A stretch of 43,414 bases of DNA, from positions 1 through 43,414 of the forward strand of contig CAMBAN010000009.1 of the NCBI GenBank assembly GCA_945864145.1, in the 5' to 3' direction. Shown piece after piece: positions 1 through 43,414 of this stretch (positions within the stretch are counted from its first letter, which is position 1; each line of letters opens with the position of its first letter). The notes beneath the pieces are model-generated. The model had not been told where the DNA came from and ran no database searches. It saw only the letters and a program-made list of their open reading frames with translations. The translations under genes and the position numbers were made by a program. This DNA is from an uncultured Lachnospiraceae bacterium. GTDB taxonomy: Bacteria; Bacillota; Clostridia; Lachnospirales; Lachnospiraceae.

Positions 1-136
1 TTATAAGCATCACAGCGATTTTTTTCTTTTTCAACTGTCAAAGACAGGATTATATATACGAAGGTAACTTCTGTCAACTATTTTTTTAATTTTTTTACAA
101 ATTATTTTCCAGCAAAAAAAGCAAGCTTTATGGTAC
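1..136. other. AT-rich intergenic edge, no gene seen
   Basis: This stretch downstream of ispD is very AT-rich, with several runs of A or T. I see no open frame with a ribosome binding site and no convincing hairpin followed by a T-run. It may carry the 3' end of the ispD transcript or a promoter for something left of the window. Confidence 0.4.
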
Positions 137-844
137 TCATTTTGTTACAAAAACAGAGGCAATTTCCAAATCCTCCGGTGTGGTTATCTTGATATTTCTA
201 TAGCTGCCTTCTACAAGCTTCACAGGAGTATCACTAAAATATTCTATTACCATTGCATCATCTGTAATTTTTACACCATTTTCCAAGAGAATTTTCTCCT
301 GTTCCATAAGCCTGGTATAACAGTCCATAACTAAATCATGCCAAAACACTTGAGGAGTTTGTATTTGCCATACAAAGGCTCGATTAGGAGTATCTTTTAC
401 AAAACCACTTTCATCTGCAATTTTTACGGTATCCTTTACAGGCATTCCAAGGACACAGGCGCCACTTTCTTTTACTGCATCATATGCCCTCTGTAACATG
501 TCCTCTGACAAAAAGGGTCTTGCCCCATCATGGATATATACAATATCATTTTTCCAACTGATTGCCTGTAAGCCCTGATAAACCGAATGATATCTTTCCT
601 TTCCACCTGTCACCACAGCTCTGATTTTATGAAAACCATATTTTTCAATAATTTCCTTCTGACAGTATTCCTGCTCTCCTTCACCGACTACAAGGACAAT
701 ATCATCAATAAAGGATTTTTCCAGGCAATCAAGTGTATAGAAAAGAACCGGCTTATCTTTTATTAAAAGATACTGTTTACGCACTTTGGTATTCATGCGT
801 TTTCCCTGACCTGCCGCCAAAACGATAACTGTTGTATGCTCCAT
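137..844 (-). CDS. ispD: 2-C-methyl-D-erythritol 4-phosphate cytidylyltransferase
   Basis: IspD transfers CMP from CTP to 2-C-methyl-D-erythritol 4-phosphate in the cytoplasmic MEP pathway of isoprenoid synthesis. The 235-residue length is normal for the family. Seen in the protein: the N-terminal nucleotide-binding signature VIVLAAGQGKRM (about residues 7-18), DGARPF near 105, PVKDTVK near 136, TPQVF near 163 and TDDA near 195. The start codon overlaps the tsaD stop by one base (TAATG), so translation is probably coupled to tsaD. Pairing a MEP-pathway gene with a t6A gene looks like shared expression rather than shared function. No oddity seen. Confidence 0.95.
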   Translation of the reverse strand: MEHTTVIVLAAGQGKRMNTKVRKQYLLIKDKPVLFYTLDCLEKSFIDDIVLVVGEGEQEYCQKEIIEKYGFHKIRAVVTGGKERYHSVYQGLQAISWKNDIVYIHDGARPFLSEDMLQRAYDAVKESGACVLGMPVKDTVKIADESGFVKDTPNRAFVWQIQTPQVFWHDLVMDCYTRLMEQEKILLENGVKITDDAMVIEYFSDTPVKLVEGSYRNIKITTPEDLEIASVFVTK

Positions 845-1872
845 TAACGTTCTCCTAACTTCAAATTTGGTACAGCGTTCAAATCATAACCGCTTCTGAT
901 ACCTTTGATATAATCATAGTAGCCTGCTGCTCCTATCATTGCAGCGTTATCAGTACATAAAACAGGAGACGGATAGTAGAAGGTCACACCATTCTTTTTA
1001 CATGCCTCCTGCATAGCACTTCGTAAAGCAGAATTTGATGCTACACCACCTGCAATTGCAAGCTTTGTAAAGCCATATTCTTTTACTGCAAGCATTGCAT
1101 GCTCCACTAATACATCTACTACTGACTTTTGGAAAGAAGCTGCTACATCTGCCTGTTTTACTTCTATTCCTTTCATTTCACAACTGTTCAGATAATTTAG
1201 AACTGCTGATTTTAGACCACTAAAGCTAAAATCATATACTGCATCTGATACTTTTGCTCTTGGAAAGCTGATTGCTTCCGGATTTCCTTCTTTGGCTACT
1301 TTATCGATTTTAGGTCCGCCAGGATAGCCTAACCCAATTGCTCTTGCCACTTTATCAAAAGCCTCTCCTGCCGCATCATCCCTGGTTTTTCCAAGGATTT
1401 CATACTCACCATAATCCTTTACTACTACTAAGTGCGTATGACCTCCTGAAACTACGAGACAGGCAAAGGGTGGCTCTAACTCCTTATTTTCTATATAATT
1501 GGCACTGATATGTCCTTCTATATGATGTACCCCTACTAAGGGCTTTCCTGTCGCAAAGGCAATCGCTTTTGCTGCTGAAACGCCTACTAAAAGAGCACCT
1601 ACCAGACCAGGTCCATAGGTTACTGCAATTGCTGTAATATCATCCATAGTAACCTCAGCTTCCTTTAGTGCCTCTTCTACTACCTGATTTACTTTTTCAA
1701 TATGCTTTCTTGATGCAATTTCCGGAACAACGCCTCCATACAAAGTGTGCAATGCAATTTGAGAAGAAATAATGTTTGAAAGCACTTCTCTTCCGTTTTT
1801 TACAACTGCTGCTGCGGTTTCATCGCAGGAGCTTTCTATTGCAAGAATTAATACATCCTTTTCGTTTTTCAT
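844..1872 (-). CDS. tsaD: tRNA N6-threonylcarbamoyladenosine transferase subunit TsaD
   Basis: TsaD (Kae1/Gcp family) is the catalytic subunit that moves the threonylcarbamoyl group onto A37 of ANN-decoding tRNAs, working with TsaB and TsaE. Seen: the ASKHA start [14 protein letters not shown], the metal-binding region ASRKHIEKV and [30 protein letters not shown] and the C-terminal [13 protein letters not shown] start at 1872 (MKNEKDV) is preferred over one four codons upstream because GGAG lies six bases before it; this gives 342 residues, the usual size. A terminator-like hairpin separates it from the upstream gene, so the tsaD-ispD pair may depend on read-through or a local promoter. Confidence 0.95.
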
Positions 1873-1885
1873 ATGAATCTCCATT

Positions 1886-1921
1886 CTAAAAGAAAAAGTC
1901 TCCCTGCCGTTGCAGAAAGAC
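1886..1921 (-). terminator. intrinsic terminator or attenuator between the small membrane protein gene and tsaD
   Basis: Read on the minus strand, GTCTTTCTGC (1921-1912) and GCAGGGAGAC (1907-1898) form a 10-pair stem with two G-U pairs and a four-base loop. TTTTTCTTTT follows at once. It lies 10 bases after the upstream stop codon and just before the tsaD ribosome binding site. Confidence 0.75.
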
Positions 1922-1931
1922 CCTTTCCTAT

Positions 1932-2498
1932 TTATTGTGCTTCATCCGTATCATTTTTAAATCCTAATATTTTCCAATGACCGTCTGCATCTTTTCTCAG
2001 CTCATAAATCAGCTTTGAGCTGGAATAATAAGTTCCTGATTTGATGGTATAGGTACAATACAATTTTGCACATTCTCTACCTTCAATCATTGCAGTTTCT
2101 ACATCTGTACTATTTGATGGCGTATAGGAGGTAATTGTGTATTTGTTTTCTGCATAATCTGCAATTGCTTCCTTTAGCCCGGACAACAGATTTTCTCTTG
2201 GATTTTTTTCAAGCAGCTCATCATCATATAAGGCAATCATTTTATCTAACATTGCCTCAAGCTGTTCGTCTGTATAGGTCTCATTATACAGACATTTCAT
2301 AATCTCACTATAATATTTTACAACTTCCTTTGGTGTTGGCGGATAATCTTTATCCAGATTTCGCAGTAATACATCCTGCACTGCCGTCACTACTGTTTCT
2401 TCCTCTGTTTTTGTCTTATTCGACAGATAAAAATAGTAACTTCCTACCAACGCAACCATAATAACCGCAAGTATTATCGGTTTCCATTTTTTCCCCAT
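1932..2498 (-). CDS. small membrane-anchored protein of unknown function
   Basis: A 188-residue protein with a short basic N-terminus (MGKKWK) and one hydrophobic segment (about residues 7-25), then a soluble acidic and hydrophilic domain probably outside the membrane. There is no lipobox cysteine, so it reads as a signal-anchored protein. The C-terminal part ([22 protein letters not shown]) looks like an NTF2-like or lumazine-type beta sheet, but that is only an impression from the pattern. It resembles uncharacterised proteins common in Lachnospiraceae. It sits between rnz and tsaD in a tRNA-maturation cluster, which suggests co-expression but does not show a function. Confidence 0.7.
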
Positions 2499-2519
2499 AT
2501 TTACATCCCCCTTACTTTG

Positions 2520-3449
2520 CTATGCCTTTGTTTGCTCCTTTTCGTCTTCAAAGAGTAATTCCTCACTCCAGCCATCTTTTGCAATATATGTTTCTTTGAA
2601 AATTGCTCTTACTTCTTTAGTATATTCCTCAGGTCTGGTCAGAGATGGTGAATAATGTGTCAGCCACATTTTTGTTACCTGCGCATCCTTTGCCATCTGC
2701 GCGGCCTCGTAAAAGGTCATGTGCTTGTACTCCTTAGCCTTTTGTTTTTTATCAGGCTCGCCGTACATTCCCTCACATATAAATAAATCAGCATTTTTTG
2801 CATTTTTCACAATACCCTCTGTTGGTCTTGAGTCTGTACAATAGGTCACTTTTATGCCTTTTCGTTCTTCGCCCATAACCATGTCAGGTGTGAAAATCCC
2901 TTCCGGAAGTGTAATCGTCTCTCCCCTTTGTAAATGACTCCAATACTTCCTGTCTAAGCCTAATGCCAACGCTTTATCTAATTGAAATTTTCCTTTTCTT
3001 TCTATTATAATGTTGTATCCATAGCAAACTACATTGTGATTGACGCGAAAGGCTTCTATACGAAATCCGTCAAAAGAAAAAGTCTGCTCCGGTTCTGTTA
3101 ACTCCAGATATTGAATTTCAAACGGTAATTCTGGTGCCACAACACGAAGTGCATTTACAACTCTTGCAAGCCCTTTGGGGCCAATCATCAAAAGCGGCGT
3201 CCTTTTTTCTGCATTCCCCATGGTAAGCAGCATACCCGGAAGTCCTGAAATATGGTCTGCATGATAATGAGTAAAACACATAATATCAATAGGTTTGGGA
3301 CTCCAGCCTTTTTCCTTCATGGCAACCTGTGTACCCTCACCACAATCTACCAGTATACTGGTGCCATTATATCTTGCCATCAGTGAAGTCAGCCATCTAT
3401 AGGGAAGTGGCATCATTCCACCAGTTCCTAACAAACATAAATCTAACAT
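2520..3449 (-). CDS. rnz: ribonuclease Z (tRNA 3' endonuclease)
   Basis: RNase Z is a zinc-dependent metallo-beta-lactamase-fold nuclease that trims tRNA 3' ends. The protein has 309 residues, the usual size of the short bacterial form. Seen: N-terminal MLDLCLLGTGGMMP, the metal motif HYHADH at residues 61-66 (H61, H63, D65, H66), the substrate-binding segment GPKGL near 110, CTDSRPT near 205 supplying the bridging aspartate, and WLTHYSPSL near 265 supplying the last histidine. It lies 27 bases downstream of rimI in the t6A cluster, so tRNA end processing and tRNA modification are probably co-transcribed. Confidence 0.93.
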   Translation of the reverse strand: MLDLCLLGTGGMMPLPYRWLTSLMARYNGTSILVDCGEGTQVAMKEKGWSPKPIDIMCFTHYHADHISGLPGMLLTMGNAEKRTPLLMIGPKGLARVVNALRVVAPELPFEIQYLELTEPEQTFSFDGFRIEAFRVNHNVVCYGYNIIIERKGKFQLDKALALGLDRKYWSHLQRGETITLPEGIFTPDMVMGEERKGIKVTYCTDSRPTEGIVKNAKNADLFICEGMYGEPDKKQKAKEYKHMTFYEAAQMAKDAQVTKMWLTHYSPSLTRPEEYTKEVRAIFKETYIAKDGWSEELLFEDEKEQTKA

Positions 3450-3476
3450 GTATCTAAAGCCTTTCTATATACAATT

Positions 3477-3914
3477 CTACAGTCTTTTCCACATAATAAC
3501 TGCATTGTCCTTTGGTTTTTCATAAAAACCTGGTCTTACTCCTTCTGAAACAAAACCTAACTTTTCATAAAGACCTCTGGCCGGTATATTTTTTTCTCTT
3601 ACCTCCAGGGTAAAAGCTTCTATTTTTCTTTCTTCTATGCCTATTTGTATGATTTTTTCCAATAGACCTGTTGCAATATGCTTTCCTCTGTGTGCCTCCA
3701 AAACAGCCACATTAGAAATGTCTCCCTCTCCAAGAATATCTGTCAGCATACATCCGCCAAGAATTTCTCCCTGTTCCTCTGCTACCAGATAAATACGGTT
3801 CGGATTTTTCAAAATATCTGCAAAATCCTGTCTTTTCCAAGGCATGGAAAAACAGGTTTCCTCCAATGCAGTTACTTGTTCTAAATCTTTTTCCTCCATA
3901 TATCGGATTAGCAT
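3477..3914 (-). CDS. rimI: ribosomal-protein-alanine N-acetyltransferase RimI
   Basis: A 145-residue GNAT acetyltransferase of the RimI family, which acetylates the N-terminal alanine of ribosomal protein S18 and is often encoded with tsaB. Seen: N-terminal IRYMEEKDLEQVTALE, the acetyl-CoA loop RGKHIA at 76-81 (most family members have RGKGIG; the histidine is a mild deviation), and the C-terminal NIPARGLYEKLGFVSEGVRPGFY typical of RimI. The start codon overlaps the tsaB stop by seven bases, so the genes are translationally coupled. Substrate specificity cannot be proved from sequence. Confidence 0.9.
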   Translation of the reverse strand: MLIRYMEEKDLEQVTALEETCFSMPWKRQDFADILKNPNRIYLVAEEQGEILGGCMLTDILGEGDISNVAVLEAHRGKHIATGLLEKIIQIGIEERKIEAFTLEVREKNIPARGLYEKLGFVSEGVRPGFYEKPKDNAVIMWKRL

Positions 3915-4627
3915 TGTTTTTCCAGCCTTTCTCTTTCCGCCTGTGATAGACGCAAATAATCCGGCTCATGCTCTGCTGCCGTCTGTATTTTTCCTGCAGC
4001 AAACAATTCTTCTCCCAAAGCTGCCACACAGGCTGCCCGCTGTCTGTTACAGCTTGCCGGTGCAAAGGAATAAGGTACTTTTATCAATTCTTCTATTTTT
4101 TCTTTATATACAGTTACCCCATCGCCTAAGAAAATAACTTCTTTTCCAAGGGTATTGAGTTTTTCAATGATTTCCTGCAATTCTACTGCACACTGCGGTA
4201 GTATTTCCTCAAGCTGATAATCGCTTGCATTTTCTTGCTTTGCAAATGAGTAGATACCTGTATATACTTGATTTCTACGAGCGTCCATCAGTGGACATAC
4301 CAGCTTGTCTGTTCCATACAGATTGTATGCCAGTGCATCTACTGTTTTCACAGGCACAATTGGTAAATTTAGTGCAAGACCTAAGCCCTTTGCTGTTGCT
4401 GAACCGATACGAAGTCCGGTAAATGACCCCGGTCCTGCTGCTACTGCAATAGCATCCAGCGTAGAAAGGTCAAGTTCAATCATTTTTTTTACTTCATCTA
4501 ACATAGGCAGCAATGTCTGCGAATGTGTTTTTTTGTAATTCATGGTATATTCTGCAATCAAATTGTCATTTTCCATGACTGCTACTGATGCAACCAACCC
4601 TGAACTGTCTAAAGCTAATATTTTCAT
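3908..4627 (-). CDS. tsaB: tRNA threonylcarbamoyladenosine biosynthesis protein TsaB
   Basis: TsaB is the inactive paralogue of TsaD; it forms the TsaB-TsaD heterodimer needed for t6A synthesis in the cytoplasm. The protein has 239 residues. Seen: the N-terminal ASKHA strand MKILALDSSG, the helix KKTHSQTLLPMLDEV and the signature AVAAGPGSFTGLRIGSATAKGLG (about residues 61-83). The C-terminal half is variable, as usual. Its start overlaps the tsaE stop by four bases (ATGA) and its end overlaps rimI by seven, a tightly coupled tsaE-tsaB-rimI block. Confidence 0.95.
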   Translation of the reverse strand: MKILALDSSGLVASVAVMENDNLIAEYTMNYKKTHSQTLLPMLDEVKKMIELDLSTLDAIAVAAGPGSFTGLRIGSATAKGLGLALNLPIVPVKTVDALAYNLYGTDKLVCPLMDARRNQVYTGIYSFAKQENASDYQLEEILPQCAVELQEIIEKLNTLGKEVIFLGDGVTVYKEKIEELIKVPYSFAPASCNRQRAACVAALGEELFAAGKIQTAAEHEPDYLRLSQAERERLEKQC

Positions 4628-5046
4628 TCTTCTATTTCAATCCTCCGGTAATCAAAACCTTTTTCCAGGTCCTTTTCAATCGTAATGCGTTTTGCATCCT
4701 CCGGAATGATTTCCGAAATCAGCTCCGCCCATTCAATGATGCAAAGACCTTCTCCGTAAAAATAATCCTGATAACCGATTTCCTCCATTTCTTCTACATC
4801 TCCGATGCGATATACATCAAAATGATAGAAAGGAATACGTCCATCCTCATATACCTGTACAATGGTAAAGGTAGGGCTGTTCACCGGCTCTGTGATGCCA
4901 AGCCCGTCTGCGACACCCTGCGTAAATACTGTCTTTCCAACGCCAAGGTCTCCGTTTAAGGTATATATTTGTCCCGGTTTTGCCTCTTTCCCAAGCTTTT
5001 TGCCAAGCTCGTAGGTTTCTTCGGCACTCCATGTTTCTACTACCAT
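4624..5046 (-). CDS. tsaE: tRNA threonylcarbamoyladenosine biosynthesis ATPase TsaE
   Basis: TsaE is the small ATPase that drives turnover of the TsaB-TsaD complex. It has 140 residues, typical length. Seen: the P-loop GDLGVGKT at 32-39, the switch region VNSPTFTIVQVYE near 55-67, FYHFDVYRI near 73-81 and the Walker B-like segment GLCIIEWAELI near 99-109. It is the first t6A gene in the transcription order and lies 17 bases after the YcxB-like gene, so it may be co-transcribed with it. No defect seen. Confidence 0.95.
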   Translation of the reverse strand: MVVETWSAEETYELGKKLGKEAKPGQIYTLNGDLGVGKTVFTQGVADGLGITEPVNSPTFTIVQVYEDGRIPFYHFDVYRIGDVEEMEEIGYQDYFYGEGLCIIEWAELISEIIPEDAKRITIEKDLEKGFDYRRIEIEE

Positions 5047-5063
5047 TTACTCTTTTCCTGCTT

Positions 5064-5543
5064 TCACTGTTTGATTTTTACTTTTTTAGGCTCCATGTGA
5101 GTAGAAATCATCGCAATCAATGCTTCCTTTTTTTCACCTAAATCGCTTTTCGGAAAAATAGAAGCAGTTGTCCTTGAAGTATATAAAATAATACTCTGAT
5201 TTGTGGAAATTGCTTTATAACAGCTTTCCCAGCTTTGTGTTTCCTCCGTATCATCCTGTGAAACACTAATGCCTTCTTCTGTCATTTTGTAATGAAGCGG
5301 CTTTTTAAAAGCCGGCGAATTTTGCACCTGCTGATGTGCTTTCACATATAGATTGACCGGCAGATAAAATATCACAACTAAACCGGCTATCAGATAAATC
5401 GGATAGCGTGTCATCGCAAAGCCCATAATTAAAAAAACACCGACTACTGTCCCCATAATTCCAGACATACTGTTATAGGTATGCTGTAGTAAATAATCGT
5501 ACATTGCCTTCGGTGTCATCTTTACGTCAAATTCCAATTCCAT
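5064..5543 (-). CDS. YcxB-like membrane protein
   Basis: A protein of 159 residues with two adjacent hydrophobic segments (about residues 27-45 and 48-65) and a C-terminal beta-rich domain (HYKMTEEGISVSQDDTEETQSWESCYKAISTNQSIILYTS) that matches the pattern of the YcxB-like C-terminal domain. The start at 5543 is chosen because AAAGGGGAGA stands just upstream; an in-frame ATG 22 codons earlier would lie inside the ribU terminator hairpin and is rejected. The function of this family is not known. It is the first gene of the run leading into tsaE. Confidence 0.7.
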   Translation of the reverse strand: MELEFDVKMTPKAMYDYLLQHTYNSMSGIMGTVVGVFLIMGFAMTRYPIYLIAGLVVIFYLPVNLYVKAHQQVQNSPAFKKPLHYKMTEEGISVSQDDTEETQSWESCYKAISTNQSIILYTSRTTASIFPKSDLGEKKEALIAMISTHMEPKKVKIKQ

Positions 5544-5574
5544 AGAGCTGTCTCCCCTTTGTGTCTTTCTTTTA

Positions 5575-5606
5575 CCCGAAAAAGCACCTGCAAAACACAG
5601 GTGCCT
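5575..5606 (-). terminator. intrinsic terminator of ribU
   Basis: On the minus strand the arms GCACCTG and CAGGTGC enclose a short loop and are followed by TTTTTCGGG. The position, about 90 bases after the ribU stop and just before the YcxB-like start, fits a terminator between the two units. Confidence 0.75.
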
Positions 5607-5697
5607 CATTATTTACTTACTTCTATTATAACGAAATCTTCCCAAAGTGCAAGCACCGGGAAGATTTCTTCATTTTATATTTATATATGTACTTTGT

Positions 5698-6456
5698 TTA
5701 TGCTACCTTTTTCACAGATACATTATCATAAGATGCCTTTAAAATTGGGCTTAATGGTTTGTATACTAAGAAAGTCAGGACAGAAACGCCTGCACCTTTT
5801 ATCAGATTTAAAGGAGCTACACAGTATGCAACAAAAGTAAAGACATCGTCAACGCTTGCATGAATGGCGGTTCCTGCTGCAATCAGGTTTTCCATTGGTG
5901 TATGATAAAGAGCAGAAAATGCCGGCAATAAATATACTGCATTAAATAAGGTACCAAAAATTGTCATAACAATTGTTCCTACCACACAACCTGCAATCGC
6001 AAAGCTCTTTTTCTTTTTGATATGATAAATGATTGTTGCAGGAAGTACCATCGAACAGCCTACACAGAAATTCGCAAATTCCCCTACAAAAGCAGTGCTT
6101 GTCGGTCTAAACATTAACTTAATAATAATTTTAATCAGCTCAGTCAAAACGCCCGCAACCGGTCCAAAAGCGAAACCACAAATCAAAACAGGTAATTCGC
6201 TGGGATCTACCTTATAAAAATCAGGAGCAATACCGATAGGGAACTCTATCAATGCCATGAAAACACCGGCAATTGCTGAAAACATACCTATCATTGCCAT
6301 TTTTCTTGTGGTCAATATTTTAGTGTTTTTTTCACCGTTAACTTTTTGGATGATTTTTTCGGCAATAATTGCTACTAAAATCAACGCTAAAGCAATGCCT
6401 AAAAACTCCAGAACAAAAGTTACATTTTCTACAATGTTGGAAATAAATTTACTCAT
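5698..6456 (-). CDS. ribU: riboflavin ECF transporter substrate-binding subunit RibU
   Basis: RibU is the membrane S-component that binds riboflavin and works with the general ECF energy-coupling module (EcfA, EcfA', EcfT), which is not in this window. The protein has 252 residues with about six hydrophobic segments. The region MAMIGMFSAIAGVFMALIEFPIGIAPDFYKVDPSELPVLI, split here only by loop boundaries, carries the family's hallmark pattern PxxPxFYKVDxSELPxLI. An N-terminal extra segment (about residues 8-33) precedes it. An FMN riboswitch directly upstream independently supports flavin specificity. High flavin levels should switch it off. Confidence 0.93.
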   Translation of the reverse strand: MSKFISNIVENVTFVLEFLGIALALILVAIIAEKIIQKVNGEKNTKILTTRKMAMIGMFSAIAGVFMALIEFPIGIAPDFYKVDPSELPVLICGFAFGPVAGVLTELIKIIIKLMFRPTSTAFVGEFANFCVGCSMVLPATIIYHIKKKKSFAIAGCVVGTIVMTIFGTLFNAVYLLPAFSALYHTPMENLIAAGTAIHASVDDVFTFVAYCVAPLNLIKGAGVSVLTFLVYKPLSPILKASYDNVSVKKVA

Positions 6457-6505
6457 AGATGAAAACCTCTCTTTTTTATTCTTTTGTTCCTCTCAGGAAA
6501 ACTTA

Positions 6506-6540
6506 TACAAAAAAGAAAACCCCGGAATAAATCCGGGGTG
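6506..6540 (-). terminator. expression-platform terminator of the FMN riboswitch
   Basis: On the minus strand, CCCCGGA (6538-6532) pairs with TCCGGGG (6526-6520) across a short loop, followed by TTTTCTTTTTT. It lies between the aptamer and the ribU start, as expected for a switch acting by premature termination when FMN is bound. Confidence 0.88.
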
Positions 6541-6586
6541 CACATGCTAATCCATTATCTTCTATACATATGGAATGGTCTGTGTA

Positions 6587-6709
6587 TCTTCTCTCATCCA
6601 GACTGTACTGTCGGTTATGGAATCACACCATATCAGCCGCATTACGCGGGTCGCGGACTTTACCGCCGGTTGGGACTTTCACCCTACCCCGAAGAACAAG
6701 TTCATATTA
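6587..6709 (-). promoter_or_regulatory. FMN riboswitch (RFN element) upstream of ribU
   Basis: Minus-strand sequence shows the conserved RFN blocks in order: TTCGGGGTAGGGTGAAAGTC, ACCGGCGGTAAAGTCCGCGA, GATATGGTGTGATTCCATAA, CCGACAGTACAGTCTGGATG and the closing AGAGAAG. The aptamer is followed by a GC-rich hairpin with a T-run. It is expected to lower ribU expression when FMN is plentiful. Confidence 0.97.
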
Positions 6710-6759
6710 CCATATATCTACCATAAGCGCAATAGGTATGTTAAGAAAATATCAAAGTT

Positions 6760-9096
6760 CTACTTATCCAAACGCATCGTTAAGGAAATTCTTTTCTTTG
6801 CCATATCTACATCCATGACTTTCACGTCAACGATGTCACCTACGCTGACTGCTTCCAACGGATGCTTAATGTATTTGTCTGTAATCTGGGAAATGTGTAC
6901 CAGACCGTCCTGATGTACACCGATATCTACAAACACACCAAAGTCAATGACATTTCTGACTGTTCCTTTCAAAATCATGCCTGGTTTTAAATCCTTCATA
7001 TCTAAAACGTCACTTCTTAAAATCGGAGCAGGCATATCCTCACGAGGGTCTCGTGCAGGCTTTTCTAATTCCTTTAAAATATCTGTCAAAGTAATTTCTC
7101 CAATGCCAAGCTCCTCTGCAAGCTTCTTTTTATCCGTAATTTTCTTTTCTAATCCGCTTGTTGTCTTTTCAGGCTCCATCACAGCAGTTGCTGTCTGTGG
7201 CTCTGTTTCCATCGTCATACCGTTCATAGCTGCTGCAAGTGCCTTTCCCATAGCAGTATTGGTATTGCGGATAACAACATTTTTCTGTTTTGGCTTCTTA
7301 GGCTGTTGTTTAGGCTGCTGTGGCTTTGCTTTGGTGGAAGCTGCTTTTTTCTGAATTTCTTTTAAGTCTTCCATCGTTAAATTTAACTTCTTTAACAGTT
7401 CTTCTGCTGCCGCATAAGACTCAGGATGTACACTTGTTGCATCTAATGGGTTATCTCCATCTGAAATTCTCATAAAGCCTGCGCACTGCTCAAATGCTTT
7501 TGGTCCAAGCTTTGCTACCTTTAACAATTGTTTACGGTTAGTAAATCTACCGTTTGTTTCTCTGTATTCTACGATATTTTTCGCAATTGTCTTTGAAATA
7601 CCAGAAATATACTCCAATAAGGATACAGAGGCTGTGTTCAAATCTACTCCGACCTTATTCACGGAGTCTTCTACTACACCTGTTAAAGCTTCACTCAGCT
7701 TTTTCTGGTTCATATCATGCTGGTACTGACCAACGCCAATGGATTTTGGGTCAATTTTTACAAGCTCGGCAAGCGGGTCCTGTAAACGTCTTGCAATAGA
7801 AGCTGCACTTCTTTGTCCTACATCAAAATTCGGAAATTCTTCTGTTGCAAGCTTACTTGCAGAATATACAGAGGCTCCTGCTTCATTTACGATAACGTAC
7901 TGAACCGGTGTATCTAATTCCTTAATCAGTTCTACAATGACCTGCTCTGATTCTCTTGATGCGGTACCATTTCCTACGGAAATCAGACTGACATTATATT
8001 TCTTAATCAGCTTTTTCAGCTCTGCTTTTGCCTCTTCTACTTTATTTTGTGGTGCTGTTGGGTAAATTACCTTGGTATCCAATACCTTTCCTGTTTCATC
8101 TACAACTGCAAGCTTACAACCTGTTCTGAAAGCAGGGTCCCATCCTAATACCACTTTTCCTGCAATAGGAGGCTGCATCAAAAGCTGTTCCAGATTTTTT
8201 CCAAATACGGAAATAGCACCATCCTCTGCCTTTTCAGTCAATTCATTTCTGATATCACGCTCGATGGCCGGTGCAATCAATCTCTGATAGCTGTCTGCAA
8301 TCGTCTCTACCAAAGCTGCCTTTGTGTTTTCATTGTCATTTGTAATGAGCTTTGTTTCCAGGAAACGGATAATTCTTTCTTCCGGTGCTTCGATTTTAAT
8401 GTTTAAGATTTTTTCACTTTCTCCACGGTTCAGTGCAAGTACTCTGTGTCCTGCAATCTTACTTACAGGCTCCTCATAGGCATAGTACATTTCATATACG
8501 CTTTGTGCCTTTTCATCTTTTGCCTGGCTGATAACCTTTCCTTCTGTAAAGGTAGCCTCTCTGATATAAGCTCTGTAATCTGCATTATCGGAAATCATTT
8601 CCGCGATGATATCCTTAGCACCCTGAATGGCTTCTGCTGCATTTTTTACTTCCTTTTCCTCAGATACAAAAGCAAGCGCCTCTTCCTCTAAGGTCTTGTC
8701 AGTCTGCTGTGCTAAAATAATCTGTGCAAGTCCTTCTAAGCCCTTTTCTTTTGCCACACTTGCTCTTGTTTTTCTCTTTGGTCTGTATGGACGGTACAAA
8801 TCCTCTACTACTACCATTGTCTCTGCAGCAACAATTTTTGCCTTTAACTCTTCTGTTAACTGTCCCTGCTCTTCAATGCTCTTTAATACCTGCTCCTTTT
8901 TCTCCTCCAAATTACGAAGGTAAAGCAATCTTTCATGCAGATTACGTAATACTTCATCATTTAAGGAACCTGTCACCTCTTTACGGTAACGAGAGATAAA
9001 AGGAATGGTATTTCCTTCATCTATCAATTTTACAGCAGCCTCAACCTGCCATTTTTCAATCTTTAATTCTTCTTTCAGCTTCAGTATGATATCCAT
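6760..9096 (-). CDS. tex: Tex-family S1 RNA-binding protein
   Basis: Tex is a conserved nucleic-acid-binding protein related to eukaryotic Spt6; its exact role in transcription or RNA handling is not settled. The protein has 778 residues. Order seen: N-terminal helical region with FISRYRKEVTGSLND (about 34-48), an RNase H-like YqgF domain with GWDPAFRTGCKLAVVD near 325, helix-hairpin-helix motifs (YISGISKTIAKNIVEYR near 505), and a C-terminal S1 domain (LKPGMILKGTVRNVIDFGVFVDIGVHQDGLVHIS near 705). A Lys/Gln/Pro-rich insertion (KPQQPKQQPKKPKQK, about 602-616) and an extra linker precede the S1 domain and are longer than in most relatives. It has its own promoter. Confidence 0.93.
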   Translation of the reverse strand: MDIILKLKEELKIEKWQVEAAVKLIDEGNTIPFISRYRKEVTGSLNDEVLRNLHERLLYLRNLEEKKEQVLKSIEEQGQLTEELKAKIVAAETMVVVEDLYRPYRPKRKTRASVAKEKGLEGLAQIILAQQTDKTLEEEALAFVSEEKEVKNAAEAIQGAKDIIAEMISDNADYRAYIREATFTEGKVISQAKDEKAQSVYEMYYAYEEPVSKIAGHRVLALNRGESEKILNIKIEAPEERIIRFLETKLITNDNENTKAALVETIADSYQRLIAPAIERDIRNELTEKAEDGAISVFGKNLEQLLMQPPIAGKVVLGWDPAFRTGCKLAVVDETGKVLDTKVIYPTAPQNKVEEAKAELKKLIKKYNVSLISVGNGTASRESEQVIVELIKELDTPVQYVIVNEAGASVYSASKLATEEFPNFDVGQRSAASIARRLQDPLAELVKIDPKSIGVGQYQHDMNQKKLSEALTGVVEDSVNKVGVDLNTASVSLLEYISGISKTIAKNIVEYRETNGRFTNRKQLLKVAKLGPKAFEQCAGFMRISDGDNPLDATSVHPESYAAAEELLKKLNLTMEDLKEIQKKAASTKAKPQQPKQQPKKPKQKNVVIRNTNTAMGKALAAAMNGMTMETEPQTATAVMEPEKTTSGLEKKITDKKKLAEELGIGEITLTDILKELEKPARDPREDMPAPILRSDVLDMKDLKPGMILKGTVRNVIDFGVFVDIGVHQDGLVHISQITDKYIKHPLEAVSVGDIVDVKVMDVDMAKKRISLTMRLDK

Positions 9097-9133
9097 GTAT
9101 CTCCTTGCCCTTTCTTAAAAATGTATCTTATTT

Positions 9134-9162
9134 ATTATACTAAATCCCACATGGTCATTCAA
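9134..9162 (-). promoter_or_regulatory. SigA-type promoter of tex
   Basis: On the minus strand TTGAAT (9162-9157), 17 bases, then TATAAT (9139-9134), about 40 bases before the tex start codon and its GGAG site. Confidence 0.75.
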
Positions 9163-9169
9163 GAAAGAA

Positions 9170-9198
9170 TTGTTTTACATAACCAAAAGTGCTAAAAT
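9170..9198 (+). promoter_or_regulatory. SigA-type promoter of the DUF975 gene
   Basis: TTGTTT (9170-9175), 17 bases, then TAAAAT (9193-9198). It faces away from the tex promoter and lies about 43 bases before the ATG. Confidence 0.6.
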
Positions 9199-9240
9199 AG
9201 AAGAAAATTGTCTATTTGAAAACAAGGAAGGGATTTTACT

Positions 9241-9978
9241 ATGAGACAATATAAAACATTTTCAGAATTAAAGCTTCTTTCCAAACGCCAAATGAGCGGA
9301 CATACGGGTATTTTAATCTGTGCCTTAATTGTACAGGAGCTGATTCTTTTTTTAGCTACTTCACTGGTAGTTTCCTTTATTCCGGGAACAGATATCCTTA
9401 GTAACACACTTTACTATGTGGTTACCTTTATCATCCAGCTGCTTTCCGGTCTTTTGCAGGCGGGCTGTTGCCTGATGTATCTGAATTGTGCCTGCAATAT
9501 GCCGTTTCATATTGGTAATCTGTTTCATTGCTTTACCAATAATCCGGACAAGGTCATTAAAATTGAACTTCTTTTAGCGGTTATCAATTGTATCTGTATG
9601 TTACCGTCAGATATCTTGGTTTGGATGACCCCAAATGCCTTAAGCTATGACCAGTTGCTGTTTATTGCCTTTGTTACCATGCTTTGTACGCTACTCTATG
9701 CTTTGATTACTTTAGCTTTTGTACCTGTTTTCTATATTATGTTTGACTATCCGCAGTTTACTGTAAGAGAAATCTATCAGAAGAGTATGCAGGTTATGAA
9801 GGGTAATAAAATTCGCTATCTGCTTTTACAGCTTAGCTTTTTCCCATGGTTTTTGTTAAGTATGTTCACTTTATGTATCCCCTTATTCTGGGTTGTTCCT
9901 TATATGAATATGACTAACACAAACTTCTATTTGGATATCATGGCTGCAAGCAACAGACAATCAGAAAACATTTATTAA
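9241..9978 (+). CDS. DUF975-family integral membrane protein
   Basis: A 245-residue protein with about five to six hydrophobic segments. It fits the DUF975 pattern: an N-terminal SKRQMSGHTGILICALIV segment entering the membrane, a central VREIYQKSMQVMKGNK and then LLQLSFFPWFLLSMFTLCIPLFWVVPYMNMTNTNFY, where the family usually has LxLSFIGWxLLxxxTxGIxxLWVxPY. The function of the family is unknown. A strong GGAAGGGA site precedes the ATG. The gene stands alone between tex (divergent) and the maltodextrin permease (convergent), with a terminator hairpin after it. Confidence 0.85.
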   Translation: MRQYKTFSELKLLSKRQMSGHTGILICALIVQELILFLATSLVVSFIPGTDILSNTLYYVVTFIIQLLSGLLQAGCCLMYLNCACNMPFHIGNLFHCFTNNPDKVIKIELLLAVINCICMLPSDILVWMTPNALSYDQLLFIAFVTMLCTLLYALITLAFVPVFYIMFDYPQFTVREIYQKSMQVMKGNKIRYLLLQLSFFPWFLLSMFTLCIPLFWVVPYMNMTNTNFYLDIMAASNRQSENIY

Positions 9979-10000
9979 TTCGAATTTGTCCTAGTAACGA

Positions 10001-10047
10001 AACAGAGGGCGTATCTTAGGTTGGTTTAAGATACACCCTCTGTTTTT
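10001..10047. terminator. bidirectional terminator between the DUF975 gene and malG
   Basis: CAGAGGGCGTATCTTA (10003-10018) pairs with TAAGATACACCCTCTG (10027-10042) with one imperfect position. TTTTTATAT follows on the plus strand and TTT on the minus strand. It separates two converging genes. Confidence 0.85.
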
Positions 10048-10053
10048 ATATCA

Positions 10054-10890
10054 TTATTCTTTCACCGCGCCGGCAGAAACTCCTGCAACGAGGAATTTGG
10101 AAAGTGCAAAGTATAAAGCAACAATCGGCACTGCAATAAAGATAGAGCCTGCTGCAAATCTCGTAAATTGTGTTTCATCCAAATGCATCAATCCAACCGC
10201 AACTGTCCACAAATCCTTATTCTTTAATAAGAGATTTGGTAGAATGAAGTCACTCCACGGCCATGCAAACTGTGTCAGAGCCGTATAAACGATAATCGGC
10301 TTGGAAAGTGGCAATGTGATTTTCCAGAATATTTTGAAATTCGTAGCGCCATCAATTCGTGCCGCCTCGTAAATGGAATTTGATATCGTATCAAAATATC
10401 CCTTCTGTACCAGATATCCCATTGGCGCACCTGCTGCATAGATGAATATAAGACTCCATAGCTGATTGATCAGATTAAAATTCACCATCAAAAGATAGAT
10501 TGCAGTCATCCCCATAAAGCTTGGGAACATACTAAGGACCAAGGTTGATTTCATCAGCACCTTCTTACTTTTAAATTGAAAACGACTAATCGTATATGCT
10601 GTTAAAATAATCAGTATCGTTCCTATCAGGCTTGAAAAAACAGCCACAAAAAGCGTATTTTTCAGCCAGTTAGGATAATCGTACATGGTTGTGTCCTGAA
10701 AAAGCTTTTGATACCCTGTAAAGCTAAAGCTCTTGGGAAAAAAGCCTTCTAAATCATAGATGGAACCACTTTTTGAAAAAGATGCCATAATCAGCCATAG
10801 TACCGGAAAAAAGAAGAAAATACATACCACAATCAGTACAATATGCGTTACAATCGTATCCACTATCCTGTTTTTATTTCTATGTTTCAT
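10054..10890 (-). CDS. maltodextrin ABC transporter permease, MalG type
   Basis: A CUT1-family permease of 278 residues with six predicted membrane helices, acting as one half of the membrane channel for a maltodextrin-type importer. Seen: N-terminal HIVLIVVCIFFFFPVLWLIMASF, and the EAA loop IYEAARIDGATNFKIFWKITLPLSKPII (about 176-203) that docks the ATPase. The C-terminal FVAGVSAGAVKE is typical of MalG. It overlaps the MalF-type gene by four bases (ATGA) and is last in the operon. No ATPase gene is nearby. Confidence 0.92.
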   Translation of the reverse strand: MKHRNKNRIVDTIVTHIVLIVVCIFFFFPVLWLIMASFSKSGSIYDLEGFFPKSFSFTGYQKLFQDTTMYDYPNWLKNTLFVAVFSSLIGTILIILTAYTISRFQFKSKKVLMKSTLVLSMFPSFMGMTAIYLLMVNFNLINQLWSLIFIYAAGAPMGYLVQKGYFDTISNSIYEAARIDGATNFKIFWKITLPLSKPIIVYTALTQFAWPWSDFILPNLLLKNKDLWTVAVGLMHLDETQFTRFAAGSIFIAVPIVALYFALSKFLVAGVSAGAVKE

Positions 10891-12191
10891 CGGAAGGTAT
10901 CCTCCTTTTTATAGGCTGAGCTTCTCACATAAACAAGCAGTGAGAAAAAAGAAGTAAGGATGAAAATGATTAAGCTTACTGCCGCACCAATTCCATAATA
11001 ATTATTGTCAATGGACAGGTTATACAACCAGTTAATCAATAAATCCGTATCACTTGCCAAAAAATAGCCATCCATATACAGACCTCCGCGCAGAAAATAA
11101 AAGATACCGAAATTATTGAAATTACCAATAAAATTCGTTATCAACACCGGTGTGGTCGAAAAAACAACAAATGGTAATGTTATTTTGGTAAACTGCTTCC
11201 ATTTTGTAGCGCCATCGATGCTGGCAGCCTCATACAAATCTGTATTCATGTTGGATAAAATTCCTGTTGCAAGGAGCATGGAGGTTGGAATGGAAATCCA
11301 TGCATTTACTACCAGTCCAATCAGTTTCGCCTTCACCCCTGCATCAATATCCAGAAACCCAATCGCATTTCCACCGTTTGATGTAATATAGTAATTAATT
11401 GGTCCACCATAAGAAAACAGGAACTTAAAGGCAAGTAAGGTAATAAAGCCGGGAACCGCATAAGCAAGTATCGGAAAAGCACGCCAAAAGCTTTTTCCTT
11501 TTACGCATTTCTTATTCAGTAAAAGTGCAAGTCCAAGACCCCCAAAATAATTTAGAAAAGTTGACGTAAATGCCCATATGAGATTCCATCCCAAAATTCG
11601 AAAAAACGTATCCTTTATTTCTGCTAAGGACAAAATCTTACGAAAATTGTCAAATCCAATCCAGTCAACAAGCTTTGGTGGTACGATGTCTCCTCCATAA
11701 TTGGTAAAGGCAATCAAAATCATAAACAATATTGGCAATACATTGAAGACAAGTACCCCTGCCACAGGTATTGCAAGTGCAGCAATATAAAACTTCCTGT
11801 CGAAAAAAATGCTTACTGCCCTGGCAAATCCGGGAAGTGCCTTTCCTGTACGCACTTTTTTGTCACATTCCAAAATATCACGCACATTAGATGCATGTAT
11901 CACAAGAAAAACGGCAATCACGATGAAAGCCAGCAAACCACGAAGCAACATGATGACGGAATCATCTCCTGTTGTTCCAAGCCACGGATCAGTTTCTTCT
12001 GTTCCCAGGGTAAAAAAGCCTGCGATATCTTTTATCCCCGTAGTTATCATATAAAGAAGCGTTCCTGCAAAAACAGAAAGATACAGCAATCCTTTTATCC
12101 ATTGCTTATAGCATAATTGTCCTAAGCCCATAATGATTAGAGATGCTCTTACCGGAACTGACATTTGTGTCAGTGTTTGATTCTTTTTCAT
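10887..12191 (-). CDS. maltodextrin ABC transporter permease, MalF type
   Basis: A CUT1-family permease of 434 residues. The length and an extra N-terminal region with two hydrophobic segments (about 15-50 and 80-100) before the core match Gram-positive MalF proteins. The core starts near 130 (KFYIAALAIPVAGVLVFNVLPILFMILIAFTNY); the EAA loop is LYEAASIDGATKWKQFTKITLPF (about 326-348). It begins 19 bases after the binding-protein gene with AGGAA upstream and overlaps the MalG-type gene. Expected substrate: maltodextrins, inferred from the GH13 enzyme and binding protein beside it. Confidence 0.92.
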   Translation of the reverse strand: MKKNQTLTQMSVPVRASLIIMGLGQLCYKQWIKGLLYLSVFAGTLLYMITTGIKDIAGFFTLGTEETDPWLGTTGDDSVIMLLRGLLAFIVIAVFLVIHASNVRDILECDKKVRTGKALPGFARAVSIFFDRKFYIAALAIPVAGVLVFNVLPILFMILIAFTNYGGDIVPPKLVDWIGFDNFRKILSLAEIKDTFFRILGWNLIWAFTSTFLNYFGGLGLALLLNKKCVKGKSFWRAFPILAYAVPGFITLLAFKFLFSYGGPINYYITSNGGNAIGFLDIDAGVKAKLIGLVVNAWISIPTSMLLATGILSNMNTDLYEAASIDGATKWKQFTKITLPFVVFSTTPVLITNFIGNFNNFGIFYFLRGGLYMDGYFLASDTDLLINWLYNLSIDNNYYGIGAAVSLIIFILTSFFSLLVYVRSSAYKKEDTFR

Positions 12192-12210
12192 TTCCTAATC
12201 CCTCTATCCA

Positions 12211-13707
12211 CTATTCTGACAATGTGTAAATTGCATCATAAATATTTTTGTTGACTGTTTCCATCGCTGCCTGGAAGTTTTCTTTGGAAGTGTACTTGGC
12301 AGACTCTCCCTTCTTTTCACGAAAAGCATCCTTTGCAATATCACCCATTACAGTCTGTGTCGGAACCCAAATCTGGTCAACTGCCTTTATGGATGGCATC
12401 AGATAAATTCTTCCATCTGCAAGGCTGTTGAATATCATATCTGTTGTATCTCCACATTCCTTTGCTACATCAGAACGTGTTGGTGCAATTCCTAACATAT
12501 CTGCTCTGGTCTTTATCATTTCATAACCTGTTGCAAAGTTTACAAATTCAACACTGGCTTCTCTATATTTCGTATAAGAGCTGATACCATATCCGTTCAC
12601 ACCACCCATGACAACCGTATCAACCCAATCAGCCTCATTCATTTCTTCACTCTTCTGACTTAAATCACCATTTGCAGGCATGCATGATGGAAGCTCGACC
12701 ATTTGCAGATTTTCCTTTGCCTTAGTCTTAGCTTCTTCCTCTGTTAAGCCTTCTGCTTCATAATGCAAAGACAGCTTTTCAAGGAAAAGGCTATAGGTAT
12801 CAGGCGTTGATACTGCACAGAAATAGCTTCCATCTGCAAGCTTTTCATAACGATTTAGTGTAATCGTATCGTCAATACATCCTTCATTCATAAGTCCGGC
12901 CATCTGTTTTAAGGCACTCATACCGGCTGCTGTATTTCCTGCTGCAAAACCGATATCTTCCGCATTTAAGGTACCATCCTCTGTTTCACCAAAAACATAT
13001 CCACCATAAGAAAAGATAAATTGTGAAGACAGATACAGATTATTTAAGGATGCCATAAAGCCATATTGTCCATCCTGATTTGCACTCGTATCCGTTTCCC
13101 TCAAATATTGAGAGAATGCATACAAATCATTCCAGTTTTCCAGAAAATCCGGTTTTTGATTGCCATCTTTATCCCATACTTCTTCCCAATCCTCCGGGAG
13201 CATATCTGTACGGTAAAATAGCATTGGCTCCTGAATATTTACCGGAACACCACAGTAATATTCTTTTCCATCCAACGTCATTTTAAAAGCATCCCACGCT
13301 TCTTCCGGTACGTATTCATAACATGCAAAATCTTCAATTGTAAGTGGAAGAATATGCTTATCCTCTGCATAAGTCATCAACTTGTCATTTGCCTGGTATA
13401 ATACATCAGGACCATACCCATAAGGTCCGTTTGCTGCTAAATCTGTATATTCATCCATATTGGCATCGACTGCCTGAATTCCTTTCTCTGCATATGCAGC
13501 ATTAAACGCATCCAGTAACTCCTGTAAATACCCTTCTGATTTTGCAGTATCATTCTCCAAAATATGTAAAACAATCTGCTCTGTCGTTTCTTTCGTTTTC
13601 TCTGATACTGCTTCACTTCCGCTTTCACTGCTTCCACATCCGACAAGCCCTGCTGCCATGGAAAATACCATACCTGTTGCCAAAACCCTTGCTATTTCCC
13701 TATTCAT
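12211..13707 (-). CDS. maltodextrin-type ABC transporter substrate-binding lipoprotein
   Basis: A CUT1 solute-binding protein of 498 residues, anchored to the outer face of the membrane. Its signal peptide (MNREIARVLATGMVFSMAAG) ends in the lipobox LVGC, followed by a Ser/Glu-rich linker. The start at 13707 is chosen because GGAAGGAG lies nine bases upstream and the signal peptide then has normal length; an ATG seven codons earlier lacks this. The gene overlaps the end of the GH13 gene by eight bases. At about 500 residues it is longer than most maltose-binding proteins (around 400), so the ligand could be a longer oligosaccharide. Maltodextrin specificity is inferred from neighbours. Confidence 0.88.
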   Translation of the reverse strand: MNREIARVLATGMVFSMAAGLVGCGSSESGSEAVSEKTKETTEQIVLHILENDTAKSEGYLQELLDAFNAAYAEKGIQAVDANMDEYTDLAANGPYGYGPDVLYQANDKLMTYAEDKHILPLTIEDFACYEYVPEEAWDAFKMTLDGKEYYCGVPVNIQEPMLFYRTDMLPEDWEEVWDKDGNQKPDFLENWNDLYAFSQYLRETDTSANQDGQYGFMASLNNLYLSSQFIFSYGGYVFGETEDGTLNAEDIGFAAGNTAAGMSALKQMAGLMNEGCIDDTITLNRYEKLADGSYFCAVSTPDTYSLFLEKLSLHYEAEGLTEEEAKTKAKENLQMVELPSCMPANGDLSQKSEEMNEADWVDTVVMGGVNGYGISSYTKYREASVEFVNFATGYEMIKTRADMLGIAPTRSDVAKECGDTTDMIFNSLADGRIYLMPSIKAVDQIWVPTQTVMGDIAKDAFREKKGESAKYTSKENFQAAMETVNKNIYDAIYTLSE

Positions 13708-15424
13708 GATTGCCAACTCCTTCCTCACACGTTAAAAGCTCCAGTTGTTCTTTCTTCTTCTCTACTGTTATGCTGCAGCTTCTGGCTTTTTGCTTATATC
13801 CTTGTGTTATGACATCTGTGTCAGTATTGTTTATTCTCAAAGTAACTACAGTATCCTCTGCCTGATGCACCAAATAGAATACCTTATCCTCTGCATAAAT
13901 CTGACACTTTCCTTCTGCTATTATATATCTTTTTCTGATGTTGGAAAGTCTGTTCAGTAATGTATAAATATCAGCATACTCACCATCTTTATCTGCTTTT
14001 TCCCAATCCATACATCTTCGACAGTCAGGATCATAGCCACCCGGAATCAATATTTCCGTTCCGTAAAAGATACAAGGTGTTCCAGGGAAAAGATACAACA
14101 GGCAAAGAGCCGCTTTCATCTTAAATCGATTTTCTCCCACTTCACTATAAAAGCGGTGTGTGTCATGACTATCCAAAAGGTTGAGCATCATCCAGTTGAC
14201 TGTATCACTGTTGCGCATCAGTAAACTGCTCAATTTCCATGCAAGTCCCTGTGCATCCATACACTCTTTTGCAAAATAATCAAGGCATGCCTTGGTAAAC
14301 GCATAATTCATGATACTGTCATATTGGTCTCCTCTCAGGTTAGAATAGGCATCATGCCAGTTCTCTCCGATAATGACCGCATCCTTTTTACATGCTTTGA
14401 CTGCCTTACGGAAGCTTCTCCAAAAGTCATGACTGACCTCATCTGATACATCCAGTCGCCATCCATCAATATCATATTCTTTCAGATAATAGCATCCTAT
14501 GTCAATCAGGAACTTCTGAACCTCAGGATTTGAGGTATTCAGCTTTGGCATATATTCACAGGCAGCAAAGGTTTCATAATTGACCTTCTCCTGATTGGGC
14601 TTTTCTCCGTGAATAAAAAACCAGTCAAAATAGGGAGAGTCTTTTCCTTTTTTCAACACATCCTGAAACTGCATCATCTGGTCGCTACAATGATTGAAAA
14701 CAGCATCCAAAACAAGCTTCATACCTCGTTTATGTGCCTCACATACTAATTCCTTCAAATCTTCATTGGTACCAAAATGCTCATCCACAAGATAATAATC
14801 ACTAATATCATATTTATGATTGGATATGGACTGAAATACCGGTGTCAGGTAGATGGCATTACACCCTGTTTCCTTAATATAATCTAATTTTTTTGTAATT
14901 CCCTTTAAATCTCCACCTGCAAAGGTTTTGGGATTTGGAATGTCTCCCCAGCTACAATTGATATAAGAGGTATCCTTTGTGGTATCCCCCATGTAAAAAC
15001 GGTCTACAAATATCTGATAAAAAGCCGCATCCTTCATCCAGTCAACGCGTTCCAAAATATCTGCTTTGTTTATGTATGGATATTGAAAGAAATTGTAGTA
15101 TCCCAGCGTATAATCATAGCTCTCTGTTATACCATCCTCTGAGAAAAAATAGCTTTTTTCTCCATCATTTACCAGAAAAACATAAGCAAGTCTTGTATCC
15201 TCGAGTGTTAAGTGAATTGTGAAAAAATCATACAATTCATTTGTATATGACTTTGTCATGTCTGCCCTTTTCTGCTCCATTCCAAATACGTACTTATTCT
15301 CATAGATAAGCTGTGCTGTTTTAATATCATCCCTTGCTGTTCTTAGTCGAATCACCATCTCCTTCTCCGACACCGGAAAGCAATAAGAAGAATCGACTAT
15401 GTGCTGCATTGCATGCCTGTTCAT
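13700..15424 (-). CDS. cytoplasmic GH13 neopullulanase/cyclomaltodextrinase-like enzyme
   Basis: A 574-residue alpha-amylase-family hydrolase without a signal peptide, so it should act on imported maltodextrins. An N-terminal beta domain (about 1-125, CBM34-like) is followed by the (beta/alpha)8 barrel starting at DAAFYQIFVDRFYMGD. The three catalytic carboxylates are visible: D325 in DGWRLDVSDE, E354 in IIGENWH and D421 in LLDSHDTHRF. DAVFNH (conserved region I) lies near 240. A short C-terminal beta domain follows. Layout and motifs fit neopullulanase, maltogenic amylase or cyclomaltodextrinase (GH13_20-like); exact specificity is open. It follows the accessory lipoprotein by 29 bases. Confidence 0.9.
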   Translation of the reverse strand: MNRHAMQHIVDSSYCFPVSEKEMVIRLRTARDDIKTAQLIYENKYVFGMEQKRADMTKSYTNELYDFFTIHLTLEDTRLAYVFLVNDGEKSYFFSEDGITESYDYTLGYYNFFQYPYINKADILERVDWMKDAAFYQIFVDRFYMGDTTKDTSYINCSWGDIPNPKTFAGGDLKGITKKLDYIKETGCNAIYLTPVFQSISNHKYDISDYYLVDEHFGTNEDLKELVCEAHKRGMKLVLDAVFNHCSDQMMQFQDVLKKGKDSPYFDWFFIHGEKPNQEKVNYETFAACEYMPKLNTSNPEVQKFLIDIGCYYLKEYDIDGWRLDVSDEVSHDFWRSFRKAVKACKKDAVIIGENWHDAYSNLRGDQYDSIMNYAFTKACLDYFAKECMDAQGLAWKLSSLLMRNSDTVNWMMLNLLDSHDTHRFYSEVGENRFKMKAALCLLYLFPGTPCIFYGTEILIPGGYDPDCRRCMDWEKADKDGEYADIYTLLNRLSNIRKRYIIAEGKCQIYAEDKVFYLVHQAEDTVVTLRINNTDTDVITQGYKQKARSCSITVEKKKEQLELLTCEEGVGNHE

Positions 15425-15453
15425 TTTGTATCCTGCCTTTCCTTTATTAACGC

Positions 15454-16557
15454 TTATTTTGTCAAGGTAACACTCATGCTGTCAGCATCAACCGTAAAAG
15501 TATAAGTTCCTGCTTCTGCGACCTGAATATTGTTACCGTTTGACTTCATGAGTGCTAAAGAAGCTTCCTCCGTTACATTTCCTTCTTTTAGTACAAGGTC
15601 TGTATTCTCCCCATTGTCATATACCATAAAGCAAAGCTCTGTATCTGCCTCAAGCTCCATGGTTATGGTAAAGAGATTGGTGCCTTCCTCCCTTGTAAGC
15701 TCTTTTACATCTGACCAGTCTGCAACCCAACTTCCTTTTACCATAAGCTGTGTTGTATCAGAAACAACGTAAGCTTCTTCTTCCTTTACTTCCACCGGTG
15801 CATTGACCGTATCTCCATTTCTTGTCACTACCAAAGTATCCATTGCTTCATTTTTCGGGTCTGTTGTAAGTGTAATGGTGTAGTTACCATCCATTATGAC
15901 ATTGACGTTGGACGTGGTAGCTGTTCCACCAAGACCGCCACCGTTTTCCATCTGTGTTTCATCAATTTCTGTAAAACAACCAAAGCCTTTCTGTCCATCA
16001 AATGACCAGTCATGAATAATCTGGAACTGGTCACCTGCATACAAATCAAGAGTAATTTCAAATTCATTTGGAGCCTTTCCTGTCTCCTGTAAACAGAACT
16101 GTTCTCTTGCAGCTTCTTCTACGCTGTCATTTGCCCAGTTACTATTCTGTAAAATCCCCTTATCTGAAGTTCCTGCAATATACCATACTCTTGTATCCGC
16201 CTCTACAACTGCAGACTTAAAACTGCCGTATAAAGTAGTATCTGCATCAAAAGCGGTTGTCTTTAAATCTTTTCTGCTGCTCTCCAAAAAGCTTGGTGTC
16301 TCAAACCAGCCCTGAAACTCTGCTTCTTCCACCTTTTCATATGCTGCATAATCTGCTTCTGCCAACAGTTCTCCTGCTTTAGCTGTTGCCGTACCTAACT
16401 GTTCCTCGCCATTCATAAATGTTACTGTGATTTCTGCTGCATCACCTGTTTTTCCGGCATCTGCACTTGTTTCTGCTTTTCCACAGCCAGACAAAGCTGC
16501 CAGCAAAAGAACGGATGCTACTGTCATACTTAAAACTTTTTTAAACTGCTTTTTCAT
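15454..16557 (-). CDS. accessory lipoprotein with InlB-type repeat and two starch-binding-like beta domains
   Basis: A 367-residue surface lipoprotein, first gene of the maltodextrin operon. The signal peptide MKKQFKKVLSMTVASVLLLA ends in the lipobox LSGC. Residues about 40-115 look like an InlB/Listeria-Bacteroides repeat (EFQGWFETPSFLE, DADTTLYGSF). Two similar beta-sandwich domains follow (about 120-250 and 265-367); both carry the pattern of a binding module: an opening RVWYIAG or QLMVKGSW, a central QFQIIHDWSF or LCFMVYDN, and a closing GTYTFTVDAD or GNYTITLTTD strand, as in SusE/SusF- and CBM26-like starch-binding domains. No catalytic domain is present. Its likely job is to capture starch fragments at the cell surface for the binding protein; this is inference. 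Confidence 0.65.
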   Translation of the reverse strand: MKKQFKKVLSMTVASVLLLAALSGCGKAETSADAGKTGDAAEITVTFMNGEEQLGTATAKAGELLAEADYAAYEKVEEAEFQGWFETPSFLESSRKDLKTTAFDADTTLYGSFKSAVVEADTRVWYIAGTSDKGILQNSNWANDSVEEAAREQFCLQETGKAPNEFEITLDLYAGDQFQIIHDWSFDGQKGFGCFTEIDETQMENGGGLGGTATTSNVNVIMDGNYTITLTTDPKNEAMDTLVVTRNGDTVNAPVEVKEEEAYVVSDTTQLMVKGSWVADWSDVKELTREEGTNLFTITMELEADTELCFMVYDNGENTDLVLKEGNVTEEASLALMKSNGNNIQVAEAGTYTFTVDADSMSVTLTK

Positions 16558-16601
16558 ACTCTTACCCTCTCCTTTTCATGTAAAACCGCTTTTCTTTACG
16601 C

Positions 16602-16626
16602 TTAAGCGGTTAAGTTAATCGGTTAA
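16602..16626. promoter_or_regulatory. two LacI-type operators over the start of the maltodextrin operon
   Basis: TTAAGCGGTTAA (16602-16613) and TTAATCGGTTAA (16615-16626) both fit the palindrome TTAANCGNTTAA, with the central CG typical of LacI-family operators. They lie just downstream of the -10 box of the minus-strand promoter, so bound repressor would cover the start site. Confidence 0.8.
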
Positions 16627-16630
16627 GTAG

Positions 16631-16659
16631 ATACTAGCACACAGTTTTTTTTATGTCAA
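16631..16659 (-). promoter_or_regulatory. SigA-type promoter of the maltodextrin operon
   Basis: On the minus strand TTGACA (16659-16654), 17 bases, then TAGTAT (16636-16631). It reads into the accessory lipoprotein gene through the two operators. Confidence 0.85.
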
Positions 16660-16667
16660 TCCTTATA

Positions 16668-16696
16668 TTGACTTTTTTTTGTATGCTCTGTAATAT
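16668..16696 (+). promoter_or_regulatory. SigA-type promoter of the LacI-family regulator gene
   Basis: TTGACT (16668-16673), 17 bases, then TAATAT (16691-16696). The predicted start falls inside the operator at 16701-16712. Confidence 0.8.
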
Positions 16697-16700
16697 ACAC

Positions 16701-16712
16701 TTATGCGTTTAA
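16701..16712. promoter_or_regulatory. LacI-type operator over the regulator's own start site
   Basis: TTATGCGTTTAA matches 11 of 12 positions of TTAANCGNTTAA. Its place right after the -10 box suggests autorepression. Confidence 0.65.
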
Positions 16713-16748
16713 CTTGAAACTATGAATTGGGAAAGGATTGGATTTGAG

Positions 16749-17645
16749 ATGGAAAAGAAAGTCACTGTAAAAGATGTTGCAAGAGAAGCAGGGGTATCTG
16801 TTGCAACAGTTTCGTATATCATGAATAACCGCACAGACCAGAAAATCAGTGAAGCAACACGTAAAAAGGTGCTCCAGATTGCCAACCTTTTAAATTACAC
16901 GCCAAGCTCTGTTGCAAAAAGTCTGGCAACAGGTCGTAACAGTATGATTGGTATTTCCTATCATTTAAACGAGTATACTCCTTCCCGCAATCTTGAGCTT
17001 ACGGGTTTTGCAACGATGTTAACGGAACGATTAAACCGTTTAAAATATGATGTCATTTTTATGCCTGTTAAACCCGATTCTGACACAGCTGTCATAAATA
17101 GAAATATTGATGGAATTCTTGCGATTGATTTGTCCAAGCAGGATTTTGTCAATCTTTCTGATAATTGCTTTGTGCCAATCATCAGTATAGATATGCTTGT
17201 CAATGACGGTCTTTTCTATCAGATTTATTCTGATATCCCACAACTAATAGAAAAAGCCTCTGCGACTCTTGGAAATGATTTTTATTTTGTCTTAGACAGA
17301 TATGAAAATGAAGAATATCTTGCTTTTCTTACGAAGAGTATACCCAAAGAACGGGTTCTTCTCTATTCTCCAAGCGCTATCAACGATTTAGAAAAAATAA
17401 AAGGCAAGAAAGCCTTAGTTCTTGGCTCTTATCTTGCCTTAATTTTGCGTGCCTTTATCAATGACTGCGATATGGCTGTCATTGCTTCTCACAAATCGGA
17501 GGTTTTACTTCCAGACACTATTTCTGTTCTTTCTTATGATATTTCTAAAAAGGCGAACCTTGCTATCAACCTTTTATTAAATGCTATGGATAGAAAGTTC
17601 GATGTAAAACATGACCATAAGATTAGTACCTTAGAAGCAGATTAA
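16749..17645 (+). CDS. LacI-family repressor of the maltodextrin operon (MalR-like)
   Basis: A DNA-binding regulator of 298 residues. The N-terminal LacI helix-turn-helix is clear: VTVKDVAREAGVSVATVSYIMNNR, then the hinge helix TPSSVAKSLATGRNSMIGIS. The start at 16749 gives the usual N-terminus and has GGAAAGGA upstream; an ATG nine codons earlier has no Shine-Dalgarno. The ligand-binding domain is shorter and more diverged than in most LacI members (about 335 residues), and the sugar-contact region is hard to recognise, so the effector is uncertain. It is divergent from the maltodextrin operon, with three operators between, and probably represses both transcripts until a maltodextrin binds. 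Confidence 0.85.
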   Translation: MEKKVTVKDVAREAGVSVATVSYIMNNRTDQKISEATRKKVLQIANLLNYTPSSVAKSLATGRNSMIGISYHLNEYTPSRNLELTGFATMLTERLNRLKYDVIFMPVKPDSDTAVINRNIDGILAIDLSKQDFVNLSDNCFVPIISIDMLVNDGLFYQIYSDIPQLIEKASATLGNDFYFVLDRYENEEYLAFLTKSIPKERVLLYSPSAINDLEKIKGKKALVLGSYLALILRAFINDCDMAVIASHKSEVLLPDTISVLSYDISKKANLAINLLLNAMDRKFDVKHDHKISTLEAD

Positions 17646-17664
17646 GCATCTGCTTTTATTCTTG
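17635..17664 (+). terminator. intrinsic terminator of the LacI-family gene
   Basis: AAGCAGAT (17635-17642) pairs with ATCTGCTT (17648-17655) over a five-base loop that contains the stop codon, followed by TTATTCTTG. It lies between converging genes. Confidence 0.65.
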
Positions 17665-18784
17665 TTCTACCGGCTTTCCACCAATACTCTTCCATTTCAA
17701 ATAAGCATTGATAAAGCCATCTAAAGCACCATCCATCACAGCATCTACATTACCTGTTTCAAAGCCTGTTCGTAAATCCTTCACAAGCTTATAGGGCTGC
17801 ATGACATAGGAGCGGATTTGGTTACCCCAACCGATATCCTTTACCTCACCTCTGATATCAGAAAGCTTTTCTGCATTAGCCTCCTGCTTTAATAAGAACA
17901 GCTTTGCCTTTAACATCTGCATAGCCTTATCTTTATTTTGGAACTGGGAACGCTCATTCTGACATTGTACAACAGTTCCTGTTGGAATATGAGTAATACG
18001 GATTGCTGATGACGTCTTATTGATGTGCTGACCACCTGCACCACTACTTCGATAGGTGTCAATTCGTAAATCATCTTCATTGATATCTACATCTAAATCT
18101 TCCTCAATATCGGGCATAACATCTAAAGATACGAAGGATGTCTGACGCTTACCCTGTGCATTAAAAGGAGATATACGTACCAAACGGTGTACACCCTTTT
18201 CCGATTTTAAATATCCATAGGCATTTTCTCCATTTACCTGGAAAGTAATGGATTTGATGCCTGCCTCATCTCCATCCAAAAAGTCAAGGACTTCTACTGT
18301 AAAGCCTTTTCTTTCTGCCCATCTTGTATACATACGGTATAACATATTTGCCCAATCGCAGCTTTCTGTTCCGCCTGCACCGGCATTTAGCTTTAAGATA
18401 GCATTACATTTATCATATTCTTCTGATAACAACGTACTAATGCGCAGCGTTTCAAATTCCTCGATGAAGGCATCCAGTTCTGCCCTGATTTCCGGAATAA
18501 GCTCTGCATCCTCTGATTCATAGCCCATTTCAATCAAGGTCTCTATATCTTCATACGTAGTTTTCAAATGATTGCACTGTTCAACAGCACCCTTTAAGAC
18601 TTTTAAGTCTTTCATTTGTTTATTAGAACGCTCCGGATCATCCCAAAAGCCCGGGGCTTCCATTTCACGCTCTAATTCTTCAATTCGCTTTTCCTTATTA
18701 GCGAGGTCAAAGTGAATCCCTTACTTCCGCTAATGGACTTTCATATGTTTGTAACTCTTGTTTCATCTGGTCGAGTTCTACCAT
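17656..18784 (-). CDS. prfB: peptide chain release factor 2, with programmed +1 frameshift
   Basis: RF2 releases the peptide at UGA and UAA codons. The first 25 codons (from ATG at 18784, preceded by AAAGGTGGTGA) end at CTT TGA (18712-18707); a +1 shift at CTT then reads GAC and continues to the stop, giving about 375 residues. An AAGGGA element a few bases upstream of the slip site acts as the internal Shine-Dalgarno, as in the known RF2 autoregulation: when RF2 is scarce, the in-frame UGA is skipped by frameshifting. Seen: the stop-codon motif SPF in RISPFNAQGK, and the catalytic GGQ in GAGGQHINKTSSA. The longest open frame alone starts at 18663 and would miss the N-terminus. Confidence 0.96.
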
Positions 18785-18804
18785 TTCGCTTCACCACCTT
18801 TTAT

Positions 18805-18836
18805 ATAAAAGATGGCGTAAGTTTTCTCTTACGCCA
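18805..18836 (-). terminator. terminator-like hairpin between secA and prfB
   Basis: On the minus strand TGGCGTAAG (18836-18828) and CTTACGCCA (18821-18813) form a perfect nine-pair stem with a six-base loop, followed by TCTTTTATAT. It begins eight bases after the secA stop. prfB would need read-through or a weak local promoter. Confidence 0.7.
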
Positions 18837-18843
18837 CCATATT

Positions 18844-21408
18844 TTATGAATTACGACCGCAACACTGTTTATACTTTTTGCCACTGCCACATGGACATGG
18901 GTCATTTGGATAAACCTTTGCTTCTTTTCTAATCTTTGGTGCATTTGCTGAGTCATCCTTATTGGTTCCTGTGACTTTAGCAACCTCTTCTCTTTCCACC
19001 TTCTGTTCAACCTTTACGTGGAATAATAATCTGACAGTATCCTCTTTAATACCCTCTGTCATAGCGTCGAACATCTCATAACCACTCATTTTGTATTCTA
19101 CAAGCGGATCCTTCTGACCATATGCCTGTAAGCCTACGCCCTGACGTAACTGGTCCATATCATCAATGTGATCCATCCACTTTCTGTCGATAACCTTTAA
19201 AAGAATAACTCGTTCAATTTCACGAATTGCTTCCGGTTCAGGGAATTCAGCTTCCTTGCTCTCATAGAGCTTTACAGCCTCTTCCTTTAACTGATGCTTT
19301 AAGCCATTCTTTGTCCTTTTGGTTACTCTGTCTAACACAACCGGACGAAGTGGAACAATCGGAAGTAATAAGGAATTTAACTCTGAGAAATTCCATTCTT
19401 CTGCATCTAAATCATCATTGATGGAAGTATCTACAGCGCTTTCTACAATATCTGTAATCATCTTGTAGATAGCATCTCTCATGCTCTCTCCGTTCAATAC
19501 ACGGCGACGCTCTTCATAAATGATTTCACGCTGTTCATTCATAACCTGGTCGTACTCTAACAGGTTCTTTCTGATTCCAAAGTTGTTGCTCTCAATTTTT
19601 TTCTGTGCACCTTCAATGGCATTGGTTAACATCTTATGCTCAATTTCCTGTCCTTCCGGAATACCTAAGGTATTGAACATATTAATCAGACGTTCTGAAC
19701 CAAACAATCTCATTAAATCATCTTCCAATGAGATGTAGAACTTAGATACACCCGGGTCTCCCTGACGACCGGAACGACCTCTTAACTGGTTATCAATACG
19801 TCTTGATTCATGTCTTTCTGTACCGATAATCATCAGACCGCCTGCTGCCTTTGCTTCCGGGTCAAGCTTGATATCTGTACCACGACCTGCCATGTTGGTC
19901 GCAATCGTTACTGCACCATGCTGACCTGCATCTGCAACAATTGCAGCCTCTAATTCATGGAATTTCGCATTTAATACCTTGTGCTCGATGCCCTGTTTTC
20001 TAAGCATATTGCTAAGCTCTTCTGATGCGTCAATGGTAATGGTACCAACTAATACCGGCTGACCTGTTGCATGTGCTTTTACAACTGCATCTACAATGGC
20101 ATTCAATTTTTCTTTTCTTGTTTTATATACACTATCCTGTAAATCTTTTCTTGCAACCGGAAGATTGGTAGGAATTTCTACAACGTCCATTCCATAAATA
20201 TCTCTGAACTCTTTTTCCTCAGTCAAAGCAGTACCTGTCATACCGGCCTTTTTATCAAATTTATTGAAGAAGTTCTGGAAAGTAATCGTTGCAAGTGTCT
20301 TGCTCTCACGTTTTACCTTTACATGCTCTTTTGCTTCAATAGCCTGATGTAAACCATCAGAATAACGACGTCCCGGCATGATACGACCTGTAAACTCGTC
20401 TACAATCATAACCTGGTCATCTTTTACCACGTAATCCTTATCTCTGAACATCAGATTATGTGCACGTAAAGCTAAAATAATATTGTGCTGGATTTCGAGG
20501 TTTTCAGGGTCTGCAAGGTTTTCAATCTGGAAGAACTTCTCTACCTTTGCTACACCTTCTGCTGTCAGGTTAACAATTTTGTCCTTCTCATTAACAACGA
20601 AATCACCTGTTTCTTCCTGCTCAATACCCATGATGATATCCATTTTGCTCATTTCCTGAATGTCATCACCACGCTTCATCTGTCTTGCAAGGATATCACA
20701 AACCTCATAGAGCTTTGTAGATTTGCTGCTCTGACCGGAAATAATCAAAGGGGTTCTTGCTTCATCGATTAACACTGAGTCCACCTCATCGATTAAGGCG
20801 TAATGTAAATCTCTTAATACTAACTGTTCCTTATAGATAACCATGTTATCTCTTAAGTAGTCAAAACCAAGCTCATTGTTCGTTACATAGGTAATATCAC
20901 AATTATAGGCCTCTCTACGTTCCTCCGGCTTCATGTCGTTTAATACAACACCAACCTTTAATCCAAGGAACTCATGTACCTGTCCCATCCACTCCGCATC
21001 ACGCTTTGCCAGATAGTCATTAACGGTAACGACATGTACGCCTTTTCCCTCTAATGCATTCAAATATGCAGGTAATAACGCTGTCTGTGTTTTACCTTCA
21101 CCTGTTCTCATCTCTGCGATACGTCCCTGATGTAAAATAATACCACCAATCAGCTGTACGCGGTAATGCTCTTGATTTAATACTCTTTTAGCAGCCTCTC
21201 TTACAGTCGCATATGCCTCCGGAAGCAGGTCATCCAAAGTTTCCCCTTCCCCAAGTCTCTTCTTATACTCAGAAGTCTTTGCACGTAGCTCTTCATCTGT
21301 AAGCTTTCCCATTGCATCACGATAACTCTCAATTTTCTTTACAATAGGTTCAATTCTCTTTAGTTCACGCTCGCTATGTGTACCAAATACCTTATTTACT
21401 ATATTCAT
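18844..21408 (-). CDS. secA: protein translocase motor ATPase SecA
   Basis: SecA pushes preproteins through SecYEG using ATP. The protein has 854 residues, normal for Firmicutes. Seen: N-terminal [17 protein letters not shown], Walker A MRTGEGKT near 99-106, the DEAD-box segment [21 protein letters not shown] near 204-224, the preprotein cross-linking domain, the second nucleotide-binding domain with [12 protein letters not shown] and [18 protein letters not shown], the scaffold helix and a C-terminal zinc motif [15 protein letters not shown]. Nothing unusual. A promoter lies upstream and a hairpin after the stop; prfB follows, an arrangement common in Firmicutes. Confidence 0.97.
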
Positions 21409-21497
21409 GATTTAGCTCCAATCATTTTGTTTTTCTACCTATAAGTATACGTTTGCCCGCTCAGTTACCATAATATACCGATACAAGCCTATCAAAC

Positions 21498-21526
21498 ATT
21501 GTAACAGATTTATCACACAAATTCAA
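21498..21526 (-). promoter_or_regulatory. SigA-type promoter of secA
   Basis: On the minus strand TTGAAT (21526-21521), 17 bases, TACAAT (21503-21498). The predicted leader to the secA ATG is about 80 bases long. Confidence 0.65.
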
Positions 21527-21559
21527 CGCAAAACAGAAGAACTATCAGTTCCGTTTTCA

Positions 21560-21604
21560 CGAAAAAACAGGTACAAATACCACTTTGGGAAACTCTGTAC
21601 CTGT
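21560..21604 (-). terminator. intrinsic terminator after the GT-C-like membrane protein gene
   Basis: On the minus strand ACAGGTACA (21604-21596) pairs with TGTACCTGT (21575-21567), then TTTTTTC. It lies about 35 bases after the gene's stop codon. Confidence 0.8.
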
Positions 21605-21638
21605 TACTAACGAATTTTTTGCTTTCTTTTCATGCTGC

Positions 21639-23357
21639 CTAATAATCTGCCTTCTGCCCAATAAAACCGTCTTTTAATGCTTCACCCCTGAAAATAACAT
21701 CCGGTTTTGTAGTGGAAGAAGGGAATGCTTCATATCCTACCCGGTCCCCTTCTACCGGGTAATAAAAGGTTACTCCTTCAATCTCACAACTTTGTACTTC
21801 ATAAGTTCCGTAAGGCTGCTGCCACGTCAGATAAAGTCCATTTCCCTGATTGGGTAACATAATTCCGTATTTTGCAAGTAATACAAGCTTCACTGCCACA
21901 ACAAGTAAGCCTGCTCCATAAAGAAGCCTTGTTAATAACAATACTGTTTTTTTACCCTTTCCGGCATTCTGCAGGCTGACAGCAAGATAGCCCCATGGTA
22001 ACGCCAGCATTAGTAACATATAGGCATAACCATATCTGGGAAGCGGCGCACTCAGCTGCCAGAACAGATAGGAAGTTGCTACTGCCCACATTGCCAATAG
22101 AACATCTGCCTTTTTACGCTTCCATACCCACAAGAGAGTCCAGATTATGAGAAGAACCAGACTTGCCAAATCTGCCAGAATAATGACTTTCTCTGTTCCT
22201 GTTAAAACAGTCTGAAACCAATTTCCAAACCAGTCCTTAACGCCAACATCTATCAAGCTGATATCATACAGTGCCCTTCCCCATACCTTGATTTCCGCAG
22301 AATCCAGAAGTGCCTTTTGTGCAGGCATTTTCCAGTCAAAGGAAAAAATATCCAAAGCAGGAAAAGGATAGAGCAGATAGCCGGAAATCATAACGGTTCT
22401 TGCCATCCATGGAAAAACAGTAAGGATTCCCAATAACAGATACAAGCCAATCTGCTTCCACTGCTTCCTCTCGAGTAATTGCTTTGCCGGTTTGATTACC
22501 AATAGTAAAATCAGTCCGGCCGTTAATTTTAAGGTTACTGCAAAGGCTCCTCCCACACATAAAAGTGCATAGGGAGTAATATTTTCCTCCTCTGTTTCTC
22601 TTTCTTTCTCTAATAAAGAAAGCCAGGTAATGACCAGGTAAAAAACGGTACACATGATTGCATAATCAGAAGCCGGTGCTACCACTTCATCAGCAATCAG
22701 TGTCAAATAGTAAAAGGCGGCAAGCCTTGCAAAATCAGAAAGTCTGAAGCACTTTTCCTTCCAGCTCTCTCCTAAATCCAATACTTTTACAGAAAGCAAA
22801 AAAGCAAAAAAGCCGCTTATTGCATGAAGCGAATGACCTGTTAAGAATTTCATGCTATAGAAAGCAGATAAAGCAAATACAGAGCTATTGTAAGCAAAAC
22901 GCACCTGCAAATTGCCCAGTCCCTTTACCACTCCGTATTCTTCAATCCATCGAATGCTTTGTGCATGATACAAGTCACTGTCATAGTGCATAATGCCTTT
23001 CGAGGTAAAATAAATCCAAATAAGAAACAAAGCGCCAACAGCCAGCCATTTTCCTCTCGTAAACTGTCCTGTAAACGAGCTGATCAGCTGCCCCAATTCT
23101 TCTTTTGCCCTGAGACGGCACCAAACTGTCCCTGCAACACAGAGGATACAAAGTATGAGATTCGCAGCAAAGCCTACCTTATAAAACAGGCTGAAAAACT
23201 GTGCATATACCGTAACTGCTACCAACCCCATCGCTATCATGCTTACAAAATCCCGAATTTTGTAGCCCAGCTTCTTTTGTATGGCAATGGTAAAAAATCC
23301 ACCTACTGTCATGGTAGTAATCAATATATATATCCAATTCAAAAATACACTTAGCAT
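21639..23357 (-). CDS. large polytopic membrane protein, GT-C glycosyltransferase-like
   Basis: A protein of 572 residues with about 12 hydrophobic segments. After the first helices comes a conserved-looking outer loop, MHYDSDLYHAQSIRWIEEYG (about residues 123-142), then GLGNLQVRFAYNSSVFALSA. Acidic residues after the first membrane segments and a loop of this type are found in LIC_10190-like proteins and in GT-C glycosyltransferases that use lipid-linked sugars, so a role in cell-surface glycan assembly is possible. No biochemical role can be assigned. Start at 23357 is chosen because GGAG lies six bases upstream. It is not in an operon with other glycan genes here. Confidence 0.55.
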   Translation of the reverse strand: MLSVFLNWIYILITTMTVGGFFTIAIQKKLGYKIRDFVSMIAMGLVAVTVYAQFFSLFYKVGFAANLILCILCVAGTVWCRLRAKEELGQLISSFTGQFTRGKWLAVGALFLIWIYFTSKGIMHYDSDLYHAQSIRWIEEYGVVKGLGNLQVRFAYNSSVFALSAFYSMKFLTGHSLHAISGFFAFLLSVKVLDLGESWKEKCFRLSDFARLAAFYYLTLIADEVVAPASDYAIMCTVFYLVITWLSLLEKERETEEENITPYALLCVGGAFAVTLKLTAGLILLLVIKPAKQLLERKQWKQIGLYLLLGILTVFPWMARTVMISGYLLYPFPALDIFSFDWKMPAQKALLDSAEIKVWGRALYDISLIDVGVKDWFGNWFQTVLTGTEKVIILADLASLVLLIIWTLLWVWKRKKADVLLAMWAVATSYLFWQLSAPLPRYGYAYMLLMLALPWGYLAVSLQNAGKGKKTVLLLTRLLYGAGLLVVAVKLVLLAKYGIMLPNQGNGLYLTWQQPYGTYEVQSCEIEGVTFYYPVEGDRVGYEAFPSSTTKPDVIFRGEALKDGFIGQKADY

Positions 23358-23409
23358 ATTCTTCTCCATCCTTTAGCTTCCCTTTATTTACTGACTCATC
23401 TTATCATTG

Positions 23410-23438
23410 AATATTCAGAAAAACAATCTTTTTGTCAA
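23410..23438 (-). promoter_or_regulatory. possible promoter of the GT-C-like membrane protein gene
   Basis: On the minus strand a perfect TTGACA (23438-23433) stands 17 bases before AATATT (23415-23410). The -10 box is weak, so this is tentative. Confidence 0.4.
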
Positions 23439-23455
23439 ACTGCTCTTTTCCTTTC

Positions 23456-23484
23456 TTGACCTTGCTATATGAATGTGTTATTAT
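23456..23484 (+). promoter_or_regulatory. SigA-type promoter of ptb-buk
   Basis: TTGACC (23456-23461), 17 bases, TATTAT (23479-23484). It lies about 75 bases before the ptb start. Confidence 0.75.
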
Positions 23485-23558
23485 TTTAACAAATACTGAT
23501 GCAGTATTAAGCTACTACTCAGATTGTGTGAAAAAATAATAATATGAGGTGTTTCAAA

Positions 23559-24479
23559 ATGAACAAAGGGTTTGATGATTTACTGAAGAAGGTTTCAGAA
23601 TGCAGCAAGAAAAAGGTTGCTGTCGCTGTAGCTCAGGATGCTCCTGTTTTGGAAGCAGTCAAGGCTGCAAAGGAAAAGGGTATTGCCGATGCTATTTTAG
23701 TTGGTGATGAGGAAAAAATCAGAGAAATCGCTGCTTCCTTACATATGGACCTGGCTGATTATGAAATCGTAAATGAGCCAGATGTAATCGAAGCTTCTTT
23801 AAAGGCTGTCAGCCTTGTACATGATGGTAAAGCTGACATGTATATGAAGGGTATCATTGATACCAAGAATTTCTTAAAGAGCGTATTAAATAAGGAATGT
23901 GGACTTCGTACCGGCAGACCATTATCTCATGTCTGCGTATTTGAGGTAAAGGGCATTGACCACTTATTATTCTTATCAGACGTTGCTTTTATGACCTATC
24001 CTACTTTAGAGGACAAGGTTGCTATCATCGAAAATACTGTAGAAGTATGTCATGCATGCGGTATTGAAACTCCAAAGGTTGCTCCTCTTGCAGCAGTTGA
24101 GGTATTAAATCCTAAGATGCCTTGTACTGTAGATGCTGTTGAGCTTACCAAAATGAATGAAGAGGGTAAAATCACAGGCTGTATCGTAGACGGACCTCTT
24201 TCCATGGATATGGCAATTGACAAAGAAGCCGCTTCCCATAAGGGTGGCTCCGGAAGAAAAATTGCAGGTGATGCAGATGTTCTTTTATTCCCGGATATTC
24301 ATGCAGGCAACTTAGTATATAAGACCTTAGTACATTTATGCGAGGTAAAGAATGGTTGTATCTTAACCGGTACTGCTGCTCCTGTTATTTTAACCTCCAG
24401 ATCTGATACTTTTGAAACAAAATTGTATTCTATCGCTTTAGCTGCTGTTGTTGCTGAAGAAATGAAGAAAAACAAGTAA
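23559..24479 (+). CDS. ptb: phosphate butyryltransferase
   Basis: Ptb converts butyryl-CoA and phosphate to butyryl phosphate and CoA in the cytoplasm. The protein has 306 residues and belongs to the phosphate acetyl/butyryltransferase family. Seen: [68 protein letters not shown] split over the active-site region, and the C-terminal [11 protein letters not shown]. The start at 23559 has GAGGTG seven bases upstream; a further in-frame ATG lies inside that site. It precedes buk by 29 bases, so substrate and product flow directly between the two enzymes. A related branched-chain substrate range is possible. Confidence 0.93.
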
Positions 24480-24508
24480 AGTTCAGCAAAATAGGGAGGA
24501 ATAGCAGC

Positions 24509-25576
24509 ATGTCATATAAATCATTAATCATCAATCCGGGCTCTACTTCTACCAAGATTGGTGTATTTGAAGACGAAACATTACTTTTCGAAGAAACTTT
24601 AAGACATTCCACCGAAGAGCTTGCTCCATATACTTCTATCGTTGGACAAAAGCACTTCCGTAAGGATTTGATTGTTGATTTCTTGAAGGAAAAAAATTTT
24701 GATATCAAGGATTTAGACGTTATTGTAGGAAGAGGCGGTTTATTAAAGCCTATCCCAGGCGGTACTTACAGAGTAACAGATGAACTGCTTGCTGATTTGC
24801 AGGTAGGAAAACAGGGACAGCATGCTTCCAATCTTGGCGGCATTCTTGCTCGTGAAATCGGCGATGAGCTTGGTGTACCATCCTTTATCGTTGACCCGGT
24901 TGTTGTAGACGAGCTTATGCCAGCTTCCAGATTATCCGGTGTACCAGAGCTTCCAAGAGTCAGCATTTTCCATGCATTAAATCAAAAAGCAGTCGCTAAG
25001 AGATATGCTAAGGAAAGTGGACAAAAATATGAGGATTTGAATCTTATCGTTGTTCATATGGGCGGCGGCGTTTCTGTTGGCGCACATAAAAATGGTAAAG
25101 TCATTGATATTTTCAATGCCTTAGACGGAGATGGTGCATTCTCACCGGAGCGTGCCGGCGCTGTACCTGTTGGTGCTTTGGTTAAGCTTTGCTTCTCAGG
25201 CAGATACACTGAAAAAGAGGTATATCGTAAGCTTGTCGGAAATGGCGGCTTTAATGCTTATCTTGGCACAAACGATGCAAGAGAAGTCAGCATGCGCGCT
25301 GAAAATGGAGACGAACAGGCTGCTCTTGTCTTAGAAGCTTTCTGGCATCAGATATCTAAAAATATCGGTTCTATGGCTACTGTTTTACAGGGAAAAGTAG
25401 ATAAGATTATTTTAACAGGTGGTATCGCTTATAATAAAAATACTTGTGATGAGATAAAGAAGCGTTGTGGTTGGATTGCTGATTTTGTCATTTATCCCGG
25501 CGAAGATGAGTTACTTGCCCTTGCACAGGGTGCACTTCGTGTCTTAAACGGCGAAGAAAAGGCAATGGAATACTAA
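24509..25576 (+). CDS. buk: butyrate kinase
   Basis: Buk makes butyrate and ATP from butyryl phosphate and ADP. It belongs to the ASKHA acetate/butyrate kinase family and has 355 residues, the usual length. Seen: N-terminal phosphate loop [34 protein letters not shown] near 73-89, the second phosphate motif [15 protein letters not shown] near 178-192 and the adenosine motif [11 protein letters not shown] near 294-304. A strong AGGGAGGA site precedes the ATG. The ptb-buk pair is the terminal route of butyrate formation used by a subset of Lachnospiraceae and clostridia, as opposed to butyryl-CoA:acetate CoA-transferase. Confidence 0.95.
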
Positions 25577-25583
25577 AAAAAGG

Positions 25584-25623
25584 GGCTGTAAAAAAATGAG
25601 AAATCATTTTTTACAGCCTTTTT
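25584..25623. terminator. bidirectional terminator after buk
   Basis: GGCTGT plus an A-run and TGA (25584-25599) pairs with TCA, a T-run and ACAGCC (25604-25618) across a GAAA loop, with one bulge. TTTTTATT follows on the plus strand and CCTTTTTTT on the minus strand. It serves buk and the convergent lipoprotein gene. Confidence 0.9.
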
Positions 25624-25627
25624 ATTC

Positions 25628-26230
25628 CTATTCTTCACCAAAGATTTCAATAAAGCTTACCACATTTTTATCCATATCAAAGCCAATTGTTTTATCCTCT
25701 AAGGTATATAAGTATTCTGTTCCTTCAATATCTTCACAGGCTCCAAAAACAGCCTCTACTTCTTCCAGGCTACTGCCCACTCCGATACCACAAGGAAGCT
25801 TTGCACCACCTGTTACTTCAATCAGATAAATTTTATCCATATCATCGATTGGTTTGGTATAAATCGCAGTTTCTCCATAGATAAAAGTTTTGTCCTCACC
25901 GGAACCTAAACAACTCTTTGCTGCACTGTAATCATCAGGCTCTCCTATGATTTCCTGATACGCAATCATATCTCCACCAATTTCAATGGCTGTTTCTCCA
26001 ATCACAATCTGAAAATCTTCAGCAGTAAGCTCTGCTTTTTCCTGTACTTGTGCTTCTGTCGCTTCTGTTTCCTGTGTAAGCTCTTCTGTCGTACTTTCTG
26101 TTGTCTCTGTCTGTGCTACACTAACTGTTTCCTCTATCGTATCAGTCGTTTCTTGTCCACATCCTGCCGCTGCTGTCATAAGTAATAAACTGCAGGCAAG
26201 GATTGCCATTTTAGCATGTCTATTATACAT
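25628..26230 (-). CDS. lipoprotein of unknown function
   Basis: A 200-residue exported lipoprotein. The signal peptide MYNRHAKMAILACSLLLMTA ends in the lipobox AAGC, with AAGGAGA upstream of the ATG. A Thr/Glu-rich linker (about 25-70) leads to a domain of about 130 residues with two similar halves (FQIVIGETAIEIGGDM and AIYTKPIDDMDKIYLIEVTGG, then GIGVGSSLEEVEAVFG). The phrase GIGVGSSLEEVEAVFG resembles the helix-capping repeat of BLIP- or SmpA-like domains, but I cannot assign a family. It stands alone between buk and the GtrII-like gene. Confidence 0.65.
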   Translation of the reverse strand: MYNRHAKMAILACSLLLMTAAAGCGQETTDTIEETVSVAQTETTESTTEELTQETEATEAQVQEKAELTAEDFQIVIGETAIEIGGDMIAYQEIIGEPDDYSAAKSCLGSGEDKTFIYGETAIYTKPIDDMDKIYLIEVTGGAKLPCGIGVGSSLEEVEAVFGACEDIEGTEYLYTLEDKTIGFDMDKNVVSFIEIFGEE

Positions 26231-26346
26231 CTCTTTCTCCTTCTGCTTTTTCCTTTTCTACACTTTCCCTATTATACTACAAAATCTTTCTTTAGCAAAT
26301 AATAGTTTCCGAAAGGATATCTTTTCCGTTAATTGGTACATTTTTC

Positions 26347-27888
26347 TTATTTTTGTATTTCTCCAAGCTTGACCACAATGATATCCTTTTGCAAAGCTAC
26401 ACTTCCCTTTGCCGGCCAGCCAGGCATATCTGTCAAATAGGAAACTGCTGCCTTTGTCGTTTCTTCATCTGCCTGTGCATAGTTGGTACCAAGTGCATGC
26501 ATAAAGGATAAAATCCTCCTGGTGCTAAAAAACCCTGTTGGCTCCTCTTCTGTATCCCATTCAAAGAAGGAATAGCCAATCACATCACCCCGGATGCAGG
26601 AATTATTCAGTTTTGCAGGATATGCTCCGTAAAAAACAACCGGATAAGACTGGTCCTCATTCTGTAGGGCATCAATTTCTGCAATCAATCTGTTTGCAGT
26701 CTGTACATCCTGTTCATATCGTACCGTATCTGAATAGTTTAGCATAGCAGTATATTTTACCTGTAAGAATACGGTAAATGCGCCTAAAAATAAAAGGATA
26801 TAAGTCCATACCTTCTTTTTTCCAAGCTGTAAAAAACAAGTATATATCATAAAAGAAAGAACAAACGGATACACAAGCTGTGAGCGAATTACCGGTGCTT
26901 TTCCACATAAGATTGTCATGTAAAATGGAGCCATGATAATAAGCAACACACTTAAAATGCCTAGTACACTTTTTTTTCTGTATTTTGTCAGATAGACGGT
27001 CAAGATAAGCATTCCCAATACATAAACAGAGTATGTTTTCGCATAATAAATCTGACTTCCAAAAACCACTTCTTTTATATGCTGCCAAATATTCGCAACA
27101 CAGGTAGCAACACCATCTGTTCCCCAGACAATCTGTTGTGCCAAATAGGAATCACCCTGTGAAAAAAAGATTGCAACGATAGCTCTGTTTATCGCAAATG
27201 CTGCAAAGAAAGCTCCTATAAAAACAGCTGCAAAGCTCCATTGTTTTTTTGCTTCCTCGTCCTGTCCTTCTCCAAAATAAACATATAAATAGCAGATGCT
27301 TGCTGCACCAAAAATGAACAATGGCACCATTACCTGATAAATACCAAAAAGAATAACTGCTAAAGCCAAGGCACCTGCCACAAAAACAGCCTTTTTCAAC
27401 TTACTCATTTTTTTCGTAGCTGCTTCATATAAAAGGAAAAGGGCAAGCGGCACCATACAAAAGCCAACACAAATTTCCAAGGCCTGTAATTTAAAATAAA
27501 GCTGCTCCGTTAAAATCGTAGAAGCAATTAAGGTCAGTGAATAGAAAAATATACCTGCTTTATTGTGTATTCTTGTAATATGTTCAAAAAGCCCCGTCCA
27601 CAAAAGACAAACCGCGGGCAATAGGACAATGACTGCAATACCGGTAAAATATGGATTATAGGTCATGGTATCTGTCAATTTTTTGATAAGAACTAAGCCA
27701 AATCTTCCTATGCCATACCAACTATCATAGAATACATCCTTTAATGCCAGCATTACCTCTGTGTCTATCCCTAAAGAGCTGCCAAGAAACATACTGCCTC
27801 TGCACAAAAGCGTAAACAAAATCAAAAAGAATGCCATCGTCTGATTTTTTTTCCAATAAGTTTTGATTGTGTATATATTTTCTATCAT
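26347..27888 (-). CDS. GtrII-like glucosyltransferase-domain membrane protein
   Basis: A 513-residue polytopic protein with about ten hydrophobic segments and a C-terminal soluble domain (about 395-513). The pattern fits the GtrII-type glucosyl transferase family: after the first helix, SSLGIDTEVMLALKDVFYDSWYGIGRFGLVLIKKL (about 37-71), where the acidic and Trp/Arg residues are typical. Such proteins transfer glucosyl groups from a lipid carrier to surface polymers; which polymer is unknown here. AGGAG stands ten bases before the ATG, and an extended -10 box (TGCTATAAT, minus strand near 27935-27943) suggests its own promoter. No other surface-glycan genes adjoin it. Confidence 0.6.
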   Translation of the reverse strand: MIENIYTIKTYWKKNQTMAFFLILFTLLCRGSMFLGSSLGIDTEVMLALKDVFYDSWYGIGRFGLVLIKKLTDTMTYNPYFTGIAVIVLLPAVCLLWTGLFEHITRIHNKAGIFFYSLTLIASTILTEQLYFKLQALEICVGFCMVPLALFLLYEAATKKMSKLKKAVFVAGALALAVILFGIYQVMVPLFIFGAASICYLYVYFGEGQDEEAKKQWSFAAVFIGAFFAAFAINRAIVAIFFSQGDSYLAQQIVWGTDGVATCVANIWQHIKEVVFGSQIYYAKTYSVYVLGMLILTVYLTKYRKKSVLGILSVLLIIMAPFYMTILCGKAPVIRSQLVYPFVLSFMIYTCFLQLGKKKVWTYILLFLGAFTVFLQVKYTAMLNYSDTVRYEQDVQTANRLIAEIDALQNEDQSYPVVFYGAYPAKLNNSCIRGDVIGYSFFEWDTEEEPTGFFSTRRILSFMHALGTNYAQADEETTKAAVSYLTDMPGWPAKGSVALQKDIIVVKLGEIQK

Positions 27889-27955
27889 GCCATGCTATCT
27901 CCTGTTCTTTATCTACTTTATCTTGCCCTATTATAGCAAAGCTTTTCTCTTTTTC

Positions 27956-29293
27956 CTATGCTTTCTTTACCCAAATTTCTCCGCTGTTTGCAGAAAGTTT
28001 TACTGTTAAACAGCCATCCTTGGTTTCATACGTTTTTCCAAAAAGCTGTCCCACGTAGGTTTCTCCATTTAAAGCAGGTATTCTTATTTCTGCTTCCTGC
28101 TCGTCATTATTTACCGTTACAATCGCAACCTCATCTCCTGCAATACGTGAAAATGCAAACTGCCTGTTTGTCAAAAGCAGCTCCTTATAAGCACCATAAG
28201 ATAAAGCTTTTATCTCCTGTCTGATTTTTCCAAGTTTTGACACAAGTGTCATATTTTCATTCTCCTGCATCTCAGAAAGCTGCAAGGCCGGGCGCAGGCT
28301 ATCATCAGAATATTTTTCCTTTTTTCCCTCAATGCCATACTCTGAACCATAATAGATAGAAGGAACGCCTGGTAAGGTATAGAGCAAAACATGAACCGGT
28401 GCAAATTGTGAAGGATTTGTCAGCTTACTTGCAATACGTTCCACATCATGATTATCCACAAAATTGTAATAACGCATGCCTTCTATGCAGTTACCACCCA
28501 TTTCATATAAACGCTTTACATTATGCGCAATTTCAAAATAATTATGGTCATTGTGTCCGGAATACAATGCCTTATGAAGTTGATAATTCGTAACAGAATG
28601 AAGCATTTCTCCATTTGCCCATCTGCCGTAATCCCCATGAATGACCTCTCCCATAAGCCAGAATTCCGGTTTTATTTCATTGGCCAGGCTACGAATTGCT
28701 TTCATAAAATCAAAATCCAGGACATCTGCTGCATCTAATCGAATACCATCCACATCAAATTCTGATACCCAAAAGCGAATCACATCCAAAATATAATCTT
28801 TTACTGCCGGATTTCTCTGATTTAGCTTTACTAATAAATTGTAGCCTCCCCAGTTATCATAGGAAAAGCCATCATTATATTCATTATTTCCACCAAAATT
28901 CACATTGCAATACCAGTCTTTATAAGCAGAATGCTCCCTGTTTTGTTTGATATCCTGAAAGGCAAAAAAATCTCTGCCCGTGTGATTAAATACACCGTCA
29001 AATATGACGCGGATGTCATTTGCATGACATTTTGCAACAAACGCTTTCAAGTCTTCATTATCTCCCAAACGGCTATCCAGCTTTTTATAGTCTGTCGTTT
29101 CATATCCATGCCCTACTGATTCAAAAAGTGGTCCGATGTAAAGTGCATTGCATCCGATTTCCTTGATGTGTAAAATCCAAGAATCTAATTCCTTTATACG
29201 ATGTACCACTTCGCCGTACGTATTCTGCTTTGGTGCCCCCAATAAACCAAGCGGATAAATATGATAAAAAACTGCTTCCTCATACCATGCCAT
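27956..29293 (-). CDS. cytoplasmic GH13 alpha-amylase-family enzyme, maltodextrin-degrading
   Basis: A 445-residue alpha-amylase-family hydrolase with no signal peptide and no N-terminal carbohydrate-binding domain: the barrel begins at once with EEAVFYHIYPLGLLGAP. Catalytic residues seen: D187 in GIRLDAAD, E216 in LMGEVIHGD and D283 in FVDNHDVERI; region I is IFDGVFNHTGRDFFAF. A C-terminal beta domain of about 80 residues closes the protein. The compact design fits intracellular alpha-amylase or maltodextrin glucosidase types that act on short oligosaccharides. It is monocistronic, with AAAGGAGGG before the ATG and an extended -10 (TGGTATAAT) about 30 bases upstream. No operator of the two LacI types was seen near it. 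Confidence 0.88.
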   Translation of the reverse strand: MAWYEEAVFYHIYPLGLLGAPKQNTYGEVVHRIKELDSWILHIKEIGCNALYIGPLFESVGHGYETTDYKKLDSRLGDNEDLKAFVAKCHANDIRVIFDGVFNHTGRDFFAFQDIKQNREHSAYKDWYCNVNFGGNNEYNDGFSYDNWGGYNLLVKLNQRNPAVKDYILDVIRFWVSEFDVDGIRLDAADVLDFDFMKAIRSLANEIKPEFWLMGEVIHGDYGRWANGEMLHSVTNYQLHKALYSGHNDHNYFEIAHNVKRLYEMGGNCIEGMRYYNFVDNHDVERIASKLTNPSQFAPVHVLLYTLPGVPSIYYGSEYGIEGKKEKYSDDSLRPALQLSEMQENENMTLVSKLGKIRQEIKALSYGAYKELLLTNRQFAFSRIAGDEVAIVTVNNDEQEAEIRIPALNGETYVGQLFGKTYETKDGCLTVKLSANSGEIWVKKA

Positions 29294-29377
29294 AAAAAAT
29301 CCCTCCTTTTATTATTCTTTTCTATTATACCACGTGTTTGTAGCTTGTGATAGAACACGGAAAAACAAATATGTTAT

Positions 29378-29407
29378 TTGACTTGATTAGTCAAGCTAGA
29401 ATATAAT
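29378..29407 (+). promoter_or_regulatory. promoter with overlapping palindrome before the His/Cys-domain secreted protein
   Basis: TTGACT (29378-29383), 18 bases, TATAAT (29402-29407). The -35 box is one arm of a dyad, TTGACTTGATTAGTCAA (29378-29394), so a repressor dimer could compete with RNA polymerase. Confidence 0.6.
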
Positions 29408-29446
29408 AGAAATACAACAATATTTTGATAAAAAAGGGGGTTTTTT

Positions 29447-30103
29447 ATGAGCAATCAAAAGCAATGGAAACATTTTCTTAGCCTTGTATTGATTTGCAGC
29501 TTTGTGCTGCTTAGTATGCCGATAAAGGTGTTGGCAGCAGATGGCAGTACAACGGTGTACATTACAAAGACCGGAGAAAAGTATCACACAAGCGGTTGTC
29601 AGTATTTGAGAAAAAGTAAAATCAGCATTTCCTTGCAGGATGCATTGTCAAGCGGCTATACTGCCTGTTCTAAATGTCATCCGCCACAGCTGACTGAGAC
29701 AGCACCTGCCACTCAAACGACAACTACTTCCCTTCAGCAAGCCACAGGTTATACAGGCGCCTATGCCAAATATGTAACCATGTTTGAGGAACGCTACGAA
29801 AATGGACTGATTGATGAACTGCTTTTAGAGGAATGTTATCAGTTCTCTGATGTCATCTACTATACAGATGCTGACCTGGTCGTCTATGCTACCTTTACCG
29901 ATGAACAGGATATGGCTGATTTTTCTTACTATATTTTGCTTCGTACCTATGACAATATGGTATATGCAAAACAGCACCCGGAAATCTTCTATACCAAAGA
30001 TTTTAACGTAGACGAATACTTTCTGAATTCGGAGGATTTGTGGACCAGTATTGGCTACGATGTCAATGCCCTGTATCAGCATTACGTGACGGCAGCTCCA
30101 TAA
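29447..30103 (+). CDS. secreted protein with His/Cys metal-binding-like domain
   Basis: A 218-residue exported protein. The signal peptide MSNQKQWKHFLSLVLICSFV ends around SMPIKVLAADG. Residues about 34-76 form a compact domain, TVYITKTGEKYHTSGCQYLR followed by SKISISLQDALSSGYTACSKCHPP: the order Y-H-x3-C-x2-L ... G-Y-x2-C-x2-C resembles the small zinc-binding module found beside secreted nucleases and Ada-like domains. A Thr-rich linker follows, then a domain of about 130 residues, rich in Tyr and acidic residues, that I do not recognise. AAGGGGG precedes the ATG. It is monocistronic. A metal-dependent or cell-wall role is only a guess. Confidence 0.65.
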   Translation: MSNQKQWKHFLSLVLICSFVLLSMPIKVLAADGSTTVYITKTGEKYHTSGCQYLRKSKISISLQDALSSGYTACSKCHPPQLTETAPATQTTTTSLQQATGYTGAYAKYVTMFEERYENGLIDELLLEECYQFSDVIYYTDADLVVYATFTDEQDMADFSYYILLRTYDNMVYAKQHPEIFYTKDFNVDEYFLNSEDLWTSIGYDVNALYQHYVTAAP

Positions 30104-30593
30104 AACGAAAAATATATCTGGCATTTTGGGGATAAGACTCGTGTCAAATTTTGAAATTTTGGGGATAATCAGAGGGAATACGTCATTTTGACTTATTCCC
30201 TCTGCCTGCTTTTTCTTGGAAAAACGAAAAAGGCAGAGGGAGCCTTGCAAAATGATGTATTCCCTCTGCTTTTTTATTTATTCTTTCAAATTTTGGACAG
30301 AGGGAAGGACTTAATTTTGCGCCTTACCTCTGATTTTAGTTCTTCGAACGTACAATTGATATTATATATGTCTCCCATAATACACTTGTAAAACCATTTT
30401 ATCTCTACAGAATTCACAATATTTTTCTAGTCAATATGTGTCATTTTACCAATTGTTAATAATAAGTAACTATGGTATCTTATTTTTGCACAATTATGTG
30501 TTCTAAATCACATTAGATAAAATCTAGAAAAGTTTCGGTGGTGAACCACCATGTTGCCTATAATTAACTTGTATTCCCTTACTAATTTTGTTT
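30104..30593. repeat. repeat-rich intergenic region with nested inverted repeats
   Basis: This 490-base gap holds no convincing gene. Arms AGAGGGAATACGTCATTTTG (30171-30190) and CAAAATGATGTATTCCCTCT (30248-30267) are inverted copies with one mismatch. Between them lie CCCTCTGCC and GGCAGAGGG, plus CTTTTTC and GAAAAAG, so the 97 bases can fold into one long hairpin or into two smaller ones. TGCTTTTTTATT follows, so it can terminate plus-strand transcripts. ATTTTGGGGATA occurs twice (30123-30134, 30155-30166), and AGAGGGA a third time near 30299. From 30340 on the DNA is very AT-rich, with a small GGTGG/CCACC hairpin near 30537-30550. Confidence 0.7.
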
Positions 30594-31136
30594 ATGAAAA
30601 AGATAATTTTTAATTTATTCACTATGATTGCTATATTCTTGGGTATGATTATCTATCACCTAATTTTTAATAATATATATTCATATTCTATGAATTCTTT
30701 GAAATATGATAATATGGAAAGCCTGTTATTGGCACAAGTCATATTAGCTTTGTTATGTATTCTAGTAATCTCATTTTCAAAAAATATACTAAAAATTCCA
30801 TTTAGTTTTATTCCTAACAATATTATAGTTGTAGACAAAATATTTTTCGGATTATTAATAGTAGTATATTGTATTGATATTTATTCAAGTTTCTTTCATA
30901 AATTATGGGAAATAAATTATCTTGATAAGATTTTACTATCATTAATTCTGAATATTTCAATTGGATTTTCAGAGGAATTGTATTTTAGAGGTTTTGTAAT
31001 AAATTTGCTTTCCGAAAAAGTATTTGCCAATACAAAGTCTTACAAAAAAATTGTAATTATCAGCGCTATCCTATTTGGTGTATTCCATTTAAACAACCCT
31101 AAAAATTTGGTTCCTGAGCTAGGTCAGGTTCTTTAG
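30594..31136 (+). pseudogene. CPBP-family intramembrane protease, 3' end disrupted
   Basis: A very AT-rich frame encoding about 180 residues with several membrane helices. Motif 1 of CPBP (CAAX-like) proteases is present as FSEELYFRGFVINLL, and motif 2 as ILFGVFHLNNP. The expected last helices are missing: the frame stops at TAG 31134-31136, while a shift from about 31130 reads SLGLLFFCFYINKLV and then, beyond a TAA at 31235, LVTFTLAYALLAIMFLLSKS up to about 31330. One frameshift and one stop therefore separate it from a plausible full-length C-terminus. No good ribosome binding site is seen. Such proteases act in peptide maturation or immunity; base composition unlike its neighbours suggests transfer. 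Confidence 0.6.
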
Positions 31137-31324
31137 GACTACTATTTTTTTGCTTTTATATCAATAAATTAGTACATATGCCTTTTGCTGACAAAAATTA
31201 TTTATTGCAAATTATTCCCAGTTTTTTAACAAACTAATTGGTTACTTTTACACTGGCATACGCCTTATTAGCTATAATGTTTTTATTGAGCAAAAGTAAA
31301 AATAAAATACTTTTGCTAAAAAAC

Positions 31325-31366
31325 AAGCAGTGTATCATGAATCATGAATACACTGCTTTATTATTA
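31325..31366 (+). terminator. terminator-like hairpin after the CPBP remnant
   Basis: AAGCAGTGTAT (31325-31335) pairs with ATACACTGCTT (31348-31358); TATTATT follows on the plus strand. On the minus strand the T-run is TTTTTTAG, so it could also serve the opposite direction, though the GH31 gene ends nearer to 31403. Confidence 0.7.
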
Positions 31367-31402
31367 ACAATTATAACGATATTATCGTCTGAGGAACTTT
31401 AT

Positions 31403-33394
31403 TTATACTCTTTCAAATACCGGAATGATTTCTAACGGTGCATCCACACAAATAGTTTGACCGCCCTGTGTCATTTCACCCGTATGGATATTTTTCCAAT
31501 TTCCTGTTGGAAGGTATACCTCACGCCTGGTCGCTCCAAGCTGTAAAACAGGTGCTACCAGATACTTGCTTCCAAACATATACTGGTCATCGCACTCCCA
31601 GCATTTTGCATCCTGTGGGAACTCATAGAACATGGTACGCATAAACGGTGCACCTGTCTCATGAGCCTCTTTGGAAAGTGCTTCTATATAAGGCTTGAGC
31701 TCTTCTCTGATTTTCAAATAGTCTAACATGATTTTCATGTTATCCTCTCCATAGCTCCAGAGCTCATTAGGCTGACCGGTATACAAATAGCCTCCGCCGT
31801 AATCCTTGTCTGATAAAGGTGGAATATTATGAGGTCCTCTGTCACCATGCATACGAAGCACCGGTGTAAAGACCGCAAACTCGTACCAACGAATCAGTAA
31901 TTCTCTAAAGGCCGGATCATTCACATCATCTGTCATGAAGCCACCGATATCTGTGGTCCACCATGGAATACCCGCAAGTCCCATATTTAGACCTGCTGAA
32001 AGCTGGTCACGTAAAGACTCAAAGGTACTTGGTACATCACCTGACCAAATAAGAGTACCGTACTTTTGTGAACCTGCCCAACCACTTCTTACTAAATGGA
32101 GCATATCCCCGGTTCTGCCCTCTGCTTTGATACCATCGGTAAAGGATTTTGCATAGAGTAACGGATAAATGTTACTTACCTCTAAAGCAGTTCCTAAATA
32201 ATAACGATAATTATCAAAATCATATACAGCCATATCAGGCTCTGCATTATCTAACCAGAACATATCAATGCCATAATCATAATAATTTTTCTTACATTTT
32301 TCCCAGATAAACTCTCTTGCTTCCGGATTTGTCACATCGATAATCAGACAATCTCCCTGGAAATCATAGCATTCAATTGTTCCTCTCTCAGAACGCATCA
32401 AAAGTCCGCGCTCATACATTTCTTCAAAGTTTTCACTCTTTCTGTCTACGGAAGGCCATACAGACACTACAACCTTCGTACCCATACTGTGTAATTCGTC
32501 TACCATCGCTTTAGGGTCTGGCCAGTATTCCGGGTCAAAATGCCAGTCTCCCTGTCTTGTCCAATGGAAAAAATCAATAACGATGACATCAATATGGATG
32601 CCAAGCTCCTTATACTTGCGGGCAACACTAAGTACCTCTTCCTGCGTACGATAACGAAGCTTACACTGCCAAAGTCCTAATACATCTGTTGGAAGTAACG
32701 GTGCTCGACCTGTTACTGCAGTATAATTTTCCACGATTTCACGTGGAGACTCTGCTACTGTTATCCAGTAATCAATCTGCTTGGAAGCCTGGGCAACCCA
32801 TTCTGTATAATTTTTTCCAAAAGAAACGCTTCCTACGCCGGGATTGTTCCACAAAAATCCATAACCAAGACTTGATACCGCAAACGGAATACTTACCTGT
32901 GAGTTTCTCTGGGCAAGCTCTAAGACACAGCCCTTCAAATCCAAATATGGTTGCTGATACTGTCCCATACCAAAAATCTTTTCTCCATCGTTACTTTCAA
33001 AACGCATGGTCAAGGTATAGTCGCCGCCGACAATCGGTTTATAGTTACGTGCTATCAGCTTTAAGCACTGACTTTCCTTACTAATCGTACCATAATAGCT
33101 TCTGTAATATTCTCTTAAAATTAATTTGTCATCTCTATAAAAGGATAGAATTCCCACGCAGTTTACCTCTGCACGAAGTCTGCCATTGATAATACTTGCA
33201 AAATTTTTGTCCTCTGCAATTTCTATCTGTATCTTCGGTTGTTCTACAGGCTCTGATAATGCCCAATCTTTATCTGTAAATGCTGCATATCTTGTGCTTC
33301 TGACACGAAGTGAATCCTTTCCCCATGCTTCGAGAAAAATAGTTTCTCCCTGATGTTTAAAAAGCAATCCGTTCTGCTTTTTTTCAAAATACAT
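31403..33394 (-). CDS. GH31 alpha-glucosidase/alpha-xylosidase-family enzyme
   Basis: A cytoplasmic glycoside hydrolase of 663 residues without signal peptide. An N-terminal beta domain (about 1-220, with FGMGQYQQPYLDLKG near 150) leads to the barrel. The catalytic nucleophile is probably the Asp in FWLDNAEPD (near residue 380) and the acid/base the Asp in RMHGDRGPHN (near 517); GIPWWTTDIGGF near 475 is a second signature. The sequence around the nucleophile is unlike classic alpha-glucosidases (WIDMNEP), so xylosides or unusual alpha-linked oligosaccharides are possible. Start at 33394 (GGAGGATAATT upstream) is preferred over one 13 codons earlier, inside a hairpin. It is last in the second sugar operon. 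Confidence 0.88.
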   Translation of the reverse strand: MYFEKKQNGLLFKHQGETIFLEAWGKDSLRVRSTRYAAFTDKDWALSEPVEQPKIQIEIAEDKNFASIINGRLRAEVNCVGILSFYRDDKLILREYYRSYYGTISKESQCLKLIARNYKPIVGGDYTLTMRFESNDGEKIFGMGQYQQPYLDLKGCVLELAQRNSQVSIPFAVSSLGYGFLWNNPGVGSVSFGKNYTEWVAQASKQIDYWITVAESPREIVENYTAVTGRAPLLPTDVLGLWQCKLRYRTQEEVLSVARKYKELGIHIDVIVIDFFHWTRQGDWHFDPEYWPDPKAMVDELHSMGTKVVVSVWPSVDRKSENFEEMYERGLLMRSERGTIECYDFQGDCLIIDVTNPEAREFIWEKCKKNYYDYGIDMFWLDNAEPDMAVYDFDNYRYYLGTALEVSNIYPLLYAKSFTDGIKAEGRTGDMLHLVRSGWAGSQKYGTLIWSGDVPSTFESLRDQLSAGLNMGLAGIPWWTTDIGGFMTDDVNDPAFRELLIRWYEFAVFTPVLRMHGDRGPHNIPPLSDKDYGGGYLYTGQPNELWSYGEDNMKIMLDYLKIREELKPYIEALSKEAHETGAPFMRTMFYEFPQDAKCWECDDQYMFGSKYLVAPVLQLGATRREVYLPTGNWKNIHTGEMTQGGQTICVDAPLEIIPVFERV

Positions 33395-33407
33395 AATTAT
33401 CCTCCAA

Positions 33408-33441
33408 AAAGCCCAATGCCATTTCCATGACATTGGGCTTT
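33408..33441 (-). terminator. intercistronic hairpin between the binding-protein gene and the GH31 gene
   Basis: On the minus strand AAAGCCCAATG (33441-33431) and CATTGGGCTTT (33418-33408) form an 11-pair stem, followed by TTGGAGG, the GH31 ribosome binding site. It can act as a leaky terminator or protect the upstream mRNA, lowering enzyme relative to binding protein. Confidence 0.65.
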
Positions 33442-33466
33442 GACATTACTGTTTTCTATTCTCTTT

Positions 33467-34999
33467 TTATTTCTTCCATGCGTCGTACTGTGACTGGAAC
33501 TCAGCTAATACATCCTGGTAACCAGCTTCATCAAGTGCTGCCTGATATTCAGCAATCTTGCTTTCTACGTCGCTTAATGCATATCCACCATTTTCAAGAA
33601 CGAAACCATATTCATTAAATACGTTCTGGCAAGCTGAGAACTGAGCTTCTACAGGAGTCTTATCAAAACGGAAGCCTGCTGCACATGAAGTATTAGCACC
33701 ACCGTTGAACTCTTTGTAATAGTCAGCTTTATCTTTTGGCTCGTTAGAAAGTGGAGTTACAACTGTTGCAGAAGCTGACTCCCACATTGAGTGGTTGTAC
33801 TTATCACTTGACTGCTCTACTAAACCATCTGCATTATAGTTGAAGTCTTCACCTTCAATACCAAAGGTATACATATCAGCAAGCTTGCTGTCTGTATAAA
33901 GAAGTCCCATGAAATCGATACAAGCCTTTGCCTGCTCCTCTGTAGAGTTTGCTGTTACACAGTAGCAAGAACCAAGAGCTGATGTAGAATGAGCCCATCT
34001 GTCTGTAGCGCTTACCATTGTTACATCCTGACCATAACGAGAATCAGCCTCATCATTAATAGGAATATCTGTCCACCAGGAAACAGCCCAATCCTGTGAC
34101 TGTGTTGTTGTATCTGTTGTTGTCTTTGTTACATCATCTTCTGAAAGGTAGCCTTTTTCAGCCCAATCAGCCATTAATTTACAGAACTCTAAGTAATCAT
34201 CTGTAAGAACAGTGTCTACAACTTCATTCTTTTCTCTGTCAACTGCAACCCAGTTAGCAGTAGAATCTGCTGTGAAGAAGTCATATTTATCAATGTAATA
34301 TCTGTAGAACATTGCTGTCTTTTGTGTTAAGTATGGATACTTTAAGCCTTCTTCCTTTGCATCAGCAAGCATTGGCTCTAAGTCTGCAAGGCTCTTTACA
34401 GAGTTAATGTCCCAACCATACTTATCAACTAAATCCTGACGGAACATGAAATCGTAACCTTCTACGTTATCCTTGTATACCGGAATGAAGTAAATCTTTC
34501 CATCATACTTAGTAGCTTCCCACTGACCTTCATCCATAGAGTTGTAAAGGTCTGTACCCTGGATCAAATCTGTTAAATCATAAACTGCATTGTTTGGAAC
34601 TAAATCATTTGTACCAATTGTGCTTTCCCAGGAAGCTGTCCAAAGAAGATTAATCTCATTTGCTGCAAGTGAAGTATTCGCTTTATCTGTATATTCACCT
34701 GAACCAATATCTGTCAGTTTAATCTGTACATTGATTTTATCTTTGATGTACTCATTGATTGCATCCTGAACCTTTTGTACCTGAGCAGAGTCTGGAGTAG
34801 CCAAATTGAAGGTTGCTCTTGTTACATTGATTGTTACATAATCCCCATCTGCTGTTGTAGAAGCTGCAGCATCTGTTGTTGTGCTGCTTTCTGTTGATGG
34901 TGTTGTGGTTGTTTCTGTTGCAGAACTTCCACAGCCTGTGAGTGTTGTTGCTGCCATAGCTGTTGTAAGTGCTAAGGCCATCAGTTTTTTGCATTTCAT
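33467..34999 (-). CDS. oligosaccharide ABC transporter substrate-binding lipoprotein (LplA/YtcQ-like)
   Basis: A CUT1 binding protein of 510 residues. The signal peptide MKCKKLMALALTTAMAATTL ends in the lipobox LTGC, followed by a Ser/Thr-rich linker. Large size and the C-terminal helices match the LplA/YtcQ type, usually paired with LplB and LplC permeases as here. Start at 34999 has GGGAGG upstream; an ATG eight codons earlier does not. A hairpin separates the gene from the upstream permease and another from GH31 downstream, which may raise its share of the transcript. The ligand is not predictable from sequence; a beta- or alpha-glucoside is inferred from the GH94 and GH31 genes. Confidence 0.88.
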   Translation of the reverse strand: MKCKKLMALALTTAMAATTLTGCGSSATETTTTPSTESSTTTDAAASTTADGDYVTINVTRATFNLATPDSAQVQKVQDAINEYIKDKINVQIKLTDIGSGEYTDKANTSLAANEINLLWTASWESTIGTNDLVPNNAVYDLTDLIQGTDLYNSMDEGQWEATKYDGKIYFIPVYKDNVEGYDFMFRQDLVDKYGWDINSVKSLADLEPMLADAKEEGLKYPYLTQKTAMFYRYYIDKYDFFTADSTANWVAVDREKNEVVDTVLTDDYLEFCKLMADWAEKGYLSEDDVTKTTTDTTTQSQDWAVSWWTDIPINDEADSRYGQDVTMVSATDRWAHSTSALGSCYCVTANSTEEQAKACIDFMGLLYTDSKLADMYTFGIEGEDFNYNADGLVEQSSDKYNHSMWESASATVVTPLSNEPKDKADYYKEFNGGANTSCAAGFRFDKTPVEAQFSACQNVFNEYGFVLENGGYALSDVESKIAEYQAALDEAGYQDVLAEFQSQYDAWKK

Positions 35000-35039
35000 A
35001 CTTAAAATACCTCCCATTTTCACATTTTTTTATTTTAAA

Positions 35040-35061
35040 GTTATGACACTATTGTCATAAC
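35040..35061 (-). repeat. intercistronic palindrome before the binding-protein gene
   Basis: GTTATGACA (35040-35048) and TGTCATAAC (35053-35061) form a perfect nine-pair dyad with a four-base loop, AT-rich and followed on the minus strand by TTTAAAATAAA. It may be an mRNA-stabilising hairpin or weak terminator between permease and binding protein. Confidence 0.55.
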
Positions 35062-35075
35062 TTAAATAACAAGTT

Positions 35076-36005
35076 TTAACCCTTTACGGAACCAACTGTC
35101 AAACCTTTTACAAAATACTTCTGGAAGAAAGGATAGGCAATCATAATTGGTCCGATTACGACGATAACAGTTGCCATTGTTGCAGAGTACTGTGGAATGG
35201 TTCCTCCCATTGCTGCTCTTGCTGCTGTTGGCACGTTACTGTTATTTAATAAGAATTCAATACTCTTCTGAATATTTACAAGTAAAAGCTGTAATGGCTT
35301 TTTGCTGTCTGTTGTAATATAAAGCAAGGCATTCTGCCAGTCATTCCAGTATGCTGTTGCCATCATAAATCCCACTGCTGCAAGTGACGGCTTCATTAAT
35401 GGTAAAGTAATCTGGAAGAAGGTTCTGTATTCTCCGGCTCCATCAATCTTTGCTGCCTCCATCAATTCAGACGGAATACTGTTTACAATAAAGGTTCTTA
35501 GAATAATAACATTCATTGTGCTGACACAAAGTGGAAGAATCAGTAACCACAAGCTGTCTTTTAAATGGTACATAGTAGTGAACACAATGTATCCGGATAA
35601 CTGTCCGCCGTTAAAAAGCATCGGTATCAGTAAAAAGACAGATAAAAATTTGGAAAGTTTAAAATCCTTACGGCTGATGGAATATGCAAACATACTCATA
35701 ACCAATAAACCAAGGAAAGTTCCTGCAACAGTAATAAAAATGGTTACGCCATAAGAGGTCATCAACTGTTTTCCGTATCTTAAAACTGCATTAATACCAT
35801 TCAATGACCACTTTTCCGGGAAGAAGCTAAAGCCGTTCTTATTAATCGTCTTTTCATCTGTAAAGGCTGAAATAAATACTAAAACAACCGGTAATGTACA
35901 AAATAAAGTATATAACAGGAGAAAGAAGGTAAGTATGTATTGTCCAATCCCCTTTTGGGCTCTTCTGGATGGCGCCAAATCTGCATTTTTTATTTTCTTG
36001 CTCAT
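35076..36005 (-). CDS. sugar ABC transporter permease, LplC type
   Basis: A CUT1-family permease of 309 residues with six predicted membrane helices, second half of the channel of the importer. Seen: ILTFFLLLYTLFCTLPVVLVFISAFTDEKT at the N-terminus and the EAA loop LMEAAKIDGAGEYRTFFQITLPLMKPSL (about 180-207), plus FVKGLTVGSVKG at the end, the usual tail. AGGAGGGA stands before the ATG, 12 bases after the LplB-type gene. Known LplC-type relatives import oligosaccharides of various kinds, so specificity is left open. Confidence 0.92.
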   Translation of the reverse strand: MSKKIKNADLAPSRRAQKGIGQYILTFFLLLYTLFCTLPVVLVFISAFTDEKTINKNGFSFFPEKWSLNGINAVLRYGKQLMTSYGVTIFITVAGTFLGLLVMSMFAYSISRKDFKLSKFLSVFLLIPMLFNGGQLSGYIVFTTMYHLKDSLWLLILPLCVSTMNVIILRTFIVNSIPSELMEAAKIDGAGEYRTFFQITLPLMKPSLAAVGFMMATAYWNDWQNALLYITTDSKKPLQLLLVNIQKSIEFLLNNSNVPTAARAAMGGTIPQYSATMATVIVVIGPIMIAYPFFQKYFVKGLTVGSVKG

Positions 36006-36017
36006 ATGCCTTCCCTC

Positions 36018-36935
36018 CTAAAATAGTGCATTTTCCGGTGCAATCTTCTTTACCATGCCATTTGCAAAGAGCATCAGTAAAAGTCCGACTACAGACTGGA
36101 AAAGACTGGTTGCAGCTACAAATCCAAAGTTGGAATTCTTAAAGATTGCATTCAAAACATAGGAGTCAATAACCTGTGTGGTTGAATAAAGCGTTCCACT
36201 GTTTCTTGTTACCTGATAGAACAAGCCTGTATCTGATCTCATGATGTTACCTACAGAAAGTAACAGCATAACGGTAATCATTGGAATAAGTGCCGGTATC
36301 GTAATGTTCCAGATACGCTGCCATTTATTTGCACCATCAATTTCTGCTGCTTCATAAAGCGCTGTATCAATACCAGAAAGGACTGACATATATAATACGG
36401 AACCATATCCTACGCTGTTCCACATTTTTACAATGGTCAAAATAAGTGGCCAAAGAGAAGCAGTTGAGTAAAATCTGATGTTCATGCCAAAGGTATTATT
36501 TAAAATACCGGTATCTGTACTGATGAAAGCATAAACAATAAACTGTACTGCTGCGTAAGAAATAAATATTGGAATAATCATCATGGTCTGCATTGCCTTT
36601 GCCATTTTCTTAAATACGCACTGATCTATGGCAATTGCGAGTACTACATTTAAGAAAGTTCCCAATGCAGTGAAAATCACATAGTACATGATGGTATTTT
36701 TTGTCATGGAAAGAAACGTGTTCTTTGATGCAAGCAGGAATTTGAAATTATCCAAGCCATTCCATGGACTTGCAAAAATTCCTTTTGTATAATCAAAGGA
36801 TTTGAATGCCATGACAAGACCTGCCATTGGCACATACATAATAAAGAATAAAATCAGGAAAGCCGGCAATGCCATAACAACATGTGCTCTATGCTTCCAC
36901 GTGTTCTGTAGAAAATCTACAATACTTTTTTTCAT
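36018..36935 (-). CDS. sugar ABC transporter permease, LplB type
   Basis: A CUT1-family permease of 305 residues with six predicted membrane helices. Seen: VVMALPAFLILFFIMYVPMAGLVMAFKSFDY and the EAA loop LYEAAEIDGANKWQRIWNITIPALIPMI (about 190-217), with FKNSNFGFVAATSLFQSVVGLLLMLFANG near the end, typical of the LplB group. Start at 36935 (seven bases after GGGAGG) is preferred over an ATG two codons earlier that is almost in contact with the site. It follows the LacI-type regulator by 28 bases, so regulator and transporter share a transcript. Confidence 0.92.
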   Translation of the reverse strand: MKKSIVDFLQNTWKHRAHVVMALPAFLILFFIMYVPMAGLVMAFKSFDYTKGIFASPWNGLDNFKFLLASKNTFLSMTKNTIMYYVIFTALGTFLNVVLAIAIDQCVFKKMAKAMQTMMIIPIFISYAAVQFIVYAFISTDTGILNNTFGMNIRFYSTASLWPLILTIVKMWNSVGYGSVLYMSVLSGIDTALYEAAEIDGANKWQRIWNITIPALIPMITVMLLLSVGNIMRSDTGLFYQVTRNSGTLYSTTQVIDSYVLNAIFKNSNFGFVAATSLFQSVVGLLLMLFANGMVKKIAPENALF

Positions 36936-36963
36936 ATACATTCCTCCCTTGTCTAAGCTTTCG

Positions 36964-37980
36964 CTACTTTTTCAAAAAAGCTACTGATTTTCCCGGGACC
37001 ACATTTCCCGCAATCACATGCATTTGAACCAATGCTGTTTTAGGATGTTCAATAAGCTCTAACAGTTCCTTAGCTGCCACACTGCCAAGTTGCTCTGTAT
37101 CCTGTGCCAAAGTCGTCAACTGCGGTTCTAAAAGTCTTGATACTGAGACACCGTCATATCCTGCAATAGAAATATCTTCCGGTATTTTTAATCCCAACTC
37201 ACGGATGGCGTTGACACCACCAAGTGATGAATAATCATCCGGGAAAAGAATACAAGTCGGCGGATTCTCCATCATGAGCAGTTCCTTGGTAAGTCGATAG
37301 GTAGAATCTGTATCTCTATAGGCTGCCTGCTTTACATATTCATCCGGAATTTGGATACCATGCTGTTCGCAGGTTCTATAAAAGCTTGTTAAACGGTGTC
37401 CTGTGACACCATTGTTATCACCTGTAATGTAGGCAATTTTTTCATGTCCCTGTGCAATCACGAAGCTAACCAAATCTCGCATACCTTTGATGTTATCGGA
37501 AACAACAGAAGTTTTCCCGTTAGAAACATAATCCACTGTCACCATCGGAATGTCTGCCTGTAAAAGCTCAATGACTTCCGGAGAAGTAAAATCCACACAC
37601 ACCAGTGCAATGCCATCAAAGCCTCTATATTTGCAATGTTCTAAATAGCTCATTCTGTTTGGACGATCTTTACAGTTATTTACAAAGGTAATGTCATAGC
37701 CCTGTTTTTCTGCTGTACGTTTAAAACTATTCAAAATACTTGCAAAATAGTCATGCTGTAAACCACTATTCGCATCATCCGAAAAAAGAACACCAAGATT
37801 ATAGGTACGATTTGTCTTTAACGCTCTGGCTGATGAATTAGGTAAATACCCCAGCTCCTTTGCAACCCTTTTAATTCTCTCTCTTGTCTCTTCACCAATA
37901 TCTTTATGATTGTTCAGTGCCTTGCTTACTGTTGCAGTAGACACTTCACATATTTTCGCAATATCTTTTAAGGAAGCCAT
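36964..37980 (-). CDS. LacI-family regulator of the GH94/GH31 sugar locus
   Basis: A repressor of 338 residues with the full LacI layout. N-terminal helix-turn-helix MASLKDIAKICEVSTATVSK, then ALNNHKDIGEETRERIKRVAKELGYLPNSSARALKTNR with the hinge helix. The C-terminal periplasmic-binding-protein-like domain is complete (GLKIPEDISIAGYDGVSVSRLLEPQLTTL), so a sugar effector is expected. Start at 37980 has GGAGGTGA upstream. It is the first gene of the minus-strand operon (regulator, permeases, binding protein, GH31) and divergent from the GH94 gene; matching operators lie before both transcripts. Confidence 0.93.
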   Translation of the reverse strand: MASLKDIAKICEVSTATVSKALNNHKDIGEETRERIKRVAKELGYLPNSSARALKTNRTYNLGVLFSDDANSGLQHDYFASILNSFKRTAEKQGYDITFVNNCKDRPNRMSYLEHCKYRGFDGIALVCVDFTSPEVIELLQADIPMVTVDYVSNGKTSVVSDNIKGMRDLVSFVIAQGHEKIAYITGDNNGVTGHRLTSFYRTCEQHGIQIPDEYVKQAAYRDTDSTYRLTKELLMMENPPTCILFPDDYSSLGGVNAIRELGLKIPEDISIAGYDGVSVSRLLEPQLTTLAQDTEQLGSVAAKELLELIEHPKTALVQMHVIAGNVVPGKSVAFLKK

Positions 37981-37997
37981 ATTCACCTCCGAAATCA

Positions 37998-38014
37998 CTT
38001 AATCGTTTTCTTAA
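37998..38014. promoter_or_regulatory. LacI-type operator before the regulator-transporter operon
   Basis: CTTAATCGTTTTCTTAA. It shares 15 of 17 positions with the copy before the GH94 gene (38193-38209). It lies in the leader of the regulator operon, 18 bases before the start codon, fitting autoregulation. Confidence 0.7.
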
Positions 38015-38142
38015 TCTTATTTTTACAAAAAATTTTGCAATTTGCAATACAATTTGTGCATATTTTTCCATTTTGTGAAAGACTACTAAACATAATTTGT
38101 AATTTTGTACACTTTTTCTAATTTGTATTGTTTGAATACCAC

Positions 38143-38171
38143 TTGCATTTTCTAATTAATTTCGATATAAT
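38143..38171 (+). promoter_or_regulatory. SigA-type promoter of the GH94 gene
   Basis: TTGCAT (38143-38148), 17 bases, TATAAT (38166-38171). The predicted leader to the ATG is about 78 bases and contains the operator. Confidence 0.8.
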
Positions 38172-38192
38172 TCAGAAAAGTCGCAATTTTAA

Positions 38193-38211
38193 CTTAAACG
38201 TTTTCTTTAAG
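38193..38211. promoter_or_regulatory. LacI-type operator in the GH94 leader
   Basis: CTTAAACGTTTTCTTTAAG, with the palindromic core AAACGTTT (38196-38203). It sits about 15 bases after the predicted transcription start, a roadblock position. Confidence 0.7.
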
Positions 38212-38255
38212 TATTTGGGCATTGATAGAAACATACATATATGGAGGATATTACT

Positions 38256-40691
38256 ATGAAATTTGGTTTTTTCGATGATAGCAAGCAAGAATATGTCATC
38301 ACTACTCCAAAAACCCCACTACCATGGATTAATTATTTAGGCTGTAACGAATTTTTCAGTCTGATTTCCAACACTTGTGGTGGCTATACCTTTTATAAGG
38401 ATGCGAAGCTTTTACGACTGACTCGTTATCGCTATAATGATGTACCTTATGATACAAATGGAAAATACTTTTACATAAAGGATGAAGATACTGTCTGGAA
38501 CCCGGGCTGGCAGCCAACAAAGACAGAATTAGACAGCTATGAATGTCGTCACGGTATCGGCTACAGCCGCTTTACCTCTTCTAAAAATCAGGTAACAGCA
38601 AGTGTGTTAAGCTTTGTTCCTATGAATGATAACTGCGAGATTTCTCAGTTGCGTTTAAAAAATGACAGTAGCGTCACAAAAAATCTCAAACTATTTTCTT
38701 ATGTAGAATGGTGCTTATGGAATGCAGATGATGACTCCAGAAACTTCCAGAGAAACTTAAGCACCGGTGAAGTAGAGGTCATTGACTCTACCATTTATCA
38801 CAAAACAGAATACCGTGAGCGTAGAAATCATTATGCTTTCTATTCTGTTAATGCAAAGGTTGCCGGCTTTGATACCATTCGCGAGAGCTTTATTGGTACT
38901 TACAATGGTGCTGATAAGCCGGAAGCAGTTCTAAACGGCGCATGCACCAATTCTGTAGCAAGTGGCTGGGCTCCTATCGCAGCACATCAGCTTGATGTTA
39001 CCCTTGCTCCGGGCGAGGAAAAGACTTTTGTTTTTGTACTTGGTTATGCAGAAAATCCACAGGATGAAAAATTTGAAGCTCCAAATGTCATTAATAAGGC
39101 TCCTGCTAAGGCAATCCTTTCCAGATATCAAACTGATGCAGATGTGGAAAAAGCATTTTCCGAGCTTCAGGCTTATTGGAAAGAGCTTCTGTCTAAATAT
39201 AGCGTAGCTTCCGAAAACGATAAAGTAAATCGTATGGTTAACACCTGGAATCAATACCAATGTATGGTTACCTTTAATATGAGCCGTTCTGCTTCATACT
39301 ACGAGTCAGGTATCGGTCGTGGCATGGGCTTCCGTGACTCCTGTCAGGACCTTTTAGGCTTTGTGCATCTGATTCCTGACAGAGCAAGAGAAAGAATTAT
39401 TGATATTGCTTCTACTCAGTTCCAGGACGGTAGTGCTTACCATCAGTACCAGCCTTTAACCAAAAAGGGTAACTCCGATATCGGCAGCGGCTTTAACGAT
39501 GATCCATTGTGGCTTATCGCAGGTACCAGTGCCTATATCCGTGAAACAGGCGATTTATCGATATTACAGGAAATGGTGCCATTCGATAATGACATGAGTG
39601 TCGCAACTCCTTTGATGGATCACTTAAAACGTTCCTTTGATTACACAGTAAATCACAAGGGACCACATAAACTTCCTTTAATTGGCCGTGCAGACTGGAA
39701 TGACTGTCTGAACTTGAACTGCTTCTCTGAACATCCGGGGGAATCCTTCCAGACCTTTGGTCCTAGTGAAGGTCCTGTTGCAGAATCAGTTTTCATTGCA
39801 GGTATGTTTGTAAAATACGGTGAAGAATATGCCCAGTTAGCTGAGCTTTTAGGAGACAATAAAGAAGCGGAACGTGCAAGAGCAGAGGTTTCTGCTATGT
39901 ATGATGCGATTTTGGAAAGCGGTTGGGATGGTGACTGGTTCCTTCGTGCTTATGATGCATACAGCAATAAGGTTGGTTCCAAGGAATGTGAAGAAGGTCA
40001 GATTTACATTGAACCGCAGGGCTTTTGTGTCCTTGCAGGTGTTGGTGTAAAAGAAGGTCTTGCCGAAAAGGCACTTGCTTCCGTAAAGGAACGTCTGGAT
40101 ACCAAATATGGTGTCATGATTTTACAGCCGGCTTATACCAAATATCATTTAGAGCTGGGTGAAATCTCCTCTTATCCACCAGGATATAAAGAAAATGCCG
40201 GTATTTTCTGCCACAACAATCCTTGGATTTCCATTGCGGAAACTGTCTTAGGTCATGGTGACAGAGCCTTTGAAGTATATCAGAAAACCTGTCCGGCTTA
40301 TGTAGAGGATATCAGTGAAATCCACAGAACTGAGCCATATGTATATTCACAAATGGTTGCGGGACGTGATGCCAAGTACCATGGAGAAGCGAAAAACAGC
40401 TGGTTAACCGGTACTGCAGCATGGACCTTTGTTAATATTTCACAGTACATTTTAGGCTGCTATCCAACCCATCAGGGCTTAAGCATTGACCCATGTATTC
40501 CGGCTGACTTTGGTGATTTCACACTGACCAGACAATTCCGTGGTGTGACCTACCATATTTCAGTTACCAATCCAAAGCATGTACAAAAGGGTGTTATCAG
40601 CATGCTTGTTGATGATGCAAAAATCGACGGAACTATCATTCCATATGATGCTTCCAAGAAAGATGTAAAGGTACAAGTGTTTATGGGATAA
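38256..40691 (+). CDS. GH94 phosphorylase, cellobiose phosphorylase-like
   Basis: GH94 enzymes split beta-glucosidic disaccharides with phosphate, yielding glucose 1-phosphate and saving ATP. The protein has 811 residues, the length of cellobiose phosphorylase. Seen: the typical N-terminus [39 protein letters not shown] and [23 protein letters not shown] near 355, and the active-site block [10 protein letters not shown] with the probable general acid D483 (in WND). NNPWISIAE and GTAAWTF follow, as in the family. Start at 38256 has GGAGGA upstream; an earlier ATG overlaps that site. Laminaribiose or cellobionate as substrate cannot be excluded. Confidence 0.9.
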
Positions 40692-40771
40692 TTCCATAAG
40701 CTTTGTATAAATGAAACCTTCCTTACCTCATAGATAGGACTACTGCCTGGAGCAGTTTCCTGATTATCAAG

Positions 40772-40808
40772 AGAACAGAGCCATTTGCTTGTAATGGCTC
40801 TGTTTTTT
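40772..40808 (+). terminator. intrinsic terminator of the GH94 gene
   Basis: AACAGAGCCATT (40774-40785) pairs with AATGGCTCTGTT (40793-40804), followed by TTTT. It separates the gene from the convergent MutS2-like gene, whose stop codon is at 40810. Confidence 0.9.
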
Positions 40809-40809
40809 G

Positions 40810-42711
40810 CTATGATTCGTACTCTATGACATCATCTGTATATTTTCTCTGCATATCATGCTGTTTTTTACGATTTTCAACTGTTTCAAAAATAATGGAA
40901 AAATCATAATCCTCCGGATACAGCTCCGTGGCTGCCACATGAAGCTTTACTCGTTTGTGATTAATCCAAATCTTTTTATTCGGTAATTGTACTCTTAATA
41001 CGCCTTTTTCATTGATTGCTTCACACACGATGCCTATTTTTTTCTCCGGATAGACCATGACACTATCCCCAATTTTGTACTTGGTACTAAGATTGGTGTT
41101 CTTATTTGGCATTTTTGCTTTCGCAATTCTTGCTGTACTTGTTTTGCTGATACTGCTTTCCGGCTTTTGAAACTGGTAAGCTTCTACTGCTTTCTCACCA
41201 TAAGAGGCTCGAATCGCCACTCTTAGCATTTCATTTGGCATACCAAGTCTGTCTGCAATATAAAAAGCACAGCTTTCCCCGGCTTCTCCTATCACCATTT
41301 GATAGGTAGGTCTTAGGGTTTCTTTGTCAAAAGCCATTCTCGCATTGATGATATCCGGCGTTTTGTCTGCATATTCTTTTACCTCAGGATAATGCGTTGT
41401 CACTAAGAAAATAGCTTTACTTTTCCTAAGCTCCTCTAAGATAGCAATCGCAATTCCCATGCCTTCCGTCGGGTCTGTTCCTGAACCTAATTCGTCCATA
41501 ATCACAAAACTGTCCTTATTTGCTTCCCTTAAAACTTCCAGCACATTTGTTATATGGGCAGAAAAGGTTGACAGGTTCTCAGACAGATTCTGTCCATCTC
41601 CAATATCACATAAATAGGAGCTGTTCATACAGATGTCTGCATTTTTACAGGTAACATGCAAGCCACATTGTGCCATCATGCTATTTAGCATAACGGTTTT
41701 GATTGCCACCGTTTTCCCACCGGTATTTGGACCGGTTATCACAATACCTTGTGCTTTTTCCCCTATCTCAAACTGCAAGGGAACTGCTGCCTTTTTATCC
41801 ATCAATGGATGTCGTGCCTCGGTTAATTTTATTCTGCGCTGTGTATTTATGATTGGCTCTGTTGCATCCATATCCATACTTAATTTCCCTTTGGAAAATA
41901 TGAAATCTAATTTTTCAATCATTTTTAAGTTTTCCTGTAACACCGGAGCTGATGCCGATACGATTGCCGACAGGGTATATAAAATACGATATACTTCATT
42001 TTCCTCACTTATTTTGAGTAACTGCAGTTCTTCATAGATTTTTGCAACACTTGTCGGCTCTATAAAAAATGTGCTGCCTGTCGAAGATTTATCAATGACG
42101 CTGCCGGATATTTTGAGCTTGCAGTCCTTTTTCACAGGAAGACAGATACGTCCATTTCTAGATGTACAATAATTATCCGCCATGCAGTCTTTATTGGAAC
42201 GCAGGATTTGCTCCGCCTTCTGCTTCATTTCTTCTTCGCATTTTATGATTTGATTTCGTATCTTTCCTAATTCCTTTGATGCATAATCGTCCACCTCATC
42301 ATTTCTGATTTTACTGCTGATTTCTTCCCGTAGTTCCGAAATGGCGTCCAGGTTTTCCTCATAATAGGCTAAGGAATTTCCATATACTTTTCCTCTTCCC
42401 AAATAGTCCTTCAAACGTTTTATTGCGACCAGCACTCTTTCTACTCGTTCTAACTGATAGGGCGTCAGGCAATCTCCCTTTTCTGCAATCGTCAAAATTT
42501 CTTTCATTTCAGAGATATTCTGTAAGGGTGGTGTACCCAGCTTTTCCATCAGATTTTTCGCATCTGTGGTGTCTCTTAGCTGTTTTCTTAATTCTGTTTC
42601 AGAAAAACAGATGGTAGTCTCTCTTACTTTCTTTTTTGCCCAATCTGTAATGGCTAAATCAGCCCATAATTCTTTTACCTTATCGAATTCAATTTGTCTG
42701 TCAATATTCAT
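40810..42711 (-). CDS. MutS2-like ATPase lacking the Smr domain
   Basis: A 633-residue MutS-family protein. It has the core/lever region with VKELWADLAITDWAKKKVRE at the start and a clamp-like coiled stretch (about 130-200), RICLPVKKDCKLKISGSVID and STFFIEP typical of MutS2, Walker A GPNTGGKT near 316 and Walker B SFVIMDELGSGTD near 402. After the ATPase comes a KOW/SH3-like segment (KIGDSVMVYPEKKIGIVCEA, about 549-568). Ordinary MutS2 is about 780 residues and ends in an Smr nuclease domain, which is absent here; the protein ends at DDVIEYES. MutS1-type mismatch-recognition domains are also absent. AAAGGAC precedes the ATG. MutS2 in B. subtilis has been linked to collided ribosomes; the same is possible here. 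Long structured leader upstream. Confidence 0.85.
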   Translation of the reverse strand: MNIDRQIEFDKVKELWADLAITDWAKKKVRETTICFSETELRKQLRDTTDAKNLMEKLGTPPLQNISEMKEILTIAEKGDCLTPYQLERVERVLVAIKRLKDYLGRGKVYGNSLAYYEENLDAISELREEISSKIRNDEVDDYASKELGKIRNQIIKCEEEMKQKAEQILRSNKDCMADNYCTSRNGRICLPVKKDCKLKISGSVIDKSSTGSTFFIEPTSVAKIYEELQLLKISEENEVYRILYTLSAIVSASAPVLQENLKMIEKLDFIFSKGKLSMDMDATEPIINTQRRIKLTEARHPLMDKKAAVPLQFEIGEKAQGIVITGPNTGGKTVAIKTVMLNSMMAQCGLHVTCKNADICMNSSYLCDIGDGQNLSENLSTFSAHITNVLEVLREANKDSFVIMDELGSGTDPTEGMGIAIAILEELRKSKAIFLVTTHYPEVKEYADKTPDIINARMAFDKETLRPTYQMVIGEAGESCAFYIADRLGMPNEMLRVAIRASYGEKAVEAYQFQKPESSISKTSTARIAKAKMPNKNTNLSTKYKIGDSVMVYPEKKIGIVCEAINEKGVLRVQLPNKKIWINHKRVKLHVAATELYPEDYDFSIIFETVENRKKQHDMQRKYTDDVIEYES

Positions 42712-42762
42712 TTTCTTTGTCCTTTCTTATCAAATTGTTTTCGCCTATAGGTAGCAAAATAT

Positions 42763-42805
42763 AAAAAGACCATAGCTACCCTAAGTGCATTAAGATACTA
42801 TGGTC
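42763..42805 (-). terminator. second attenuator-type terminator (T2) before the MutS2-like gene
   Basis: On the minus strand GACCATAG (42805-42798) and CTATGGTC (42775-42768) enclose a 22-base loop, followed by TTTTTATATTTT. The loop's GGTAGC can instead pair with GCTACC further downstream (near 42750-42755), an alternative that would break the terminator. It lies about 50 bases before the start codon. Confidence 0.75.
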
Positions 42806-42830
42806 CTTGATTGAAAACATAGAATGTGCC

Positions 42831-42942
42831 TTGGCACATTCTCGCGCCGAGTGCGGTCGTTTACGACTCTCTTCCTCTTTGCGCAAGTGCGCATCCTGCC
42901 GGAGGCTTTTATGTATAGGAAACGAAGTTTCCTAATACATAA
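42831..42942 (-). repeat. cluster of palindromes in the MutS2-like gene's leader
   Basis: Within the leader, several perfect short hairpins stand in a row on the minus strand: GTATTAGGAAAC with GTTTCCTATAC (42936-42911), TGCGCA twice (42894-42881), GTCGT with ACGAC (42868-42857) and GAATGTGCC with GGCACATTC (42841-42822). The block is more GC-rich than its surroundings. Confidence 0.55.
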
Positions 42943-42969
42943 AAAGAGCATGACCATACAGTCATGCTC
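42936..42969 (-). terminator. first attenuator-type terminator (T1) in the leader
   Basis: On the minus strand GAGCATGAC (42969-42961) and GTCATGCTC (42954-42946) form a perfect nine-pair stem with a six-base loop, followed by TTTTTATG. It stands about 120 bases after the leader peptide's stop codon and 225 bases before the MutS2-like start. Confidence 0.85.
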
Positions 42970-43089
42970 ATACCATCTATGGAAATAGATACCACAATAT
43001 TAAGCAATTGTAAGGCGAAAACGCTGACAACCTCTGCTGTCAACAAATGGGCAGACTCCTAGTGTAAACTAAAAATCACCCTGCAATAT

Positions 43090-43128
43090 TTATTTTGCAA
43101 TTTTCTCCATTACAACAACACTTAACAT
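43090..43128 (-). CDS. 12-residue leader peptide upstream of the MutS2-like gene
   Basis: A short reading frame, MLSVVVMEKIAK, with AGGAGG (43141-43136) seven bases before the ATG. The Shine-Dalgarno is stronger than that of most genes here, and the promoter lies about 25 bases further upstream, so it is probably translated. Its position ahead of two terminators is that of a regulatory peptide. The SVVVME core recalls the Val-rich stretch of some macrolide-stalling leader peptides, but the match is too short to prove a drug response. It could also be an independent small gene ended by T1. Confidence 0.6.
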   Translation of the reverse strand: MLSVVVMEKIAK

Positions 43129-43157
43129 GCAAAATCCTCCTAAAAGTCGTTTTCCTT

Positions 43158-43186
43158 TTTATACACCTGTTAAAAATGTTTGTCAA
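43158..43186 (-). promoter_or_regulatory. consensus promoter of the leader and MutS2-like gene
   Basis: On the minus strand a perfect TTGACA (43186-43181), 17 bases, TATAAA (43163-43158). Start predicted near 43151, so the leader before the MutS2-like ATG is about 440 bases long. The promoter begins 14 bases after the stop of the DUF3048 gene. Confidence 0.85.
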
Positions 43187-43199
43187 GTCATAATTTTCA

Positions 43200-43414
43200 T
43201 TATCCAACTGTAATTGTATTCCAGGCATCAGATGGAATAATTCCGATATATGTCTTTCCAGGATTTAACTTAATCTCTTGTCCTGTATAATCATAGTACT
43301 TTGTAATAGCTGTTTCCCCATTTTTATACCAAATAATTGGAATAAACTGCCCATCAGTAATATAGTATCCTGTAGAAGTCTGACTTGGCATATAACCAAT
43401 TACATTGTAAATTA
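43200..43414 (-). CDS. DUF3048-family (YerB-like) protein, 3' end only
   Basis: The frame is open to the right edge of the window, so only the last 71 residues are seen. They match the C-terminal domain of DUF3048 proteins such as B. subtilis YerB: TSTGYYITDGQFIPIIWYKN, then TKYYDYTGQEIKLNPGKTYI, GIIPSD and a short end. The function of the family is unclear; members are usually lipoproteins. The upstream part, including any signal peptide, is outside the window. Stop TAA at 43200-43202. Confidence 0.75.
   Translation of the reverse strand, partial: IYNVIGYMPSQTSTGYYITDGQFIPIIWYKNGETAITKYYDYTGQEIKLNPGKTYIGIIPSDAWNTITVG

Follow-up and report, generated by a model that had tools for sequence, protein, structure and literature searches.

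A predicted ribosome-mediated attenuator upstream of an Smr-less MutS2 paralogue in Lachnospiraceae

What controls a MutS2-like gene that lies behind a short leader ORF and two terminators, and what does its product do? The question arises from a 43,414-nt stretch of DNA (the window) from an uncultured Lachnospiraceae bacterium. We predict a ribosome-mediated attenuator of the anti-antiterminator type and, under its control, a stall-triggered MutS2 paralogue that acts on ribosomes, and give this reading a probability of roughly three in four.

The locus contains a translatable short ORF with a Shine-Dalgarno sequence, followed by an intrinsic terminator (Table 1). The promoter, Shine-Dalgarno spacing and 12-codon frame described in the initial annotation are all present by direct reading. 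T1 is a real terminator where that annotation placed it, with ten pairs by scan rather than the nine reported, and the second terminator, T2, is likewise present. Two of these features are unlisted by our scanners: the promoter scanner demands T at the last -10 position and therefore passes over the TATAAA site, and the terminator scanner takes loops of 3-8 bases and so passes over the long-loop T2. Comparable promoter-type sequences, judged by eye, occur 5' of the leader in relatives. The leader region folds much more stably than expected by chance, at -158.5 kcal/mol, whereas 100 shuffled sequences average -108.45 (z -8.81).

Table 1. Features of the leader and the MutS2-like gene, with positions in the window
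Feature	Position	Strand	Basis or detail
Promoter TTGACA-17-TATAAA	43158..43186	-	-35 TTGACA 43186-43181, -10 TATAAA 43163-43158; direct reading
Shine-Dalgarno AGGAGG of leader	43136..43141	-	7 bases, then ATG at 43128
Leader ORF, 12 codons, MLSVVVMEKIAK + stop	43090..43128	-	ATG 43128, stop 43092-43090
Strand 1, leader codons pairing with strand 2 (P1, anti-antiterminator)	43101..43128	-	RNAalifold; cognate-versus-swapped duplex tests
Small hairpin GCAA..TTGC at leader stop codon	43083..43098	-	RNAalifold
Conserved core and strand 2 (GTTTTCGCCTTACAATTGCTTAATATTGTGG)	42992..43022	-	Alignment, RNAalifold, duplex tests, stall modelling
Predicted antiterminator 3' strand, overlapping base of T1 5' arm	42966..42980	-	Duplex tests and stall modelling
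T1, intrinsic terminator, 10 pairs	42946..42969	-	Terminator scan and alignment
Dispersed repeat between T1 and T2	42816..42945	-	Same-genome sequence matches
T2, second terminator, GACCATAGTATC...GGTAGCTATGGTC-T5	42768..42805	-	8-pair stem, long loop
Post-T2 box AGGCGAAAAC, complementary to core	42737..42746	-	Complement count among T2 loci
Smr-less MutS2-like ATPase, 633 aa	40810..42711	-	TIGR01069 profile match
KOW-like segment of MutS2-like protein, residues 543-595	40927..41085	-	hhalign profile comparison

By sequence, the gene encodes a MutS2 paralogue in which the core, the ATPase and a KOW-like segment are retained, whereas the coiled coil and the Smr domain are missing. It scores 541 bits against the TIGR01069 (MutS2) profile (cut-off 400), and the match stops at profile position 509 of 790, so the C-terminal Smr domain is absent, in agreement with the initial annotation. 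The same genome encodes another MutS2 copy that is full length. The ATPase motifs are intact in the alignment, and about a third of the residues are identical to B. subtilis MutS2 over the aligned core. The KOW-like segment has no Pfam match and low AlphaFold confidence in two runs, which we replaced by profile comparison for the C-terminus; hhalign matches the segment to the KOW region of long MutS2 proteins at 94.5% and to two control regions at 0.3% each. No plasmid-borne close relative was found, only homologues below 60% identity.

MutS2 proteins have long been studied as DNA proteins, and the MutS fold with its intact ATPase would also suit a protein that works on DNA (anti-recombination or repair), the control being as proposed and the leader reading translation as a general stress. 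We consider this unlikely given that the KOW-like segment is retained while the Smr domain is lost, that the leader keeps company with exporter, acetyltransferase and methyltransferase genes (see below), and that the best-studied homologue, MutS2 of B. subtilis, is described as splitting stalled ribosomes in an ATPase-driven manner (PMC10897456). The same study reports that deletion of B. subtilis MutS2 causes sensitivity to chloramphenicol, tetracycline and erythromycin and that the Smr domain aids recruitment of MutS2 to collisions (PMC10897456). This recruitment aid is missing here, which counts against a ribosome splitter. We infer that the product most likely acts on stalled ribosomes and probably splits them.

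The initial annotation had suggested comparing homologous loci, and the pattern of a conserved gene with a lost leader frame did not appear. Alignment or model places the leader upstream of the gene at 72 of 80 related loci (51 plus 21 further loci, six with only a partial leader, the locus being cut). At L037 and L050, matched by coordinates, it lies beyond an intervening ABC-exporter operon and just upstream of that operon; L016 is the one testable locus with a MutS2-like gene and no leader. Start and stop codons are intact in all 45 copies of alignment A1, which holds 44 of the 51 aligned-set loci (seven omitted) and the window. Indels are in-frame only, two shorter leaders arise by in-frame deletions, and TAA, TAG and TGA are all used as stops. 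The GAG of the Shine-Dalgarno sequence is near-invariant across A1. Leaders of similar design occur 5' of 15 of the 18 Smr-less MutS2 genes that were read in a phylum-wide sample. Outside the family, a uORF (picked by eye among short ORFs) and terminators (controlled by five single-base shuffles per locus) also lie upstream of Smr-less MutS2. The distant uORFs, partly read by eye, vary in length and sequence, yet each is a short ORF with a Shine-Dalgarno sequence; 7-codon leaders occur in other Bacillota.

These frames bear on whether the upstream region is kept for RNA structure alone, as a protein-binding or riboswitch-like element with an incidental ORF. Strong nucleotide conservation and frequent residue changes at codons 7, 9 and 10 would fit such an element; the intact starts and stops, the in-frame indels, the use of all three stop codons and the persistence of a short ORF with a Shine-Dalgarno sequence in divergent leaders argue against it, and no Rfam family reaches threshold in the leader (the best sub-threshold match is sbrA, 27.6 versus 45 bits). 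We rate this as the least probable of the readings considered.

Among the 34 distinct ungapped leaders, Leu2 is found in 33, Val6 in all and Ala11 in 33. Residues 7, 9 and 10 are highly variable, and an arrest motif specific to one drug is therefore not apparent. Ala11 was set aside as such a motif; its codon lies within the stop-codon hairpin, and several distant leaders have Thr instead. At this hairpin, distant leaders appear by eye to have CAAC/GTTG. The conserved Leu2 and Val6 could point to a leader that, like those of biosynthetic attenuators, senses a shortage of leucine, valine or isoleucine through the codons for them. We reject this as highly improbable because the leader has no run of codons for any single amino acid; in addition, the classified downstream genes are not biosynthetic, and the Leu2 and Val6 codons are within the paired strand, where pairing may be the reason for their conservation.

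In the attenuator that we propose, strand 1 in the leader ORF RNA would by default fold onto strand 2 just before T1. With P1 formed, T1 would form and most transcripts would end at this terminator, T2 acting as a further gate. A ribosome stalled within roughly the first eight codons of the leader would cover strand 1, and strand 2 would then pair with the 5' base of T1 and permit readthrough into the gene. A ribosome at the leader stop codon would not free strand 2, and no antiterminator would form.

RNA folding predicts that the ORF RNA pairs with the pre-terminator strand as an anti-antiterminator, and this pairing shows covariation. Cognate P1 duplexes are favored over swapped ones in 48 near leaders (z -5.25, 0 of 2000 permutations) and in 34 distant leaders (z -5.26, 0 of 5000). 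The antiterminator signal is weaker than that of P1 (z -3.25, 5 of 2000; z -2.06, 41 of 2000 for a shorter piece). These swap tests ignore relatedness among loci, and the signal at a single locus is soft, with 29-41% of swapped partners on average outpairing the cognate and the cognate ranking first in just 6 of the 34 distant leaders. The near-leader test includes six loci with the leader piece off by a few bases (L013, L041, L044, L045, L054, L088). The distant test used 34 of 38 leaders with ORF starts assigned by script; in several of them (e.g. L136, L150, L151, L156, L163, L165, L166, L168, L169) the assigned start is not in frame or lies too far upstream.

We modeled the stall with the RNA folded up to the point before the T1 3' arm emerges. 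Without a ribosome, strand 2 holds the base of the T1 5' arm with a mean probability of 0.12 over 48 loci (0.02 in the window). This probability is 0.60-0.76 when the ribosome stalls at codons 1-8 (window 0.97-0.99) and 0.17 with a ribosome at the stop codon (window 0.03). In distant leaders, it changes from 0.28 to 0.59 with a codon-4 stall, rising by at least 0.3 in 18 of 32 and falling as much in 2; six of the 38 gave no T1, the choice of T1 is doubtful in at least two (L127, L142), and the L145 start is misplaced. The leader-peptide attenuation put forward in the initial annotation is supported by the leader's occurrence and intact frame, the P1 covariation and this modeled T1 switch. No switch is seen in equilibrium folding to the end of T1, where T1 persists with codons blocked (means 0.90-0.94, window 0.98). 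T1 forms at equilibrium whichever codon is blocked, so the switch must be kinetic.

The strength of T1, its stability at equilibrium and the T1-ended leader RNAs to be expected would also fit a unit of its own, in which promoter, peptide and T1 yield a small RNA or peptide constitutively and the gene is transcribed from another promoter. We consider this improbable. A consensus scan finds no promoter-like minus-strand site in 42600-43414, a scan that also misses TTGACA/TATAAA; leader and gene occur together at most of the related loci, the leader also precedes other genes, and both the P1 and antiterminator pairings covary.

Between T1 and T2 the genome contains a dispersed repeat, absent from the initial annotation, that is found at nine further genomic places (six matches of 65-135 bases at 79-92% identity and three shorter). 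A strict pattern finds a T2-type hairpin in 38 of 81 upstream regions, including the window, and no match in the other 43. The GGTAGC/GCTACC pairing noted earlier is present in the window, and conservation does not support the competing role given to it: in 4 of 38 T2 loci, versus 2.7 expected, the T2 3' arm can pair over at least six bases with the post-T2 sequence. Control of T2 by the switch is unsupported in the window, where modeled strand-2 pairing goes from 0.00 to 0.13 upon a stall; over 24 loci including the window, pairing between strand 2 and the T2 5' arm rises from 0.29 to 0.61. Directly after T2, 19 of 38 T2 loci have a core complement of at least 7 nt (0.78 expected), the post-T2 box.

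The same leader also occurs 5' of ABC exporters, GNAT acetyltransferases and, once, a methyltransferase. This company is typical of resistance genes and fits attenuation. The weak covariance-model matches were sorted by the following gene, so the genes found with them do not count as independent evidence; the 30 best matches were left unsorted. Weaker matches whose flanks are without the named gene types were taken as chance (L154, L155, L157-L162, L170, L171, L173, L174, L176-L178, L182). We infer that induction most likely comes from an antibiotic that targets the ribosome, or from a comparable block early in elongation.

The initial annotation had suggested an undescribed system. This holds only among the papers listed, which include no account of such control over an Smr-less MutS2; the control logic itself is known from vmlR and hflXr. 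The bmrB-bmrCD system of B. subtilis has a longer leader and an exporter of another ABC family than here. It likewise uses ribosome-mediated transcription attenuation 5' of an ABC exporter, is induced by antibiotics that target protein synthesis and, unlike the locus here, has its terminator inside the leader coding region (PMC4191407). For B. subtilis vmlR, PMC9226507 describes a short uORF, an anti-antiterminator over the uORF, an antiterminator and an intrinsic terminator, with a stalled ribosome leading to readthrough as proposed here; a further pairing in the readthrough RNA, proposed to aid translation, may be compared with the post-T2 box. According to the same text, vmlR encodes an ABCF protein, and its leader has the uORF Met-Ile-Asn and one terminator, whereas here there are two terminators and a longer leader (PMC9226507). 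The hflXr/rli80 locus of Listeria monocytogenes is also alike, an antibiotic-induced attenuator with a small ORF that controls a resistance-linked copy of a ribosome-splitting factor, another HflX copy alongside playing no part in resistance (PMC6310831). It encodes HflX rather than a MutS2 ATPase, and its leader has an RLR motif that is not found here (PMC6310831). The protein here and B. subtilis MutS2 (RqcU) have the core, ATPase and KOW-like segment in common (PMC10897456). They differ in that the protein here is without the coiled coil or Smr domain and has a different conserved tail and an inducible-type leader.

A broader proposal, which we hold to be evenly balanced between right and wrong, is that Smr-less MutS2 proteins form an unrecognized class of ribosome splitters that give inducible antibiotic tolerance, alongside ABCF proteins and HflXr, and that one ancient Bacillota-wide leader module joins them and the partner exporters, acetyltransferases and methyltransferases in a single stall-induced response of gut Lachnospiraceae.

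The locus suggests that Lachnospiraceae widely carry, on the chromosome, a response that blocked translation induces. The gene looks like a DNA-repair MutS2, so catalogues of resistance genes would probably overlook such a response. The whole paralogue group has lost Smr yet keeps a ribosome-sensing leader, which raises the testable question of whether Smr is dispensable for ribosome splitting by MutS2.

The short MutS2-like gene at the end of the window most likely encodes a second, Smr-less MutS2 under an attenuator that, like the vmlR leader (PMC9226507), responds to ribosome stalling. In the proposed mechanism, a ribosome that stalls on the leader would open the attenuator, and the Smr-less MutS2 would then be expressed. 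We infer that a drug is the inducer and that the MutS2-like protein splits ribosomes.

The protein scores 541 bits against TIGR01069 (cut-off 400), a match that stops at profile position 509 of 790, and a Pfam search found MutS_V and nothing else. By alignment, the coiled coil and Smr are absent. Among solved structures, the chains closest in sequence belong to MutS2 proteins, and the predicted fold matches the MutS2 folds known from B. subtilis, T. maritima, and T. thermophilus. In a profile comparison with 12 long MutS2 proteins, residues 543-595 match their KOW region (94.5%), and two control regions score 0.3% each; Pfam did not detect a KOW segment here, and AlphaFold confidence in these residues is low. 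A full-length MutS2 is encoded elsewhere in the source genome (966 bits, 802 amino acid frame).

The leader region contains two intrinsic terminators, T1 and T2, and a conserved core ahead of T1. Folding of the leader RNA compared with shuffles gave z -8.81. The dispersed repeat that separates the terminators has copies on contigs C49, C96, C29, C17, C81, C63, and C28 of the source genome. It looks like a later insertion, because T1 and T2 are about 50 bases apart in relatives such as locus L014 versus 140 in the window. Elsewhere in the window, an FMN riboswitch (6700-6582, minus strand, 109.4 bits) lies upstream of a membrane protein gene (6456-5698), which we take from its sequence to be of the riboflavin-transporter type.

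Elements of the leader region and the gene that follows it
Feature	Coordinates	Strand	Basis
Consensus promoter	43186-43158	minus	sequence reading
AGGAGG	43141-43136	minus	sequence reading
Leader ORF, 12 codons, MLSVVVMEKIAK	43128-43090	minus	sequence reading
Conserved core	43022-42992	minus	
Terminator T1, ten pairs	42969-42946	minus	
Dispersed repeat, ~130 bases, internal palindromes, T1-T2 gap	42945-42816	minus	
Second terminator T2	42805-42768	minus	
Box directly 3′ of T2, AGGCGAAAAC, complementary to core	42746-42737	minus	
MutS2-like gene, 633 aa	42711-40810	minus	

A protein search gave 216 confirmed stretches, and we analyzed the best 80 of these. The leader is upstream in 72 of the 80 loci, 51 found first and 21 more by a covariance model of the leader RNA (the weakest, L085, at E 4.5e-4). 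Among the remaining eight, L010, L032, and L080 stop at a contig edge, and ABC genes occupy the upstream stretch in L033, L035, L037, and L050. By matching coordinates, the leader is immediately past the ABC genes in L037 and L050; L033 and L035 each have it at another place in their genome, with what looks like a contig break in between. The leader is absent from L016, and a search of that genome with the model at E 0.001 gave no match; the MutS2-like gene there (L016:1-3000) is 82% identical to that of the window, perhaps a natural loss of the leader. Leader start and stop are intact in all 45 rows of the alignment, with 12 codons in 43 and in-frame deletions in the other two. The amino acid varies freely at codons 7, 9, and 10, so at these codons being translated seems to count more than the exact peptide.

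Other genes also appear under the leader. ABC exporter genes lie between it and the MutS2-like gene in 9 of the 80 loci (L033 shows the last gene only). In L059, the best match of the ATPase is DrrA (197 bits, under that model's cut-off); one permease is best matched by ABC2_membrane_6 and the other has no family above cut-off. Whole-genome model searches gave matches, some of them chance, in 50 of 299 family genomes (E 0.01 or better) and 24 of 392 order genomes (E 0.001 or better). The MutS2-like gene is downstream in 27 of the 30 best family-search loci, and another is cut by a contig end with the start of the gene visible. GNAT acetyltransferase genes replace it after the leader and terminators at L133:1501-2283 and L143:1501-2559. 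The genome with L143 (G131) has two leaders, one before the GNAT gene and one before a MutS2-like gene (L168 is the second leader locus). Weaker matches include leaders followed by ABC exporters (L145-L150, L163, L165), by GNAT and then MutS2-like genes (L164), and by methyltransferase and then MutS2-like genes (L153). The short MutS2 was not found in G163 and G619, genomes with leader and exporter. In L210, some 650 bases separate the leader, T1, and T2 from the partial gene that follows them at the contig end, for which Pfam gave no classification.

Short MutS2 forms at 700 bits or more occur in 60 of the 299 family genomes. Twenty-two of these lacked a model match in the family-wide search, and we examined upstream regions of 20. 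A model search limited to these regions found the leader in three (E 0.001 or better); a short ORF with a leader-like beginning was seen by eye or script in 13, those three included. An ABC permease is directly upstream in two and a methyltransferase in one. No leader-like short ORF was seen upstream in L189 and L192, and L201 and L202 have pattern matches only, 660-700 bases away. From a phylum sample of 299 genomes we examined 18 other short forms (435-764 bits), leaving out G830, short by frame length. Fifteen have a Shine-Dalgarno and a uORF of 7-11 codons (kinds MSESVIN, MLGVVLN, and MLIVSEKEILN), ending in Asn in 12, and 14 of the 18 loci have terminator-like hairpins (19 in total versus 0.0 in shuffles). 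In four records of a plasmid collection (L223, L224, L225, and L226; 0.1-2.7 Mb) the match spans 80% or more of the protein, and their MutS2 genes are Smr-less with tiny uORFs and terminators. The uORFs are MSVNVLN, MTTGVLN, and MLGVVLN in two Paenibacillus and one Cytobacillus records and, by eye, MSVIVLL in Acetoanaerobium; two terminators were found on each Paenibacillus record by scan and on the Cytobacillus record by eye.

RNAalifold pairs the core with the leader codons. Duplexes of leaders with their own downstream strands beat swapped ones in 48 near loci (z -5.25, 0/2000) and 34 distant loci (z -5.26, 0/5000). The antiterminator, in which strand 2 (the segment just before T1) pairs with the T1 5′ flank, gave a weaker cognate preference (z -3.25, 5/2000; z -2.06, 41/2000 with a shorter piece). 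Relatedness among loci may contribute to all of these values. At single loci the preference is soft, and on average 29-41% of swapped partners outdo the cognate.

We modeled stalling in 48 loci by folding RNA with the T1 5′ arm out and the 3′ arm not, with a ribosome footprint at each codon. Without a ribosome, the leader forms on average 20 pairs with core and strand 2, and strand 2 is predicted to hold the T1 base with probability 0.12. This becomes 0.60-0.76 with a stall at codons 1-8 (0.97-0.99 in the window) and 0.17 (window 0.03) when the ribosome sits on the stop codon. Without a stall, an antiterminator of at least four pairs is predicted in 6 of 48 loci, versus 40 of 48 with a codon-4 stall. 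In the 32 scorable of 38 distant leaders, the modeled probability rises from 0.28 to 0.59 with a stall. Full-equilibrium folding gave no switch; because T1 forms there in every state (means 0.90-0.94), the modeled switch would have to be kinetic. T2 is also predicted to respond to a stall, with a mean over 24 loci that rises from 0.29 to 0.61, but in the window, which has the repeat between the terminators, the change is slight (from 0.00 to 0.13).

A core complement of seven or more bases follows T2 in 19 of 38 loci, versus 0.78 expected, and this box can act only once transcription has read through. For vmlR, a pairing confined to readthrough RNA has been proposed to free the gene's Shine-Dalgarno (PMC9226507), and the box here might do likewise. 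B. subtilis MutS2 uses its ATPase to split stalled ribosomes, and cells that lose it become sensitive to chloramphenicol, tetracycline, and erythromycin (PMC10897456). HflXr is a precedent for a ribosome-splitter copy under an antibiotic-sensing leader that confers tolerance (PMC6310831).

The class of mechanism is already known; what looks new is the gene it controls, the use of two terminators, and how widely the arrangement is spread through the phylum. Titles and abstracts among the literature matches listed contain no MutS2 attenuator and no inducible Smr-less MutS2, which is not proof, most subscription journals being outside the scope. Loss of Smr would remove one collision-recruiting contact, and we therefore speculate that drug-stalled ribosomes in general may be targets of the Smr-less protein.
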